DNA of 64,000 bases, taken from contig JAQWOM010000037.1 of the NCBI GenBank assembly GCA_029245865.1, positions 29,655-93,654 of the forward strand. The letters run 5' to 3'. The stretch comes from Planctomycetota bacterium. Lineage in GTDB: Bacteria > Planctomycetota > B15-G4. Positions 1 through 64,000 of the stretch are shown piece after piece; the first letter of the stretch is position 1; every line of letters starts with the position of its first letter. The position numbers were made by a program, and so were the translations under genes. The notes beneath the pieces were generated by a model, which saw nothing but the letters and a program-made list of their open reading frames with translations, did no database searches and was not told where the DNA came from.

Positions 1-733
1 GGTGTGCACAAAGCGCTTCGACACTCGGCGTGTGGCGCAGATCTAAGCCAAAGACCGCCAATCGATCTTGCCACTCTCCGAAGTCAGGTTCCCGGGCGTA
101 CCGAGCCGCAGCATCACGAGGAAAACGCGTGGTGACGATCAACCGCGCCCCCGCACGAAGCAGCTTGATACCGACCTGGTATCCGATCTTGACGCGCCCG
201 CCCGTGAGCAATGCAACTCGCCCAGTCATGTCTGAGCTTTGCGTGCGCTTGGACCAATTGAACGCCGCGCATTTCGGGCACAAGGCATCGTAAAAATCAT
301 GCACATCATGAAAGCTGGATTTGCAGACATAGCAGCTGCGCGCATCCAGCAATCTCTCAGAAACCTGCTTCTGCCCTTCCGCGAGACCTGGCTGCTGAGG
401 GCCATCGCCACGCACCTCTGGCGTCGGGTAGACGAGCGACAGGCGTTGCGTTCGAATGCCAGTCCGGTCAAGCACAGATTCATCAGATTGGCGTCGAGCA
501 TCGAGAGCCTTCCGCTTACGCGCCTTCCTGTAGATTGAACGCTCTAATGGATCCGGACGAATCAACTGCCCACAGGCCCGAAGCAGGCGATCGCGAAACC
601 CAGAAGAAAGCCCCGCGAGGCGCGACCGATCCGCGACCAATTCCTCCAGCCACTCAAGCACCTCGGACTGTTCTTGGAGATCAGCAGAGTCTGACGAGTC
701 GGGTGAGGGCGATGACGAAGAAGAGGACGGCAC
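1..733 (-). CDS. SDR-family oxidoreductase with N-terminal CxxC...CxxC zinc-ribbon-like segment (truncated at left window edge)
   Basis: Hand translation of the minus strand from GTG at 733 is open to the window edge: ...CYVCKSSFHDVHDFYDALCPKCAAFNWSKRTQSSDMTGRVALLTGGRVKIGYQVGIKLLRAGARLIVTTRFPRDAA... (TGGxxxIG Rossmann motif). Not in the ORF track because it runs off the end. Confidence 0.8.
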   Translation of the reverse strand, partial: MPSSSSSSPSPDSSDSADLQEQSEVLEWLEELVADRSRLAGLSSGFRDRLLRACGQLIRPDPLERSIYRKARKRKALDARRQSDESVLDRTGIRTQRLSLVYPTPEVRGDGPQQPGLAEGQKQVSERLLDARSCYVCKSSFHDVHDFYDALCPKCAAFNWSKRTQSSDMTGRVALLTGGRVKIGYQVGIKLLRAGARLIVTTRFPRDAAARYAREPDFGEWQDRLAVFGLDLRHTPSVEALCAH

Positions 734-870
734 GGTGAAGAATCTCGCGACACAAGAAGGGCAGCGCAGTCTACGGAAGTACTCGCCGCTCGTCTCGCTT
801 CAGGTCACAACCACCTCTCAGCGAGCGTTGAGAGCGCTCTCTTTTGCTCACGGGACCATACGCAAAGTAT

Positions 871-2025
871 TCAGGCAGGCCGGTCAGGCAAAGACGCTCC
901 CCGAGCAGCGAGAGCCGCGGATTCCTCAGAGAGATCTTGAGGAGCCCGGCCAATCTGCGTGAGAAACATCAAGTAGAACAAGACAGGTCCGCCGATCAGC
1001 ACGATGGCAACGTGAATCGCTGTGATTCCTGCCAAGGCGGCGCTTGCCGAGACGCCGAGTGCATACACAAGACATGCCTTTCCAAAGTAATGAAATGCGC
1101 CGATTCCACCAGGCGTAGGAAACAACATTCCAATTGTTGTGAACGTGTAAACAAGAAACACCGAGCGCATCGAGAGCTGGTCCAAGCCGAAAGCCACACA
1201 GCCACGTTCAAATGTGAACAGCCAACAAACCCAGATGAGCAGTGACAGGATCAGTGCGATCAATGCCTGGCTGGGCTTCGAACGTAGTACCAAGATGCCG
1301 GCCGAAAAATCTGCCAAAGCAGACTCTAAACGTGCTCGCCATTTGACCGGCAGTCGGTTCAGCAGCGGGCTCATCCAACGTCGCGTCGTGGTCGGACGCA
1401 ATGCAAAGAGCACCAAAATCACTGCAACAGCTGTAATGCCTGCCATGAGAGTGAGTGCCGCCGTTCGCATATCTGCGAGATCTACAGAAAATCCGCCGCT
1501 CGCGGCTCCAAGCTGCTGAGCCTCTTTTGCCAATCCGGCAGACAGTTGATTGGCTTCTGCAGAAGTGAAGACAAACAGGCTCACAAGCACGAGCACTGCA
1601 AGCATGAAAACGTCTATCAAACGTTCAATGAGCACTGTTGCGGCAATGAGAGCCACAGGAATCCGCGTTCGACGGTTCAGATAAACGACACGCACAACCT
1701 CGCCTACGCGCGGCAGCACCGCATTGACAGCGTAGCCGAGGGCTGCAGCCGCTGTCGTGAAGTGCACGGAAACAGGAACACCCAAGAGGCACCTTTGGCG
1801 AATTCCGCGAATCACTACGGCCAACCCTGTGAGACCTAGCAACTCGAGAAGCGGGGCCACTCGAACGTCGAGAAAGACGCGCTTCATTTCCTCCACATTC
1901 ACATCGCTATCGCGAAATGTCAGATAGAGGAAGCCGCCACCCAGGCCAAGGCCTAGTACGACGCGCAACAACTTACCTAGAAAGCTGCTCTTCTTTGGGG
2001 CGAGAGTGTCTGAATCGTCCGTCAT
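871..2025 (-). CDS. Flippase-like / lysylphosphatidylglycerol synthase TM-domain (UPF0104-like) membrane protein
   Basis: Multi-TM protein MTDDSDTLAPKKSSFLGKLLRVVLGLGLGGGFLYLTFRDSDVN... with ...FTTIGMLFPTPGGIGAFHYFGKACLVYALG..., typical of the LPG_synthase_TM family. Confidence 0.8.
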   Translation of the reverse strand: MTDDSDTLAPKKSSFLGKLLRVVLGLGLGGGFLYLTFRDSDVNVEEMKRVFLDVRVAPLLELLGLTGLAVVIRGIRQRCLLGVPVSVHFTTAAAALGYAVNAVLPRVGEVVRVVYLNRRTRIPVALIAATVLIERLIDVFMLAVLVLVSLFVFTSAEANQLSAGLAKEAQQLGAASGGFSVDLADMRTAALTLMAGITAVAVILVLFALRPTTTRRWMSPLLNRLPVKWRARLESALADFSAGILVLRSKPSQALIALILSLLIWVCWLFTFERGCVAFGLDQLSMRSVFLVYTFTTIGMLFPTPGGIGAFHYFGKACLVYALGVSASAALAGITAIHVAIVLIGGPVLFYLMFLTQIGRAPQDLSEESAALAARGASLPDRPA

Positions 2026-2207
2026 GTGCTTCCTCGATTGAGCCGAATCTCGCCGAACGGTGCGAAGTACCAACCCGAAAGATCATCTCATTCTGAGCGA
2101 GGAAGCAAGCGGAAGTCTTTTGCAGCCAGACGCTTTCTTCATGGTAGACAAGCCTTCACTGAAATTTAGACAACTCGATCGTACGCACGATTTAGGATAA
2201 TCACACC

Positions 2208-2459
2208 ATGGACATTCGCATCCAGTACTGCCACTCCTGAGGCTTCCTTGCCAGGGCGACGAGTTACGCCGCCCAACTCCAGCAAGCATTGGGAACTTCG
2301 GTCGAACTTGAACTGGTTCATAAACGAGGACTGTTCCGTGTCCTTGTGAATGGCCAAACCGCCTTTATTCGTAAGGGTGGCCTGATCGCGAAGCTTCTCG
2401 GTAAACCATGGCCAACGCCAGACGAACTACTCGCAGCCGTAAAAGCTGCGAATCCATAG
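2208..2459 (+). CDS. Putative selenoprotein, SelW/SelT/SelH (Rdx) family, in-frame TGA read as Sec (CxxU)
   Basis: ATG at 2208, TGA at 2238-2240, then open to TAG 2457-2459: MDIRIQYCHSUGFLARATSYAAQLQQALGTSVELELVHKRGLFRVLVNGQTAFIRKGGLIAKLLGKPWPTPDELLAAVKAANP. The TGA is exactly at the second redox position of the CxxC/CxxU motif, and the protein continues with the family's C-terminal pattern. Confidence 0.75.
2241..2274 (+). promoter_or_regulatory. Candidate bacterial SECIS hairpin downstream of the UGA
   Basis: GGGCG(ACGAGTTACGC)CGCCC (2254-2274) or GGCG(ACGAGTTA)CGCC (2255-2270), G in the apical loop, about 18 nt after the TGA. Structure read by eye only. Confidence 0.4.
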
Positions 2460-2494
2460 TCGGCTCTGCCTGCAAGCCAGGCGGCCTGGGTGCC

Positions 2495-3553
2495 TCAACG
2501 AAGAAAGAACCCGTGCTTCAGCGGGTCCTCTGGATCGACAAAAAACTCATGGCGACCGGTCAAAAAAGCCGAGCCCGTGACGCGAGGCACGATTCCTTTC
2601 AAGCCACCGACATCGACCGCCTTCGTGGCACACACCTCAAATGATGTGCCGATGAGACTCTGGATCACGACGGACTCGCCGAGCGCGAGTTCATCTCGAG
2701 CAACGAGACATGCCGCACGGCCTGAGACGCCAGTTCCAGTTGGGGATCGATCCAGTTCGCCATCGGCAAACACGCAGACATTCCGCGAGTGAACGCCGTT
2801 TTCTGCGGGCTGATAAAAGATCGTGCCGTACAAGAAACCCAGGTCTGGATCACCTTCCGGATGAACGATCTCGCAGTTCCTTATTACAGCCTGCTTAACA
2901 CGGCGACCCAGATCGACAATCTGCGCAAACCGAGACGGCTCGAGTTCGAGCCCCACGGTTCGAGCATCGACATAAGCGTAGAAGGCCCCTCCATACCCAA
3001 TGTCGCAGGTCACGGGTTGGCGACCCGACGAACCGAGACCCTCAACTTGTGCAACATGATCACGCTTGAGAAGAAAGGAGGGAACATTGTCGAAGGCGAC
3101 CCTGGCCACACGCCCCTTTTCGCGGATCGCGCTTGCCGTCACCCTCCCTGCCGGCGTATCGATCCGGACAACGGGTCGGTCCCCGGAAAGATCCAGAAGA
3201 CCTGTATCGAGACACACCGTGACCAAGCCAACAATGCCGTGCCCGCACATCGTGCTGTAGCCTTCGTTGTGAAGGAAAAGAACCCCAAGGTGACCATCTT
3301 CAGTCACTGCTTCTGTGGGCAAGCAACCGTACATATCAGCGTGCCCGCGAGGCTCCCACATGAGAACACGGCGCATCTCTTCTGAATGCCGCTGCATCCA
3401 GGATCGCTTGGCGAGCATTGTGTCGCCCGGCGGCTCAGGAATGCCTGACATGATGACCCGAAGCGGCTCACCAGCCGCATGAACATCGAGAGTCTGGATA
3501 CGGCCCCAGTCACCTGGTGGATTGAACTCACAAGCCTTGCCGAGCGCAGTCAT
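2495..3553 (-). CDS. Proline racemase-family enzyme, probably trans-3-hydroxy-L-proline dehydratase
   Basis: Motif I NEGYSTMCGHG and motif II DRSPTGTG, i.e. Thr replaces the second catalytic Cys as in T3LHyp dehydratases. Confidence 0.8.
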   Translation of the reverse strand: MTALGKACEFNPPGDWGRIQTLDVHAAGEPLRVIMSGIPEPPGDTMLAKRSWMQRHSEEMRRVLMWEPRGHADMYGCLPTEAVTEDGHLGVLFLHNEGYSTMCGHGIVGLVTVCLDTGLLDLSGDRPVVRIDTPAGRVTASAIREKGRVARVAFDNVPSFLLKRDHVAQVEGLGSSGRQPVTCDIGYGGAFYAYVDARTVGLELEPSRFAQIVDLGRRVKQAVIRNCEIVHPEGDPDLGFLYGTIFYQPAENGVHSRNVCVFADGELDRSPTGTGVSGRAACLVARDELALGESVVIQSLIGTSFEVCATKAVDVGGLKGIVPRVTGSAFLTGRHEFFVDPEDPLKHGFFLR

Positions 3554-3616
3554 GTGGGCCCCATCAGCAAACGCATCAGATCGAGAGCGGCATGCAGGCT
3601 AATTCCCCGTGCAACT

Positions 3617-4252
3617 TTAGCGGTCAGGCTGCGGCGTCACTCGCAAGTAGGGCTTAATCGTCTTCCAACCTTTGGGGAATTCTGACTTCGCCTCCTCGTC
3701 GGACATCGTTGGAACGATAATCACGTCGTCTCCATCCTTCCAATTGACCGGGGTGGCGACGCTGTGATTTGCAGTCAGTTGAAGAGAATCGAGCACACGA
3801 AGGATTTCATCGAAGTTCCTTCCCGCTGACGGCGGGTAAGTGATGGTCAGCTTCACTTTCTTGTCGGGACCAATAATGAACACAGAACGCACCGTGAATG
3901 TCTCGGCTGCATTCGGGTGAATCATGTCGTAGAGCTCGGCGACCTTCCTGTCTGGATCCCCTAGCAAAGGAAAGTTTAGCGCGACGCCCTGTGTTTCTTC
4001 GATATCAGTCGCCCATGCTTCGTGATCGGCGACTGTATCTACACTCAGCCCAATCACCTTGCATCCGCGCTTCTCGAACTCAGGCTTGAGCTTTGCGACA
4101 GCTCCTAGTTCGGTGGTGCAGACCGGAGTGAAATCTTTCGGGTGAGAAAACAGCACACCCCAACTACCACCCAGCCATTCGTGAAAACTGATCAGCCCAT
4201 CTGTGCTGTTGGAAGTGAAGTCGGGCGCTGTGTCCCCCAGTCGAATGGCCAT
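3617..4252 (-). CDS. Peroxiredoxin, 1-Cys (Prx6-like) type
   Basis: MAIRLGDTAPDFTSNSTDG...HPKDFTPVCTTELG...VNWKDGDDVIIVPTMSDEEA..PKGWKTIKPYLRVTPQP; Prx6 signatures. Confidence 0.92.
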   Translation of the reverse strand: MAIRLGDTAPDFTSNSTDGLISFHEWLGGSWGVLFSHPKDFTPVCTTELGAVAKLKPEFEKRGCKVIGLSVDTVADHEAWATDIEETQGVALNFPLLGDPDRKVAELYDMIHPNAAETFTVRSVFIIGPDKKVKLTITYPPSAGRNFDEILRVLDSLQLTANHSVATPVNWKDGDDVIIVPTMSDEEAKSEFPKGWKTIKPYLRVTPQPDR

Positions 4253-4364
4253 CGATGGCTCCTTGAGATCTGTATGCGGTGGTGAGCTTGGCAAGAGAGC
4301 GGCATTTGAATCGGCCCCCGTCGAACACAGACTGTATCCAATCCGCAATGACGGCGGCGCTTCC

Positions 4365-4805
4365 CTACTGCCAGCCCATCGGGTCATAACCTTTGTCACG
4401 AAGGCACTGCTCGACAAAGCGCTTGAAGACGGGATCCGGCTCCGCCCCCGCCCAGAGCCCGCGTACGACTCCAATGGCCGCTCCGGCCGCCGCTCCCGTT
4501 CCTGCACCTCGGCCAATCCCACCGCCCGAGAACGCACCTGCAGCAGCCCCTCCTGCAGCGCCAGCCGTCGCCCCCTTGGCGCCTTCAGTCAAGGCCTTGT
4601 TGTCCTTTCCGTATTGCGCCACTTGGCTCTTCGCGAACTCGAAACACGCGTCGATATCTTCTTGTGCTCGGTCCCCTCCGACCTGATTCCAATAGGCATT
4701 CGGATAGAGCGCCGGCCGCTTGTGAGACGCACACCCGGCCACAACAAGAAGTAGCGCGAAAGGAATCAAAACACATGGCGAGAAAGAGGCTGGCCTCTGA
4801 TGCAT
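4365..4805 (-). CDS. Glycine-zipper lipoprotein
   Basis: Lipobox-like ...LLLVVAGCASHK and GATAGAAGGAAAGAFSGGGIGRGAGTGAAAGAAIGVV glycine zipper. Confidence 0.75.
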   Translation of the reverse strand: MHQRPASFSPCVLIPFALLLVVAGCASHKRPALYPNAYWNQVGGDRAQEDIDACFEFAKSQVAQYGKDNKALTEGAKGATAGAAGGAAAGAFSGGGIGRGAGTGAAAGAAIGVVRGLWAGAEPDPVFKRFVEQCLRDKGYDPMGWQ

Positions 4806-4824
4806 GACACTCTCCAAGAAACCA

Positions 4825-5514
4825 CTAGTCATCTTCCATGCCGCCTGACAAGTCGCGCTCACGCTCAGAATCGTCTTCTCGCGGGCCGAGTGAAACCAGC
4901 CGGGCCACCAAGATGGCAATGAAGAACGCGCCAGCGAATGCTTCGATGACCGTGAGCATCTTCGCGAAGCCATTCACTGGCACGATGTCGCCATAGCCCA
5001 CGCTCAGAATCGTCACGAGACTGAAGTACAGCATATCGAGCGTACCGCGTCCTTCGGAGGGCACGATGGAATTGGGCGTGCTGTACCCAGTCGGGTCAAT
5101 CCGCCAAACAGTGACGTGAATAAATGCGAAAGTCATTGCTGCCAACAAATACACCGCCATGGCAACCACAATCCGATCCCGCATGGAGATACGGGGGCTC
5201 ATGACCCTTCGGAGCAATTGGTAGATCGCGTAGAAGCAGAAAATAATCACGCCAACCAGGCGTCCTGCCCACAGAGGCTCTCCCCAAAACAAGATCAGCG
5301 ACGGAGCAAGAAGCAAGGAGGCGAAGATGCGCTGGCCACGCGTGTCGGCAGCCGACCAAACTGCAGCGAGCAACACCAGCGTCGTGCAAACCCCCGAGAG
5401 GACTCTTCCAAAGGGCTCACGCAGCAATTCAGCAAACGGGTAGGCGAGGATCAGCACGATCAGCGCCACGAGCAATTGCACGCTCCTTGACTTCAAAAGT
5501 GGCGTTGCCTGCAT
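4825..5514 (-). CDS. Potassium/ion channel family protein
   Basis: Several TM segments and pore motif SLVTILSVGYGDIVPVNGFAKML (selectivity filter). Confidence 0.85.
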   Translation of the reverse strand: MQATPLLKSRSVQLLVALIVLILAYPFAELLREPFGRVLSGVCTTLVLLAAVWSAADTRGQRIFASLLLAPSLILFWGEPLWAGRLVGVIIFCFYAIYQLLRRVMSPRISMRDRIVVAMAVYLLAAMTFAFIHVTVWRIDPTGYSTPNSIVPSEGRGTLDMLYFSLVTILSVGYGDIVPVNGFAKMLTVIEAFAGAFFIAILVARLVSLGPREDDSERERDLSGGMEDD

Positions 5515-5687
5515 GACGAAATCCTATTCTCACGTCTCACGACTTCAAGAAATCAGAGCCTAGCGGTTCTTTGATGCTAGATCGACTGCGCGCCCACTTG
5601 CACGCGCCACTCCCTCTCTAGGCATTCCTGCCGGGCGCTGGCTCAACGCGAGGCTCTCTCCTAGAATGTTCGGTTCAAGGAGCTTCT

Positions 5688-7019
5688 ATGAACGCACAAC
5701 TCATAACCCACGCCGCTCTTCTGTCTTCTCTGCTCGCGCTCAGCGGGTGCTCGAAAGACGGCAAAGAAAGCGACGCCCCGAAAGCAGCTACGCTTCCTCC
5801 AGTTCCCGTCATTGTGACGGAGGTACAGAGAGAAAACGTGCCGATCGTTCGCGAGTTTGTCGCTCGTACCGAAGCATCAGCAACAGTCACCGTGGAAGCC
5901 CGAGTCCAAGCTGTCCTGGAAGCCATGGAGTTTGAGGAAGGTAAGCCAGTCGAGGCAGGAGAAGTTCTCTATCGTCTCGACCCCGCGACCTACAAGGCCA
6001 ATCTGGCCGCAGCAGAAGCTGGACTTGCCAAGGCAAAGGCTGATCAGAAACTTGCCGAAGAACAAGTTTCTGTACGCGCTGCAGAAGCTGCCGTAATTAT
6101 TGCGCAAGCCCGGCTCGAAAAGACCAAGCAAGATGTTGCACGCTTCCGGCCGCTTGCCGAGCAAGATGCCGTGCCACAACAGGATCTCGACACTGCAATC
6201 TCAGCGCAGGAAGTCGCAGAAGCCGAACTGGATGCGCAGCAAGCAAATCTCGAGAACTCCCGGATTCAAGAAACCGTTGGCGTCCTTCAAACACGTGCTC
6301 TGGTTGAGGCGGCTGCAGCGGCTGTCGCACTGGCGCAACTCGAAGTCGGTTATTGCCTCATCAAGAGCCCCATCGACGGCTTGATCGGGCGCACCATGGT
6401 GGACGTGGGCAATCTTGTCGGGCGAAGCGGGAACACAGACCTCGTCACGGTGTCTAGCATCGACCCCATGCGCGCGACGCTGTCTATCAGCGAAGCCGAG
6501 TTCATCCACTTCCAAGAGGAAGATCGAAAGAGACAAAACGACCCAAATGGCACGCACGAAGAGGCCGCTACCCCCGTAGAACTCTTGCTCGCAGATGACA
6601 GCGTGTATGGGCACAAGGGTGAAGTCATCATGGCCGAGCGCGCCGTCGCAATCGAAACCGGCACACTTCAGCTTGTGGCCGAATTTCCCAATCCAGACGG
6701 CTTCCTCCGCCCGGGCCAGTTCGGTCGAGTTCGTGCCACCGTGGGTGAAAGGAATGAAGCCATCCTCGTTCCGCAACGGGCAGTCATGGAGCAACAAAGC
6801 GCCAAGGTTGTCTACATCTTGCTCGACGACAACACGGTTGCCCTGAGAAGCGTGCAAGTTGGAGAACGATACAAGAGCGACTTTGTCGTCTTGGCCGGGC
6901 TTCAAGGAGATGAGCGCGTGATCGTCGAAGGACAAATCAAAGTTCGACCCGGGATGACCGTGGCACCAATAGACAAGCCAGCACTTAACAATCCCACCGC
7001 AGCACCGGAAGGGCGCTAA
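5688..7019 (+). CDS. RND efflux periplasmic adaptor (MFP, AcrA-like)
   Basis: Lipobox LLALSGCSKD; VIVTEVQRENVPIVREFVARTEAS...VEARVQAVLEAMEFEEGKPVEAGEVLYRLDPATYKA; next to RND pump. Confidence 0.93.
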   Translation: MNAQLITHAALLSSLLALSGCSKDGKESDAPKAATLPPVPVIVTEVQRENVPIVREFVARTEASATVTVEARVQAVLEAMEFEEGKPVEAGEVLYRLDPATYKANLAAAEAGLAKAKADQKLAEEQVSVRAAEAAVIIAQARLEKTKQDVARFRPLAEQDAVPQQDLDTAISAQEVAEAELDAQQANLENSRIQETVGVLQTRALVEAAAAAVALAQLEVGYCLIKSPIDGLIGRTMVDVGNLVGRSGNTDLVTVSSIDPMRATLSISEAEFIHFQEEDRKRQNDPNGTHEEAATPVELLLADDSVYGHKGEVIMAERAVAIETGTLQLVAEFPNPDGFLRPGQFGRVRATVGERNEAILVPQRAVMEQQSAKVVYILLDDNTVALRSVQVGERYKSDFVVLAGLQGDERVIVEGQIKVRPGMTVAPIDKPALNNPTAAPEGR

Positions 7020-7020
7020 C

Positions 7021-10000
7021 TTGGGACAGTTCTTCATTCGACGTCCCGTTTTCGCGATGGTCATCTCTCTGGTGATCTTGCTGGCAGGCAGCCTCTCCAT
7101 CCAATCGCTGCCCATCACGCTCTATCCGCAGATCACTCCGCCCACTGTCGAAGTTGAGGTCAACTACCCAGGGGCCAACGCCGAGACGGTCGAACAGTCC
7201 ATTGCCGCTCCCATCGAAACCGAAGTCAACGGCGCCGAGAACCTGATCTATTTCTCGTCGAAGAGTTCAAGCGACGGGCGATACGTACTTCAGTGCACTT
7301 TTGAAGTCGGCACGGACCTCGACCTGGCAAACGTGGACATCAACAACCGCGTGAACAAGGCCTCTTCCAAGCTGCCGGCAGAGGCCATTGCCGCAGGTAT
7401 TTCGGTACGGAAGAAGTCGCCCGACATGCTCATGGCGATTGCTGTCTATTCGCCAAACGGCGCCTATGACGAGACCTTTCTTTCTAACTACACGTCTTTG
7501 AATCTCGTGGACTCCATCGCCCGAACACCGGGCGTTGGCAGCACGATGATTGTGGGCCAGCGCGACTACTCCATGCGCCTCTGGCTGCGCCCCGACAAAC
7601 TCACCAAGTTGGGATTGACGGCTGCGGATGTCGCAAACGCCATCCGAGAGCAAAACGTCCTGCTTCCTGTAGGCGCCGTTGGCCAACCTCCCGCGGAAGC
7701 GGGCGTCGAATTCCAATATGCGGTCAACACCAAGAGCCGGCTCACCGAGGTCTCCGAGTTTGAGGACATCATTCTTCGAACGCTCTCCGACGGGTCGATT
7801 CTTCGCGTAAAAGACGTCGCCCGAACAGAGCTCGCCGCCAAGACCTACAGCTCGTTTGGACGCTACAACGGCTTGCCAGCCACCGTGCTGTTGGTCTATC
7901 AGCTGCCAGGTGCGAACGCGCTACAAACGGCCGAAGGCATTCGCAACCTTCTCAGCGACCTTGAGGAGCGCATGCCGCCTGGCCTCACCTACAAGATCGC
8001 ACTCGACAACACGATGTTTATCACGGCCTCCATCAATGAGGTCATGCAGACTTTTTTCGAAGCACTGCTCCTCGTGCTGATCGTGGTCTTCATCTTCCTG
8101 GGAAGCTTTCGGGCGACTCTCATCCCAATGTTGGCCATTCCGGTGTCCCTCGTGGGCACCTTTGCACTGTTCGGCATGCTGGGCTTCTCCATCAACATGC
8201 TCACGCTGTTCGGCATCATCCTGGCCATTGGCACGGTGGTGGATGACGCAATCGTTGTGGTGGAGTCCGTGGAGTCATACCTGGCAAAGGGATTGACGCC
8301 AACCGAGGCCACCATTCGCACAATGAAGGATGTCACGCAGGTGCTGATCGCATCTTCGCTGGTGTTGTGCGCAGTCTTCGTCCCCGTGGCCTTCATGGGG
8401 GGTATCACAGGGCAGCTTTACCGCCAGTTCGCACTGACGATCTCGGTCTCGATCATTCTCTCGACCATCGTGGCCATGTCGCTCACACCAGCACTCTGCC
8501 GGCTTCTGCTCAGACCGCGCAAACCCATGCGAGGCCCCCTCGGATGGCTCCTTGGCCTGTTCAATCGCGGGCTCGAAAAAACAACAAAGGGCTACGCGGT
8601 CCTCACCCGAGTGATGGTCAAGACACTCATTGGAGCCCTTGCCTTCCTGGCCGTCATGACAATCGGTTCTTGGAATCTTTTTGGCGCACTGCCGGCCGGC
8701 TTTGTGCCAGACGAAGATCAGGGTTATTTCTTTGCGACGCTGTCCTTGCCAGATGGCGCTTCGATGGAACGCACCGACAAACTCGCAAAGCGCACAGAGA
8801 GAGACCTTGCCGCGATTCCAGGCGTCGATCAGGTTGTGACCCTCGGTGGACTCAACCTGCTCACAGGAGCCTACACTTCGAACAACTCTTCTTTTGTAGT
8901 CTTGCTTTCAGACTGGTCTGAACGCACCACACCCGACCTACAAATCAACGGCGTCCTCAAGCAGGCACGCGCCACGCTCTTCTCTTACCCGGAAGCCATT
9001 GGGTTGGCTTTCTCACCTCCACCCATTCCCGGGCTTGGCTCGGCGGGCGGCTTCCAGTTCGAACTGCAAGACCGCAGCGGAGCAGTGACATTTGAAGAAC
9101 TCGCTCAAACCGGCGACAAACTTGTCGCGGCAGCACGACAGCAACCAGACTTGACCGGACTGTTCAGTGCTTTTCGCGCCAACGTCCCACAGATTGATTT
9201 CAAGCTAGATCGCTCGAAAGCCAAAACACTTGGCGTTCCCGTCAATGAAGTCTTCCAAGCCTTGCAAATCTACCTCGGTGGAATTCAGGTCAATGACTTC
9301 ACACTGTTCGGCCGGCCATTCAAGGTCATGCTGCAGGCCGAGCCAGAGTTCCGCATCGACCCCGACAACCTCAAAGAGATCTTTGTTCGAACTGACACTG
9401 GCGCCATGGTGCCGATCAGAACTCTGGCAACAATCGGCTCGACAACAGGGCCGGATCTCATCCAGCGATACAACATGTTCAGGACATCCGAGATCAGTGG
9501 CAGTGCCGCCCCTGGTTACAGTTCAGGACAAGCCATCGAAACCATGGAGACGGTGGCCAATGAAGTTCTGAGTGAAGAGTACGGCTACGAATGGACGGGC
9601 ACGGCCTATCAAGAGAAAAGAGCGGGCGGTGAGCAGGTGGTCATCTTTGCGCTCGGATTCCTCCTGGTCTTCTTGTTCCTCGCAGCAAACTACGAGAGCT
9701 GGGTGATTCCTCTTGCCGTCCTGCTCGGGCTTCCTGTCGCCGTCTTCGGGGCCCTCTTCGGAGCATGGATTCGTGACTACATCAATGATGTCTACATCCA
9801 GATCGGCCTGGTCCTGCTCATCGGGCTCGGTGCAAAGACCGCCATCCTCGTTGTGGAGTTCGCCAAGCAGCGACATGATGAGGGCGAAAACGTTTCAGAG
9901 GCTGTCATCGAAGCCGCTGCTTCACGCTTCCGCCCCATCCTCATGACAGCCTTCAGCTTTGTGCTTGGCGTCGTTCCTCTCGTCACGGCTGCAGGCGCTG

Positions 10001-10152
10001 CAGCAGGCTCCCGCCGCTCTCTCGGCACAGCCGTCTTCGGGGGCATGATCGCCGCGACTCTCATGACGCTCTTCGTCACGCCGTCGCTTTACCGCATCTT
10101 CCAAGGCTTCATGTCCCGCTTCTTCAAGAAGAAGGAAGAGGAGGCAGCATGA
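7021..10152 (+). CDS. RND efflux pump permease (HAE-1/AcrB family), TTG start
   Basis: 1043 aa; MGQFFIRRPVFAMVISLVILLAGSLSIQSLPITLYPQITPP..., TM4 GTVVDDAIVVVE with the DD proton relay. Confidence 0.96.
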   Translation: MGQFFIRRPVFAMVISLVILLAGSLSIQSLPITLYPQITPPTVEVEVNYPGANAETVEQSIAAPIETEVNGAENLIYFSSKSSSDGRYVLQCTFEVGTDLDLANVDINNRVNKASSKLPAEAIAAGISVRKKSPDMLMAIAVYSPNGAYDETFLSNYTSLNLVDSIARTPGVGSTMIVGQRDYSMRLWLRPDKLTKLGLTAADVANAIREQNVLLPVGAVGQPPAEAGVEFQYAVNTKSRLTEVSEFEDIILRTLSDGSILRVKDVARTELAAKTYSSFGRYNGLPATVLLVYQLPGANALQTAEGIRNLLSDLEERMPPGLTYKIALDNTMFITASINEVMQTFFEALLLVLIVVFIFLGSFRATLIPMLAIPVSLVGTFALFGMLGFSINMLTLFGIILAIGTVVDDAIVVVESVESYLAKGLTPTEATIRTMKDVTQVLIASSLVLCAVFVPVAFMGGITGQLYRQFALTISVSIILSTIVAMSLTPALCRLLLRPRKPMRGPLGWLLGLFNRGLEKTTKGYAVLTRVMVKTLIGALAFLAVMTIGSWNLFGALPAGFVPDEDQGYFFATLSLPDGASMERTDKLAKRTERDLAAIPGVDQVVTLGGLNLLTGAYTSNNSSFVVLLSDWSERTTPDLQINGVLKQARATLFSYPEAIGLAFSPPPIPGLGSAGGFQFELQDRSGAVTFEELAQTGDKLVAAARQQPDLTGLFSAFRANVPQIDFKLDRSKAKTLGVPVNEVFQALQIYLGGIQVNDFTLFGRPFKVMLQAEPEFRIDPDNLKEIFVRTDTGAMVPIRTLATIGSTTGPDLIQRYNMFRTSEISGSAAPGYSSGQAIETMETVANEVLSEEYGYEWTGTAYQEKRAGGEQVVIFALGFLLVFLFLAANYESWVIPLAVLLGLPVAVFGALFGAWIRDYINDVYIQIGLVLLIGLGAKTAILVVEFAKQRHDEGENVSEAVIEAAASRFRPILMTAFSFVLGVVPLVTAAGAAAGSRRSLGTAVFGGMIAATLMTLFVTPSLYRIFQGFMSRFFKKKEEEAA

Positions 10153-11618
10153 ACAATCCGCTTCGAATCGCGTTGCTGGGCTCGGTGCTTTTGACCTCCT
10201 GCATGGTCGGACCCCGATTCGATCCACCTGTCCCGATTGAACCGGAGGCATTTCGAGGCGCGGAGAACACCGAAGAGTCTTTTGCCGACCTGGCCTGGTT
10301 CGAAGTGTTCAGGGACCCTTCACTGCAAGGCCTTATCCGAACAGCGCTCCGCAACAATTACGATGTACGCATCGCAGCCGAGAGAGTCATCGAGGCACGC
10401 GCCCGTTACACGGTCATCAACTCAGGCCGCTACCCCGACGTCGACGCGTTCGGCGTCCAGCAGTGGGACCGAGTTTCTCGCGACAGAGCCCCCGCGGGAG
10501 TCGACCGCAATTCGCAACTGACCTCGATCGGGCTCGGCCTCTCATGGGACCTCGATTTTTGGGGGCGGTACGCCAGTGCCTCCGATGCCGCAAGAGCCGA
10601 ACTCCTTGCCACAGAGTTTGCCCGCGCCGCGATCTTGCAGTCTCTTGTGGCGGACGTTGCCCTGGCTTATTTCCAATTGCTCGAGTTGGATTCGGAACTC
10701 GCGATTGCTCAAGGCACTCTCGGCTCGCGCAACAAGTCAGTAGAACTCGTTTCAGCGCGTCTCCGAGAAGGCCTCGCCAACAAGGTCGAGTTGCGCCAAG
10801 CGCAACAACTCGTTCTGATCGCAGCGTCGCTCGTCCCGATCCTCGAGCAGGCCATTGAACGGCAGGAAAACTTCATCCGGCTCTTGATCGGAGACTTGCC
10901 GGGACCGGTGCAGCGCAGCGAACTCGGCCAATACAAGGAGAACCTGATCGAGATCCCTGCGGGGCTCCCTTCTCAGGTCCTGGAACGCCGCCCCGACATC
11001 CAGGTCGCGGAACTCAAGCTGATTGCTGCAAATGCACGGATCGGCGAAGCAAAAGCTTTGCTCTATCCTTCCGTCAGCCTCACAGCCTCGGGAGGAGCGG
11101 CAAGCGAACAGCTGGGCGATCTGCTTCGCCCCGGCTCCGGCACCTGGAGCCTGGTCCCCTCGATCTCGCTCCCCATCTTCAACGCGGGTCGCCTGGAGGC
11201 CAACGTCGAGGTGACAGAATCGCTGCAACGGCAGGCAGCACTTCAATACTTGTCGACACTACAACGAGCTTTTCGCGAAGTCGCCGATGCGCTGATCGAC
11301 CACACAAAGTCTCACGAAGCGCGGCAACTGATTCAGATCACCGAGGAAACCTTGGCTGATCAGGTCCGGCTCTCCAGGATGCGCTACCGCGGAGGTGTCA
11401 CAGCTTATTTCGAGGTTCTCGACAGTGAGCGAGAGCACTTCGATTCCGAACTGGCGCTGGCCCAGGCCATCCGCGATGAATTGACCTCGACCGTTCGGCT
11501 CTACCGTGCACTCGGTGGAGGCTGGCAAGGCACCGCCGAGTTGGCCGCCGAGGGTGTGCAGGAGGTTCCGGTCCTCAATGAAACACCAGAGCCCGGCGAA
11601 GCACAGGCGGACGCCTGA
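10149..11618 (+). CDS. Outer-membrane efflux lipoprotein (OprM/NodT, TolC-like)
   Basis: LLTSCMVGPRFDPP lipobox; LDFWGRYASASDAARAELLATEFARA; LLYPSVSLTASGG; 4-nt overlap with the RND pump. Confidence 0.95.
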   Translation: MNNPLRIALLGSVLLTSCMVGPRFDPPVPIEPEAFRGAENTEESFADLAWFEVFRDPSLQGLIRTALRNNYDVRIAAERVIEARARYTVINSGRYPDVDAFGVQQWDRVSRDRAPAGVDRNSQLTSIGLGLSWDLDFWGRYASASDAARAELLATEFARAAILQSLVADVALAYFQLLELDSELAIAQGTLGSRNKSVELVSARLREGLANKVELRQAQQLVLIAASLVPILEQAIERQENFIRLLIGDLPGPVQRSELGQYKENLIEIPAGLPSQVLERRPDIQVAELKLIAANARIGEAKALLYPSVSLTASGGAASEQLGDLLRPGSGTWSLVPSISLPIFNAGRLEANVEVTESLQRQAALQYLSTLQRAFREVADALIDHTKSHEARQLIQITEETLADQVRLSRMRYRGGVTAYFEVLDSEREHFDSELALAQAIRDELTSTVRLYRALGGGWQGTAELAAEGVQEVPVLNETPEPGEAQADA

Positions 11619-11644
11619 GTTCACGCACTGAGACTTCGAATCCG

Positions 11645-11669
11645 CCGGGGCCCCCAAAGGGAGCCCCGG
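11645..11669. terminator. Putative bidirectional terminator hairpin between convergent genes
   Basis: CCGGGGC-CCCCAAAGGGA-GCCCCGG stem-loop in the gap between + (ends 11618) and - (ends 11685) genes; no T-run. Confidence 0.5.
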
Positions 11670-11684
11670 GGACTCCTTACAGCA

Positions 11685-12044
11685 CTACTCGGTCGCGTCG
11701 CCGGTCTTGGCTGTCTCAGCCTCAGCCTCGCCCGCGGCCTCGGCCCGGGCGTCATCGGCGTCATCGAGCGCCTTGATCCGCGCCGGACTCACCGGATCGA
11801 TGGGGTTCGTTCCGCCCCAGAACTCGATCGAGTTGAAGATGAGCATGTCGCTGATCGCGGCCAACGGATAGACGTAAATAAATCGGAACACGACAAACAC
11901 GCCTTCTCCGAGCCACCGATTTTCAATCTCACGGTTCCAGGTGTGCAGGCGTTTGGTCGCATTGAAAGGCCCGACACAACTCGTGAAACAGAGACCAACG
12001 AGCAAGGCGGACAAGATCACGCGTTTCATGTTGAAGATCTTCAT
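11685..12044 (-). CDS. DUF3332-like lipoprotein, copy A
   Basis: LCFTSCVGPFNATKRLHTWNREIENRWLGEGVFVVF...YPLAAISDMLIFNSIEFWGGTNPI. Confidence 0.75.
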   Translation of the reverse strand: MKIFNMKRVILSALLVGLCFTSCVGPFNATKRLHTWNREIENRWLGEGVFVVFRFIYVYPLAAISDMLIFNSIEFWGGTNPIDPVSPARIKALDDADDARAEAAGEAEAETAKTGDATE

Positions 12045-12057
12045 CGTGGACTCCTTT

Positions 12058-12336
12058 CTAGAACTGTGGGCCGTTGTTGCGAGTCGGACGCGGAATGGGA
12101 TTTGTGCCCGTCCACCACTGAATCGAGTTGAAGATCACCATGTCACCGAATCCGGCCAAGACGTATCCGGGCAAGATCAAAATGAACACGCCCTCCTTGG
12201 ACCACTTGTTTTCGAAAGACATGTTCCACTTGGCCAGTTGCCCGACAGTGTTGTTGGGCCCGATGCATCCAGGGGCCAGAAAAAGAAACGCGGCCATGGC
12301 CAGAACGGCCAGGGGCCTGGATCGTCTGCTGCTCAT
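12058..12336 (-). CDS. DUF3332-like lipoprotein, copy B (tandem paralog)
   Basis: FLAPGCIGPNNTVGQLAKWNMSFENKWSKEGVFILI...GFGDMVIFNSIQWWTGTNPI; aligns to copy A. Confidence 0.75.
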   Translation of the reverse strand: MSSRRSRPLAVLAMAAFLFLAPGCIGPNNTVGQLAKWNMSFENKWSKEGVFILILPGYVLAGFGDMVIFNSIQWWTGTNPIPRPTRNNGPQF

Positions 12337-12440
12337 GAATGATCTCCGATCATCGTGCGCAAAGAAATTTAAGAACCATCCCGAGAAAGTCGGGGCGCAG
12401 AGTATAGAGCAACCAAAGCCCTCTGCGACAGAGGGCCTAC

Positions 12441-14852
12441 TCAGAGCGTCGTGGACTGCCGAACGATCTTTGCCGGATGAGGCAATTCGCTCTCTCTCTC
12501 TTGCCACCACCGCCTGCCATCCGCTGAACTCCAGGGACTCAAATCGAGGGAGTCGAGCGTGGCCAGGATTTCGTGGACCGACTGAGGGCGCTCCGTTCGA
12601 TCTTTGGCCAGGCAACGCCTCACCAGGGCCTCGAGTTCAGGATTCACCTCGGTGGACATGCTGATTCGCAATGGAGGAGGATCCTCGGTAGCCACCTTGC
12701 TCCAGATTTCCATCAGGCTCTTGCCAGAGAACGGTTCGCGAGCTGCTAGCAGAGAGTAGGCCACGCACCCCACGGCCCAGATGTCTGCTCGTGCGTCCAC
12801 ATCCATCGGCGAATCAAACCGTTCAGGCGCCATGTACAGCGGAGACCCGGTCACTTCCTCGACGTGCGTAACCTGCATATCTTTCGGCGCATCGAGATCC
12901 TTCACGAGCCCGAAATCCAACACCTTCACCACGTCGTACAGGCCGCCACGCTCGCAGAGCAAGATATTCATCGGCTTGATGTCACGATGAATGATGTCCA
13001 GATCATGGGCTTCGGCGAGAGACTCGCAGACCTGGCGAATGATGTGGACGACGCGTCGCTGGTCTTGCCCTCGATACTTTTCCACCAACTGGTACAGGGT
13101 CAGACCCGGCAAGTATTCCATCGCGTAATAAAATTCGCCGGACGTCGTCTTGCCGAAATCATAGATCTGAACCGTATGAGGATTCGTGAGTTGTGAGGTG
13201 ACCTGAACCTCTTGCTGGAACCGTTGTTCAGATTCGGGCGTGATGCGGTCCTTACGGAGAACCTTGATGGCCGCCGGGCGAGCAAACATTTTGTGGTTCG
13301 CGAGAAAAACGGTCCCCACACCTCCCTCACCCAGCACTCGCACAATTCGGTAGTCGCCATACTGACGCGCCAGGTCGATGTCGGCCTGCAGACTGAGATT
13401 CTTGGCGGCGAAGACGAGCAGCCCGATCACCAGGGTGATCACGCCCCAGAAAAGCACTCGCAACGACGTGACCAGTGCCGACATCGCGGCATATCCCTCG
13501 GCCTTGTCGATCTCTGTCGCAACGCCAAAGCCATACTCATCAAGCCAGGTCCAGGCCCCCGCGACCTCGACACCCCGGCAGTCGCGATAACCGCTGACGT
13601 CAAATCCAGATCGTTTTTCGTCAATCGCGGCGGCCGCCATATGCGTGCGAGGCCGGTCTTTGATTGCGAGGTCCGACGTGCCGCCTTGCGTCAAATCGAC
13701 TCCGGGATCGCGCAACTGAACCTGCAAGACAGCAGACGTCTCTTCAGGTTTGAGCAGTCCCAGTTCTTTCAGTTGGTCGAGAAAGACACTTTCGGAGAGC
13801 ATGACGCCATTCGCATCGAAAGCATAAGTCTCTCCCGTCTCACCGATGCGACCTGCCTCGAGAATCGCTTCGTATTCCTCTGAAGGTTCGATAAGAAATG
13901 CGAGCAACGCAACGGCCTTGCCCCCATCATCGAACACGGGTGTTGCGACAAGCATCGTGGGTGTTGTGACTTGAGGCGCCAAGCTGCGAACCATGGCTCC
14001 ATGCTCGAAGGGCGGCAACGCAACCGTTTCTCCGGAGAGCACCCGAGTAAGAACGGTTTCACCGAAGTCGGACATCATCTCACCCAGATTTTGGTCTGAC
14101 TCGTCGAACGGCGAATAACCGGCAACAAGGCGGCCACCTGCACTCACAACTCCAAAACCGTCGAAGCGGCGGTGCGTCAGCAACGGCCCCGCTCCATGGG
14201 CAGGCTGCTCATCACCCATCAGAGAGTGCACAGAGGCCGTGTCGCGAACCGCATCCGCCAATGTCGAGAAGAGAACCGCTTGGTCGCTCGAACTCTTGAG
14301 AGCCTCTACGGAGCCCCCCGACTTATCGCCAAGCTGCGCAAGCGCGACAATCGCTGTCCTCACCGCCGAGTCCTTGGCCCACATCTGGGCGTCTGTCTCC
14401 ACAGCCGCGAGCCACTGCCGCAAAGCCATCACATCGGCATCGAGCACGGTCTGCAACTGATCCGCCAGCAATTCATCGAGTGATGTGTGCACTCGTTCAT
14501 AAGTCCAGACATCAAAGGCGATGAGTAATAAAAGGAGCAGCGCCCCGAGCGAGAGCTTTCCCTTCATCCTCCCAGAGGCTTTCCGCATAGCAGAAAAACG
14601 GCTCGTAGCGGTTGGCATATGAGCGGCCGCACGCCGGAAGTACGAGAGTCGAGACTTCTCTTCTGGCGTCGCCTCCGAGGGAGGCATCATCAACGTCTGA
14701 TCTTTGTGATGCGCAAGAAGAGACTCGACATCGCGCCGGAGTGCTTCATCGCCGGCACAGGCCTGCCTCAGATATTCTTGGCAATCTTCGTGGTCCAGGT
14801 AGCGCGCTCTTTGAAAGAGCTCCTTGACCCGCTGATATTGTTTTTCAGTCAT
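12441..14852 (-). CDS. Membrane sensor Ser/Thr protein kinase (periplasmic Cache-like domain, C-terminal Hanks-type kinase)
   Basis: YRIVRVLGEGGVGTVFLANHKM..AAIKVL, HDLDIIHRDIKPMNILL, VKVLDFGLVKD, GSPLYMAPE; two TM segments flank a sensor region. Confidence 0.93.
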   Translation of the reverse strand: MTEKQYQRVKELFQRARYLDHEDCQEYLRQACAGDEALRRDVESLLAHHKDQTLMMPPSEATPEEKSRLSYFRRAAAHMPTATSRFSAMRKASGRMKGKLSLGALLLLLLIAFDVWTYERVHTSLDELLADQLQTVLDADVMALRQWLAAVETDAQMWAKDSAVRTAIVALAQLGDKSGGSVEALKSSSDQAVLFSTLADAVRDTASVHSLMGDEQPAHGAGPLLTHRRFDGFGVVSAGGRLVAGYSPFDESDQNLGEMMSDFGETVLTRVLSGETVALPPFEHGAMVRSLAPQVTTPTMLVATPVFDDGGKAVALLAFLIEPSEEYEAILEAGRIGETGETYAFDANGVMLSESVFLDQLKELGLLKPEETSAVLQVQLRDPGVDLTQGGTSDLAIKDRPRTHMAAAAIDEKRSGFDVSGYRDCRGVEVAGAWTWLDEYGFGVATEIDKAEGYAAMSALVTSLRVLFWGVITLVIGLLVFAAKNLSLQADIDLARQYGDYRIVRVLGEGGVGTVFLANHKMFARPAAIKVLRKDRITPESEQRFQQEVQVTSQLTNPHTVQIYDFGKTTSGEFYYAMEYLPGLTLYQLVEKYRGQDQRRVVHIIRQVCESLAEAHDLDIIHRDIKPMNILLCERGGLYDVVKVLDFGLVKDLDAPKDMQVTHVEEVTGSPLYMAPERFDSPMDVDARADIWAVGCVAYSLLAAREPFSGKSLMEIWSKVATEDPPPLRISMSTEVNPELEALVRRCLAKDRTERPQSVHEILATLDSLDLSPWSSADGRRWWQERESELPHPAKIVRQSTTL

Positions 14853-15423
14853 CAGCCTCGCCGGCATCGAGCTCTCGACGCAACCAAGCACGAACCATCG
14901 TCCAGTCGTTTTCCACGGTGCGAGTCGAGACGTCGAGCACTTCGGCTACCTCTCGCACAGTCAGCCCACCAAAAAATCGGAGCTCGACGATGCGAGCTTG
15001 CCGCTCATCGATCTCTTGCAGTTTTTCCAATGCCTCGTTAAGCGCAAGGACATCTTCGTCGCGCTCAGGAGAAATGGCGATGTCTGACTGCAAGGCAACC
15101 CGCACACGATTTCCACCGCGCTTGCTCGCCTTTTTGGCCCGTGCATGGTCGACCAAAATGCGCCGCATGGTTTGAGCTGCAACGGCAACAAAGTGCGCAC
15201 GCCCTTTCCACTCCACCCGAGTTTGATCCACAAGGCGCATAAAGGCCTCGTGAACCATGGCCGTCGGCTGAAGGGTATGAGCCATCCCTTCGCGCCGCAG
15301 GAACGCCGCCGCCATCCCTCTGAGCTCGGTGTACACAAGCGGGACGAGTTCCTCAGCAGCCAAGGCGTCCCCCCCCTCTAGCTCCTCCACAAGTTGCGTC
15401 ACCTGCTTGTCGCTCAAACCCAT
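14845..15423 (-). CDS. ECF-type RNA polymerase sigma factor
   Basis: MGLSDKQVTQLVEELEGGDALAAEELVPLVYTELRGMAAAFLRREG..TLQPTAMVHEAFMRLVDQ...RRILVDHARAKKASKRGG; C-terminal HTH RIVELRFFGGLTVREVAEVLDVSTRTVENDWTMVRAWL. Start overlaps the kinase gene. Confidence 0.92.
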   Translation of the reverse strand: MGLSDKQVTQLVEELEGGDALAAEELVPLVYTELRGMAAAFLRREGMAHTLQPTAMVHEAFMRLVDQTRVEWKGRAHFVAVAAQTMRRILVDHARAKKASKRGGNRVRVALQSDIAISPERDEDVLALNEALEKLQEIDERQARIVELRFFGGLTVREVAEVLDVSTRTVENDWTMVRAWLRRELDAGEADD

Positions 15424-15702
15424 GACCTCCCGGATTAAGAAAATATCGTAGCCGAGGAGGGCACTGTGGCCGCATTTCGACCTTTCTTCGGCCAAGAGCC
15501 ATTTTTTATTGCGGCTTTTCAGGCCGGTTGACGCGTGAGTCAGTGAGGCCGGATGACCCGCACAGACCGCCGAGATCCTCATCCGCTCTCGGCGGGGGGC
15601 CATTCGAATCACCTCACTCTCTCTCCTTGTCTCAAAATGCTGCCGTGGGAGCTGGTTCCGTCCCCTGGACCTCTCCCAGGCCATGCCAACGGCAGCTTCT
15701 TA

Positions 15703-15736
15703 GGGGGGTGTCGGCTTCCCCAAGCCGGCACCCCCC
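15703..15736. other. Strong 15-bp hairpin in a non-coding region
   Basis: GGGGGGTGTCGGCTT-CCCC-AAGCCGGCACCCCCC, one G:T wobble; lies between divergent sigma factor and the 15893 gene. Confidence 0.7.
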
Positions 15737-15892
15737 GCTTAATTGGGCGCGTGCGACAGAGCATGCAAACGGCCAGAGAGCCCATCAAAACGTCACCGGG
15801 AACTGCAGCGAAAAGTCTTCAAAAGAGTTGCGGGTCTGCCCCTCGGATCACGCGTAAGTGAGTGAACCCCACTCAATCCGGGAGCTCGTCCG

Positions 15893-16393
15893 ATGACCAC
15901 TCGCAGCCTCGCTGAAAGCATCAAGCCCCTCAAAGCGCGTCGTGAACGCACTCGTCCCAAGAAAACTCAACCGGGACGCTCTCTCCCTGCGCTGTTCGCT
16001 CGCGAACGCCTTGAGACGCGCATCCTTCCGTATCTGGAAACTCTCCGTGAGGCGATCCCCCTGCCGGCCCCCCATCGCCGCCTCTACGACGGAGCATGGG
16101 TGATCGGCCTCTCCGGAAACTTCCGGAATGGCACTTTCAAAGGACATGCCTACGAGCCACTGAGTCGCATCCAATTTCTGATCCGAATGGACTCCAAGAA
16201 CAGCGAATACTCTATTTCCTGCAGCAGCACCGTGTTTAACCACGACCTTCAGACCGACCGGGTTCATGGCCGGTTCAACGAGTCCACCCAGGCCGTCGAA
16301 GAGTTTGTGGAAGAGCAATGCCTGCAGTTCGCACGCAGCTTCCTGAATGCCTCTCCGCATTCCCTCCGCAAAGAGCTCGGGATAGATAACTGA
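15893..16393 (+). CDS. Hypothetical protein (166 aa)
   Basis: Open frame MTTRSLAESIKPLKARRERTRPKK...FRNGTFKGHAYEPLSRIQFLIRMDSKNSEYSISCSSTVFNHDLQTDRVHGRF; no recognised family. Confidence 0.6.
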   Translation: MTTRSLAESIKPLKARRERTRPKKTQPGRSLPALFARERLETRILPYLETLREAIPLPAPHRRLYDGAWVIGLSGNFRNGTFKGHAYEPLSRIQFLIRMDSKNSEYSISCSSTVFNHDLQTDRVHGRFNESTQAVEEFVEEQCLQFARSFLNASPHSLRKELGIDN

Positions 16394-16620
16394 GTGCGAA
16401 AGTGGATCGCGGCATATGCCACAAAAAACACCCGCCGCTCACTCAAAGAACAACCTAGCTGTCGAACACTGATTCCTGTCTCCGGCTGGCTGCATCGCCA
16501 GCGCACGGTCTGCAGCCGGCCGGTACAGATTCAACAGGGCCTCAAGCCCTCTGCCTGGATCGCATGGAATCCGTGAAAATCTGACCAAAACTGCGAATCG
16601 GGCCCGTACCATCGCCCGGA

Positions 16621-17250
16621 ATGCCACTGAATCGACCAAGAGCAACGACGGTCACCGCCTGCCACGACTGCGACCAACTGAACACAACAGTCCAGTTGGC
16701 GCCTCGCGAGAAGTCTATCTGCTCCCGGTGCGGCAACATCCTCGACAGAGGCGGCAAAGAAGTGCTCGCCCGGACATTGGCCTACGCCCTCGCCAGTTTG
16801 GTCCTGCTCATTGTCGCGAACAGCTTTCCATTCATGGAGTTCAAGATTGCCGGCCGCGTGCAGGTCGCCCACCTTTACACGGGTGTCGAGCAACTCTACG
16901 CCGAAGGTTACTGGGAACTCGCCGCAATGGTTTTGTTTACGAGCATTGCGGCGCCCCTCGTGATGATCAGCGGCTTGCTGGCTCTCACCATTCCCATTTC
17001 CATGGGCAAGCGCTTTGACTGGATGATCCGTCTCGGAAAGATTGTCACGAAGCTGAGAGTCTGGAGCATGATGGAGGTTTTCCTGCTCGGCGTCATCGTC
17101 TCCGTCATGAAGCTATCAGCCATGGCAGAGATTATCTTTGGCCCGGGCCTTGTTGCTTTCGCGGCCCTCATCTTGACCTCTTCGGCATCCATCGCCGCAT
17201 TCAACCCGGTGCCCTTCTGGGAATACATGGACAAAGGGCGCAGTCCATGA
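16621..17250 (+). CDS. pqiA: PqiA-family membrane protein (first of two single-domain PqiA)
   Basis: Zn-ribbon VTACHDCDQLNTTVQLAPREKSICSRCGNIL followed by 4 TM with FPFMEFKIAG; heads a pqi operon. Confidence 0.88.
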   Translation: MPLNRPRATTVTACHDCDQLNTTVQLAPREKSICSRCGNILDRGGKEVLARTLAYALASLVLLIVANSFPFMEFKIAGRVQVAHLYTGVEQLYAEGYWELAAMVLFTSIAAPLVMISGLLALTIPISMGKRFDWMIRLGKIVTKLRVWSMMEVFLLGVIVSVMKLSAMAEIIFGPGLVAFAALILTSSASIAAFNPVPFWEYMDKGRSP

Positions 17251-17870
17251 CCACCGCACGCTCACTTGGCCTGGCCCGATGCCATGACTGCGGGCTCGCG
17301 AGCCGAATGCCTTCTGCAACCAAAGGGACCAGCAGTTGCTGCCCGCGTTGTGGCTCCGCGCTGCATCTGCGGAAACCCAACTCACTCTCTCGCTCATGGG
17401 CGCTCGTGATCGCGGCCTACTTGCTCTACATCCCGGCAAATCTCTTGCCGGTTTCCACCATTGTTTACCTGGGCAACGGCGAACCAGACACCATCATGAG
17501 TGGCGTCATCATGCTTTTTCAGACTGGAGATGCTCCGATCGCACTGCTTCTGTTCTTCGCCAGCATTGCGGTTCCCATGCTCAAGCTCATCATTCTCACA
17601 TGGCTGCTGATCTCGGTTCACTTTCGTTCCAAATGGAAGCCACGTGACCGCACAGCGATGTACCGCCTGATCGAGCTCATCGGACGCTGGTCCATGCTCG
17701 ACATCTTTGTGATCTCGCTGCTCGTTGCCCTTGTGCAGTTGCAAGCGTTGGCGACAATTCATGCAGGCCCAGGAGCCATCGCATTTTGCTCCGTCGTCGT
17801 GCTGACGATGCTTGCCGCCGAATCATTCGACCCCCGCCTTATATGGGACGTCATGGAGGAAGAAGCATGA
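17247..17870 (+). CDS. pqiA: PqiA-family membrane protein (second)
   Basis: LARCHDCGLASRMPSATKGTSSCCPRCGSALHLRKPNSLSRSWALVIAAYLLYIPANLLPVSTI; 4-nt overlap with previous gene. Confidence 0.88.
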   Translation: MTTARSLGLARCHDCGLASRMPSATKGTSSCCPRCGSALHLRKPNSLSRSWALVIAAYLLYIPANLLPVSTIVYLGNGEPDTIMSGVIMLFQTGDAPIALLLFFASIAVPMLKLIILTWLLISVHFRSKWKPRDRTAMYRLIELIGRWSMLDIFVISLLVALVQLQALATIHAGPGAIAFCSVVVLTMLAAESFDPRLIWDVMEEEA

Positions 17871-19612
17871 CCACTGAGTCTCCTGCCCAAGCGCATCCCG
17901 AAGCAGTCGTTCGGAAGCGCAAAGGTATTCAGACCGTCTGGATCGTTCCCATTGTGGCTGCCCTTGTGGGTGGCTGGCTGTGGTTCAAAGCCATGGAGGA
18001 CAAAGGGCCGACCATCACCATCACTTTCAAGACCGCGGAAGGCCTTGAAGCCGGCAAGACCAAGATCAAATACAAAGACCTCCAGGTGGGTCAGGTCAGC
18101 GACATCAGCCTCGATGCCAGTCTCCAGTACGTGGTCGTCAAGGCAGAACTAGACCCCGATGCAAAGGAGTACATGGTCGACCAGACCAGGTTCTGGGTGG
18201 TCAAGCCACGTATCGGTGCCGAGGGCATTAGCGGACTGTCGACCATTATCTCGGGCTCCTATATCGCCGCAGATATTTCTTCTGAAGGAGCGCCCACCAA
18301 GACATTTACAGGCCTTGAGGAACCGCCGAGTCGGCCAACCGACTCCAAGGGACTGCGCATCAAGCTACGAGCCGACAGCCTCAAGTCGATCAGCCAGGGC
18401 ACTCAGGTGACCCACCTCCAGATCAAGATGGGCGACGTGGACAGCTACAAGTATCTGGAGAAAGAAGAGCTGATTGAATTTGAGCTCTACATCGAACCCC
18501 AGTGGGCCGATCTCGTTCGAAAAAACACACGGTTCTGGAGCACGAGTGGGTTCGACGTCACGCTGTCAGCGGAGGGATTCGATCTTCATGTCGAGTCGCT
18601 CGAATCCATCCTCACTGGGGGCGTTGCGTTTGGCGCAACACCGGGCGAGCCCAAAGGCCCCCCGGCAGAGAACGGTGACATCTTCACGCTCTTGCCGTCA
18701 GAAGCTGCGTCAAAAGAAATCAACACAGACCCCCAGCGGACCATCGCTTACTTCCACGAATCTGTTCGTGGGCTCAAGGTCGGGTCTTCGGTCACCTTCC
18801 AGGGCATCGAGATCGGCAAAGTGCTGAGCGTGGAAGTCGAACTCGACGCGCCCCAGGCAAGCTTCCGTGTGCCAGTGATCATGGAGACCTATACGAGCCG
18901 CCTGGTCATGAAGGAAATAGACACAGAGAAACCCTTCAATGAGCGCCTCAAGATGATGGTTGACCAGGGCCTGCGAGCTCAATTGAGTCACGCGAATCTG
19001 ATCACAGGCGCGCGCGGAATCACCGTTGAGTTCCGCAAAAACAGCCCCGCAAAATTCTATGCTGACTCCAATGGATTACCGGAAATCCCAACGGTTCCAT
19101 CCACGGGCGAAGCGCTTAACGAGATGATCACGGAGTTGCCAGTGATCGTTAAAGACTTCGGGAAAGCTGTGAAGAGCGTCACCAGTGTTGTGGACTCGGC
19201 CGAAACAAAGAGCATCCTGGCTTCATTGCACTCGGCCGCAGATTCCTTGAAAACAGTGATGGACGAAGTCAGCGTCAATACGGATCCACTCCTCACTTCT
19301 GGGCGCAAGGCCCTCGGCGACTTGCAGGTGCTCCTCGACAATGTGAACAAGGTCGCTGACAACCTTGGCAAGAGCACGCCGCAACTCATGACCACGATTC
19401 AAGAGACAGCAAACGCAGCCAACACCATGCTGAAAAATGGCGACAAGAGCTTGGCGTCCATCACAGCAGGCCTGCCTCTTATCGAACAACAACTCGTCAA
19501 GGCTTTGCGAGAAATCGCCTCTGGAATGAGCGCGGTGAAAGACCTGGCCGACTACCTTGAACGGCACCCCGACGCCCTGATCATGGGCAAGCACAACTCC
19601 GGAGGACAGTGA
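17867..19612 (+). CDS. pqiB: PqiB, MCE (MlaD) domain protein
   Basis: VRKRKGIQTVWIVPIVAALVGGWLWFKAMEDKGPTITITFKTAEGLEAGKTKIKYKDLQVGQV; repeated MCE domains. Confidence 0.92.
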   Translation: MTTESPAQAHPEAVVRKRKGIQTVWIVPIVAALVGGWLWFKAMEDKGPTITITFKTAEGLEAGKTKIKYKDLQVGQVSDISLDASLQYVVVKAELDPDAKEYMVDQTRFWVVKPRIGAEGISGLSTIISGSYIAADISSEGAPTKTFTGLEEPPSRPTDSKGLRIKLRADSLKSISQGTQVTHLQIKMGDVDSYKYLEKEELIEFELYIEPQWADLVRKNTRFWSTSGFDVTLSAEGFDLHVESLESILTGGVAFGATPGEPKGPPAENGDIFTLLPSEAASKEINTDPQRTIAYFHESVRGLKVGSSVTFQGIEIGKVLSVEVELDAPQASFRVPVIMETYTSRLVMKEIDTEKPFNERLKMMVDQGLRAQLSHANLITGARGITVEFRKNSPAKFYADSNGLPEIPTVPSTGEALNEMITELPVIVKDFGKAVKSVTSVVDSAETKSILASLHSAADSLKTVMDEVSVNTDPLLTSGRKALGDLQVLLDNVNKVADNLGKSTPQLMTTIQETANAANTMLKNGDKSLASITAGLPLIEQQLVKALREIASGMSAVKDLADYLERHPDALIMGKHNSGGQ

Positions 19613-20265
19613 TGCAGCGTGACGCAGCGCCCCTTTCTCTCAGACTCTTCGCGAGCGCACTCTGTGTACTCTTGCCAAGCATGCTGCTCGCTGGATGCGG
19701 AAGCACTCCGAACAGCCGCTTCTATGTGCTGACGCCCACGGCCCCTGCGGCAATCGCCACCGGGTCCCCGAGCATGAGAGTGGGTCTCGAACCCGTCATG
19801 CTCCCTGATGCCTACAACCGACCTCAGATGCTCATGACGGTAGCGCCCAACCAGCGCATCTTGTGGGAGTTCGACCGTTGGGCCGGTTCGCTGGCCGACA
19901 ACATGACTCGTGTTGTCGGACTCGACCTTGAAGCTCGCCTGGGCCCCACCAGCGTCTATGCCCAACCGGGATTCCATATGCCAACCCTCGACTACACCGT
20001 TGGCGTCGAGATTTTGGAACTCGAAATGAGCCCAGACGGTCAGTGCACGATGACTGCGAGGTTTCACATCGCAGACAAACAGCGTCAATGGATTGCCTCT
20101 CACCAGGTCGACATCAACCCGACGAATCCTTCAAGCCACCCTTCCGGTCCAGCCGGAGTTGCGACCTCGATGAGCGCTGGCCTTGACACCATCAGCCAGT
20201 CCATTGCAGATGCCCTGACTCGAGCGAACGCATCCAAAGCCACTGCAGTCCGTCAAACTAAATGA
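19609..20265 (+). CDS. pqiC: PqiC-like ABC-type transport auxiliary lipoprotein
   Basis: LLAGCGSTPNSRFYVLTPTAP lipobox and family pattern; follows pqiB with 4-nt overlap. Confidence 0.85.
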   Translation: MMQRDAAPLSLRLFASALCVLLPSMLLAGCGSTPNSRFYVLTPTAPAAIATGSPSMRVGLEPVMLPDAYNRPQMLMTVAPNQRILWEFDRWAGSLADNMTRVVGLDLEARLGPTSVYAQPGFHMPTLDYTVGVEILELEMSPDGQCTMTARFHIADKQRQWIASHQVDINPTNPSSHPSGPAGVATSMSAGLDTISQSIADALTRANASKATAVRQTK

Positions 20266-20294
20266 CGTAATCGTCAGCGCACGAAGTCAGACGC

Positions 20295-21872
20295 CTAAGG
20301 TTGGTACTCACCTTCGCTCTGCCCTTTGTAGTCAAACACGTTCGACGAACCTTCGGGAAGCGCGAGGCCCGACTCGACGACACCGAGAACAAAATGGTCG
20401 TCACTGCTTTGCACGTAATCAAAGTACGGGAAAACGATGCTCACAAAGCTAGGCAAACCCAGCAGGAAAGCATCGTGATGAAATCCAAAACTGGCCGGCG
20501 CCCAAGTCGGTGGAACCAGCAGGTTCTCCTCAAGAGCTGACATCCACAGCTTTCCATCGGCGTCAAAGTGCAGGTCCGGGATATCCCCAGCCTCTCGCAT
20601 GAGGCCGTAATCGATTCCGATCGTGCCCGGATTTGCTGGAGAAAACTGCCCTCGGATGCTCGTGTATCCCCCCAGCGCCGGATCAGAAATCCCTGTGTAA
20701 CCGCCAGATAAAGCATCAAGGCCGTTCAGCGTGCATTGAACGGTGTCCCCAGAGATGGAGATGTGCATCTCCACGTCGTCCGCGTCGACGTTGATCTCAG
20801 CAAGAGGGAAGTAGGCACCGCTGAACACCGTGGACGACCCATCGTGAACGCTGACCCGTACCCGCCCCTCGTTGGCCTGACGCTGCATAAAGACCATCGA
20901 TTGGTCGCCGCCAGCCGTAGCGAAGTCGATGCCTTCGTCGGATGCGCGCACGATGGCTCCCACCCAGCTAGCCACCGGCATACCCTTGCGAACCTTCAGT
21001 AGAATTTCCTGGTCTGTGTAGGTCACATCGGGAAGTACCAGGCGTGAGTTCTCCGTAAGAGCCAGATGCCGACCGCTCAACACAGGATTTGGCAATGTCA
21101 CCGGGTTTCCCAGCTTCACCTCCAAGGGACCAAGCGTACCGTCAGAAAAAACCGCGGTGATGGAATGCGGGTTCTCCTCCGGGTGCGGTGGCGGACCGTC
21201 GCAGGGCCCTGTAGGAGAAGGCGGAAAGCTTGTGTTCGTGGGATTACCGCTGAGAAAGAAGTGCGCACGGTCGATACGAAAATTCTGTGAGCGCCCGCTG
21301 ATCTCAAAAGTGTGCAACCCTTCGCTCAGATTGAAGTGAGCCGTCTCCTTGGTGCCGTTCGAATATTCGAATCGTGAAACCCAGTTCCAGTTGTTCTGAC
21401 TGGAATAGGTTTTCACCCAGGTGCCACCATCCATACGAGTCCAGCAGTCATTCTCTTGCGTAGAGTCGGGATCGTTGTGGTGATTGTAAATGCGCATCTG
21501 GTAATCACCAGCTGTTGCGATGTTCAGCGTGTAGGTCAGAACTCCATGCCCGGGACTGTTGAATTGATTCCCACCAGCCCAGCGGAAATAAGAAGGCCCT
21601 CCGTATCCAGAGAACCCCGAAAACTGCGTCTCTTCGACCCAGCCCCCGGCAGGCGCCTGGTCTTCGATCTCGAGAACGAGCAGCCCGTCTTCTTCGCAAT
21701 ATTCAAATTGCGCATTGAGGTCACTCGCACTCATACCTCCGGCCAAGAACAGAGACAAAGCCCCGATCAGCGCACGCACTGCACAGAGGAAAGGTCGCGG
21801 CGAAATCAAAGAAACGTTCGACTGAAGCTTCGTGCTCATCAAGAGGGTTCTCATGCGTGGTGTCCGCGTCAC
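20295..21872 (-). CDS. Secreted protein with carbohydrate-binding-like N-terminal beta domain; function unknown
   Basis: Signal peptide-like ALIGALSLFLAGGMSASD; LVLEIEDQAPAGGWVEETQFSGFSGYGGPSYFRWAGGNQFNSPGHGVLTYTLNIATAGDYQMRIYNHHNDPDSTQENDCWTRMDGG. True start may be internal. Confidence 0.7.
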   Translation of the reverse strand: MTRTPRMRTLLMSTKLQSNVSLISPRPFLCAVRALIGALSLFLAGGMSASDLNAQFEYCEEDGLLVLEIEDQAPAGGWVEETQFSGFSGYGGPSYFRWAGGNQFNSPGHGVLTYTLNIATAGDYQMRIYNHHNDPDSTQENDCWTRMDGGTWVKTYSSQNNWNWVSRFEYSNGTKETAHFNLSEGLHTFEISGRSQNFRIDRAHFFLSGNPTNTSFPPSPTGPCDGPPPHPEENPHSITAVFSDGTLGPLEVKLGNPVTLPNPVLSGRHLALTENSRLVLPDVTYTDQEILLKVRKGMPVASWVGAIVRASDEGIDFATAGGDQSMVFMQRQANEGRVRVSVHDGSSTVFSGAYFPLAEINVDADDVEMHISISGDTVQCTLNGLDALSGGYTGISDPALGGYTSIRGQFSPANPGTIGIDYGLMREAGDIPDLHFDADGKLWMSALEENLLVPPTWAPASFGFHHDAFLLGLPSFVSIVFPYFDYVQSSDDHFVLGVVESGLALPEGSSNVFDYKGQSEGEYQP

Positions 21873-22108
21873 ATCGGCTAGGACTTCATGTCAGACCCCG
21901 GACAATCGGGCCATCGACAAACTCCAACTCTTTTCAAATCTGCCTCAATGGAAAATAGCACTGCAGCCCCAAAATGGCGATGGCGAGGATCCCAGCGCGG
22001 GAGCCCGCCCCTGCTCCATTTCGACTTGTCTGCTCAGCCTCTATGATGCCCTGTTGGCAAACGCACCAAGCCGCAGGACACCGGCGCAAACTCAACGGAA
22101 ATCAGGCG

Positions 22109-23773
22109 ATGACACGATCTACCCTTCGCAGCGTACTCACGGCCTTGGGCTGGCTCGCCTTCGCGACCGCCTGCGCCTCACCGGGACCGCTCGATTCTCC
22201 AGCGAAACGGTTCGAAGGCGTCAATGCCTGCCATCTGGCTGTGACCACCGACTCTCCCGAAGCACAGGCCTGGTTTGATCAAGGGATCACGCTGATGTAC
22301 GGCTTCAATCATGAAGAGGCCATTCGCAGCTTTGCAGAAGCGGTGCGCCTGGATCCCGATTGCACCATGGCCTATTGGGGGCTGGCTCACGCGAGCGGAA
22401 CCGACCTCAACAATGCCGGAATGAGCGACGGCGACAAGAAGCGCGCCTATGACGCGGCCATCGCCGCTGTACGGACTTCTGGAAACAAGCCCCCTCAAGA
22501 AGCTGCACTTGCCTATGCCATCGCAACGCGCTTTTCGTGGCCACCTCCCGCTGACCGCCGCGAACTCGATGAGAACTACGCGGCGTCCATGGCAGATGTC
22601 TACGCGAGATTCCCCGAGAATCCCGACATCGCAGCACTGTACGCAGAGTCACTCATGCTCTTGCAGCCGTGGGATTACTGGACTGCGGATGGCCAGCCCA
22701 AGGGGCGCATTTCGGATGCCGTCGCAACACTTGAGTCTGCACTCCGTGTAGACCCTCAACATGCAGGAGCCTCACACTTTCTGATTCACGCACTCGAGGC
22801 AGGCGACCCCGCGCGCGCCGAGGCAGCCGCCGACGAATTAGCAACTCGTGTCCCAGGCTCTGGACACCTGCTGCACATGCCATCACACATCTACGTGCAC
22901 ATCGGGCGCTATCCGGACTCATCCGATGCAAACCAGAGAGCAGTCGCCGCAGATGTCGAGTATCTCCAGAACACAGAGAACCCGGGCTTTTACCTTCTGT
23001 ACTACGCCCACAACCTGCACATGCTTGCCTACAGCGCCATGATGGAAGGCCGAGAAGAGCTGGCAAACGAAGCCGCTCAGCAACTCATACGAGATATGCC
23101 TGAGCAGTTCATCGAGAACAATGCGAGCTTCGTCGATGGACTCATGTCGACTCCACTCCATGTCGCGATTCGCTTTGGTCGCTGGCAAGAGATTCTTGAT
23201 GAACCGCAACCGCCGGCTTACAGGAAGCTCTCTCTGGCGCAGTGGCACTACGCTCGCGGAATAGCCCTGTCAGCCCTCGGACGCCCCGAGGCCGCGGCCA
23301 AAGAGTTGGCCGCGCTTGAACGCATCGCACCCACTGTCCCCAAAAACTGGAGAGCCGGCAGCAACCCGGCGAGCATGGTTCTGGAATTGTCTCAGTCCAT
23401 GCTTCGAGGTGAATTGCTCTGGCGAGAAGGCAAAACCAAAGAGGCCTTCGAGGTGCTGCGCGACGGCATCGCCAATGAAGACTCCATGGTCTACGATGAA
23501 CCCCCGGGCTGGATGCAGCCGGTTCGCCACGCCTATGGTGCGCTCTTGATGGCCGACAACCGGCTGCAGGAAGCCGAAGAGGTCTATCGCCTAGACCTCG
23601 AGCACAATCCCGGCAATGGTTGGTCACTTCTAGGACTCGAGCAGGCCTTGCGTGCCCAGGAACGGCACGTCGAAGCTCAGGCAATCGACAGCGCGCTGGC
23701 CGTGGCTTGGGCACGTGCTGACATCCAGGCCGAGTCCTCTTGCTACTGCGAGCCCAGCAACCCCAACAGCTGA
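22109..23773 (+). CDS. TPR-repeat lipoprotein
   Basis: LAFATACASPGPLDSPAKRFEG lipobox; DQGITLMYGFNHEEAIRSFAEAVRLDPDCTMAYWGLAHA TPR. Confidence 0.82.
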   Translation: MTRSTLRSVLTALGWLAFATACASPGPLDSPAKRFEGVNACHLAVTTDSPEAQAWFDQGITLMYGFNHEEAIRSFAEAVRLDPDCTMAYWGLAHASGTDLNNAGMSDGDKKRAYDAAIAAVRTSGNKPPQEAALAYAIATRFSWPPPADRRELDENYAASMADVYARFPENPDIAALYAESLMLLQPWDYWTADGQPKGRISDAVATLESALRVDPQHAGASHFLIHALEAGDPARAEAAADELATRVPGSGHLLHMPSHIYVHIGRYPDSSDANQRAVAADVEYLQNTENPGFYLLYYAHNLHMLAYSAMMEGREELANEAAQQLIRDMPEQFIENNASFVDGLMSTPLHVAIRFGRWQEILDEPQPPAYRKLSLAQWHYARGIALSALGRPEAAAKELAALERIAPTVPKNWRAGSNPASMVLELSQSMLRGELLWREGKTKEAFEVLRDGIANEDSMVYDEPPGWMQPVRHAYGALLMADNRLQEAEEVYRLDLEHNPGNGWSLLGLEQALRAQERHVEAQAIDSALAVAWARADIQAESSCYCEPSNPNS

Positions 23774-23808
23774 TCCGTAAATCGCCACAAGCCTCGCAGC
23801 TCTTGGAG

Positions 23809-25026
23809 CTAGCTCCTCAAGAAGAGGCGCCGCAACATCTCGAGTGCGTATGTCACGCTCCGCATGCGGATGGCCTCACGCCCCCCGCGCCACTGCTCGC
23901 TCCGAACAAGAGTGTCGTCGGCAGTCGCTAATCCGAACACCACAGTCCCTACGGGTTGGTCTACCGAGCCCCCTTCCGGGCCAGCGATCCCCGTGATGGA
24001 AATCGCCACATCAGCTCCGGAATTGACCCGCTGGGCCTCCGCCATGGCCGCGGCAACCGGCTCACTGACCACGCCATGCTCGGCAATGAGCTGCTCAGGA
24101 ATACCGAGCCGCTGAACCTTCGCCTCGTCACTGTAAACCACCAGAGCCTCTCGGATTGCTGCGGAAGAGCCCGGAACAGAGGTCAGAGCGCCCGCCAGTA
24201 ATCCCCCTGTACACGACTCGGCGGTGCTCACAAGAAGCCCGCGTTCCAGAAGCTGCTTCACCACAACTTCTGCATGAGAGGCCTCGCCAGAGCTGAACAC
24301 GGCCTCCCCGAGGCGTTCTCGGGCTGCAAGGAAGGTGGCGAAAACGGCGTCTTCGTCGTCACCGCGCATGGTCACCGTGAGGACCCCCAACGAGGCTGTC
24401 ACCCCCACCACGCAATGGCTGCGCTCTCGCCTCATAAGTTCGCCCAGCACCTCAGCGACAGTCGATTCGCTCACACCGCTACACATCAACTTGCGGGCTG
24501 CGACTCCAGTTCCCCCGCCCAAAGAGTCCAGGAATGCAGACACCATGGGCCGCAACTCCAGGGGAACACCTGGAAAACACGCGACACGCAATTCCGGGTG
24601 GGCACCGACAACCCCACCTATTTCAAAGCCCGGAGCGGTGCCTCGAGCATTCTCAAGAACAGTTGCCCCCATAGGAAAAGAGGCTTGCCGCCGACTGCCC
24701 TCGGACAACTTCGCGTGAGGCCCCTGGGCCTGGCCCAAGTATTCAGAGAATTCGACCAGTTCGGTTTCGAAGGCGGCCGCAACCCCATCACGAGTGAGAT
24801 CATCCTGTGTAGGGCCAAGACCGCCGGTGATTAAGAGCAGTTCGCAATCTTCTGCTGCACGCTCAAGGGCTTGTCGAATGGCCTGCACATTGTCACCAAC
24901 ACATGCCGTACAAATCAGTTTGTGGCCACGCGAGGCAAGCTCTTGGGCAAGCCAGTGCTGGTTGGTGTCTAGAAGATCCCCTGCAAGTAGTTCGTCACCT
25001 ACTGAGAGAATGCCGACTCGCGTCAT
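23809..25026 (-). CDS. cinA: CinA family protein (NMN deamidase / competence-damage inducible)
   Basis: MTRVGILSVGDELLAGDLLDTNQHWLAQELASRGHKL...LLITGGLGPTQDDLTRDGVAAA...STAESCTGGLLAGALTSVPGSSA. Confidence 0.95.
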   Translation of the reverse strand: MTRVGILSVGDELLAGDLLDTNQHWLAQELASRGHKLICTACVGDNVQAIRQALERAAEDCELLLITGGLGPTQDDLTRDGVAAAFETELVEFSEYLGQAQGPHAKLSEGSRRQASFPMGATVLENARGTAPGFEIGGVVGAHPELRVACFPGVPLELRPMVSAFLDSLGGGTGVAARKLMCSGVSESTVAEVLGELMRRERSHCVVGVTASLGVLTVTMRGDDEDAVFATFLAARERLGEAVFSSGEASHAEVVVKQLLERGLLVSTAESCTGGLLAGALTSVPGSSAAIREALVVYSDEAKVQRLGIPEQLIAEHGVVSEPVAAAMAEAQRVNSGADVAISITGIAGPEGGSVDQPVGTVVFGLATADDTLVRSEQWRGGREAIRMRSVTYALEMLRRLFLRS

Positions 25027-25058
25027 GAGTGCCCTCGCATCCTCGTGCCCTCGCGGCA

Positions 25059-26153
25059 CTACTTCCCGACCAAGAAGTGTGCGACGTCGCCATCTCGCAT
25101 GACATAGTCGCGTCCTTCGGTTCGAAGTCGACCAGAGTTCCGGATCACCTGCTCGCTCTTGAGCTCGACCAGATCATCAACAGAGTAGACCTCGGCTCGA
25201 ATGAAAGCCTTTTCGAAATCTGTGTGGATCGCGCCAGCGGCCACGGGCGCGATATCGCCCTGGTGGATTGTCCAGGCACGAATTTCTTTGGGCCCAGCCG
25301 TGTAATAGGTCATCAACCCCAGCAAATGGAATGCGCTCGCCACGAGTCGATCAAGGCCCGGGCGCGTCAGCCCCATATCTGCCAGGAATTCGATTCGATC
25401 TGCGAGATCCATGGCTGCCAACTCGTTCTCGATCTGGGCGCAAAGCACAACGACTTCGGCATTTTGGCTTTCTGCATGACGTCGCACTGATGCGACATGC
25501 GGAGAATCGCCCTCGAGGTCGTCATCCGCCACGTTGCACACGTACAGCACGCGCTTCATCGTCAACGGCAAGTAACGTCGCAGCATTCGCTGCTCCCGGT
25601 CGCTCCAATCAACAGACCGCAACCACGCCCCGCCATCGAGGCAGGCGACAGCTTTTTCGAGACAAAGAAGCTCTTCTTTCGCCTCGGCATCCTGACTGCG
25701 CGCCTTCTTTTCCGTTTTCTCGACTGCGCGCTGCAACGCATCCAGATCCGACATGATCAGCTCGAGTTCGATCACTCCTATGTCACCGATCGGATCAACG
25801 GCTCCTGAAACGTGCACGACATCGGGGTCTTCGAAACAACGCACCACATGCAAGATGGCTTGAGTGTCACGTATGTTGCCAAGGAACTTATTACCGAGCC
25901 CCTCACCTTTACTCGCACCCGCGACGAGACCTGCAATGTCCACGATCTCAAGTACGGCAGGTATGACCTCCTTGGTCTCGATGTGCTCCTGAATCAACGC
26001 CAACCTCTCATCTGGCACTGGCACGATGCCCACGTTGGGTTCGATGGTGCAAAACGGATAGTTGGCGCACTCTGCGCCTGCCGCTGTAATCGCGTTGAAT
26101 AGGGTCGACTTGCCCACGTTGGGTAGACCGACAATGCCGCATGCCAACTTCAC
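25059..26153 (-). CDS. ychF: Redox-regulated GTPase/ATPase YchF (GTG start proposed; ORF extends to 26189)
   Basis: LACGIVGLPNVGKSTLFNAITAAGAECANYPFCTIEPNVGIVPVPDERL; C-terminal TGS LLGLMTYYTAGPKEIRAWTIHQG. Confidence 0.96.
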   Translation of the reverse strand: MKLACGIVGLPNVGKSTLFNAITAAGAECANYPFCTIEPNVGIVPVPDERLALIQEHIETKEVIPAVLEIVDIAGLVAGASKGEGLGNKFLGNIRDTQAILHVVRCFEDPDVVHVSGAVDPIGDIGVIELELIMSDLDALQRAVEKTEKKARSQDAEAKEELLCLEKAVACLDGGAWLRSVDWSDREQRMLRRYLPLTMKRVLYVCNVADDDLEGDSPHVASVRRHAESQNAEVVVLCAQIENELAAMDLADRIEFLADMGLTRPGLDRLVASAFHLLGLMTYYTAGPKEIRAWTIHQGDIAPVAAGAIHTDFEKAFIRAEVYSVDDLVELKSEQVIRNSGRLRTEGRDYVMRDGDVAHFLVGK

Positions 26154-26267
26154 GAGTGACTCCGATTTCGTGGAGAGTTTTCCGTACACAAAGCTTTTGC
26201 ATCCGCTGTGCAGAGGCGGCGCATTCTACGGTTGATCCGGGGGGAGAGTCGATCCCCAGCCACCAGG

Positions 26268-27077
26268 TCAGGCACTTCGCTGTTCGTCAGCCCGTCGAGC
26301 CAGCAGCAATCCCACCTCGTAAAGCAGCACCATCGGAATCGCCACCAGCACCTGGGTCACCACGTCTGGAGGCGTCATGATGGCAGCGAAAACGAGAATC
26401 CCGACGAAGGCCATCTTCCGTGAACTCCGAAGTGTCTCATAGCCTATGAGGCCGGCACGCACCACCAACCACATCACAACAGGCAACTCAAAGACGAACC
26501 CCATCAGCAGCGTCAAAGAGCGCAAACTGAAGAAGTACTCGGAAAGAGTGATGTCCGGTGTGGCCACATCAGCACTGACAAAGCTGAGCAGGATGGGGTA
26601 AGCCAGCTGAAGCAAGACCGTGAAGCCGAACAGCAGGCCCACAACAAACAATCCGACTGCGAACGGGAAGGCTTTGAAGATCGCCTTGCGCTCGCGATCG
26701 AGCAGGCCGGCACCAACAAAGCTCCAGAGTTGAAAGAGGAAGTAAGGAGCTCCCCCAAGTATTGCGAAAGATCCCGCGACTTTCATGACGAAGACAAAGC
26801 CTTCGATGGGCTTGATGATGATCAAAGTACCCGGGTCTGGATCACCCATGGCAATCATGCGCTCGCGAGCCCAGTTGTAGGGCAGCATGACGACATCGAT
26901 AAGCCAGTCGCGGAAGATGAAGCCTGCGATGAAAAGAAGAACAAACAAAATGAACGAACGGAAAATGCAGCGGCGCAACTCTTCGAGGTGTTGGCGGAGA
27001 GGCATGCGCGAACCTTCAAGCTGATCTTGCTCGTGTTGAGCGTTGCCCGCGGGCCCCGTGGAATCATCGCCAGTCAT
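26268..27077 (-). CDS. tatC: Twin-arginine translocase subunit TatC
   Basis: MPLRQHLEELRRCIFRSFILFVLLFIAGFIF...FGFTVLLQLAYPILLSF, FELPVVMWLVVRAGLI. Confidence 0.95.
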   Translation of the reverse strand: MTGDDSTGPAGNAQHEQDQLEGSRMPLRQHLEELRRCIFRSFILFVLLFIAGFIFRDWLIDVVMLPYNWARERMIAMGDPDPGTLIIIKPIEGFVFVMKVAGSFAILGGAPYFLFQLWSFVGAGLLDRERKAIFKAFPFAVGLFVVGLLFGFTVLLQLAYPILLSFVSADVATPDITLSEYFFSLRSLTLLMGFVFELPVVMWLVVRAGLIGYETLRSSRKMAFVGILVFAAIMTPPDVVTQVLVAIPMVLLYEVGLLLARRADEQRSA

Positions 27078-27793
27078 GAACCAGCCCTCCGAAACACACC
27101 GGCCTCATCCAGTTCCGCAACCACGGGAATGGTGTCTACGCGCGCACAGTCAAGAAGGTCAGTGGCAAGTCCCACATCTGCCAGCTTGCGTCCCGACAAG
27201 CTGCGCCGCAAGAGCCCCTGGAGGTCATGTTTCCAGGTATCGAACACGGCAGCGGCGACGCGCATGCCATCGCCTGGCTCCGCCCCGCCAAGAAGAGCAA
27301 GACTCCCCCCGATGCAGCCCGCTGCAGCCACATCGTCCATGGCCACATGGCCACCACTTCCCGCACAAACCAGCAAAACATCGTCGTGCGCCTGATCGAC
27401 AAGCGAGCGAGCGGTCGCCTCCGCATTGAGCAAACACGCACCCAACAAGCGCGCGGCCCCTTGGCAGCGCGCCACGGCCGCCGTTCCATTGGTCGTCGTC
27501 AACACCACTTCGCGCCCTTCGCAGATCTCTGTTGTGAAGTCACCTGGGCTGTTGCCGAGATCGAATCCGTCGGGAGGCAAACCGCCTCGCTCACCCACCA
27601 GGAGAGCGCCTGTCCGCCCCGCCAACTCCCGAGACTCGTCAACGCCAGCAACAGGGGTCACACCTCGAGCCCCCGCCGCCAGCGCACAGCACACCACACT
27701 GGTGGCTCGAACCACATCAATCACCACGACGGCTGTCCCAGGTGCGAGCACCTCGGGAACCAACGACTGTGTCAGAGCGACTTCGACGCGCAC
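27074..27793 (-). CDS. comB: 2-phosphosulfolactate phosphatase family (ComB)
   Basis: VVIDVVRATSVVCCALAAGARGVTPV...LLVGERGGLPPDGFDLGNSPGDFT...VVLTTTNGTAAVARC; overlaps tatC by 4 nt. Confidence 0.9.
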   Translation of the reverse strand: MRVEVALTQSLVPEVLAPGTAVVVIDVVRATSVVCCALAAGARGVTPVAGVDESRELAGRTGALLVGERGGLPPDGFDLGNSPGDFTTEICEGREVVLTTTNGTAAVARCQGAARLLGACLLNAEATARSLVDQAHDDVLLVCAGSGGHVAMDDVAAAGCIGGSLALLGGAEPGDGMRVAAAVFDTWKHDLQGLLRRSLSGRKLADVGLATDLLDCARVDTIPVVAELDEAGVFRRAGS

Positions 27794-27815
27794 GCCAGAA
27801 AACCGAGACCGCGTT

Positions 27816-29066
27816 TCAGTCTCTCAAGTAGCTCGCAAGCTCGGGCAGAAGAATGATGCGGATCCCGAACTTCTCGGCTGTCCGATACGCATCGGTGTCG
27901 GTCAGCGGCACGGCATCATCTCCTTCTGACAGACTCTCCTCACCAAGCACGAGAACATCCGTCGAAGTTCCCACAGAACCGTCAACCTTTGATCCCATCT
28001 CGGCCAACCGCTGCGTGACAAACTCCTTACTCAGCGTGAGAGGGAAATCTCCGAGCAGATAGAAGTGCAAACTGCGTGACTTGTGGAAATGTGGGTTGCG
28101 CACCAGGTCGCCCGGAAGCATCGGATCACGCACATCCACCTCTCCGATGAGACCCACCATGGCGTTGTTGTCGTTGACCTCGCGGACCTCCACCTGGCCA
28201 CGACTCACGAGCCGGCCAGCCTTACCGCGCCGCAGGAGCTCGAACCGAGTCCCTGCTGTGAGGCCCTGATCATCTCCCAGATCGATCCAGGCCACATCGC
28301 CGTTGGGGCCGACTAGCATCAACTTGCCGTCGGGCTCGTCGGGTTGCACCGGAGCGCGCTTCGGAGCCAGGGCCAAGATGTGCGCAGCCGACTGACTTGC
28401 GGCCTTCCGAGCGGCATCTTCGGTGTCCGCAAGCGAGCGTTCCGCTGCCCGCTTGTCTGAATCAAGCGACGTGTTTTCGTCGGTGATGTCATCGATACGG
28501 CCCTGGTCATTCGAAGCCTGACGATCTGATGCGTCCTGAGCATCGGCCAGTTGCTGTGTGAGCGAATCGATCTGGCTCTTGTAAGTGGATTCAATGGTCA
28601 CCGTCTTCTGCTCAGCAGCTTGACGAGCCAGGCGCTCTCTTTCGAAATCAGCCTTCGCCAAGGTCAGGGTCGATATCGTCGACTGACGATTTTCGAGCAA
28701 CTTTGTCACCGCATCATCGAGGGTCACGTTCGCACTTCCCACGACGTCGCCCAGCGCAGCAGTGACAGCCTCCAACTCCATCGTCACGGAAGTCGCATCC
28801 GACTTGGCTCCGATCGTCCCGTCGTCTCGGTAACCGACGATCTTGGAGAGATCTGAGAAGTCCGTGTTCAGATCATCCCAGCGGGATTCCCAATCGTTGC
28901 GTGCGGCCACTGCAGTTGCCGCGCGCTCATCTGCACCGGCAATGCTGTCGTTCGCAACGTAAAGGAGGTAAAGCGTCCCCAGCCACAGGATCATGACAAC
29001 AATGAGCCAGGTAGCATTGACGGCGCCTGCTTCGCGGCGACGGGAGGTCGGGAGGGGCGTGATCAC
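27816..29066 (-). CDS. Membrane-anchored coiled-coil protein with BRCT-like C-terminal domain
   Basis: N-terminal TM TWLIVVMILWLGTLYLLYVA, long coiled coil, C-terminus LHFYLLGDFPLTLSKEFVTQRLAEMGSKVDGSVGTSTDVLVLGEES...YRTAEKFGIRIILLPELASYL resembling BRCT. GTG start at 29066 proposed. Confidence 0.7.
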   Translation of the reverse strand: MITPLPTSRRREAGAVNATWLIVVMILWLGTLYLLYVANDSIAGADERAATAVAARNDWESRWDDLNTDFSDLSKIVGYRDDGTIGAKSDATSVTMELEAVTAALGDVVGSANVTLDDAVTKLLENRQSTISTLTLAKADFERERLARQAAEQKTVTIESTYKSQIDSLTQQLADAQDASDRQASNDQGRIDDITDENTSLDSDKRAAERSLADTEDAARKAASQSAAHILALAPKRAPVQPDEPDGKLMLVGPNGDVAWIDLGDDQGLTAGTRFELLRRGKAGRLVSRGQVEVREVNDNNAMVGLIGEVDVRDPMLPGDLVRNPHFHKSRSLHFYLLGDFPLTLSKEFVTQRLAEMGSKVDGSVGTSTDVLVLGEESLSEGDDAVPLTDTDAYRTAEKFGIRIILLPELASYLRD

Positions 29067-29308
29067 GTGGCCTCTTTCTGGTGACTGGCTGAGGTGTGTC
29101 ACCGGACCTCGGAGAGGTCCAGTTGGGTGGTCTATTGGTCGAGCCCCGGCCGCTGCTCCGGAGGGCAAGCTGCCCGGAAACCCGTAGGGCGCGGATTATA
29201 GGCCCGTCCCCCCGGGGCGGCAACGCAGACTCGCCCAGAGACTGCTGGAGACACCGACCGGAAGGGTCTGCTGGCCAATGGCATCCGATCCAGACTAACC
29301 TGCCCTCC

Positions 29309-29896
29309 ATGGGCCTGATCATCGGATTGCTCGGGGGTGTCGCCAGTGGCAAGTCCACTGTGGCACGCCTGATGGCCCAACGAGGCCTCCTTCACGTGGA
29401 TGCGGACGCCCTCGCCACCGAGGCTGTCCAGGAGCCCTCCATCAGGAGGGCCCTGGCCGCCCAGTTCGGTGAGGATATTTTTGACGAAACAGGGGCCCTG
29501 AACCGCTCTTTGCTGGCAAAACGCGCGTTTGCTAGCGATTCCACGACGAAAACACTCAATGCACTGGTCCACCCCGAGGTCCGAAAACGGATCGAACAAG
29601 CCCTCGAGAGCGCGGGCTCGCGTCCCGTGGTCCTCGATGCCCCGCTGCTGTTCGACTCTCCTTTCGCTCAGCGAGTCACGACCTGGATCTTTCTGGAAGT
29701 CGACCCAGAAGCCCGAGATGCCCGTGCCGCAGAGCGAGGCTGGGCCCCCGACGAGCGGGCGCGCAGGGAGACTCGGCAGGCCTCTCTGGCCAACAAACGC
29801 GCTTCTGCGGACCATGTGCTGGAAAACAATGGGAAGATCGAGGATCTTGGGTCGAGAGTCGACGCCCTCCTTCGACAGTTGGGCGTCCCGATCTGA
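29309..29896 (+). CDS. coaE: Dephospho-CoA kinase
   Basis: MGLIIGLLGGVASGKSTVARLMAQRGLLHVDADALATEAV; family pattern throughout. Confidence 0.94.
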   Translation: MGLIIGLLGGVASGKSTVARLMAQRGLLHVDADALATEAVQEPSIRRALAAQFGEDIFDETGALNRSLLAKRAFASDSTTKTLNALVHPEVRKRIEQALESAGSRPVVLDAPLLFDSPFAQRVTTWIFLEVDPEARDARAAERGWAPDERARRETRQASLANKRASADHVLENNGKIEDLGSRVDALLRQLGVPI

Positions 29897-30014
29897 CAGA
29901 ACGCGTCGGTATGTGGCCGGGCAAAAGAGCCACGCGCTCGGCATCCAACCGACCCTGCTTCCCCCGAATCCGGTCTCTCCCTCGCGACCTGCCCCGCTTA
30001 ACACCAGACCGCCC

Positions 30015-31463
30015 ATGGCCCCGCCACCCAAGAACCGCCCGAAGGAACGTGAGCAGCCCGACATCCTTCGTGTCGACGATGTCTCCGAACTGCCGCCCCC
30101 ACCCGCAGATGGCGCAGACGAAGAGGAAGCCACGGCGGAACAACGCCCCCGCTACGTGAAGAAAGCCCCCCCTCTGCCGGGGATGCTTGATCACCCTGAG
30201 CCGGCCGACCTGGCACAACTCGCATCCCTCCCGATCCCTGAGCTGGTTCAACAACTGCGCCAGTACGGAGTCTCATGCCACGAGGGCATCGACCGAAGCA
30301 AGCTGCTCGTCGCGCTCATGCGCAACTCGGACAAACTCAAGCTGCGTCTCCTCGGCGAAGGTCAGATCGAGTTGATGCCCGATGGTTACGGCTTCCTGCG
30401 TTGCTCGAGGAACACCTTTCTTCCATCACCTGATGATCTGTACGTCTCTCCACAGCTGGTCAAGGAGTACGCGCTCTCGCCAGGCATGTATCTGAAGGGT
30501 CGCGTCAAGCGAGGGCGCCGCAAAGACAAGTACTTCGCCATCGAAGAAGTCCTTGAGATCAATGGAAAGGACCCCGATCACGCCAAGGACATCAAGCGTT
30601 TCGACGACCTCACCCCCGTCTTCCCGGACAAACGCGTTCTGCTCGAGACCGATGATGCCCGCGATTTCTCTGCGCGCATCGTCGATCTCGTCGCACCGAT
30701 TGGGTTCGGTCAGCGCGGGCTCATCGTGTCACCGCCTCGCTCCGGAAAAACGATGATGCTCAAGGCGTTGGCCAACGCCATCACCACCAACTATCCAGAC
30801 GTCAGGCTGCTGGTCTTTCTGGTGGATGAGCGCCCCGAAGAAGTCACGGACATGATGAGGTCCGTGAAAGGCGAGGTCATTGCTTCCACGTTTGACGAGC
30901 CCCCGCAAAGGCATGTAGCCGTCACGGACCGTGTCGACGAACGCGCACGCAGTCTCGTCGAGTCCGGATACGACGTCGTCCTCCTGATCGACTCTCTGAC
31001 CCGCCTCGGCCGGGCATTCAATGCCGCAGCTCGGACTTCTGGTCGAATCCTGACCGGAGGCCTGGAATCCAATGCGCTTCAAAAACCGAAGCGGCTTTTT
31101 GGTGCGGCTCGAAATATCGACGGGAAGGGTTCCCTCACGATCCTCGCGACAGCCCTCATCGAAACCAACTCGCGCATGGACGAAGTCATCTTTGAGGAGT
31201 TCAAGGGAACCGGCAACATGGAGATCGTGCTGAGCCGCGCTGTCTCCGAACAGCGCATCTACCCGGCCATCGATATCCACAAATCGGGAACTCGCATGGA
31301 GAATCTGCTCTTCGATCCACAAGAGGCAGAGTTTGTCACCACGCTGCGGACAGCGCTGGCAGACCTCACTCCCGTGGATGCCATCGAGAACTTGCTGCGT
31401 CGAATGAAGAAGACGTCAACCAATGTCGAGTTCCTGCTGGGCTTGCGGAACGCAAAGTTCTAG
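30015..31463 (+). CDS. rho: Transcription termination factor Rho (Pro/acidic N-terminal extension)
   Basis: [108 protein letters not shown]. Confidence 0.97.
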
Positions 31464-31487
31464 TCGCCTCCTCAAGCAAGGGGCGAC
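31463..31487. terminator. Putative terminator hairpin between convergent rho and Bat operon 1
   Basis: GTCGCCTCCTCAAGCAAGGGGCGAC stem-loop in a 34-nt convergent gap; no T-run. Confidence 0.4.
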
Positions 31488-31497
31488 GGGTTGCGGC

Positions 31498-32268
31498 TTA
31501 GCCGCCCGCAGCCCGCACCTGAATCATGGGGGCCCAGCCACGCGCTCCGGCTGAAGTCTCGACCAGTCGCCAGTCATCGCGGCTCTCCTCATCCTGCACA
31601 ACGGCTCCCGCAGGCAAACGAAACAGCACCCGACCCTCCAACGTCGGTTCCGCTCGCACCGCCACACCTTCGACGACAACGGCTCGGCGGACATCCCACG
31701 CCCTCGCGGCATCTGACCCCATGGCCAATCCCACCGCGGCCACGCCTACGACAAGAGCCGTCCAGGCCGTCCGCCGACCTGCCCACCCGGCGCGAGAGAC
31801 CGCCAAGAGCAAGATCGCAAGAGCCGCAAGCAGACCCACCAGTCGAGACACATCCGCTTCAGTCATGTCGAGGGGAAGCCGCCTGAGTGTCTCCCAAAAA
31901 GCCGGTGTGTCCTCTCCGGCCGCACCACTCAGTGCTCGAACCTGTTCCAGGTTTCGGCGAACACGCGGGTCCCCCGGATCTATCCGCCACGCAGCCTCAA
32001 GGTGCCAGATTGACTCACCCCAATCTTCAGCACGTGCCGCCGCAGTCCCTGCATTGGCATGCAACACGGCGCGGCGCGCCAGATCTGGCTCGAACTCGGC
32101 CAGTTCTGCGAACAACTCGAGTGCTGCGTCGTACTGTCCATTTCCATAACTCTCGACAGCGACCGCAAACCGAGCGTCGTCAGCAATCGCAGTCTCCTGT
32201 GCCCAGCCCCTTTCCATGGGCATGAGCATCATCAAGCCGAGCCAGAGAGCGCACCTGAGAAAGCTCAC
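31498..32268 (-). CDS. TPR + SH3-like protein (BatE-like), GTG start
   Basis: VAVESYGNGQYDAALELFAELAEFEPDLARRAVLHANAGTAAARAEDWGESIWHLEAAWRIDPGDPRVRRNLEQV; C-terminal VRAEPTLEGRVLFRLPAGAVVQDEESRDDWRLV (SH3-like). Confidence 0.8.
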   Translation of the reverse strand: MSFLRCALWLGLMMLMPMERGWAQETAIADDARFAVAVESYGNGQYDAALELFAELAEFEPDLARRAVLHANAGTAAARAEDWGESIWHLEAAWRIDPGDPRVRRNLEQVRALSGAAGEDTPAFWETLRRLPLDMTEADVSRLVGLLAALAILLLAVSRAGWAGRRTAWTALVVGVAAVGLAMGSDAARAWDVRRAVVVEGVAVRAEPTLEGRVLFRLPAGAVVQDEESRDDWRLVETSAGARGWAPMIQVRAAGG

Positions 32269-34064
32269 GTCACGGCCTCCAATTGGTCGGCCAGAGATCG
32301 TGCCTCCGCGCGCACACCGTTCAAGTCGAGAGTGGCTCCGCCCAGATAAGCCGCCTCCCATCCCGAAACGACTCGCACCAGTTCCTCTCCCAGAGCGCGA
32401 TCCGGCAACAAGCCGGCAGCTTCGTTTGCAGTCAAACCGCCAGCCGGACCATCAAGCCGTTCCGCAAGATAGCGAGAAAACGCTGCCGCCACTGCAGCCG
32501 GCCCCGTCGCATCCCGCAGAGACTTCTCAAGAACACTCCGGGCACCTCTGCGCACCACCTTGCGTGGATTGTGTTTCTTCCAGTCTCGACTCCGTCGTCG
32601 CAGTTCGATCAAACCCAGAAGAATCAGGGCGCCCGCCGGCGGCCCCCATGCCGGCCAGCGAGAACTTTGCGGAGGAGGCAATTGTGTCCTGATGCTCTCG
32701 AGATCGTTGAGCACTTCCTCCGGCACGGTCAATTCCGTGAGACCGCCACCCCCTCCAGGAGTGACATCAAGTGGGAATGGCCCGACGCTTCGCGTCTCAT
32801 ACGTCCCCGAACTCGTGTCGAAAAAACCGAACTCCAGTTCAGGGATCTCGGTCACCCCGGCGTTTTTGGGCGAAAGTTCAAAGGAGAGAATCCGTGTGTT
32901 GGGTCCCTTGGACTCGTCTTTGCCGAACAAGCGAAAGTCTTCGAGTTGTTCCTCAAAGGCAGGCCACTCGACCAGATCCAGATTGGTGCCATCCTGACCG
33001 TCCGCTCGTAAACTCAGCTTGAGATTGCAGCTTTCACCAACCGAGAGGCTCGTTGGCCCTGCAGAGCCTACGAGGTTGAATCGCCCCACTGCATTGGTGA
33101 AAGAATCCGGACGCCCTTCAATCGGCGTTGGATTCACCGTGATCTTGGCGCCCTCGGCAAAGGCATCTGCAATCAAAACACGCGTCGGCACAACGGAACT
33201 GCGATTGAGCATACCCCCAAAGAAGGGGTCTCTTTCCCGGCGACTCTCCATGACCAACCGAACGCTAAACCGACTGTCCGGCAGTGTCACAAGCCCTGCC
33301 TCTGTGGCGAGCATCGGAATGCGCGTTCGGAGCACGAGACGCATCCCGCCGCTCACGACCTCACGAACCTGGCACAGCGGAACCTCTGCACGTCCCCCGT
33401 TGACTGGCATGGGGAACACTGATCGACAGCTCGGGTTCGGAATATCTCGCGGGTGCAGGCCCGGCACGCCCGAGAGCCAGGGCAGCGAGAGCTCTAAGCC
33501 GCCACGTGGGATTCTCTTCTCCGCATCCGGGTGAATCGACGCGGCGACATCCATTTCTACGACTTGACCCACCCAGAGTTCTTGAACAGAAGGTCGAACC
33601 GAGAGTGACACGAGCCCCTCTCGGAGCGAACTGCTTGCGACCGAGATTCTCTGAGCAGCTGTTTCTAGCTCTGTCCCACGGCAGTTGAAACGAATGGGAG
33701 GCAGCACCAATTCGCCGGCACGTTCGGGCACCAACTCGAACTGCCATCGCGTTGTCAGGGAACTGCGGACCCGACCATCGATACCAACTTCGATCTTTTG
33801 CGTGCTTGGAGTTCCACGGAATGTGAGGCGTGCGCCGTCAATTTCAGGAACGTCCAACAGATCACAGTCCGCACCTTCGGCCCCGGAAACCGTGACGACC
33901 ATGGCCATCACAAGCCCGACTTCCGGACGATCGGGCGAAAGCTCCACCGAAATATCTGGGGCAACGAACGCGCCCGGTGGATCGACCGGGGGACCACCCG
34001 GCCACGCGGTGACCTGAAGACACAGAAAAGCGCAGGAGAGCATCACGTAGCGAAGGTTCACCAA
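32265..34064 (-). CDS. batD: BatD family protein (Bat operon 1)
   Basis: PDISVELSPDRPEVGLVMAMVVTVSGAEG...LVLPPIRFNCRG...SVRPSVQELWVGQVVEMDVAASIHP; large beta-rich protein with C-terminal TM. Confidence 0.83.
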   Translation of the reverse strand: MVNLRYVMLSCAFLCLQVTAWPGGPPVDPPGAFVAPDISVELSPDRPEVGLVMAMVVTVSGAEGADCDLLDVPEIDGARLTFRGTPSTQKIEVGIDGRVRSSLTTRWQFELVPERAGELVLPPIRFNCRGTELETAAQRISVASSSLREGLVSLSVRPSVQELWVGQVVEMDVAASIHPDAEKRIPRGGLELSLPWLSGVPGLHPRDIPNPSCRSVFPMPVNGGRAEVPLCQVREVVSGGMRLVLRTRIPMLATEAGLVTLPDSRFSVRLVMESRRERDPFFGGMLNRSSVVPTRVLIADAFAEGAKITVNPTPIEGRPDSFTNAVGRFNLVGSAGPTSLSVGESCNLKLSLRADGQDGTNLDLVEWPAFEEQLEDFRLFGKDESKGPNTRILSFELSPKNAGVTEIPELEFGFFDTSSGTYETRSVGPFPLDVTPGGGGGLTELTVPEEVLNDLESIRTQLPPPQSSRWPAWGPPAGALILLGLIELRRRSRDWKKHNPRKVVRRGARSVLEKSLRDATGPAAVAAAFSRYLAERLDGPAGGLTANEAAGLLPDRALGEELVRVVSGWEAAYLGGATLDLNGVRAEARSLADQLEAVT

Positions 34065-34993
34065 TCCCGCTCCACTTCCGTGCGCTGTTGAGCACGACGA
34101 ATGCGCTGCAAAGCCCGTGCTCGGTCTTCGAGTTCTTCGAGCTGTTCCAGCAGCTTCACCATCTCCTGAGGAGTCAGCTGGGTCTGTTGTCCGGGCACCG
34201 ATTCGGTTTGCTGAGGCTCCGAGGGCTCCTCTGGCTGCTCTCCTTCGCCTTGCTGCTGTTCGGACTCATTTTCACCGCTGTCCTGCTCCTGATTTTCACC
34301 ATCCTGCTGCTGGTCTTGCTGCTCTTCTCCATCTTCGCTTTCTTCTTCGTCAGACTCCTGATCATCCTCGCCCTCTTCGTTGTCCTGCTGTTCCTGATCT
34401 TCTTGACGCTTCTCCAGCTCTTCCTTCATCTCTCGCAAATCGTCCATGCGCTGGTTGATCGCGGCGATCGATTCGCGAGCTGAAGCACTCTCCGAGTTCA
34501 GTGCATTTTCTTGATCCACCAGCGCATCAAGAAACTGACTGCGGCAATATTCAAGTGTTTTGAGACCTTCATCAATGGCCTCGATCATGGGCCCCGGATC
34601 GACATCTGCCGGAAGGCCCGCCGGATCGAGGGGAACACCAGCACTCTCCAGGTCACGTTCAGCAAGCGCGTAAAGAGCAACGCCCTTGTTGAAGAAGGCG
34701 CGAAAGGCAAGCCTGCCCGCCATACCTTTGTCGTACTCAAGAATCGCACCTGCGTAATCACCCTGGCGGTAACGGGCGTCTGCCAGTGTGTGTGCAATCA
34801 CTGGCGCACCCGGCCATTCGATTCTGGCCTGCTCGATGAGTGCGATGGCAGTGTCCGGATCACCCTCGGCCAAGGCTTGCTGCGCCTGGCGCACAAGCAT
34901 TCGCCCGGCCCCCTCGTCAGCCATGACTGGCGACGTCAGAACACTCAATGCCACCAACGCAAATATGGGCAGGGAGAACAACCGGATCTTCAT
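34058..34993 (-). CDS. batC: BatC-like TPR protein with acidic Gln/Glu-rich tail (Bat operon 1)
   Basis: RQAQQALAEGDPDTAIALIEQARIEWPGAPVIAHTLADARYRQGDYAGAI; tail RQEDQEQQDNEEGEDDQESDEEESEDGEEQQDQQQDGENQEQDS. Confidence 0.8.
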   Translation of the reverse strand: MKIRLFSLPIFALVALSVLTSPVMADEGAGRMLVRQAQQALAEGDPDTAIALIEQARIEWPGAPVIAHTLADARYRQGDYAGAILEYDKGMAGRLAFRAFFNKGVALYALAERDLESAGVPLDPAGLPADVDPGPMIEAIDEGLKTLEYCRSQFLDALVDQENALNSESASARESIAAINQRMDDLREMKEELEKRQEDQEQQDNEEGEDDQESDEEESEDGEEQQDQQQDGENQEQDSGENESEQQQGEGEQPEEPSEPQQTESVPGQQTQLTPQEMVKLLEQLEELEDRARALQRIRRAQQRTEVERDW

Positions 34994-35997
34994 CGAGCGA
35001 CCCTCCGGTCAGAGACCAGAGAGCGCGTCAAGAAACACGCCAACGCAGCCATCAGTGCCCACTGGTAACGGTCAATACCTTCTTCCCGAGTAGAGCTCCC
35101 TCGTGTCACACCCTCCATGACCGCAATTCGCTTGGCGTAAAGTTCGTCCAGGGGAAACGGCGTCTGCTCAGCGGACAAAAAGGCTCCGTCTGCAATTCCA
35201 GAAATGGTTTCCAGCAAATCTTCGTTTGGACGACTCACCACGACAGTTCCATCTGCATTCTTGACGGCGCTCACGCGACCGCGAGCGTCGCGCACGGGGA
35301 TTGTCCCGCCCTCCTCAGTTCCAAAGGCGACCACATAGATCGGAATGCCGCGAGCTCGAGCCTCATACGCGATTTGACTCGGCGGAGGGTCGCTCGTGAG
35401 GTCTTCACCGTCTGTCAGCAAAACAATCACGGCCTCCGACGGATACTCATCATCGAAGGAATCGAGCGCCAACTCCAAACCTTCGCCGACAGCTGTGCCA
35501 CCGAGCCCATTGCTCGTCGTATCGATGTCATCGAGAAACATGCGAAACGTGGAGGCGTCATGAGTGAGTGGGCACACTCGACGCGCATCGCCTGAAAAAG
35601 TGATGAGCCCTACGCGGTCACCGACCATGTTCTCGAGCAAGCCGCCAATCTCACGCTTCGCCCGCTCGAGCCGCGAAGGCTTGATGTCTTCAGCCAGCAT
35701 GCTTCTGCTTGTGTCGAGCACGACCATGACATCCACACCGCGACGCTGCACCTGTTGCACGGCAGTCCCGATCAAAGGCCCCGAGAGGGCCACAACAAGT
35801 AGCAAGAGTGCCAACGCAGCAAGCCCATCGCGCATGATGCGGCGTGGCGCCGAAAATCCAGGCGCCAGGGCATCCGCCATGTGTCCCAACAACTTCAGCC
35901 GCCTACGCCGCGCAACCCCAGCGCTCCAGAGCGCCCCGAGCAACACAGGAAACGCCACCAGCATCCAACTGAGTGTTGAGGGATCTTTGAAGCTCAT
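34990..35997 (-). CDS. batB: VWA-domain protein BatB-like (Bat operon 1)
   Basis: VMVVLDTSRSMLAEDIKPSRLERAKREIGGLLENMVGDRVGLITFSGDA; MIDAS DTSRS intact. Confidence 0.88.
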   Translation of the reverse strand: MSFKDPSTLSWMLVAFPVLLGALWSAGVARRRRLKLLGHMADALAPGFSAPRRIMRDGLAALALLLLVVALSGPLIGTAVQQVQRRGVDVMVVLDTSRSMLAEDIKPSRLERAKREIGGLLENMVGDRVGLITFSGDARRVCPLTHDASTFRMFLDDIDTTSNGLGGTAVGEGLELALDSFDDEYPSEAVIVLLTDGEDLTSDPPPSQIAYEARARGIPIYVVAFGTEEGGTIPVRDARGRVSAVKNADGTVVVSRPNEDLLETISGIADGAFLSAEQTPFPLDELYAKRIAVMEGVTRGSSTREEGIDRYQWALMAALACFLTRSLVSDRRVAR

Positions 35998-36965
35998 GCT
36001 GCGAACTCCAGATAAGGGCCTCGCCTCAGGAGAATCTCCAGAAACAAGCAGGCGGCTGCGGGAATGATCAACCAGTGGTAGAGGTCGTCATAGTCCGTGT
36101 AGCGAACATCCTCGCGTTCGGTCCGTTCGAGTTCATTGATCTCTTCGTAGACCTCAGCCAGCGCCGCAGCATCTTTCGCGCGGAAGAAGCGGCCGCCTGT
36201 TGTTGCCGCAATGGACTCGAGCAACTCCGTGCGAAACGGCACTTCGTACTGCGTGTTGAACAGAGGGTTTCGCTCAATCTGCGTGCCAGCACCTACTGTG
36301 TAAACTCGGATGCCAAGATCTTTGCAGAGAGCTGCGGCCTCGTTGGGATCCACCAGCATCACGTTTTCTTCACCATCTGTTAGCAAGACGATCACCTTGC
36401 TCTTTGCGTCACTGTCGAGGAGCTTGCGTGCTGCATTGCCTACTGCGATTCCGATGGCCGTCCCGTCTTCGGGACCGTTGGGCTGAACACACTTCACACC
36501 ACGCAGGTGCTGAATGACGGCATCTTGGTCCAGAGTGAGAGGACACTCCGTGCGCGGCAATGCCGCAAAACTCATAAGACCTATTCGATCGTCTTCGCGA
36601 TCAGACACGAACTCTTCGACCACTTGCTTCACGACTTCTAGATTCGTGACATTCTTTTGCAATCCAGCCTGAAGCATCGACGAGGAAGTGTCGACAACAA
36701 GCAAAATGTCGATCCCCTCGGTGATGACCCGGGCCTCTTCACGGCCACGCAGCGGGCGCGCCAACGCGACAATCAAAAAGACAGCGGACAGCGTCAGAAG
36801 TAGAGCTGGCAACCAGGTGGTGCGTGACCTCATCGTCCGGGGAAGCCCGTCCAGCACGACTTCGCTTCCGCCATCCACTGCCCCGCGTGCTCGACTGCAC
36901 TTCCACAGAACGAAGAGTGCCAGCGGAATCAAAAGCGCCAGAAACCATGGATCACCAAAAGTCAT
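35994..36965 (-). CDS. batA: VWA-domain protein BatA-like (Bat operon 1)
   Basis: IDILLVVDTSSSMLQAGLQKNVTNLEVVKQVVEEFVSDREDDRIGLMSFAALPRTECPLTLD. Confidence 0.88.
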   Translation of the reverse strand: MTFGDPWFLALLIPLALFVLWKCSRARGAVDGGSEVVLDGLPRTMRSRTTWLPALLLTLSAVFLIVALARPLRGREEARVITEGIDILLVVDTSSSMLQAGLQKNVTNLEVVKQVVEEFVSDREDDRIGLMSFAALPRTECPLTLDQDAVIQHLRGVKCVQPNGPEDGTAIGIAVGNAARKLLDSDAKSKVIVLLTDGEENVMLVDPNEAAALCKDLGIRVYTVGAGTQIERNPLFNTQYEVPFRTELLESIAATTGGRFFRAKDAAALAEVYEEINELERTEREDVRYTDYDDLYHWLIIPAAACLFLEILLRRGPYLEFAA

Positions 36966-37969
36966 ACCGACTCTCCTTCCGGAGATTCCGCAGACGAATT
37001 CACGGGCGTGTCTTCCAGTGTCCGCGTCTCTTCAACGAATGTTTCCACCATGAACAAGAGAGGCTCGGCAACGGACGGCGAGGGGCGCTCTCCTGCATAC
37101 TTCACGAGATCGCACTGCTGCAAAAATCCAGCCAGCGAATCACACCGCTCACCCAATGCGTCATGTCGAACGGCTGCCTGACTCAAAAATTCTTCCGTTG
37201 TGAGGGCGGGCGCGTGAAGCTCAAAGGCGCTTTCGATATAGACGCGCAGCACATCACTGACTCGAATCAAGAACGGTCGAATCTCTTCGCGCGAGTTTGG
37301 CAGGTGTTGTCGTAATTCTGTCAGCGCCTCCTTGGCGACCCGATCTGCTGGCGGGTGATACACAAAAACGGGTTTTTCGCGGCCTTCTGCCACAACCAAC
37401 CAACCCAACAGCAACAAGCCGATCACAGCGGCTCCGATGAATGGCCATGGCGAAGCAGGTGGCCGAGGCACCTCAACAGCATCCAGCAGATCGGCGACCT
37501 GGCTGCGATGCCCATCGGGGACGTCTAACAACACGCTGATTTCCAGCGCAGGCAGATCGGTTGTCTCGCCCTCTGTATTCACCACGGCCAGCGGCAGGGT
37601 GTAAACACCCTGGCGAGCCATGCTCACCGGGCGCCGCAGTTCAACGAGTTGGCTGGCATCACGGGACTCTTGGGCCCGCCCCTCCGAACGATCGCTGGCA
37701 ACATCGCGGCGGGTCACCCGACCAATCATCACATCACCAAGGTGACCTTCGACATCCAGGTGAAGGCTCTGCAAATCCGGCCCGCGAACCACCAACTCGA
37801 ACGGGCTTCCCAGGAGCCGTGGCTCACGTGGGTACTCAACGGAAAACCCCGGCGGCAACTCCGCTTCCTTTGCCTCATCGGCTGCAACGGGATTCCATGA
37901 GAAACCGTGGGCAAGGCTCGCTACAGAGAGCAACAGAAACGCAGCCAGTCGAGCAGCGAAGCGGTTCAT
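36962..37969 (-). CDS. DUF4381-like membrane protein (Bat operon 1)
   Basis: Position between DUF58 and VWA; TM WPFIGAAVIGLLLLGWLV; LTTEEFLSQAAVRHDALGERCDSLAGFLQQCDLVKYAGERPS. Confidence 0.7.
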   Translation of the reverse strand: MNRFAARLAAFLLLSVASLAHGFSWNPVAADEAKEAELPPGFSVEYPREPRLLGSPFELVVRGPDLQSLHLDVEGHLGDVMIGRVTRRDVASDRSEGRAQESRDASQLVELRRPVSMARQGVYTLPLAVVNTEGETTDLPALEISVLLDVPDGHRSQVADLLDAVEVPRPPASPWPFIGAAVIGLLLLGWLVVAEGREKPVFVYHPPADRVAKEALTELRQHLPNSREEIRPFLIRVSDVLRVYIESAFELHAPALTTEEFLSQAAVRHDALGERCDSLAGFLQQCDLVKYAGERPSPSVAEPLLFMVETFVEETRTLEDTPVNSSAESPEGESV

Positions 37970-38892
37970 CGACGACGTCTTTCTCGCATCTTCAGATAGC
38001 CGACCAACGGATCAACCACCGAACCGCCGAGAGGGATATCAACAAGGTCAACGCGATGTTTGCCAAGCAAAGTTCGCAAGGCCACCGTACGCTCTTCGGC
38101 ATGCTGCCTCATGGCTTGGCGCACTTTGGAAGAACCCGTATCGACCATCATTTCACGACCGGTCTCCGGATCACGCCAGCGCACCATTCCCACGGAAGGC
38201 AGTTCGTGGTGCAACGCATCGACCAGACGCAAGGCGACCACATCATGACGACGGGCGAGAACGCCGAGTGAACGTTCATATCCCTCGGTGAGAAAGTCCG
38301 ACAGCAAGAAGATGTAGCTGCGCCTCTTCAGCACATGCGACAAGTGATCACACGCCACGGTCAGATCTGTTGCCGCATCTTCTGTATCGCGATACAGCGC
38401 TTCACGAATGATTCGAAAAGCCTGTCGGTTCCCGCTTCGAGGGGGAAGTTCGAGCTCGAGTTCATCGGTAAATCCGAGATAACCAGCCCGGTCACCCGAC
38501 TGCGTGGCACTGAACGCCAACACGGCCGCAAGCTCTGCCGCTGACTGCCGCACGGTCCGGCGATTTGACCCCAGCCGAGTCGACGCCGAAATGTCATGCG
38601 CCAACATCACAGTCTGTTCGCGCTCCTCGACAAACTTCTTGATGTACGGGCGGCCAGTACGCGCCGTGACATTCCAATCGATCGCTCGCACGTCATCGCC
38701 TGGTACGTATTCGCGAACCTCTTCGAACTCCATGCCACTGCCACGAAAAACCGAGGCAAAGCCGCCTGCAACCATATCTGTCACTGCCTTGCGCGTGCGC
38801 AACTGCACGCGCTTGACAGAACTCAGAATCTCAGCGGTATCGAGTTCGCTGGTGGTGGTTTTCACCGATGCCTCCAGACCTCTGCATCCCAA
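37966..38892 (-). CDS. DUF58 domain protein (Bat operon 1)
   Basis: SGMEFEEVREYVPGDDVRAIDWNVTARTGRPYIKKFVEEREQTVMLAHDIS. Confidence 0.93.
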   Translation of the reverse strand: MGCRGLEASVKTTTSELDTAEILSSVKRVQLRTRKAVTDMVAGGFASVFRGSGMEFEEVREYVPGDDVRAIDWNVTARTGRPYIKKFVEEREQTVMLAHDISASTRLGSNRRTVRQSAAELAAVLAFSATQSGDRAGYLGFTDELELELPPRSGNRQAFRIIREALYRDTEDAATDLTVACDHLSHVLKRRSYIFLLSDFLTEGYERSLGVLARRHDVVALRLVDALHHELPSVGMVRWRDPETGREMMVDTGSSKVRQAMRQHAEERTVALRTLLGKHRVDLVDIPLGGSVVDPLVGYLKMRERRRR

Positions 38893-38907
38893 GAAATGGT
38901 CACTGCC

Positions 38908-39897
38908 CTACGGCACGTTGATCTTGTCCAGGATGCGCGTGATCACTTCTTCAACCGGGACTTCCCGGGCCTCTGCTTCGTAACTGAGCAGAATGCGATG
39001 GCGCAGCACGTCATGCGCCACGGACTTGATGTCGTGGCCTTTGACATAGGCTCGACCATCCAAGAAAGCATGCGCACGACCCGCAAGACCCAGAGAAATC
39101 GATGCGCGAGGGCTCGCCCCGGTGTCGATCAGCGGAGCAAGCTCTTCGAGGCCCACCGCCGCCGGATCACGAGTGGCGCGCACAACATCCACGATGTAGG
39201 CCGTGACCAACTCATCGATGTACACCTCATCCAGCATGGCCATCGCGCGCTGCAGTTGCTCGCGAGTCGTGACCTTTCGCACCTCTGTTCGAGGCTTGGG
39301 TCGTGCCATCTGATCTACGATGCGCCGCTCGTTCTCCTTGTTCGGGTAGTCCACGTGCACCTTGAACAGGAAGCGGTCCAGTTGCGCTTCAGGAAGCGGG
39401 TAGGTTCCTTGCTGTTCAAGCGGGTTCTGGGTCGCCATGACGAAGAAGGGTTGCGGCAGATTGAAGGTCTCGTCGCCAATGGTCACCTCGCGCTCCTGCA
39501 TGGCTTCAAGCAGTGCCGACTGCACCTTGGCAGGCGCTCGGTTGATCTCATCGGCAAGCACCAATCCAGCAAAGACGGGTCCGCGCCGTACGCTGAACGT
39601 GCCATCGGACGGATTGTAGATCTGCGTTCCGGTGATATCGGATGGCAAGAGATCCGGCGTGAACTGAATCCGGTGATAGGACAGGTCAAGCGCCTGAGCC
39701 AGTGTTCGCACCAGCATGGTCTTCGCCAGGCCAGGAACACCTTCCAACAACACATGGCCATCACTCAGCATGGCGATCACCAGCCGCTCGACCAACGGCC
39801 GCTGACCGACGACCACTCGCTCAACTTCATCCATGAGATCAACAAGGAAGCGAGCCTCCTCCTTGATGCGCTCACCGCGCTCCAGGATGTCTGACAC
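38908..39897 (-). CDS. moxR: MoxR-family AAA+ ATPase (Bat operon 1)
   Basis: GHVLLEGVPGLAKTMLVRTLAQAL; RIQFTPDLLPSDITGT; LADEINRAPAKVQSALLEAMQEREVT; MATQNPLEQQGTYPLPEAQLDRFLFKV. Confidence 0.96.
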   Translation of the reverse strand: MSDILERGERIKEEARFLVDLMDEVERVVVGQRPLVERLVIAMLSDGHVLLEGVPGLAKTMLVRTLAQALDLSYHRIQFTPDLLPSDITGTQIYNPSDGTFSVRRGPVFAGLVLADEINRAPAKVQSALLEAMQEREVTIGDETFNLPQPFFVMATQNPLEQQGTYPLPEAQLDRFLFKVHVDYPNKENERRIVDQMARPKPRTEVRKVTTREQLQRAMAMLDEVYIDELVTAYIVDVVRATRDPAAVGLEELAPLIDTGASPRASISLGLAGRAHAFLDGRAYVKGHDIKSVAHDVLRHRILLSYEAEAREVPVEEVITRILDKINVP

Positions 39898-39934
39898 TGG
39901 GTCTCTCCACGACAGTCACAGGGTTGAATGGCAC

Positions 39935-39956
39935 CCGCCCCGGGGACCCGGGGCGG
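39935..39956. other. GC-rich inverted repeat just upstream of Bat operon 1
   Basis: CCGCCCCGG-GGAC-CCGGGGCGG, perfect 9-bp stem, 37 nt upstream of the moxR start on the minus strand. Confidence 0.6.
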
Positions 39957-40228
39957 CCTAGAGGGTTCGACGAGCCAGATCCGCTGTCCCTTCCGAAACC
40001 TTTTTCAGAAGGATCGCAGCGGAGCCGGTCCACGGCCCTCAATCCGGCTCGACAGGGCAACAATTCGGTCCCCATCAGCCGACCTGGAACTATACCGATC
40101 AGCCCCCCCTCTTTGTTTGGACGATTACTGCCCTCACACGGCGGAAGTCTGCCCCCCGGCGACGGAACCCCACCACCACCGTGGCTTCGGCGCCGCGCCC
40201 CGCTCTCCTCGCCAGCCCCTCCGACCCT

Positions 40229-41908
40229 CTATGGGTAGGTGATCAAACTGGACACGACCTGGAGAGTGACCTTGAACGACCTCGTCGCAGTCCCATCGGT
40301 CATGCTGAATCGCAGCTTCACTTTTCCCACATCTGAAAGCGCCGGGGTCCACATAAAGGTCTTCGAGTCGACGTCAAAAGTTGCGCCCGCGGTGTACGGA
40401 TAAACCGAGGTATCCGCGGACACCGCCACCTCATCTCCATCGGCATCAAACACCAATAAAGGAAGCGAATAGGCTTCATTGTCGAGAGCCATGGCATGCT
40501 TGATCTTGGCAGCAACCGGCTTGATGTTCTTGCTCGGGTTTGTGTTCGGAGCGACAAGTGAAATCTTGAACGACTTGTTAACCGGCTTGTTCACGCCATT
40601 GTCCGCTGTCATGGCCAGCTTGTACTTGCCGGCAGGTTCCGGATCGTCCCATGTCAAAGTGCGAGACTTTGAATCATAGACTGCGCCTGACGGGACGGTG
40701 GTCTCATCAACAGTGACCACGACCTCTGAGGGAGGCGTGTCCACATCTATCACAAGCAAGGGCATGGCAAATGAATCGCCAGCGACACCCTTTACGGTGT
40801 ACTTCGTAACCACAGGCGCTTTGGTCTTCACATTGGCAAGGTTGGGAAACGTATTTCCGAATGCGAGCGTGCGATAGCTGCCTCCGGGCAACTCAAGAGC
40901 CACGTTACGGTCGACTCCCTGATAGATCTTCCCGTCCTGTCGTAGCGAGAGAAACTCGCCGTCGAAGATCAGCAGGGACTCGTAGACACTGTTGCCGTCC
41001 GGATCCGAAGGATCGCCGGGCAAATCCACGAGAGGTGTCACGGGATCGCTTTCCTCGAACACCTCCCCGTTGCCGCGCAACGCGAGCCAACTCCCGGCGT
41101 TGAAGAATTTCAACGCCTGGTAGATGTTGCCCACGTCCACATTGTCGTGAGAGCCCGGAAAGGGCAGTTCCACGGACCAGGGCACTGCGGGAGGCCCACC
41201 TTCGGCACCCGCCTTGTCGCCAAACGAACTCGGATCCGCGACAGCGATGTAACCATCTCTGCGCAGGCCATAGAGATTCCCGTTTTGAGGATTGACGGTC
41301 AGGCCGATCCACTCGGTGATTGTCGAATCGCCATCGTTGTTCCCGAAGCGATTGGGCGCATCAAAACGAAAGAGCGCCGGCGTCTCGACGCCACGGTGAA
41401 CACGCCCGTCACTTCGGAGCGACCACGCGTTAGTTCCGTCGTTAGTGATCCTGGTAAAGAAATAGGATCCCTCTGAAAAGGTGACGGCATTCGACCCATC
41501 GACATTAATCCGGCCGTCAGTACGTAGGCACCACTGGCTCTCATCGAAGACAGTCAGGTCGATCCAGAAGGCATCGAAAATACTGTCGAAGGACAAGTCG
41601 GCAACTTTTGCACCGCTCTTGCTGAGTTTTCCATCCGTGCGTAACACCCACCAATCTTCACCCTCAATCGCCAAGGCGTCCCAAACCTTGAGGTTCGGTT
41701 TCAGATCCAAAATGGTGGTGATGTCTTGCACTTTCACCCCCCCAGACAGCTTCGTGATTTGCACCGCATTGACGTTGACCTTGCCCTGAGAGTTGAGGGC
41801 ATAAACATAGATCTGCCCCAAGACGCCAGGGGACACGGAGGTGAGAACCAACGTGGACACCAAGCACCGAGCGATGAGTCCGGTAAGCGGGGAAGGGGTA
41901 CGGCGCAT
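40229..41908 (-). CDS. Secreted repeat protein: about six LRxDGxI beta-repeats followed by two Ig-like domains
   Basis: Signal-like GLIARCLVSTLVLTSVSPGVLG; repeats WWVLRTDGKL / WCLRTDGRI / WSLRSDGRV / LYGLRRDGYI / WLALRGNGEV / FLSLRQDGKI; then MPLLVIDVDTPPSEVVVTVDE... and LPLLVFDADGDEVAVSADTS... Confidence 0.75.
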   Translation of the reverse strand: MRRTPSPLTGLIARCLVSTLVLTSVSPGVLGQIYVYALNSQGKVNVNAVQITKLSGGVKVQDITTILDLKPNLKVWDALAIEGEDWWVLRTDGKLSKSGAKVADLSFDSIFDAFWIDLTVFDESQWCLRTDGRINVDGSNAVTFSEGSYFFTRITNDGTNAWSLRSDGRVHRGVETPALFRFDAPNRFGNNDGDSTITEWIGLTVNPQNGNLYGLRRDGYIAVADPSSFGDKAGAEGGPPAVPWSVELPFPGSHDNVDVGNIYQALKFFNAGSWLALRGNGEVFEESDPVTPLVDLPGDPSDPDGNSVYESLLIFDGEFLSLRQDGKIYQGVDRNVALELPGGSYRTLAFGNTFPNLANVKTKAPVVTKYTVKGVAGDSFAMPLLVIDVDTPPSEVVVTVDETTVPSGAVYDSKSRTLTWDDPEPAGKYKLAMTADNGVNKPVNKSFKISLVAPNTNPSKNIKPVAAKIKHAMALDNEAYSLPLLVFDADGDEVAVSADTSVYPYTAGATFDVDSKTFMWTPALSDVGKVKLRFSMTDGTATRSFKVTLQVVSSLITYP

Positions 41909-42191
41909 GATCAAGCTCCTGTCCTTGAATGGCAGTAAAGAGGCTTCACGAGACTGCCCGCCTCCCTGATCTGCTGTCAACGAGAGGGGGCATCAGGCAA
42001 AGGGGCTGCCCCCGGAGAGCCCCCCTCAAGAGGCACAAAACCCACCGTTCGGGGCCTTCAGGCCAACATGAACCAGAATCCATCTTCCGTCCAGCGCCCC
42101 TCCATGGCCCAACGAGTAAGAAAACAAAGGAAAAAGCGCGCGGAACGTCTCCGCGTCTGCCTGCTCCTTTCCTCGTACTGGACCAAAACTC

Positions 42192-43199
42192 ATGGACGCT
42201 CCCAGAATCGTCTCCTCCGAAAGCACTTCCCCCGCTCCGCTCTCCTCACGGACAGGCTTCCATGAGTTGCGCAATCACCTCGACTCGCGAGTGGTCGGCC
42301 AGCAAGCACTCATCAAGCGACTGCTGGTTGCCCTCCTCGCTGATGGGCACCTCTTGGTGGAGGGCGCTCCTGGACTGGCAAAAACGCGCGCGATCAAAGA
42401 ACTCGCCAATGCCATCGAGGGAGATCACCACCGCATTCAGTTCACCCCGGACCTGCTCCCGGCTGACCTGACAGGCACAGAAGTCTTCACGGCCGAAACC
42501 GGCGGGTTCCACTTTCAGGAGGGCCCCGTCTTCCACAACCTCGTCCTGGCTGACGAGATCAACCGTGCACCTGCCAAGGTGCAATCTGCCTTGCTCGAAG
42601 CCATGGCCGAGCGTCAGGTCACGGTGGGACGCAAATCTCATCAGTTGCCCAAGCTGTTCCTCGTGATGGCCACGCAGAACCCCGTCGAGCAAGAGGGCAC
42701 TTATCCGCTCCCGGAAGCCCAACTCGACCGTTTCCTGATGCATGTGCGCGTCGACTACCCGGGCTCGGAAGCCGAGCGCCGAGTGCTGCATCTCGTGCGA
42801 GACGAACTCAGCTCAAGCGCCAACGCTGCGCTGTCACTCGTCTCTCAATCGGACATCTTCAGTGCCCGAGACGAGGTCCTGCAAATCCACATGTCGGACG
42901 CTCTCGAAGAGTATCTCGTCCAGTTCGTCATGGCGACACGCCAGCCGGGCAACTACGACTCAAAACTGGAGAACGCCATCGAGTGGGGGTCAAGCCCACG
43001 CGGAACCATTGCCCTTGATCGTTGTGCGCGTGCACATGCCTGGCTTGATGATCGCGAGTTCGTCACACCCGAGGACATCCACGCCATCCTGCACGACGTG
43101 TTGCGACACCGCATTCGGCTCTCCTTCGAAGCCGAGTCCGATGGAATGACAGTGGACAGCTTCCTCGACGAACTGGTCCGGCTCGTCCCCCTGCCGTAG
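42192..43199 (+). CDS. moxR: MoxR-family AAA+ ATPase (Bat operon 2)
   Basis: GHLLVEGAPGLAKTRAIKELANAIEGDHHRIQFTPDLLPADLTGTEVF; MATQNPVEQEGTYPLPEAQLDRFLMHV. Confidence 0.96.
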   Translation: MDAPRIVSSESTSPAPLSSRTGFHELRNHLDSRVVGQQALIKRLLVALLADGHLLVEGAPGLAKTRAIKELANAIEGDHHRIQFTPDLLPADLTGTEVFTAETGGFHFQEGPVFHNLVLADEINRAPAKVQSALLEAMAERQVTVGRKSHQLPKLFLVMATQNPVEQEGTYPLPEAQLDRFLMHVRVDYPGSEAERRVLHLVRDELSSSANAALSLVSQSDIFSARDEVLQIHMSDALEEYLVQFVMATRQPGNYDSKLENAIEWGSSPRGTIALDRCARAHAWLDDREFVTPEDIHAILHDVLRHRIRLSFEAESDGMTVDSFLDELVRLVPLP

Positions 43200-43233
43200 T
43201 CGTCTCAAACTCCGCGACAAAAGGACACATGTC

Positions 43234-44190
43234 ATGAAAGCACCGACACACACTCACGAATCTGCTCCTGACGCCGCCGTCACGGTGAACCATCGCGAGT
43301 TGCTCGCGCTGCGAACTCCCGCACGCACGATCAACAACCAACCGAATCGCAAGGCACGCGCTGCCTTGGCGGGTTCGACCCGATCTGGGTTCCGGGGTCG
43401 CGGCATGGACTTTGAAGAAGTACGCGTCTACCAACCCGGAGACGATCCACGCATCATCGACTGGCGCGTCACCGCACGGCGCGGACACCCGTACAGCAAG
43501 GTCTTCAACGAAGAGCGTGAACGGCCGGTCCTGTTTCTCGTTGATCAGGGCGCCAGCATGCACTTCGGCACAAGGTCATGTTTCAAGTCGGTCGCAGCGG
43601 CGCGGGCGGCAGCTCTCCTGGCATGGTCTTCTCACGAAGCCGGAGAGCGCGTGGGCGGCCTGGTGTGGAATGGGACAGCATCCGTACGCATCGCCGCCAC
43701 TCGCGGACGGCGTGGTGTCCTCAACTTGCTTCAAACAATCGCCTCTCCTGGTGACAGCGAGTTTCCGCAAGAGACGCCGTTCACAGAAATGCTCGGTCGA
43801 CTCGATCGCATGACACCCAGCGGAGCCTCCGTGGTGGTGATCAGTGATTTCTACGGAATGACAGATGCGGCATGCCGCCGGCTCGAGCGGATTGCGAGTC
43901 GGTGCGAATTGAGCTGCGTGCTGACCTACGACCCTCTGGAGCAAGAAGCCCCTCCGGCCGGCTGGTACCGGATCTCAGATGGCTCGAATTCCACACCCAT
44001 CTGGACAGGAGACGACAGCTGGCGCTCCGAGTACGGCGAAGCCATGCGCCAGCGCCTCGACTTCTTGAACAAGTTGGCGCGCACACGCGGCGCCACCGTC
44101 ATCGATCTCGCAACGAATGAAAACGTTGTTTCGAAACTACAACGCACGTTCGGCCAACGCACCCCGAGCCGCCAGGGGGGGCGGTCATGA
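43234..44190 (+). CDS. DUF58 domain protein (Bat operon 2)
   Basis: GRGMDFEEVRVYQPGDDPRIIDWRVTARRGHPYSKVFNEERERPVLFLVDQGASM. Confidence 0.93.
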   Translation: MKAPTHTHESAPDAAVTVNHRELLALRTPARTINNQPNRKARAALAGSTRSGFRGRGMDFEEVRVYQPGDDPRIIDWRVTARRGHPYSKVFNEERERPVLFLVDQGASMHFGTRSCFKSVAAARAAALLAWSSHEAGERVGGLVWNGTASVRIAATRGRRGVLNLLQTIASPGDSEFPQETPFTEMLGRLDRMTPSGASVVVISDFYGMTDAACRRLERIASRCELSCVLTYDPLEQEAPPAGWYRISDGSNSTPIWTGDDSWRSEYGEAMRQRLDFLNKLARTRGATVIDLATNENVVSKLQRTFGQRTPSRQGGRS

Positions 44191-44666
44191 ACATCACGGA
44201 CACAAACCCACTGTCCGCCTTGCGCGACATCCATCTCCCGGACCCTGTGTCCTGGTGGCCACTGGCCATCGGGTGGTGGGTGCTCATCGGGCTTGCCCTC
44301 CTGAGCGCCCTGCGGTTTGCATTCATGGATCGGAAACGCCGCAAACTGCGCGCATTTGCCCTCGCAGAAGTTGACCGCCTCGCCGGAGACTGCCGAGAAG
44401 GGTTCAACAGTTCTCATCTCGCCACAGGGCTTTCGGTGTTGCTGCGCCGCGTCGCCCTCGTCCGCTTTCCGGACGAGGAGGTCGCCGCGCTGCACGGCAG
44501 CGCCTGGATCGACTTCCTGAGTCGAACATCGGAACGCCCCGAAACCATGGTTGCCGTGGCTGACGGACTCGAACACTCACTCTACGCCCCCCCAGAACCC
44601 GTCGAGCACAAACAGGGCGACAGTTGGATCGAGGCCTCTCGATCCTGGATTCGGAGGAACACATGA
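44187..44666 (+). CDS. DUF4381 family protein (Bat operon 2)
   Basis: PLSALRDIHLPDPVSWWPLAIGWWVLIGLALLSALRFAFMDRKRRKLRAFALAEVDRLA. Confidence 0.85.
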   Translation: MNITDTNPLSALRDIHLPDPVSWWPLAIGWWVLIGLALLSALRFAFMDRKRRKLRAFALAEVDRLAGDCREGFNSSHLATGLSVLLRRVALVRFPDEEVAALHGSAWIDFLSRTSERPETMVAVADGLEHSLYAPPEPVEHKQGDSWIEASRSWIRRNT

Positions 44667-45694
44667 TCACGTTCGGAATTCCATGGTTACTGGCACTGCT
44701 GCCCCTCCCTTGGCTGGTCCGCCACTTCGCGCCCGCAGCGAAACCCGCACAGTCTGCCGCATTGCGTGTTCCATTCTTCGGACACCTGGCCTCTCGCGCA
44801 GGCGGATTCACTCGCGGCACACCCCGCAACAATTGGAAGACATGGCTCGTGCTGTCGCTCGCCTGGCTCCTCCTGGTTGGCTCCGCAGCACGGCCCCAGT
44901 GGCTTGGTCCGGCCCAGGCCGTGCCGACAGAGGGGCGTGACCTGATGCTCGCGCTCGATGTGTCAGGAAGCATGGCGCAGGACGACTTCACAGTTTCGGG
45001 TCGCGCCGTCGACAGGCTAAGCGTTGTGCGCGCCGTCGCCGATCAGTTCGTCGCCGACCGAGAAGGCGACCGTGTTGGCCTCGTCCTGTTCGGGTCGCGC
45101 GCTTACCTCCAAGCGCCACCGACTGCCGACCTGGACACCGTACGCGACTTTCTTGGTGAAGCAGAAGTTGGCCTCGCAGGCAAAGAAACCGCCATCGGAG
45201 ATGCCGTTGGGTTGGCCGTCAAACACTTGCGCAACCGCCCAGAAGGCGACCGCGTACTGGTCTTGCTGAGCGACGGTGCGTCCAACGCGGGTGTTCTGGA
45301 TCCCATGTTGGCAGCAGACCTGGCCAAAAAAGAGGGCGTGCGCATCCACACCATCGGCGTGGGTGCAGATCGAATGGCCGTCAACACCGTCTTCGGAACC
45401 CAGATCGTGGACCCTTCTGCCGACCTTGATGAGAAGACGCTTGCCTCCATCGCCGAGATGACAGGCGGACAGTCTTTCCGGGCCAAGAGCACAGAAGGTC
45501 TGCTCGAGGTGTACCGCGAGATCGACGCTCTTGAACCCACCATTGGTGAAGAGCAATTCGTCCGTCCCACAAAACAACTCTTCTATTGGCCGCTCGGTGC
45601 GGCCTTCGCCTTGTCCGCGCTGTACGCGATTGGATGCATCCTGCGACCAGGAAGCTCAGCCCTCGCCAGCAGCTCTGCCTGGAGGACCGCCTGA
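44663..45694 (+). CDS. batA: VWA-domain protein BatA-like (Bat operon 2)
   Basis: MITFGIPWLLALLPLPWLVRHFAP...RDLMLALDVSGSMAQDDFTVSGRAVDRLSVVRAVADQFVADREGDRVGLVLFGSRAYLQAPPTAD; intact MIDAS. Confidence 0.93.
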   Translation: MITFGIPWLLALLPLPWLVRHFAPAAKPAQSAALRVPFFGHLASRAGGFTRGTPRNNWKTWLVLSLAWLLLVGSAARPQWLGPAQAVPTEGRDLMLALDVSGSMAQDDFTVSGRAVDRLSVVRAVADQFVADREGDRVGLVLFGSRAYLQAPPTADLDTVRDFLGEAEVGLAGKETAIGDAVGLAVKHLRNRPEGDRVLVLLSDGASNAGVLDPMLAADLAKKEGVRIHTIGVGADRMAVNTVFGTQIVDPSADLDEKTLASIAEMTGGQSFRAKSTEGLLEVYREIDALEPTIGEEQFVRPTKQLFYWPLGAAFALSALYAIGCILRPGSSALASSSAWRTA

Positions 45695-45695
45695 C

Positions 45696-47678
45696 ATGCA
45701 ACCGCTCATTGATGCACAGGCCTTTCACTTTCTACGTCCACTCTGGCTCTTGAGCCTGGTGCCTCTCGTCCCCCTGCTCTGGATGGCGCGGCGTCGCGCT
45801 CTGAATGCTTCTGCCTGGACGCGTGTCTGCGATCCGGCGCTGCTCCGCCATCTCACGGTGGATTCCAGCCAGCGGGCTCGGCGATGGCCACTCGCCATGC
45901 TGGCAGCAGGCTGGATCGCTTCAGGACTCGCCATGGCAGGTCCGACCTGGACGCGCCTCCCGACGCCCTCTTTTCGCGAGCCATCCTCCACGGTGATTGT
46001 GATGAACCTGGCTCCCACAATGGATGCGCAGGACATCGAGCCCAGCCGTCTCACTCGCGCTCGCTACAAAGCCCTGGACCTTCTTCAACGAGATGCTGAC
46101 GGGCAGTTCGCCTTGGTGGTCTTCGGCGAGCAGCCTTGCCCTGTCACTCCCTTGTGCGACGACCCCAAAGTGGTCGCAGATGTGGTTCCACTGCTTGAAA
46201 CCGACCTGATGCCGGGCCGGGGTGTGTCTGTGGGCCGCGCCCTTGATGAAGCCCGCGACCTGCTGACTCAGGCCGGATCCACCGAAGCTCGCATCCTGCT
46301 GGTAACCGATGGCGCTGGTGACGACCCCGCAGATGCCGAACGCGCAGCTCGCGAGGCATTCGGAGACGGCTACTCCGTGTCGGTGCTTGGAGTGGGCACG
46401 GAAGCCGGTGGACAGCAACTGAATGGCCGAGTTCGAAGCGTCCACGGACTCAACACCGAAGCACTTCGTCGCCTGGCGTCCGCAGGTGGCGGACACTTTT
46501 CAGAAATGTCTACGGACGACAGCGACCTCGAGCGAGTGCTTCCTCATCGAGAGGCAAGTTCTTCGCCAGAGTCGAACGTGGCCCGCGAAGGTCGCGGAGT
46601 GGATGTCGACACCTGGGCTGACATGGGTGTCTTTCTCGTGTTGATTCCCTTGCTTCTCGCACCGATCGCTTTTCGCAAGGGGTGGAACACCAGCGCACCT
46701 GCCCTCGTCTTACTCGCCGGGTTTTCCGGTCCTGTCGAGGAGGGTGACACGCTCTCCGAATGGTTCCAACGCCCAGATCAACAGGCCCAAACGGCCTTTG
46801 AAGCCGGAGATCACGCACGTGCCTCAGAGCTTTTCGAAAATCCCAACTGGCGTGCCGCAGCACTCTACCGGGAGGGTCGTTACGACGAAGTCGAATCGAC
46901 ACTGAGGGGTCAAGCAAACATCGAATCGCTCTACAACCTGGGCAATGCACTCGCTCACCAGGAGCGCTTCGAAGAGGCCATCGCGGCCTATGACAAGGTG
47001 CTCGCTCAGGATGGTGGGCATGAAGACGCCCGATTCAATCGGGATCTTCTCCAGGAGTTGCTTGACCAGCAACAGGAACAGGAACAGGAACAGGAACAGG
47101 AACAGGAACAAGAACAAGAACAAGAACAAGAACAGTCCGGCCAGCAAGGTCAAGAGAAGCAACAAGAACAAGAACAGTCCGGCCAACAAGGTCAAGAGCA
47201 ACAACAAGGACAAGACCAGCCCGGCCAGCAAGATCAAGAGCAGCAACAAGAACAAGACCAGCCCGGCCAGCAAGATCAAGAGCAGCAACAAGAACAAGGC
47301 CAGCCCGGCCAACAAGGTCAAGAGCAGCAACAAGAACAAGACTCGTCCGGCCAGCAAGACCAGTCCGCCGGCCAGTCGACCGAAGAACGCAACGAGGACA
47401 CGGGAGCGGAGCCCTCCCCAGAGGCGACCTACGAGGAAGTCACTGGCTCCGAGTCCGAGGCCGCACAGGACGATGCGTTGTCATCCGCTTCCCCGACGGA
47501 AGAAGTCCCTGAGGGTCGGCCTGTAGGCGTGGACGCCCCCGCCTCACTCAGTGAAAACGATCAAGCAGTCGAGCAATGGCTCGGCCGCATCCCTGATGAC
47601 CCGGCAGGTCTGCTCCGAGAGCGGATTCGTCGCCGATATGTCGAGCGCCAGTTGCGCTCGAGAAGGAGCTTCCCATGA
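45696..47678 (+). CDS. BatB-BatC fusion: VWA-like domain + TPR + Gln/Glu-rich repeat region (Bat operon 2)
   Basis: VWA-like N-terminus TVIVMNLAPTMDAQDIEPSRLTRARYKALDLL (aligned to BatB DTSRSMLAEDIKPSRLERA), TPR SLYNLGNALAHQERFEEAIAAYDKVLAQDGGHEDARFNRDLL, then QEQ repeats. Confidence 0.88.
   Translation: MQPLIDAQAFHFLRPLWLLSLVPLVPLLWMARRRALNASAWTRVCDPALLRHLTVDSSQRARRWPLAMLAAGWIASGLAMAGPTWTRLPTPSFREPSSTVIVMNLAPTMDAQDIEPSRLTRARYKALDLLQRDADGQFALVVFGEQPCPVTPLCDDPKVVADVVPLLETDLMPGRGVSVGRALDEARDLLTQAGSTEARILLVTDGAGDDPADAERAAREAFGDGYSVSVLGVGTEAGGQQLNGRVRSVHGLNTEALRRLASAGGGHFSEMSTDDSDLERVLPHREASSSPESNVAREGRGVDVDTWADMGVFLVLIPLLLAPIAFRKGWNTSAPALVLLAGFSGPVEEGDTLSEWFQRPDQQAQTAFEAGDHARASELFENPNWRAAALYREGRYDEVESTLRGQANIESLYNLGNALAHQERFEEAIAAYDKVLAQDGGHEDARFNRDLLQELLDQQQEQEQEQEQEQEQEQEQEQEQSGQQGQEKQQEQEQSGQQGQEQQQGQDQPGQQDQEQQQEQDQPGQQDQEQQQEQGQPGQQGQEQQQEQDSSGQQDQSAGQSTEERNEDTGAEPSPEATYEEVTGSESEAAQDDALSSASPTEEVPEGRPVGVDAPASLSENDQAVEQWLGRIPDDPAGLLRERIRRRYVERQLRSRRSFP
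47073..47132 (+). repeat. Hexanucleotide tandem repeat (CAGGAA)6(CAAGAA)4 encoding (QE)10
   Basis: Counted directly in the sequence. Confidence 0.95.
47136..47345 (+). repeat. 42-bp tandem repeat, 5 copies, encoding [S/P]GQQxQExQQxQxx
   Basis: SGQQGQEKQQEQEQ / SGQQGQEQQQGQDQ / PGQQDQEQQQEQDQ / PGQQDQEQQQEQGQ / PGQQGQEQQQEQDS, followed by a partial copy. Confidence 0.93.
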
Positions 47679-49522
47679 CACGTCCCCTCTCCTTGTTCGT
47701 TTTTCTCGTGAGCTTGGTGCCGACCGCCCATTCACTGGCGAATGTCCCTTCGGCAAGCGCTTCGCTCGCAACACTCGGCACAGACCTCGAGGTCCGTGCC
47801 GAAAAGTCGCGCATCTCCGTAGGCGAAAGCTTCCAATTGCTCGTGCGCTACCGCGGCGACCGCCCGACAACGCCCGACCTGGCAAAGCTTGATGAAGACT
47901 TCGAAATCCTCGACGTTCAACAGTCCTCGCGCACGAGCATCGTGAATGGCATGCGAGACCAAAGCCTCGACTGGACAGTCAGCCTTACGCCTCGTCGCGA
48001 AGGCACTTTCCTGATTCCTTCCTTTCGCGTCGGAACAGATTCCTCCGACACCTTGCAGATCCAAGTTGATGCGACACGAAATGGGAAAGCGCTCTCTGCG
48101 AACGCGCCGGTCCGCCTGGAAGTCGAAGTCGATGACACGGAGCCCTATGTCCAGGGCAAGGTCACCGTCACAGCTCGCGTGTTCCTGGACGATTCGGTTC
48201 GCGACGGTGCTCTCGGCGACCCAACGCTCGAGGGAGCCCTAATCGAGCGCCTTGGGGAAGACACCTCTTATGAAACCGAACTCGACGGCAAGGCCTACTC
48301 GGTCGTAGAGCGCCGCTATGCAGTGTTCCCCCAGGCCAGTGGCCCTGTCACGATCCCACCCCTTGTTTTCGAAGGCACACAGCGCAACGCCTCGCGCACG
48401 AGCCGCTCTCCCTTTGGTGACCCCTTCTCGAACAGGCGCTCACTCATGGACGACTTCTTCGGAAATGACCCTTTTGGCTCGTCTTCACCCTCATCGCTCA
48501 TGAGCGGGATGTTCGATCGCGGACGTCGCCTGAGGACGCAATCAGAGGCGATTCAACTCGATGTCCAAGCCCGCCCAGACAGCACAGACGGCGGTTGGTT
48601 TCTGCCAGCACGGCACGTCGAACTCTTCGAGGAATGGTCTGAAGATCCGCCGACGTTTCGTGTGGGCGAACAAGTCATCCGCAACCTGGGCATCCAAGCC
48701 GTCGGTCTGTCGGGAGACCAGCTTCCCGACCTGAGACTCCCCGAAGTGAGAGGTCTCAAGCAGTACCCAGAGACTGCCCAGAACCGAACCTTCGCGAACG
48801 ACGGCGAGACCGTTGCCGTCCGAGTTCAACGCGTGCCCATGATTCCGACCGACGCGGGCGATCTCACACTCCCCGCCGTAGAACTGACCTGGTGGGACAC
48901 GGAAGCCGACGCCGAACAAACAGCCCTTCTCCCCGAACAAACGGTCCATGTTCTTCCTGCCACCGGCGTGACCCCCATGGCAAACTTCGCCACAGCCGAA
49001 TCTCCGATCCAGGTCGAAGCCTCGGACTTTGACGAGGTGGACCCGAATTCAGACTCCTCTTCTCGGGACAGAGGACTCGACTGGACTCTCTGGGGCCCTC
49101 TCATGGGCATGGCCACCCTGTGCACTCTCGGCATCGGCGCCCTGGCCGTCCGCCGGCGGCGCAAGAACTGGGCTGCAACTCAGTCAGAGGAAAACCCCGT
49201 GGAGCCCCTCGGCCACTCGGAATCGGCCCTGCGCAAAGCCTGCTTTGCGGGGGATGCCGCGGCCGCAACTCAAGCTCTGGTCAGCGTTGGCCGAGCACGC
49301 GACCGGCATGCCTCGATCTCCAATGCGGGTGAAGTCGCCAACTTCTTCGGCGACGAACGGCTGACAGAGGCAATCCATCAGTTGACCAAGGCAGCCTATG
49401 CCCCGGGAGAAATGGCCTGGGACGGCAAAACCCTCTGGGAGGCCTACCGCAAGTGCCGGCGCCGCCGAATGGCCCCCACATCGTCCTCTGAGGCCCTGCC
49501 TTCTCTTTACCCCTCCGACTGA
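47675..49522 (+). CDS. batD: BatD family protein (Bat operon 2)
   Basis: LEVRAEKSRISVGESFQLLVRYRGDRPTTPDLAKLDEDFEILDVQQSSRTSIVNGMRDQSLDWTVSLTPRREGTFLIPSFRVG; typical BatD. Confidence 0.93.
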   Translation: MTRPLSLFVFLVSLVPTAHSLANVPSASASLATLGTDLEVRAEKSRISVGESFQLLVRYRGDRPTTPDLAKLDEDFEILDVQQSSRTSIVNGMRDQSLDWTVSLTPRREGTFLIPSFRVGTDSSDTLQIQVDATRNGKALSANAPVRLEVEVDDTEPYVQGKVTVTARVFLDDSVRDGALGDPTLEGALIERLGEDTSYETELDGKAYSVVERRYAVFPQASGPVTIPPLVFEGTQRNASRTSRSPFGDPFSNRRSLMDDFFGNDPFGSSSPSSLMSGMFDRGRRLRTQSEAIQLDVQARPDSTDGGWFLPARHVELFEEWSEDPPTFRVGEQVIRNLGIQAVGLSGDQLPDLRLPEVRGLKQYPETAQNRTFANDGETVAVRVQRVPMIPTDAGDLTLPAVELTWWDTEADAEQTALLPEQTVHVLPATGVTPMANFATAESPIQVEASDFDEVDPNSDSSSRDRGLDWTLWGPLMGMATLCTLGIGALAVRRRRKNWAATQSEENPVEPLGHSESALRKACFAGDAAAATQALVSVGRARDRHASISNAGEVANFFGDERLTEAIHQLTKAAYAPGEMAWDGKTLWEAYRKCRRRRMAPTSSSEALPSLYPSD

Positions 49523-49604
49523 ACGAAACCCCGCCCACTTCGATCGAGCATTCGAACGAGAGCTCGGATCTCTATACTGCAGCGCTGATACGGAACGGGC
49601 CTGC

Positions 49605-50282
49605 ATGAAGATCCTTATCCTCGAGGACGACCGCGTGGCCTCGGATTACCTTGCAAAAGGTCTCCGGGAGCGCGGCTACGTGGTCGATCAGATCGAAGAC
49701 GGTCTTGAGGGGCTGGTCCGTGCTCGTCACGAGCCCTATGACGTCTTGATCGTGGATCGCATGCTGCCGTCATTGGACGGCCTTGCCGTCATCGAAGCGC
49801 TGCGTAGCGCCGGGCAGCACACGCCAGTTCTCATCGTGAGCGCCCTCGGGTCAGTCGATGAACGCGTGCGTGGCCTGCGTGCCGGCGGCGACGACTACCT
49901 GGTGAAGCCCTATGCGTTTTCAGAACTCCTGGCGCGTCTCGAAGTCCTCGCACGCCGTCGGTCAACTGCTCCCGTGGAAACTGAACTGCGGGTCGGCGAT
50001 CTCGCCCTCGACCTGCTGACTCGCGAGGTCACACGAGCAGGCACCGAGATACCCCTTCAAGCGCGCGAGTTTCAATTGCTTGAATATCTCATGCAACATG
50101 CGAACCAAGTGGTCACTCGAACCATGCTGCTGGAGTCTGTATGGGACTACCACTTTGACCCTCAAACCAACGTCATCGACGTGCACATCAGTCGGTTACG
50201 AAAGAAAATCGATAAAGACTTTGAGTACCCGCTCATCCACACGGTGCGGGGCGCTGGATACATGATCCGTGAAGGAACGTAG
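49605..50282 (+). CDS. OmpR/PhoB-family response regulator
   Basis: MKILILEDDRVASDYLAKGLRERGYVVDQIEDGLEGLVRARHEPYDVLIVDRMLPSLDGLAVI...GGDDYLVKPYAFSELLARL; winged-helix HANQVVTRTMLLESVWDYHFDPQTNVIDVHISRLRKKID. Confidence 0.96.
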   Translation: MKILILEDDRVASDYLAKGLRERGYVVDQIEDGLEGLVRARHEPYDVLIVDRMLPSLDGLAVIEALRSAGQHTPVLIVSALGSVDERVRGLRAGGDDYLVKPYAFSELLARLEVLARRRSTAPVETELRVGDLALDLLTREVTRAGTEIPLQAREFQLLEYLMQHANQVVTRTMLLESVWDYHFDPQTNVIDVHISRLRKKIDKDFEYPLIHTVRGAGYMIREGT

Positions 50283-51666
50283 CCCAAAGCGCTCGATCCG
50301 CCGGCGCCTCGCTCTTGCGCTTGTGGCCTACTCCATGGGCTGTGTCGTCCTGAGTCTTCTGGCGGTCTATGCAGGCGTCGTCGTTCCCGATCGCCAGCGA
50401 GTCGACAGCACCCTTCTCGAGGAAATCGGCAACATCAGGGCTCTTGATGGCGAGGCCGATCACGGACCCGTTGAGAAAGCCATCGCAGAGCGCAGCGGCA
50501 CGGAAGCAGAATCTGGCCTCTTCTATGCCTACTGGGAAAACGAGACCCAGATCACCCTTGCCGGCAACATGGCCCCGCCCGCCGAAGGTGCGCTGGGCCT
50601 TCCAGGGACTCTGGCCGATAGCGACGGAGCCCGTCTTGCAACCTACGTCATCCAAGAACGCCACCTGCGAGTCGCCCGGCAGGTGATGCCGTCCGACCGC
50701 TCGGTCGTTGTCGCTCAGGACATCACTCCACAGATGACCTTCGAGCGGCGATTGATCGAGACCTCCATGATCGTCGGCCTGATTGCCCTCATGCTCGCCA
50801 TAGGCACCGGCCTCTGGCTGAGCCGCGGCCTCCTCGGCCGCGTGGAGCGCATGAATCGAATCATCCTTTCGATCCTGGGCGGCAAGCGCGACGCCCGTGT
50901 CCCCGTCAATCAACGCAGCGATGAGTTCGATACACTCGCTCTGCACTTCAACAAGCTGCTTGATGAGAACGCGCGATTGATTGCGCAAATGAGCGAAGTC
51001 ACCGAGAACATTGCCCACGACCTTCGCACACCGCTCACACGCATCCGTGGTTCCATCGAGTCTGCCCTGTCGAGTGCACGCGAGGCCTCGGCAGACACCG
51101 AAGTGATGCACCGTGTCCTGGCCGACACAACCGACCTACTCGAAACCTTTGGCGCCCTCCTGAGCATTGCCCGCGTCGAGAGCGGTGCCGAGAGTTCGAG
51201 CATGAAGACTCTGGACCTCTCGCAGCTCACGCGGGACGCCGTGGAACTCTACGAGCCCGCTGCCGATGAGGCTGGCTGCCGTATCGACTTCACGGCCGAA
51301 GAAAGCTTGTCTGTACGTGGTCACCGACATCTCCTCTTTCAAGCGCTCAGTAATCTGATCGACAATGCCCTGAAATTCGCGGCAAGCAGTGGGTCCTTGG
51401 AAGTGAATGTGCGTCGCGGACCAAGCGGGCCAGAATTGAGCATTTCCGACCGCGGGCCGGGCATTCCCGAAGACCAGCGAAAATACGTTTTGCAACGTTT
51501 CGTGCGGCTTGAGCAGTCACGAAATACACCCGGCACTGGCCTGGGGCTAAGCCTCGTAGCGGCTGTGGCTCAAATGCATGGTGCGAGCTTGACGCTGTCC
51601 GACAATGCTCCCGGCCTCTGCATCACGATCGCGTTTCCTGAGGGCGCCCCCCTGCCCCTCAAATGA
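50269..51666 (+). CDS. Sensor histidine kinase
   Basis: HAMP region, MSEVTENIAHDLRTPLTRIRGSIESAL (H box), SNLIDNALKFA (N box), ISDRGPGIPEDQRKYVLQRFVRLEQSRNTPGTGLGLSLVAAV; overlaps RR gene. Confidence 0.95.
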   Translation: MKERSPKRSIRRRLALALVAYSMGCVVLSLLAVYAGVVVPDRQRVDSTLLEEIGNIRALDGEADHGPVEKAIAERSGTEAESGLFYAYWENETQITLAGNMAPPAEGALGLPGTLADSDGARLATYVIQERHLRVARQVMPSDRSVVVAQDITPQMTFERRLIETSMIVGLIALMLAIGTGLWLSRGLLGRVERMNRIILSILGGKRDARVPVNQRSDEFDTLALHFNKLLDENARLIAQMSEVTENIAHDLRTPLTRIRGSIESALSSAREASADTEVMHRVLADTTDLLETFGALLSIARVESGAESSSMKTLDLSQLTRDAVELYEPAADEAGCRIDFTAEESLSVRGHRHLLFQALSNLIDNALKFAASSGSLEVNVRRGPSGPELSISDRGPGIPEDQRKYVLQRFVRLEQSRNTPGTGLGLSLVAAVAQMHGASLTLSDNAPGLCITIAFPEGAPLPLK

Positions 51667-51837
51667 GTGCTCGGTCACAACCGGCACGACGGCCCATACG
51701 AGCCGCAGCCACCACCGTTTCACGCGGGGACCGAGGGTCTGTATGCTCCCTGACCCTCGAAGCAGAAATCATTGTGCTTCGTAGGCATCACCCTCAACAA
51801 CTCATCAACCCACCAACAACACGAGCACGAATCAGAC

Positions 51838-52437
51838 ATGACTAACTTCATCGGCAAGGCAGCGCCCGACTTCTCTGCACCGGCTGTCATGGCCGACGGC
51901 ACCACGAAAACCGTCAGCCTTTCAGACTACGCCGGACAATACGTCGCCCTCTTCTTCTACCCGAAAGATTTCACTTTCGTGTGCCCCTCCGAACTCATCG
52001 CCTTCGATCATCGCATTGCGGAATTCGAAAAGCGTGGCGTTCAGGTGCTGGGTGTCTCGATGGACGATGCAGAGACCCATGCGCGCTGGCGTGACACAGC
52101 CATCAATGATGGCGGCGTTGGCCCCCTGAAATACCCGCTCATCGCAGACACGGACAAAAAGCTCTCCGAAGCATACGACGTGGTGCACGCGGACAGCGGC
52201 TTCTCTGCACGAGGCACTTTCCTCATGGATCCAGAAGGCGTCTGCTGGCATGCGGTCGTCAACAACCTGCCGCTTGGCCGGGATGTCGACGAGTTGCTGC
52301 GCGCCGTAGACGGCGTCCAGTTCTTCAAGGAGAACGGCGAGGTTTGCCCGGCGGGCTGGTCGGCCGGAAAGGCCGGCATGGCCCCCAACGACGAGGGCGT
52401 GAAGTCTTACCTCACGGATCACGCTGGCAGCCTCTGA
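51838..52437 (+). CDS. AhpC/Prx1-type 2-Cys peroxiredoxin
   Basis: MTNFIGKAAPDFSAPAVMADGTTKTVSLSDYAGQYVALFFYPKDFTFVCPSELIAFDHRIAEFEKRGVQVLGVSMD...; resolving Cys ENGEVCPAGWSAGKAGM. Confidence 0.95.
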   Translation: MTNFIGKAAPDFSAPAVMADGTTKTVSLSDYAGQYVALFFYPKDFTFVCPSELIAFDHRIAEFEKRGVQVLGVSMDDAETHARWRDTAINDGGVGPLKYPLIADTDKKLSEAYDVVHADSGFSARGTFLMDPEGVCWHAVVNNLPLGRDVDELLRAVDGVQFFKENGEVCPAGWSAGKAGMAPNDEGVKSYLTDHAGSL

Positions 52438-52562
52438 TGAGGTCTGCGGCGCGGCTCTCTGAGAGCCCGCTGACTGACGAGCCCCGCCGAGCCCCGAGGT
52501 TTGACCTGGGTGCGGCGGGGCTCGTTGTCCTTCTTGCCCGACCCATCACAGGCCGTGGCGTC

Positions 52563-54659
52563 TCAACCACCCGCCAGTAGATTTTCCACCACAAGCTTCG
52601 TGGAGGGGAAGGCGCGCTCCCGCAGCTTGGCGAGCTTCTCCGACGACAGCCCACGCCCAGCCTTGATGGCTCGCGGGCGAGCAACGGCGAGCAGTTCAAC
52701 GTCCGAAACAGGGTCCAGCACGAGAAAGCCTGGCATGCCGCTTTGCCGTGTGCCCAGCATCTCTCCCGGGCCTCGCAATCGCAGATCTTCTTCGGCCAGA
52801 ACGAAACCATCGTCCGTTGAACACAACGCGTCCACCCGCTCGCGGGAAGGGCCCGCAGAGGAGAGCGGGCCGAGCAAAAGGCATCGGCCGGGACGCTCTC
52901 CGCGACCGACACGTCCACGAATCTGATGCAAGGTGGCCAATCCAAACCGCGCCGGGTCTGGGATGACCACAAACGTAGCAGCGGCCACATCGAGGCCCAC
53001 CTCCACAATCACCGTGGCCACCAAGACCGACAACTCTCCGGCGCGGAAGGCATCGAGAACCCTGTCCCGCTCCTCGGCAGGCATGCGTCCATGAACAGAG
53101 CCCACCGAAACATCTGGACCGAGACGGTTGCGCACCAACTCCAACGTCGACTCGACCGAGTGATTCTCTTCTTCTTGCGAAGAAATCGAGGGGCACACCA
53201 CATAGCCTTGCCCACCCGCCGAGATTTCCTTGGCCAGAGAGCGCCACATTGCGGGCTGTTTCCCTGACGTCACATAGCGAGTCACACGCGGAGACCGGCC
53301 AGGAGGAAGCTCGTCCAGCAGACTCACGTCCAGCTCACCATAGGCCGTGAGTGAGAGCGTGCGTGGAATCGGCGTGGCCGTCATCACCAGAAGATGCGTC
53401 TCTTCTCCTTTGCCTCGAAAGCGCATTCGCTGTCGCACACCAAAACGGTGCTGTTCATCGACGACCGTCACGGCCAGATCGGCAAACTCCATGCGTTTGC
53501 CCTGCAAGGAATGCGTGCCGACAATCAACTTGGCCGAGCCATCCGCAGCAGCCGCCCGTGCGGCTCGTTTTTCTGCGGCAGCGCCGCGCCCGGTGATCAA
53601 CGCAACACGCGGCCCATTGCCCTCCGGCCACCCAGAGGCCACGAGTTCCTCGAGAGCCGTGGCGTGCTGCATCGCAAGAACTTCCGTTGGAGCCATGATG
53701 GCTCCCTGGCGGCCACACCCCACGGCTGCCAACAGCGCATAGAAAGCGACAAGGGTCTTGCCTGAGCCAACGTCACCTTGAAGAAGGCGCCCCATGGGCC
53801 GGCGCTTCTCTGCGAGGTCTGCGCGCAACTCTTGAAACACTCGCGCCTGCGCAGCAGTTGGTGTGTGCGGCAGCTTGGCGAGTAATTTTCGATGCAGCGT
53901 CTCGCTGACCTTGACGGGCGGTGCTCCATGACTCGCAAGCGCTGCTCGGCGCGCACCCACTTCAAGAGACAGGGCCCAGGCCTCGTCGTAGGCCAAGCGC
54001 TGGCGCGCTCTGCGTGCAGATTCCAGATCGTCTGCCAGATGAATGGCAGTCAATGCCTCTGCAAGTGTCGGCTCGCCTGGTTCCAGGTCGCGCCATTCCG
54101 AAGGTGGATCCGCTTCAAGAATGGTGGCGAGAAGTTTGCGATGCACTCTCGGTGCAATGCCCACCGGCAATCGGTAGATCGGCAAGCAAGAAGACGCGGG
54201 CCCCATGGCTTCCTCGGGGAGCCGCTCGTAGTCTGCCGCCAGCAACCGCGGCAGGGCTCCGTCCGCAGCAGGTCGTTCGACCTTGCCGGCCACCCACACT
54301 CGTTGCTTCGCCAGGCTCTTCGCCAGATACGCCCGATTGAAGAGCAACACGAGAGCTTCGTCGCCAGAATCATCCCGAACCCGAAGGCTCACCGTGCTCC
54401 TTCGCCCTCGGCGTCGGAGCGAAGAGCGCAAGACCTGCCCCACCAAGGCACCTCGCTCTCCATCGACCAGCGCCGCCACAGGCCCTGGTTCGGGGCGCAT
54501 CCGGTACCGATTGGGCAGGTGATACAGCAGGTCTCGGCAATTGTAGAGCCCCGCAGCGGCATAGGCTTGCGCCCGTGCAGGCCCGATTCCGGGCAAACCC
54601 TGAGGAGATCGGTCGAGGAGCTGTTGGGGCTTGGCTGCGTTTCGCGTCACAATGGGCAC
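52563..54659 (-). CDS. recG: ATP-dependent DNA helicase RecG (GTG start)
   Basis: PHTPTAAQARVFQELRADLAEKRRPMGRLLQGDVGSGKTLVAFYALLAAV; VVDEQHRFGVRQRM; LLVMTATPIPRTLSLTAYGELDVSLLDELPPGR; HQIRGRVGRGERPGRCLLL. Confidence 0.96.
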   Translation of the reverse strand: MPIVTRNAAKPQQLLDRSPQGLPGIGPARAQAYAAAGLYNCRDLLYHLPNRYRMRPEPGPVAALVDGERGALVGQVLRSSLRRRGRRSTVSLRVRDDSGDEALVLLFNRAYLAKSLAKQRVWVAGKVERPAADGALPRLLAADYERLPEEAMGPASSCLPIYRLPVGIAPRVHRKLLATILEADPPSEWRDLEPGEPTLAEALTAIHLADDLESARRARQRLAYDEAWALSLEVGARRAALASHGAPPVKVSETLHRKLLAKLPHTPTAAQARVFQELRADLAEKRRPMGRLLQGDVGSGKTLVAFYALLAAVGCGRQGAIMAPTEVLAMQHATALEELVASGWPEGNGPRVALITGRGAAAEKRAARAAAADGSAKLIVGTHSLQGKRMEFADLAVTVVDEQHRFGVRQRMRFRGKGEETHLLVMTATPIPRTLSLTAYGELDVSLLDELPPGRSPRVTRYVTSGKQPAMWRSLAKEISAGGQGYVVCPSISSQEEENHSVESTLELVRNRLGPDVSVGSVHGRMPAEERDRVLDAFRAGELSVLVATVIVEVGLDVAAATFVVIPDPARFGLATLHQIRGRVGRGERPGRCLLLGPLSSAGPSRERVDALCSTDDGFVLAEEDLRLRGPGEMLGTRQSGMPGFLVLDPVSDVELLAVARPRAIKAGRGLSSEKLAKLRERAFPSTKLVVENLLAGG

Positions 54660-54661
54660 TG

Positions 54662-56053
54662 ATGATGACCTCTCGCTCTACATGTTGTGAAATTCTAATC
54701 ATGGTCGGCAGCCTGCTGCTGTCCCTCACGGCCACCACTTTCGGTGCGCAGCAGGCTGGGTCTCCAGCTCTTCAGGCCGATTCTGCGGAGTTGAGCCGCG
54801 CCTCGGCCCTTCTGGATCAAACCAGGGAGGCCCTTGCGGAGGCTCAACAAGCCGTCGAACAACTGGTCTATGACCTGGAAGACGACTACGCCACGTTGAC
54901 GAGTGCGTCCGGCGCCGCGGGTGCGAGGCGCGCCCTGGTCCTGGCCATGGCCGATGCGATGGAGACGGCTCAAGCCCGAATCGCTGCCGGAGGCGTTGAG
55001 AGTCGCCCCATGATGCGCCCCAGTCGCGTCAAGGCGCTCACCAAGGCCTTTCAAGCCCCGGTACGAAACTCATCCAACGTCCACTCGCGACTGGCAGACT
55101 GGGTTTCAGGTCAAGTGGCAAAAGGCCTCGGTGGACAAACTCAACTGGGCGATGTGGATGCCGAGCAGATCCAGCAACTCGTCGACGCTTTGTTTGTGAC
55201 AGACGAGGCATGGCCCGAATTCTGGAATCGCACCTTTCACGTCAACTTGCCAGAAGCCAAGAGCTACGAGTCAGCGCAACACAACTACGAAGACGCCGGC
55301 CTTCAAATGGACCGTCTCAAGCATCCTGAGCGCTACGGTCCACGCGGCGAACGAGCGCCACCGGGCATGCTGGTCATTCCGGGCGGAGAATACACACTGG
55401 GGCCCAACTCTGGTTGGCCTCGACCGCGGCGCATCAAAGCGTTGCAACCGTTCGCGCTGGACAGGCATGAAGTGACGAATCGTGAATACGCGACATTCCT
55501 CGACACTCAACCCGCCCCCGCCCAACCGGCGCTGCTCCCTCGAGGGTGGCAGCTCACAGAAACGGGTCGTGCGATGTACGACACCACCCGCCGTCAGCAC
55601 CCCGTGATTCACGTGAATTGGGCGCAGGCCGCAGCCTATGCCGAGTGGGCTGGCAAACGTCTCCCCACGGAGGACGAGTGGGAGGCGGCTGCGGGAGGCC
55701 TCGATGGCAGGGCCTACCCGTGGGGCAATCAGTTCCAGGAGGGTTTCGCGAATGGCGCCGGCGTCTCGAACGACACCATGCCCGTGGAGAGCTTTCCGGG
55801 CGCTCGCTCTCCCTCGGGGTGCTTCGATCTTGCGGGCAATGCCTGGGAGTGGACGTCAACGCTGGAGAATGGCACCGACATCGTGAATCTTCCGGATGGA
55901 CTTGTGAACGTGGCCATCCGGGGTGGAAGCTATCGGAGTCAGCGCCATGAACTCGCGACACGTGCCCGCTGGACGGCGCCAGGCATGGATGCCTTCTCTT
56001 CACCGACCTACGATCGCCCCATTGGTTTCCGTTGCGCAATGGACCTGCCATGA
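54662..56053 (+). CDS. Secreted FGE/SUMF1-domain protein (start may instead be 54701)
   Basis: PGGEYTLGPNSG...FALDRHEVTNREYATFL...PVIHVNWAQAAAYAEWAGKRLPTEDEWEAAAGG...AYPWGN...FDLAGNAWEWTST...IRGGSY..RPIGFRCA. Confidence 0.9.
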   Translation: MMTSRSTCCEILIMVGSLLLSLTATTFGAQQAGSPALQADSAELSRASALLDQTREALAEAQQAVEQLVYDLEDDYATLTSASGAAGARRALVLAMADAMETAQARIAAGGVESRPMMRPSRVKALTKAFQAPVRNSSNVHSRLADWVSGQVAKGLGGQTQLGDVDAEQIQQLVDALFVTDEAWPEFWNRTFHVNLPEAKSYESAQHNYEDAGLQMDRLKHPERYGPRGERAPPGMLVIPGGEYTLGPNSGWPRPRRIKALQPFALDRHEVTNREYATFLDTQPAPAQPALLPRGWQLTETGRAMYDTTRRQHPVIHVNWAQAAAYAEWAGKRLPTEDEWEAAAGGLDGRAYPWGNQFQEGFANGAGVSNDTMPVESFPGARSPSGCFDLAGNAWEWTSTLENGTDIVNLPDGLVNVAIRGGSYRSQRHELATRARWTAPGMDAFSSPTYDRPIGFRCAMDLP

Positions 56054-56280
56054 CAGCCTTCTCCACACCTCCGCCAGCCGCACAACCTGAACCGAGCCCC
56101 AAGGGATCGCTCGGGGAGACGACTGGCCTGCTGTTGGTTCTCGCGGCAGACCTGATCTCAGTACCTTTTCACTTCGTGGCATTCCTCATGACCCGCGACT
56201 CGCACTGCCGTCACTTCCAGAAATCGCTCCAGCAAGCAGCCGACTCCACGGCTCAGCAAACGAAAAGCTCTTCGTCATGA
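56050..56280 (+). CDS. Small single-TM protein
   Basis: MTAFSTPPPAAQPEPSPKGSLGETTGLLLVLAADLISVPFHFVAFLMTRDSHC; ATGA overlaps on both sides. Confidence 0.6.
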   Translation: MTAFSTPPPAAQPEPSPKGSLGETTGLLLVLAADLISVPFHFVAFLMTRDSHCRHFQKSLQQAADSTAQQTKSSSS

Positions 56281-57329
56281 AAATCCCGGGAACGCCCATT
56301 CGTCACGCAGGCGGCAACTACCTGCTCGTCGAAGGCGGTTACAGTCACGACACCCGCAGCATCACATTGCTTGCCGAACCTGAAAACTCGGACTTTTCTC
56401 ATCCCGAACGCGCACAACGCATCGTCTGGATCGACCAGGGTGAGTGGTATCCCATCGCGCAGTGGTCCGTCGGCATGGTCGCTCTACAAGAAAACGACTA
56501 TTCGGGTCAGCGACCGCTCATCGATGAAATCTTCGAACGATTTCGGCTTGAGCAACAAGACCTGCCCACCATCGCCTGGGCCATTCAGGGCGAGGGAGGA
56601 TTCGCGGGGACACTCGAGCCCATCCTGCCGATGGGACTGGCAGTCAAAGTTTTTGAAGACGAAGCCGGTGCTGCCGAAGTCTCCGGGGCGGAGCAGCTCG
56701 TGCCGATCACCAACCTGCCCAACTTCCTGACACATCTGGCCCGCGAGGGGTACGCAGGAGTCATGATGGACGGGCAGCAGCCCCTCTTCTTCTGCATCGA
56801 CTCCATGAGTGAGTTGCAGTTTCTTCGGGTGCGGCGATCCGATGGAGGCTCGATGCAGCTCGACATTCTCGACGAACAGGGCGGCTGGCTTCAGTACGAA
56901 GGCTCCGAAGAAATCGAAATGCTTGAGAACCGCGATGCGTGTGACAACCGCCTCGTAGAAACCATTGGAAGGCGCCCTGTGATGAGTTGGCCAAACGACG
57001 GCGAGTTCTGGTCAGTCGGGCCAAAAGGCGGTTCCCCCGGACTCATCACCAACGAAGAAGATGAGTTGTCTTACGGCCTGCTCTTTGTTGACGAGGACGA
57101 AGCGCGTGACTGGCGCGAGGACACGGAATCTCCCTGGGTTTCTTTTCCCGTGGAAGACCTGAATCATTTCCTCTCCCGCAAGGAACTCGAGGACTGCGGC
57201 GCTCTCCTCAATCCAGGAAGTCACCGGGTGCATTCCGGCATTCTCTGGCTCGACGGCGAGCGAATCGTGCTCGACAGCTACAGCGGCTACTGGGCCCTCG
57301 ACGGCGACGAGTTCGAACAGGTCGGCTAG
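56277..57329 (+). CDS. Hypothetical protein (350 aa)
   Basis: Complete ORF starting in an ATGA overlap; no family recognised. Confidence 0.65.
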   Translation: MKIPGTPIRHAGGNYLLVEGGYSHDTRSITLLAEPENSDFSHPERAQRIVWIDQGEWYPIAQWSVGMVALQENDYSGQRPLIDEIFERFRLEQQDLPTIAWAIQGEGGFAGTLEPILPMGLAVKVFEDEAGAAEVSGAEQLVPITNLPNFLTHLAREGYAGVMMDGQQPLFFCIDSMSELQFLRVRRSDGGSMQLDILDEQGGWLQYEGSEEIEMLENRDACDNRLVETIGRRPVMSWPNDGEFWSVGPKGGSPGLITNEEDELSYGLLFVDEDEARDWREDTESPWVSFPVEDLNHFLSRKELEDCGALLNPGSHRVHSGILWLDGERIVLDSYSGYWALDGDEFEQVG

Positions 57330-57380
57330 CGACCAGCTGCGTCGGCTGATTTCCCGACCTACGGCGCCTCGGGGAGCACC

Positions 57381-58319
57381 TCAGACCAGAGTGTCTTCGT
57401 CATCCTCGCGCTTGCGCTTCTTGCTCTGGCTCTTGAGGAAAGCCCGCTCCTGCTTGCGGAGGCTTTGCTCGGCCTTCGCGAGGTTTTTAGATGTTTCGGC
57501 AGTCTCGCCGTCGGGACTGGCTGCCTCAGCACGACTCTCTTCGTCAGCCTCTGAATAACGGCCGGGGTCGTCACGATCGACCGTCAGACCCGTGAGAAAT
57601 GTCCCGAGGACCTGACCTCCAGCCGATCGAATCAGATCGAGACTGCGGTTGACCTTCTCACGCGGTGCTTCCTGGAGTCGCACCACCACAAGAGCTCCAT
57701 TGACCAGTGCCGAGACAACACACGCATCGGTCCACGGATTGACGGGTGGTGAATCCAAAATGATCCACGAGTAACGACGCTTCAACTCCGTGATCAAGTT
57801 CACGAACTGCTCAGAACCCAGAAGTTCTGCAGGGTTGTCGGGCTCTGCACCGGCACAGATCACATCCATGTTTGGAATGACCGTTGGTACGCGCACCTGA
57901 CTGAGCGAGACATCTCCCTTGATGAGTTCGGTCACTCCCTGGTCCATATCAACCCCAAGGATCCGACCAAGACTTGGCGCTCGTGAATCCAGATCGAGAA
58001 GGCAGACCTTGGCGCCCGGAGCCTCTGCGAGGCAAGCCGCAAGGTTGGCGGCCGTGATGGACTTTCCTTCGCCACGCTGACTGCTCGTGACCACGATCGC
58101 CCAGGGCGCCCCGGAACGATTGATGGCCATCAGGTTTGTGCGACAAGCTCGGTACTGCTCTGCATGAAGCGCGCCGGGCTCGTGGTACATGACCAGGTGT
58201 CCGTCGACCCTGGACAAGAGACCGCCCGGGCGTTCTCGAACGTGTTCCTGTTGATCGACGGGCCATGACGGATCCGAGGCCGTGTCGGCAGGCTGCACGG
58301 GTCTTTCGTTTTCGGTCAT
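57381..58319 (-). CDS. BY-kinase / CpsD-CapB-like P-loop ATPase
   Basis: EQYRACRTNLMAINRSGAPWAIVVTSSQRGEGKSITAANLAACLAEAPGAKVCLLDLDSRAPSLGRILGVD; ...YSWIILDSPPVNPWTDACVVSALVNGALVVVRL; charged C-terminal tail. Confidence 0.88.
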   Translation of the reverse strand: MTENERPVQPADTASDPSWPVDQQEHVRERPGGLLSRVDGHLVMYHEPGALHAEQYRACRTNLMAINRSGAPWAIVVTSSQRGEGKSITAANLAACLAEAPGAKVCLLDLDSRAPSLGRILGVDMDQGVTELIKGDVSLSQVRVPTVIPNMDVICAGAEPDNPAELLGSEQFVNLITELKRRYSWIILDSPPVNPWTDACVVSALVNGALVVVRLQEAPREKVNRSLDLIRSAGGQVLGTFLTGLTVDRDDPGRYSEADEESRAEAASPDGETAETSKNLAKAEQSLRKQERAFLKSQSKKRKREDDEDTLV

Positions 58320-60010
58320 GGACGCTCTCCAGGCATTCCACCCAATCGGGTGATGAGCCCCGCAGTCTTCAACAGAATCGCGTCATCATTGTCGCGCAGA
58401 GACTGCGAAGCTCGGCGTCCAAAACGCTGCAATCGCCGACAAGAGCCCTTGGCGAGCAGAATTTCGTGTTCCAGAGCCTCCGGCCCCACGGTTTCGGCCC
58501 CCTGGTCGTGCAGGCTGACAGCCCGGGACAGCACGGCAGCCTGGGCATAGGTCGCCAGAACTTGATCCGTCAGGGCCGCCACGACCAGTTGCTGCTCGCG
58601 GAGGGCCTTTCCGTGCGTCCGCACGGCCTTCCCCGAAGCGACAGCCAGTTCGGCCACTGCCATCGAAAGGGCCAGGGACTCGGCTCTCAACTCATCGGGC
58701 ACCTTCATGGGGTCGGGGACCTCGGCACCGTCAAGCAAACGCCCGTAAGGATCATCGCGCCCCGGAATGCTCTCGGACAAACGCTCTGCCGGCCCTCGCA
58801 GCCCACTCGTCGCCACCATCACCCGGAGGATTTCGTTGGTGCCCTCGAAAATCATGTTCACACGCGCATCGCGAAGCATGCGCTCGAAGGGGTAGTCCGT
58901 CGTGAAGCCATTGCCACCGGCACACTGCACGGCATCGTTGACGACAGACCACAGCGTCTCGGTGCCAAAGATCTTGCACAACGCAGACTCCAGAGGCAGA
59001 TCGACACCGTGCCGATCTGCCAGCCCGGTGGTCAGGAACACCATGCACTCCAGTGCGTGGAGGCTCTGTGCCATGCGCCCGAGCTTTTGCTGAATCAACT
59101 GAAACTCGGCGATGGGTCGTCCGAACTGCTGCCGCTCGGTGGTGTATTTCACGGCTTCTTCGAGCAGGTAGCGAGACGCACCGAGGCAACCACCCGCAAG
59201 GCCCGTGCGCCCCCCATTGAGGATATCCAGCGCCAGCCGAAACCCTTCACCGGGCACACCGACAAGGTTCTCAACGGGCACCGAAACGTCCTCGAAAACC
59301 AAGGGGACGGTAGAGCTGCCACGGATGCCGAGCTTTGTTTCCTCGCGCCCCGCCTCGTAACCCATTTCACGCTCGACCAAGAGGCAAGAAATCGAGGGGC
59401 GGCCATCTGTTCGCGGATGATCCGGAGTCCGCACAAAAAGTGTGACGAGGTTCGCGAGCCCGCCATTTGTGATCCAGAGCTTGTTGCCATTGACCACGTA
59501 GTGCTGTTTGTCTTCGGACAACTTGGCGGTACACGTCAGCGCTTGTGCATCACTGCCGGCATCGGGCTCCGACAGGGCAAAAGCGGCCTTCAGTTCACCG
59601 GTGGCCAGGCGCGGGAGGTACTTTGCTTTCTGTTCCTCGGTGCCAGCCAGCAGCAACGCCTTGATGCCGATGGTCGAATGCCCGCCAGACAAGATGGCGA
59701 CGGCGCCGTCCGCTGCCGACAGGTCCATGCCCACGCGGCAGTACTGCGTCGCATTGAGGTCCAACCCGCCGTACTCCTCGGGAATGCGCATCCCGAACAG
59801 ACCCAGTTCTGACAGCCCCGCAAGGACTGCCTCGGGGACCGCATGTGCTCGATCGATGGACTCGGCATCGATGTGTTCCTCGGCGAAGCGCCCAAAGGAC
59901 CCGCGCACCATGGAGAGCAGTTCAGCCGAATCCGGGTCAAGGAAGGGGTAAGGACAGAAATCGGCCGCGTCGAGCTGACCAAGAAACATCGAATGAACAG
60001 GAGATGGCAC
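58316..60010 (-). CDS. Acyl-CoA dehydrogenase family protein
   Basis: LGLFGMRIPEEYGGLDLNATQYCRV; AFALSEPDAGSDAQALTCTAKL; GNKLWITNGGLANLVTLFVRT; QCAGGNGFTTDYPFERMLRDARVNMIFEGTNEILR. Confidence 0.95.
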   Translation of the reverse strand: MPSPVHSMFLGQLDAADFCPYPFLDPDSAELLSMVRGSFGRFAEEHIDAESIDRAHAVPEAVLAGLSELGLFGMRIPEEYGGLDLNATQYCRVGMDLSAADGAVAILSGGHSTIGIKALLLAGTEEQKAKYLPRLATGELKAAFALSEPDAGSDAQALTCTAKLSEDKQHYVVNGNKLWITNGGLANLVTLFVRTPDHPRTDGRPSISCLLVEREMGYEAGREETKLGIRGSSTVPLVFEDVSVPVENLVGVPGEGFRLALDILNGGRTGLAGGCLGASRYLLEEAVKYTTERQQFGRPIAEFQLIQQKLGRMAQSLHALECMVFLTTGLADRHGVDLPLESALCKIFGTETLWSVVNDAVQCAGGNGFTTDYPFERMLRDARVNMIFEGTNEILRVMVATSGLRGPAERLSESIPGRDDPYGRLLDGAEVPDPMKVPDELRAESLALSMAVAELAVASGKAVRTHGKALREQQLVVAALTDQVLATYAQAAVLSRAVSLHDQGAETVGPEALEHEILLAKGSCRRLQRFGRRASQSLRDNDDAILLKTAGLITRLGGMPGERP

Positions 60011-60204
60011 GGTTCTTTACGCCTGGTCTAAAGGGGTGAAAGCGATTTGCGACGAAATGGGCCGAGGCGTGAACTCATGACCACATCATCGGAACTAGAA
60101 TGCCTGAGACAAAAGCCTTCATTCACTTGACGGCAACCCACGGGGGTGGCTCAATAGACGTTCCCGCTGACTCTTTGTCGGCATCGCTCTTTATCAGTTC
60201 GATT

Positions 60205-60432
60205 GTGTGTTCTCGGCCTCGGGGAAGACGGTGAAAATCCGTCACGGACCCGCCGCTGTGAATGGTGACAACAGGTACATGGGGCCTTTCAGCGTCCCGG
60301 TCACTGTCTGATGCACACGCCTGACCAGAAGAAGAAAGTACACATCTTCTCCTGAATACCATGCGTGTAAGCCCATCGGATGGGAAGGCGTACCTCGCGG
60401 TCAAGCCATGAGTCAGAAAACCCTGCCGACGA
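60205..60432 (+). ncRNA. Cobalamin (B12) riboswitch-like leader
   Basis: 5' part GGGGAAGACGGTGAAAATCCGTCACGGACCCGCCGCTGTGA (60220-60260) and 3' part GCCCATCGGATGGGAAGGCGTA...CAAGCCATGAGTCAGAAAACCCTGCCGAC (60370-60429) match conserved cobalamin riboswitch segments, with an insertion between. Confidence 0.85.
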
Positions 60433-60546
60433 AACGCTCGTAACCGCCTCGGATATAGGCCGGCGCGAGCACTCGTTGTACGTCCTGCCCTCGGAAAATC
60501 GGATCTCTGTTCGATCCTGCATTCTCTGCTCGGCAAGGGGACGAAG

Positions 60547-60629
60547 GCCGCCAGGCAAGCCTGGTTGGAGATCTGCGCACCACATTGTGCGCACGAAAGA
60601 TCCCGACCACTGCTCAGGCGGCTTTTTTT
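60547..60629 (+). terminator. Candidate riboswitch-controlled intrinsic terminator
   Basis: GCCGCC (60547-60552) pairs with GGCGGC (60617-60622) directly before T7 (60623-60629), enclosing CCAGGC-AA-GCCTGG and GATCTGCGCAC...GTGCGCACGAAAGATC hairpins. By eye only. Confidence 0.45.
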
Positions 60630-60732
60630 GTCTCTGGAGGTTTCAACCCCGCCCTGCTCACCCACCGAGCAGAGCGCAACTTCGCTCGGGGAACCAGAAC
60701 ACGCGTCATGCGCATCCCCCGGAATCATCACC

Positions 60733-62067
60733 GTGCCTTTCTACTCAACTTTGCTTGCTGTTGTCGCTCTGAGCGGCTCCGCTCTCTGCTCTGACTTCAC
60801 GATCCCGGCCGGCTACAACTTCGAAACCTCGCTGGCCGCCGGACCCGTTGTGGGCGTTTTGAATGATGGACGCCTCCTGGTCTCGACCGGATTTTTTGGC
60901 GCCGATGAAATCTCCGTCGTCGAGGCCGATGGCTCTCACGCGCTCTTCGCGACTGGATTCGGGTCGCTGGCCGGAGTCGCCCAATCGCCCGTGACAGGCG
61001 ACATCCTCGTCGGCGACTCTCTCTTCACACCCTCACTGACCGTGCTCCGAGACATCGACGGCAACGGAGACGCGCTGGGAGCAGGGGAAAAAAGCCCCTT
61101 TGCGGTTCAACCGGGCCTGCTCCCCGAAGGTCTGGCCCCACTGCCCTTTTCGCTCTCGTTCCAACCGGGCACAGACAATCTCTTCATGACCGGCTCCACC
61201 CCTTTTGACCCCATGGTTCCAACGGTCGGTGTGGTGTCGAGGTTTTCCGCCGGAGTCGAGACAACCTTTGCCACCGGCCTCGGCTATCCGGCCGGCATGG
61301 TCTGGGATGGAGAAGATCTCTACGTCGCAGACCTGAACGCCTCCACATTTGTCGGGCGCATCTTGACCCTGACAGACGCCAACAGGGATGGCGATGCACG
61401 CGATGCGGGCGAAGCGGTCGAGTTCGCGTCAGGACTCAGTGGCGCCAATGGACTGGTGCGTGCAGCGGACGGTTCGTTCTACCTGTCCGGCGTGTTCGAT
61501 GTGCTTGAAGGCGGCGACTTCAGTGGCTGCATTGCCCGAATTCTTCCCGACGCGAACGGCGATGGTGTGCATGACGGATTCACCGAGGCATACATCGACG
61601 GCTTTGCGTTCACGGGGGCCCTGACTCTGATCGAAGGTCCCGAGGGCTTCACCCCTGGCGCGGGGGGTGACGGCCAGCTTTACATCGGCGACTTCTCTGC
61701 ACCTGCGGGCGATCGGATCCTCACTTCGGCCCCCCATGCGGCCACCCATGTGCTGGGCGAGGTCGCGAACAACTCGACCTTTCAGATCATGGTGTCCGGC
61801 GAGATCGGAGCCACCGCATTCAGCATCATTTCCCTGGACACCTCGACCACGACGATCGCAGGAATCGGCGACCTCTGCCTCGGCTTCCAGGGTGCCTTCA
61901 AAGTCTTCGCCCCCCAGACCATCGGCCCGACTCGTTCCGTGACTCAGAAGATTGACGTGCGCGATGAACCCGCGCTGATCGGTCTCGAAGTCGCCATCCA
62001 GGGCATCGTGCTCGAGGATGGGCGCTACGGACTGGGCAACTCACTCCATTTTGTCGTCAGCCCCTGA
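60733..62067 (+). CDS. Secreted beta-propeller-like (NHL/SMP-30-type) protein downstream of cobalamin riboswitch (GTG start)
   Basis: VPFYSTLLAVVALSGSALCSDFTIPAGYNFETSLAAGPVVGVLNDGRLLVSTGFFGADEISVVEADGSHALFATGFGSLAGVAQSPVTGDILVGDS...; GMVWDGEDLYVADLN...GANGLVRAADGSFYLSG blades. Confidence 0.8.
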   Translation: MPFYSTLLAVVALSGSALCSDFTIPAGYNFETSLAAGPVVGVLNDGRLLVSTGFFGADEISVVEADGSHALFATGFGSLAGVAQSPVTGDILVGDSLFTPSLTVLRDIDGNGDALGAGEKSPFAVQPGLLPEGLAPLPFSLSFQPGTDNLFMTGSTPFDPMVPTVGVVSRFSAGVETTFATGLGYPAGMVWDGEDLYVADLNASTFVGRILTLTDANRDGDARDAGEAVEFASGLSGANGLVRAADGSFYLSGVFDVLEGGDFSGCIARILPDANGDGVHDGFTEAYIDGFAFTGALTLIEGPEGFTPGAGGDGQLYIGDFSAPAGDRILTSAPHAATHVLGEVANNSTFQIMVSGEIGATAFSIISLDTSTTTIAGIGDLCLGFQGAFKVFAPQTIGPTRSVTQKIDVRDEPALIGLEVAIQGIVLEDGRYGLGNSLHFVVSP

Positions 62068-62095
62068 TGACCCACGACACGTTCGAGATTCGAAG

Positions 62096-63124
62096 ATGAA
62101 ACCGAGTCAACTCACCGCATCGCTGCTCGCCGGGGGCCTTCTCGTCGCTTTCGCGGCATTCAGCACCCCCTATGCGGTCACGGTGCCGACCCTGCTCCCA
62201 GGCCCGCACAGCACGGGCGATTTCTTGGCCATGACAGGCTCACCAGAAGGCGAGGGTCTCTATGTCGCCTCAAACGATGTCTATCAACTCGGTGTAGGCG
62301 GACAGGTTGTCCTCGAACTGGGGGCCACAGCATCTGACGCGGCCGGGACGGATCTCATCATCTACGAGAACCCTTTCCTGCTGATCGGCGCCACGAACTA
62401 TGAATCCTGGGCCGAAGTGCTCACCGTCGAGGTCTCAACGAACAGCTTTGACTGGGCCGCCTTCCCAACCAGCTACAGCGGCAGCCCGGGCCCCTTCGGC
62501 CTGTTCGAGGGATTGCCCATGCACCACTACCGCGGCTTCGCGGGTGTCTCTCCCTTTGCGGCCAATCCCGCCGAGGGCTATGACCCGGCCGATGTGGTGG
62601 CCAGTGGCGGCGACGTCTTCGATTTTGCAGACCTGGCAGATGACCCGCTCGTTCTCATGGGACTCGTCGACCTCCAAGACATTCGCTTCGTGCGTCTCAC
62701 GGATGTGGTCTCTGGCACGTCGCAAGACAGTGCGGGCAACACCGTCTGGGATTGTGGTGATGCCAACTTTTCCTGCGCAGACATCGATGCCGTGTTTGTG
62801 AAAAACAGTTCCGAGATTGCGACAAACGGTCGACCATGGGTTGAACTCAGCATGGAGGAGTTTCCAGGCGGCACCTACATGGTGCTCGAGCTCGGTGACC
62901 CGGATGGTCTCTGGGAGATCGTCCCGTTCCTCACGGCCAGCGCGAATGGTGTCCCGGGCGACTTCTACAACCTTCTTCAGTACTTCGTGATCCTCGAGCT
63001 AGACGACACGCACGCACGTCTGGCCGCGGGCCCCGTCATCCCGCAACTGCCAGCGACCCAGTTCCGCGTGACAGCAACGGACGGCACCGGACAGAAGGGT
63101 GGCGACGCCATCTACTTTCCTTGA
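62096..63124 (+). CDS. Secreted 'cell surface protein' family, second gene after the cobalamin riboswitch
   Basis: MKPSQLTASLLAGGLLVAFAAFSTPYA signal peptide; LGVGGQVVLELGATASDAAGTDLIIYENPFLLIGATNYESWAEVLTVEVSTNSFDWAAFPTSY...FDFADLADDPLVLMGLVDLQDIRFVRLTDVV. Confidence 0.8.
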   Translation: MKPSQLTASLLAGGLLVAFAAFSTPYAVTVPTLLPGPHSTGDFLAMTGSPEGEGLYVASNDVYQLGVGGQVVLELGATASDAAGTDLIIYENPFLLIGATNYESWAEVLTVEVSTNSFDWAAFPTSYSGSPGPFGLFEGLPMHHYRGFAGVSPFAANPAEGYDPADVVASGGDVFDFADLADDPLVLMGLVDLQDIRFVRLTDVVSGTSQDSAGNTVWDCGDANFSCADIDAVFVKNSSEIATNGRPWVELSMEEFPGGTYMVLELGDPDGLWEIVPFLTASANGVPGDFYNLLQYFVILELDDTHARLAAGPVIPQLPATQFRVTATDGTGQKGGDAIYFP

Positions 63125-63199
63125 CGAAAACGAGGTCAGAGGCCTCAATTCGCCTCATCATTCGGCAAGTGAGGTGGTCAGAGATACCATGAGAGTGAC

Positions 63200-63979
63200 A
63201 TGGACAAGGGTCACTCGGAATCATCGCGGCGGGATCCCGCCCAACTCGAGACGCTCTTCCAGCAGGGAGGGCAGGTCTTACTGGCCTCCATGTGCGAGTC
63301 GTTCCTTGAGCGAAGCGGTCAGCGTCTTGCGGCGTTGAGTGCCTCCACCGATCCGGCCGCCATGGCGCGGATCTGCCACGACCTCAAGACCAGTTGCCGC
63401 ATCGTGGGCGCGCGCCACCTCGCGCAACTCTGCGAAACTCTGGAATATGCCACCGAGAACGGAAGCCCTCCGCCTGCGGGAGCCGTGCAGGAGTTGAACG
63501 AAGAGTATCTGCAAGTGCGGGACTGGCTCGAGGAAAGGCTGCGAAGCCCCGCGGCCACGGCGCCGGAAGAAGACGCTTCGGATCGCCCCGAGGACACCAA
63601 CAAGCAACCTGTCATCGCCCTCGTCGAAGACAACCCGGACAACCGCCTCTTGATGTCCGTGATCCTGGGTCAGACCTACGGCATCACCGAATACACCTCG
63701 GGCGAGAAGGCACTCCAAGGCATCTCGAACTCTTTGCCCGACTTGGTCCTTCTGGATGTTTCGCTCCCCGGGATGGATGGCCTGGACGTGCTCAAGGCTC
63801 TTCGTGAGGACGAAGCCCTGGTGAAATTGCCGGTGGTGGCGCTCACAGCCCATGCGATGCATGGCGATCGGGAACGCTTTCTGGAGGCGGGTTTCGACGA
63901 GTACATCTCGAAGCCCATCGTCGATGAACAGCTCATCTTCGACATCATCGACGGCCTGCTCGGTCGCTCGGAGCAGTGA
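63200..63979 (+). CDS. Hpt-domain + response-regulator receiver protein
   Basis: ARICHDLKTSCRIVGARHLAQLCETLE (Hpt) then VIALVEDNPDNRLLMSVILGQTYG...PDLVLLDVSLPGMDGLDVLKALRE...VVALTAHAM..EAGFDEYISKPI (REC). Confidence 0.9.
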   Translation: MDKGHSESSRRDPAQLETLFQQGGQVLLASMCESFLERSGQRLAALSASTDPAAMARICHDLKTSCRIVGARHLAQLCETLEYATENGSPPPAGAVQELNEEYLQVRDWLEERLRSPAATAPEEDASDRPEDTNKQPVIALVEDNPDNRLLMSVILGQTYGITEYTSGEKALQGISNSLPDLVLLDVSLPGMDGLDVLKALREDEALVKLPVVALTAHAMHGDRERFLEAGFDEYISKPIVDEQLIFDIIDGLLGRSEQ

Positions 63980-64000
63980 CCACAAACAACGGCTTTCAGG

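Follow-up and report, generated by a model that had tools for sequence, protein, structure and literature searches.

A putative exported BtuH-domain protein and a beta-propeller behind a planctomycete cobalamin riboswitch: a candidate corrinoid-capture pair

The riboswitch, its leader and the propeller gene

The stretch of DNA analysed here, a 64-kb window from a planctomycete draft genome of 3.33 Mb (90.7% complete, 57 contigs), carries a cobalamin riboswitch, a candidate terminator and two tandem genes for putatively exported proteins (Table 1). A sequence-only reading had recognised the riboswitch and proposed that the pair captures corrinoids outside the cell, by analogy with the surface propeller BtuG. 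The covariance search bears out the riboswitch: its Infernal score for RF00174 (64.1 bits, E 1.5e-13) lies well above the Rfam gathering threshold of 31.5, and it is the sole Rfam match above gathering within the window and the single RF00174 match detected genome-wide. The pair are the only genes behind it.

Table 1. Features of the riboswitch locus, in positions of the 64-kb window
Feature	Position	Strand	Evidence or remark
Cobalamin riboswitch aptamer (RF00174)	60197..60444	+	full-length match to the model (1-189) in cmscan, 64.1 bits, E 1.5e-13
Candidate intrinsic terminator/expression platform	60547..60629	+	extended stem, GCCGCC (60547-60552) pairing with GGCGGC (60617-60622), then T7 (60623-60629)
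Gene 1 (444 aa, GTG start): putatively exported beta-propeller plus a beta domain at the C-terminus	60733..62067	+	
Gene 2 (342 aa): protein with a BtuH-type domain, putatively exported	62096..63124	+	homology, riboswitch association
ENPF motif of gene 2, residues 91-94	62366..62377	+	aligns with BtuH2 Asn399, Phe401

The candidate attenuator described from the sequence is likewise found, as a stem closed by GCCGCC and GGCGGC and followed by the T7 run, in a segment (60430-60645) whose fold has a z of -3.1. Among eight other leaders, that of one relative (G002) has a similar GCCGCC..GGCGGC stem with a T6 after the riboswitch, and a T5 run is absent from the other seven. Shared by the host and G002 and by none of those seven, the T-run stem makes a transcription attenuator downstream of the host riboswitch plausible here, not as a general feature of such leaders. 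Upstream of the riboswitch, on the opposite strand (57381-60010), lie genes that by eye are acyl-CoA dehydrogenase-like and ParA-like; a similar acyl-CoA dehydrogenase-like ORF occupies the corresponding place in G001, G004 and G005.

The tandem arrangement of two signal-bearing genes holds, with hydrophobic, export-like N-termini judged by eye in both, and the spacing is 28 nt rather than the 29 nt first given. The GTG start of gene 1 was placed by aligning the N-termini of homologues. The AlphaFold (AF2) model of gene 1 (pLDDT 78) agrees with the earlier description of a beta-propeller plus a C-terminal beta domain, and among the Foldseek matches listed with good TM-scores the closest are propellers of the SMP-30/lactonase and strictosidine-synthase types. 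This fold offers some support for an alternative in which the pair is regulated by B12 and does not bind it, the two being surface proteins, matrix proteins or enzymes produced under B12 shortage, for instance to alter attachment or to free cobamides from other cells or particles. We regard this alternative as improbable, and return to it where gene 2 and its neighbours bear on it.

BtuG, the seven-bladed surface propeller of entry 3DSM, resembles gene 1 in being an exported propeller under a cobalamin riboswitch, and in one relative (L065) a gene-1-type propeller stands in a TonB-receptor cluster. However, the gene 1 profile (A2) shows no resemblance to the single BtuG it was compared with (hhalign probability 0.2), a profile search of the PDB gave no BtuG match at E up to 1, and the best Foldseek matches listed are of the SMP-30/lactonase type, whereas a different propeller family, A4, does align with BtuG. 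The identification of gene 1 as a BtuG was rejected for this lack of detected sequence similarity, and the earlier reading is corrected in one respect: the connection with Bacteroides is made by gene 2 and BtuH instead of the propeller and BtuG. Nothing links gene 1 directly to a protein proven to bind B12, which counts against a capture module; its possible role as a binder or partner is suggested by its constant place behind the riboswitch. Homologues occur in all five other genomes of the same family and adjoin gene 2 in four of them; in G004 the two homologues lie on separate contigs, each behind its own riboswitch. More distant relatives include the 462-aa propeller of L065 (hhalign 96.1%, E 2.9e-9) and the propeller family A3 (85.6%, E 5.6e-6).

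Gene 2 and the B12-binding domain of BtuH

Gene 2 encodes a core (approximately residues 27-240) followed by an Ig-like C-terminal domain. It has no Pfam match, and searches of the window's proteins against Pfam, and as single sequences against the PDB, returned nothing informative. Foldseek of the gene 2 model gave weak beta-sandwich matches only, among the PDB matches listed, and nothing useful from a viral library. A profile of 67 sequences found a single PDB match at E up to 10, namely 7BIZ (E 1.1), which is BtuH2 with bound B12 (PMC8941943). A core-only profile (A6) did not list BtuH2 at E up to 10 and returned chance-level EarP matches only. That BtuH2 was first reached at just E 1.1, and was missed by the core-only profile, weighs against the capture-module reading.

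Profile-profile comparison gave a clearer signal. Nine BtuH sequences were collected via their homologous stretch, with phage and plasmid collections among the sources. The gene 2 profile aligned with that of the C-terminal B12-binding domain of BtuH at 96.1% (hhalign, E 2.9e-9), while the reversed control reached 0.25%, three propeller families reached at most 0.4%, and 100 column shuffles scored at most 20.7 against the real score of 66.5. The C-terminal halves also align (GGDAFD...L..IRFVR; 70%, 22 columns, E 3.9e-5). The gene 2 HMM further matches a BtuH-domain protein of Persicobacter (E 1.5e-9, calculated for a database as large as the PDB), which likewise has no Pfam match and whose gene lies behind RF00174 and ahead of a TonB receptor and a DUF5074 protein. 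By these sequence comparisons, gene 2 and the C-terminal, B12-binding domain of BtuH are distantly homologous.

The aligned residues point to one edge of the ligand. BtuH2 numbering was checked on the BtuH of B. finegoldii, which is identical across the 46-residue query stretch and whose residues agree with the published ones (333 Q, 399 N, 401 F, 476 H, 510 Y, 511 W, 577 W, 578 L; PMC8941943). In BtuH2, Asn399 contacts the phosphate and Phe401 the lower base of complete cobamides (PMC8941943); in the alignment these are N92 and F94 of gene 2, within an ENPF motif whose E91 and N92 are invariant in 67 sequences and whose F94 is kept in at least 90%. Near the place of Gln333, a ribose contact, many Myxococcota members have a Gln, and the host gene 2 does not. 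The corrin contacts His476, Tyr510 and Trp511 fall in segments missing from gene 2, and the Trp577 loop is replaced; corrin-ring contacts that are absent or unalignable across the family count against corrinoid capture. Considering the homology and the retained Asn399 and Phe401 equivalents together with the loss of the corrin contacts, we think it likely that the gene 2 protein binds a corrinoid, in a mode that may differ from that of BtuH.

Homology to a proven B12-binding domain, with the aligned nucleotide-loop residues kept, argues against a pair that is merely regulated by B12. The missing corrin-side contacts would better suit a ligand other than a complete cobamide, such as a corrinoid precursor or degradation product (cobinamide, for example) or a cobalt complex. 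The residues that do align, however, are those that meet a complete cobamide at its phosphate and its lower base (PMC8941943), and no CobS was found that would complete cobinamide, so that we consider such a ligand very unlikely.

BtuH1 and BtuH2 of Bacteroides thetaiotaomicron (7BIZ) thus share with gene 2 a homologous domain, the Asn399 and Phe401 positions, cobalamin-riboswitch loci and, for gene 2 as judged by eye, an export signal. They differ in that BtuH has N-terminal PKD domains and gene 2 has none; BtuH is an outer-surface lipoprotein, and the export-signal-like N-terminus of gene 2 has no lipobox evident by eye; gene 2 also lacks the His476/Tyr510/Trp511 segments and has a C-terminal Ig-like domain instead; and no TonB receptor was detected in the genome of gene 2, although the clusters of some relatives have one. 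BtuJ/DUF4465 proteins bind B12 and are exported, beta-rich and encoded at riboswitch-controlled loci, as the gene 2 protein appears to be, but gene 2 has no sequence link to the one DUF4465 member compared (hhalign 0.2) and no Pfam match, and this identification was rejected.

In NCBIfam, gene 2 matches the LIC_13355 family lipoprotein model of Leptospira (NF033170) at 45.8 bits (E 4.2e-12), below its cut-off of 120. At L110:8619-10573, a family member above the cut-off (144.3) adjoins a weak LIC13354_fam match and lies behind RF00174. The published cobalamin riboswitches of L. interrogans precede btuB and LIC20135, with none at LIC_13354/13355, and both of the latter genes are upregulated in host-adapted Leptospira (PMC3953431). 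The lack of a published riboswitch there speaks against corrinoid capture (PMC3953431). Recombinant LIC_13355, the founding member of the NCBIfam family closest to gene 2, has been reported as a laminin- and plasminogen-binding lipoprotein, in a text that does not mention cobalamin or B12 (PMC11891782), and the reported binding favours the alternative of B12-regulated proteins that do not bind B12.

Recurrence behind riboswitches and beside uptake genes

Among 58 genomes searched (the host's own and 57 others), gene 2 was found in five others of the same family and in two of the order, and RF00174 lies close by in 7/7 of these gene-2-bearing relatives. Every genome of the order (14/14) has RF00174, in one to four copies. 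In six genomes where gene 2 was undetected (G006, G007, G009, G010, G011 and G013), the sole riboswitch precedes an exported A3 propeller.

A degenerate-pattern scan of genome contigs recovered 154 gene 2 relatives, and the 80 best among them come from Planctomycetota, Myxococcota/Deltaproteobacteria, CSSED10-310, BRC1/Sumerlaeota and others. When RF00174 was searched genome-wide in 50 genomes drawn from these 80, 38 had it on the same strand no more than 7 kb upstream of the gene 2 match, against 0.06 expected. It lay within about 360 nt in 21 of the 38 (expected 0.004, a figure for 500 nt). In this mapping, contigs were paired by coordinates rather than names, and each distance is measured from the tblastn match rather than from where the gene starts. 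When 17 loci mapped as positive were scanned directly with cmscan, 17/17 had a plus-strand riboswitch upstream. Homologues of gene 2 therefore do recur behind cobalamin riboswitches, some of them beside TonB receptors and BtuF- or BtuC-like genes. A chance association was rejected, with 38 observed against 0.06 expected.

No same-strand upstream riboswitch was found in 12 of the 50 genomes, and cmscan of nine such loci found none (0/9), which counts against the capture-module reading. The Leptospira loci fall outside the best 80 relatives, and the Leptospira locus was judged from papers. Relatives in Nannocystis, Polyangium and Leptospira that have no nearby riboswitch (for Leptospira, PMC3953431) are what one might expect if the association were inherited synteny or chance, devoid of functional meaning. 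Distances and gene orders, however, vary across Planctomycetota, Myxococcota, BRC1 and other lineages, and with 38 of 50 found where 0.06 were expected we think this explanation exceedingly unlikely.

Neighbouring genes connect several relatives with B12 uptake. In Bacterium HR30 (L065), the riboswitch is followed by the 462-aa propeller, a gene-2-like gene, a TonB receptor, a second propeller, a BtuF-like gene, assigned by clustering with the PF01497 protein of L070, and a FecCD (BtuC-like) gene. The second propeller belongs to A4, found in clusters of the Myxococcota type; its first nine PDB matches (E 0.04-0.12) are chains that, beyond 3DSM, we take from their entry names to be BtuG, and in profile alignment A4 and BtuG align at 92%. 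A TonB receptor also lies downstream of the gene 2 homologue at L112 and, by cluster, at L076. Other cobalamin riboswitches precede BtuF-like genes in two genomes of the order (G012 and G002) and one outside it (G075); in G002 the BtuF-like gene, identified by reading, is followed by FecCD and an ABC ATPase. Relatives that adjoin genes for TonB receptors and BtuF- and BtuC-like proteins again argue against B12-regulated proteins that do not bind the vitamin.

The relatives' loci hold several further features. Six Myxococcaceae loci (L071, L072, L079, L083, L100 and L105; five of the six named Corallococcus) each have, in roughly 10 kb, two copies of the gene 2 domain and at least two sites resembling a cobalamin-riboswitch motif. 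Another cobalamin riboswitch in Archangium, Nannocystis and Polyangium (L150, L151, L153 and L160) precedes an ORF with a MRVKKRSGALEPVDI-like stretch that by eye reads like a ribonucleotide reductase. A gene-2-like domain at L062:2157-2885 comes from a bin labelled as a Thermoplasmatota archaeon, in a genome where RF00174 went undetected, and could be a binning error. BtuH-domain genes also occur, unannotated, on human-faeces contigs deposited as bacteriophage and marked UNVERIFIED (L189-L193).

A candidate cobamide-acquisition module

The host encodes apparent consumers of cobamides, namely a methylmalonyl-CoA mutase with its B12-binding subunit and MeaB, and a B12_binding_2/B12-binding pair as in MetH; CobS was undetected in 14/14 genomes of the order, the host included. 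The sequence-only reading saw no BtuB, BtuCDF or Cob genes in the window and assigned the pair distant partners. A BtuF-BtuC-BtuD-like cluster lies elsewhere in the genome (G000:C43; L127:8134-13083), with no riboswitch found there, while CobS and a TonB receptor went undetected in the assembly. Dabb-domain and glucose/sorbosone dehydrogenase-type genes are co-directional with that cluster.

TonB-receptor barrel and plug domains were undetected in the host, in G003 and in all four f2 genomes of the order, and G003 and the f2 genomes G008 and G012 carry gene 2 all the same. The host assembly is 91% complete, so that any single absence could be a gap. The lack of a detected receptor in the host counts against the capture-module reading at its outer-membrane step. 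It is tempting to speculate that in planctomycetes that have no TonB-dependent receptor the BtuH-domain protein and the propeller make up the whole riboswitch-controlled outer part, with B12 crossing the outer membrane without BtuB, but we hold this as a tentative and rather doubtful proposal.

The riboswitch, the gene pair, the BtuH homology, the association with riboswitches and uptake genes, and the lack of a detected CobS are computed observations. The earlier proposal of an extracellular corrinoid-binding pair finds its support in the recurrence behind riboswitches and in the BtuH homology. We consider it probable that the pair forms a cobamide-repressed acquisition module, in which secreted corrinoid-capture proteins feed BtuFCD. 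Cobalamin riboswitches usually repress. At low cobalamin, a riboswitch of this repressing kind would let transcription through the downstream terminator, and the two presumably exported proteins would be made. The BtuH-type domain of gene 2 would then bind a corrinoid with its ENPF edge at the nucleotide loop, against the phosphate and lower base, and the propeller may cooperate as a partner or as a second binding protein. Together they would trap cobamides, where these are scarce, on the cell surface or beyond it and hand them on, by some route, to an entry point in the outer membrane. From there the cobamides would reach the BtuFCD-like importer, whose genes lie at another place in the genome, and the imported cobamide would serve methylmalonyl-CoA mutase and the MetH-like enzyme.

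BtuH, a surface protein that binds B12, has so far been described chiefly in gut Bacteroidetes, the published record covering Bacteroidetes and three Firmicutes (PMC8941943). In the portions of the open-access literature that we covered we found no paper on BtuH in Planctomycetota, Myxococcota or Leptospira. A BtuH relative as one of two putatively exported planctomycete proteins behind a riboswitch suggests that BtuH-type B12 scavenging is much more widespread than reported. A large family of unannotated exported proteins, spread over Planctomycetota, Myxococcota and other lineages, would gain a testable function from the link to BtuH, which would also suggest a new hypothesis for the LIC_13355 lipoproteins of Leptospira. 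How B12 passes the outer membrane becomes a question for genomes in which gene 2 is present and no TonB receptor was detected. More broadly, the link would point to B12 scavenging as a trait of exported proteins in environmental bacteria.
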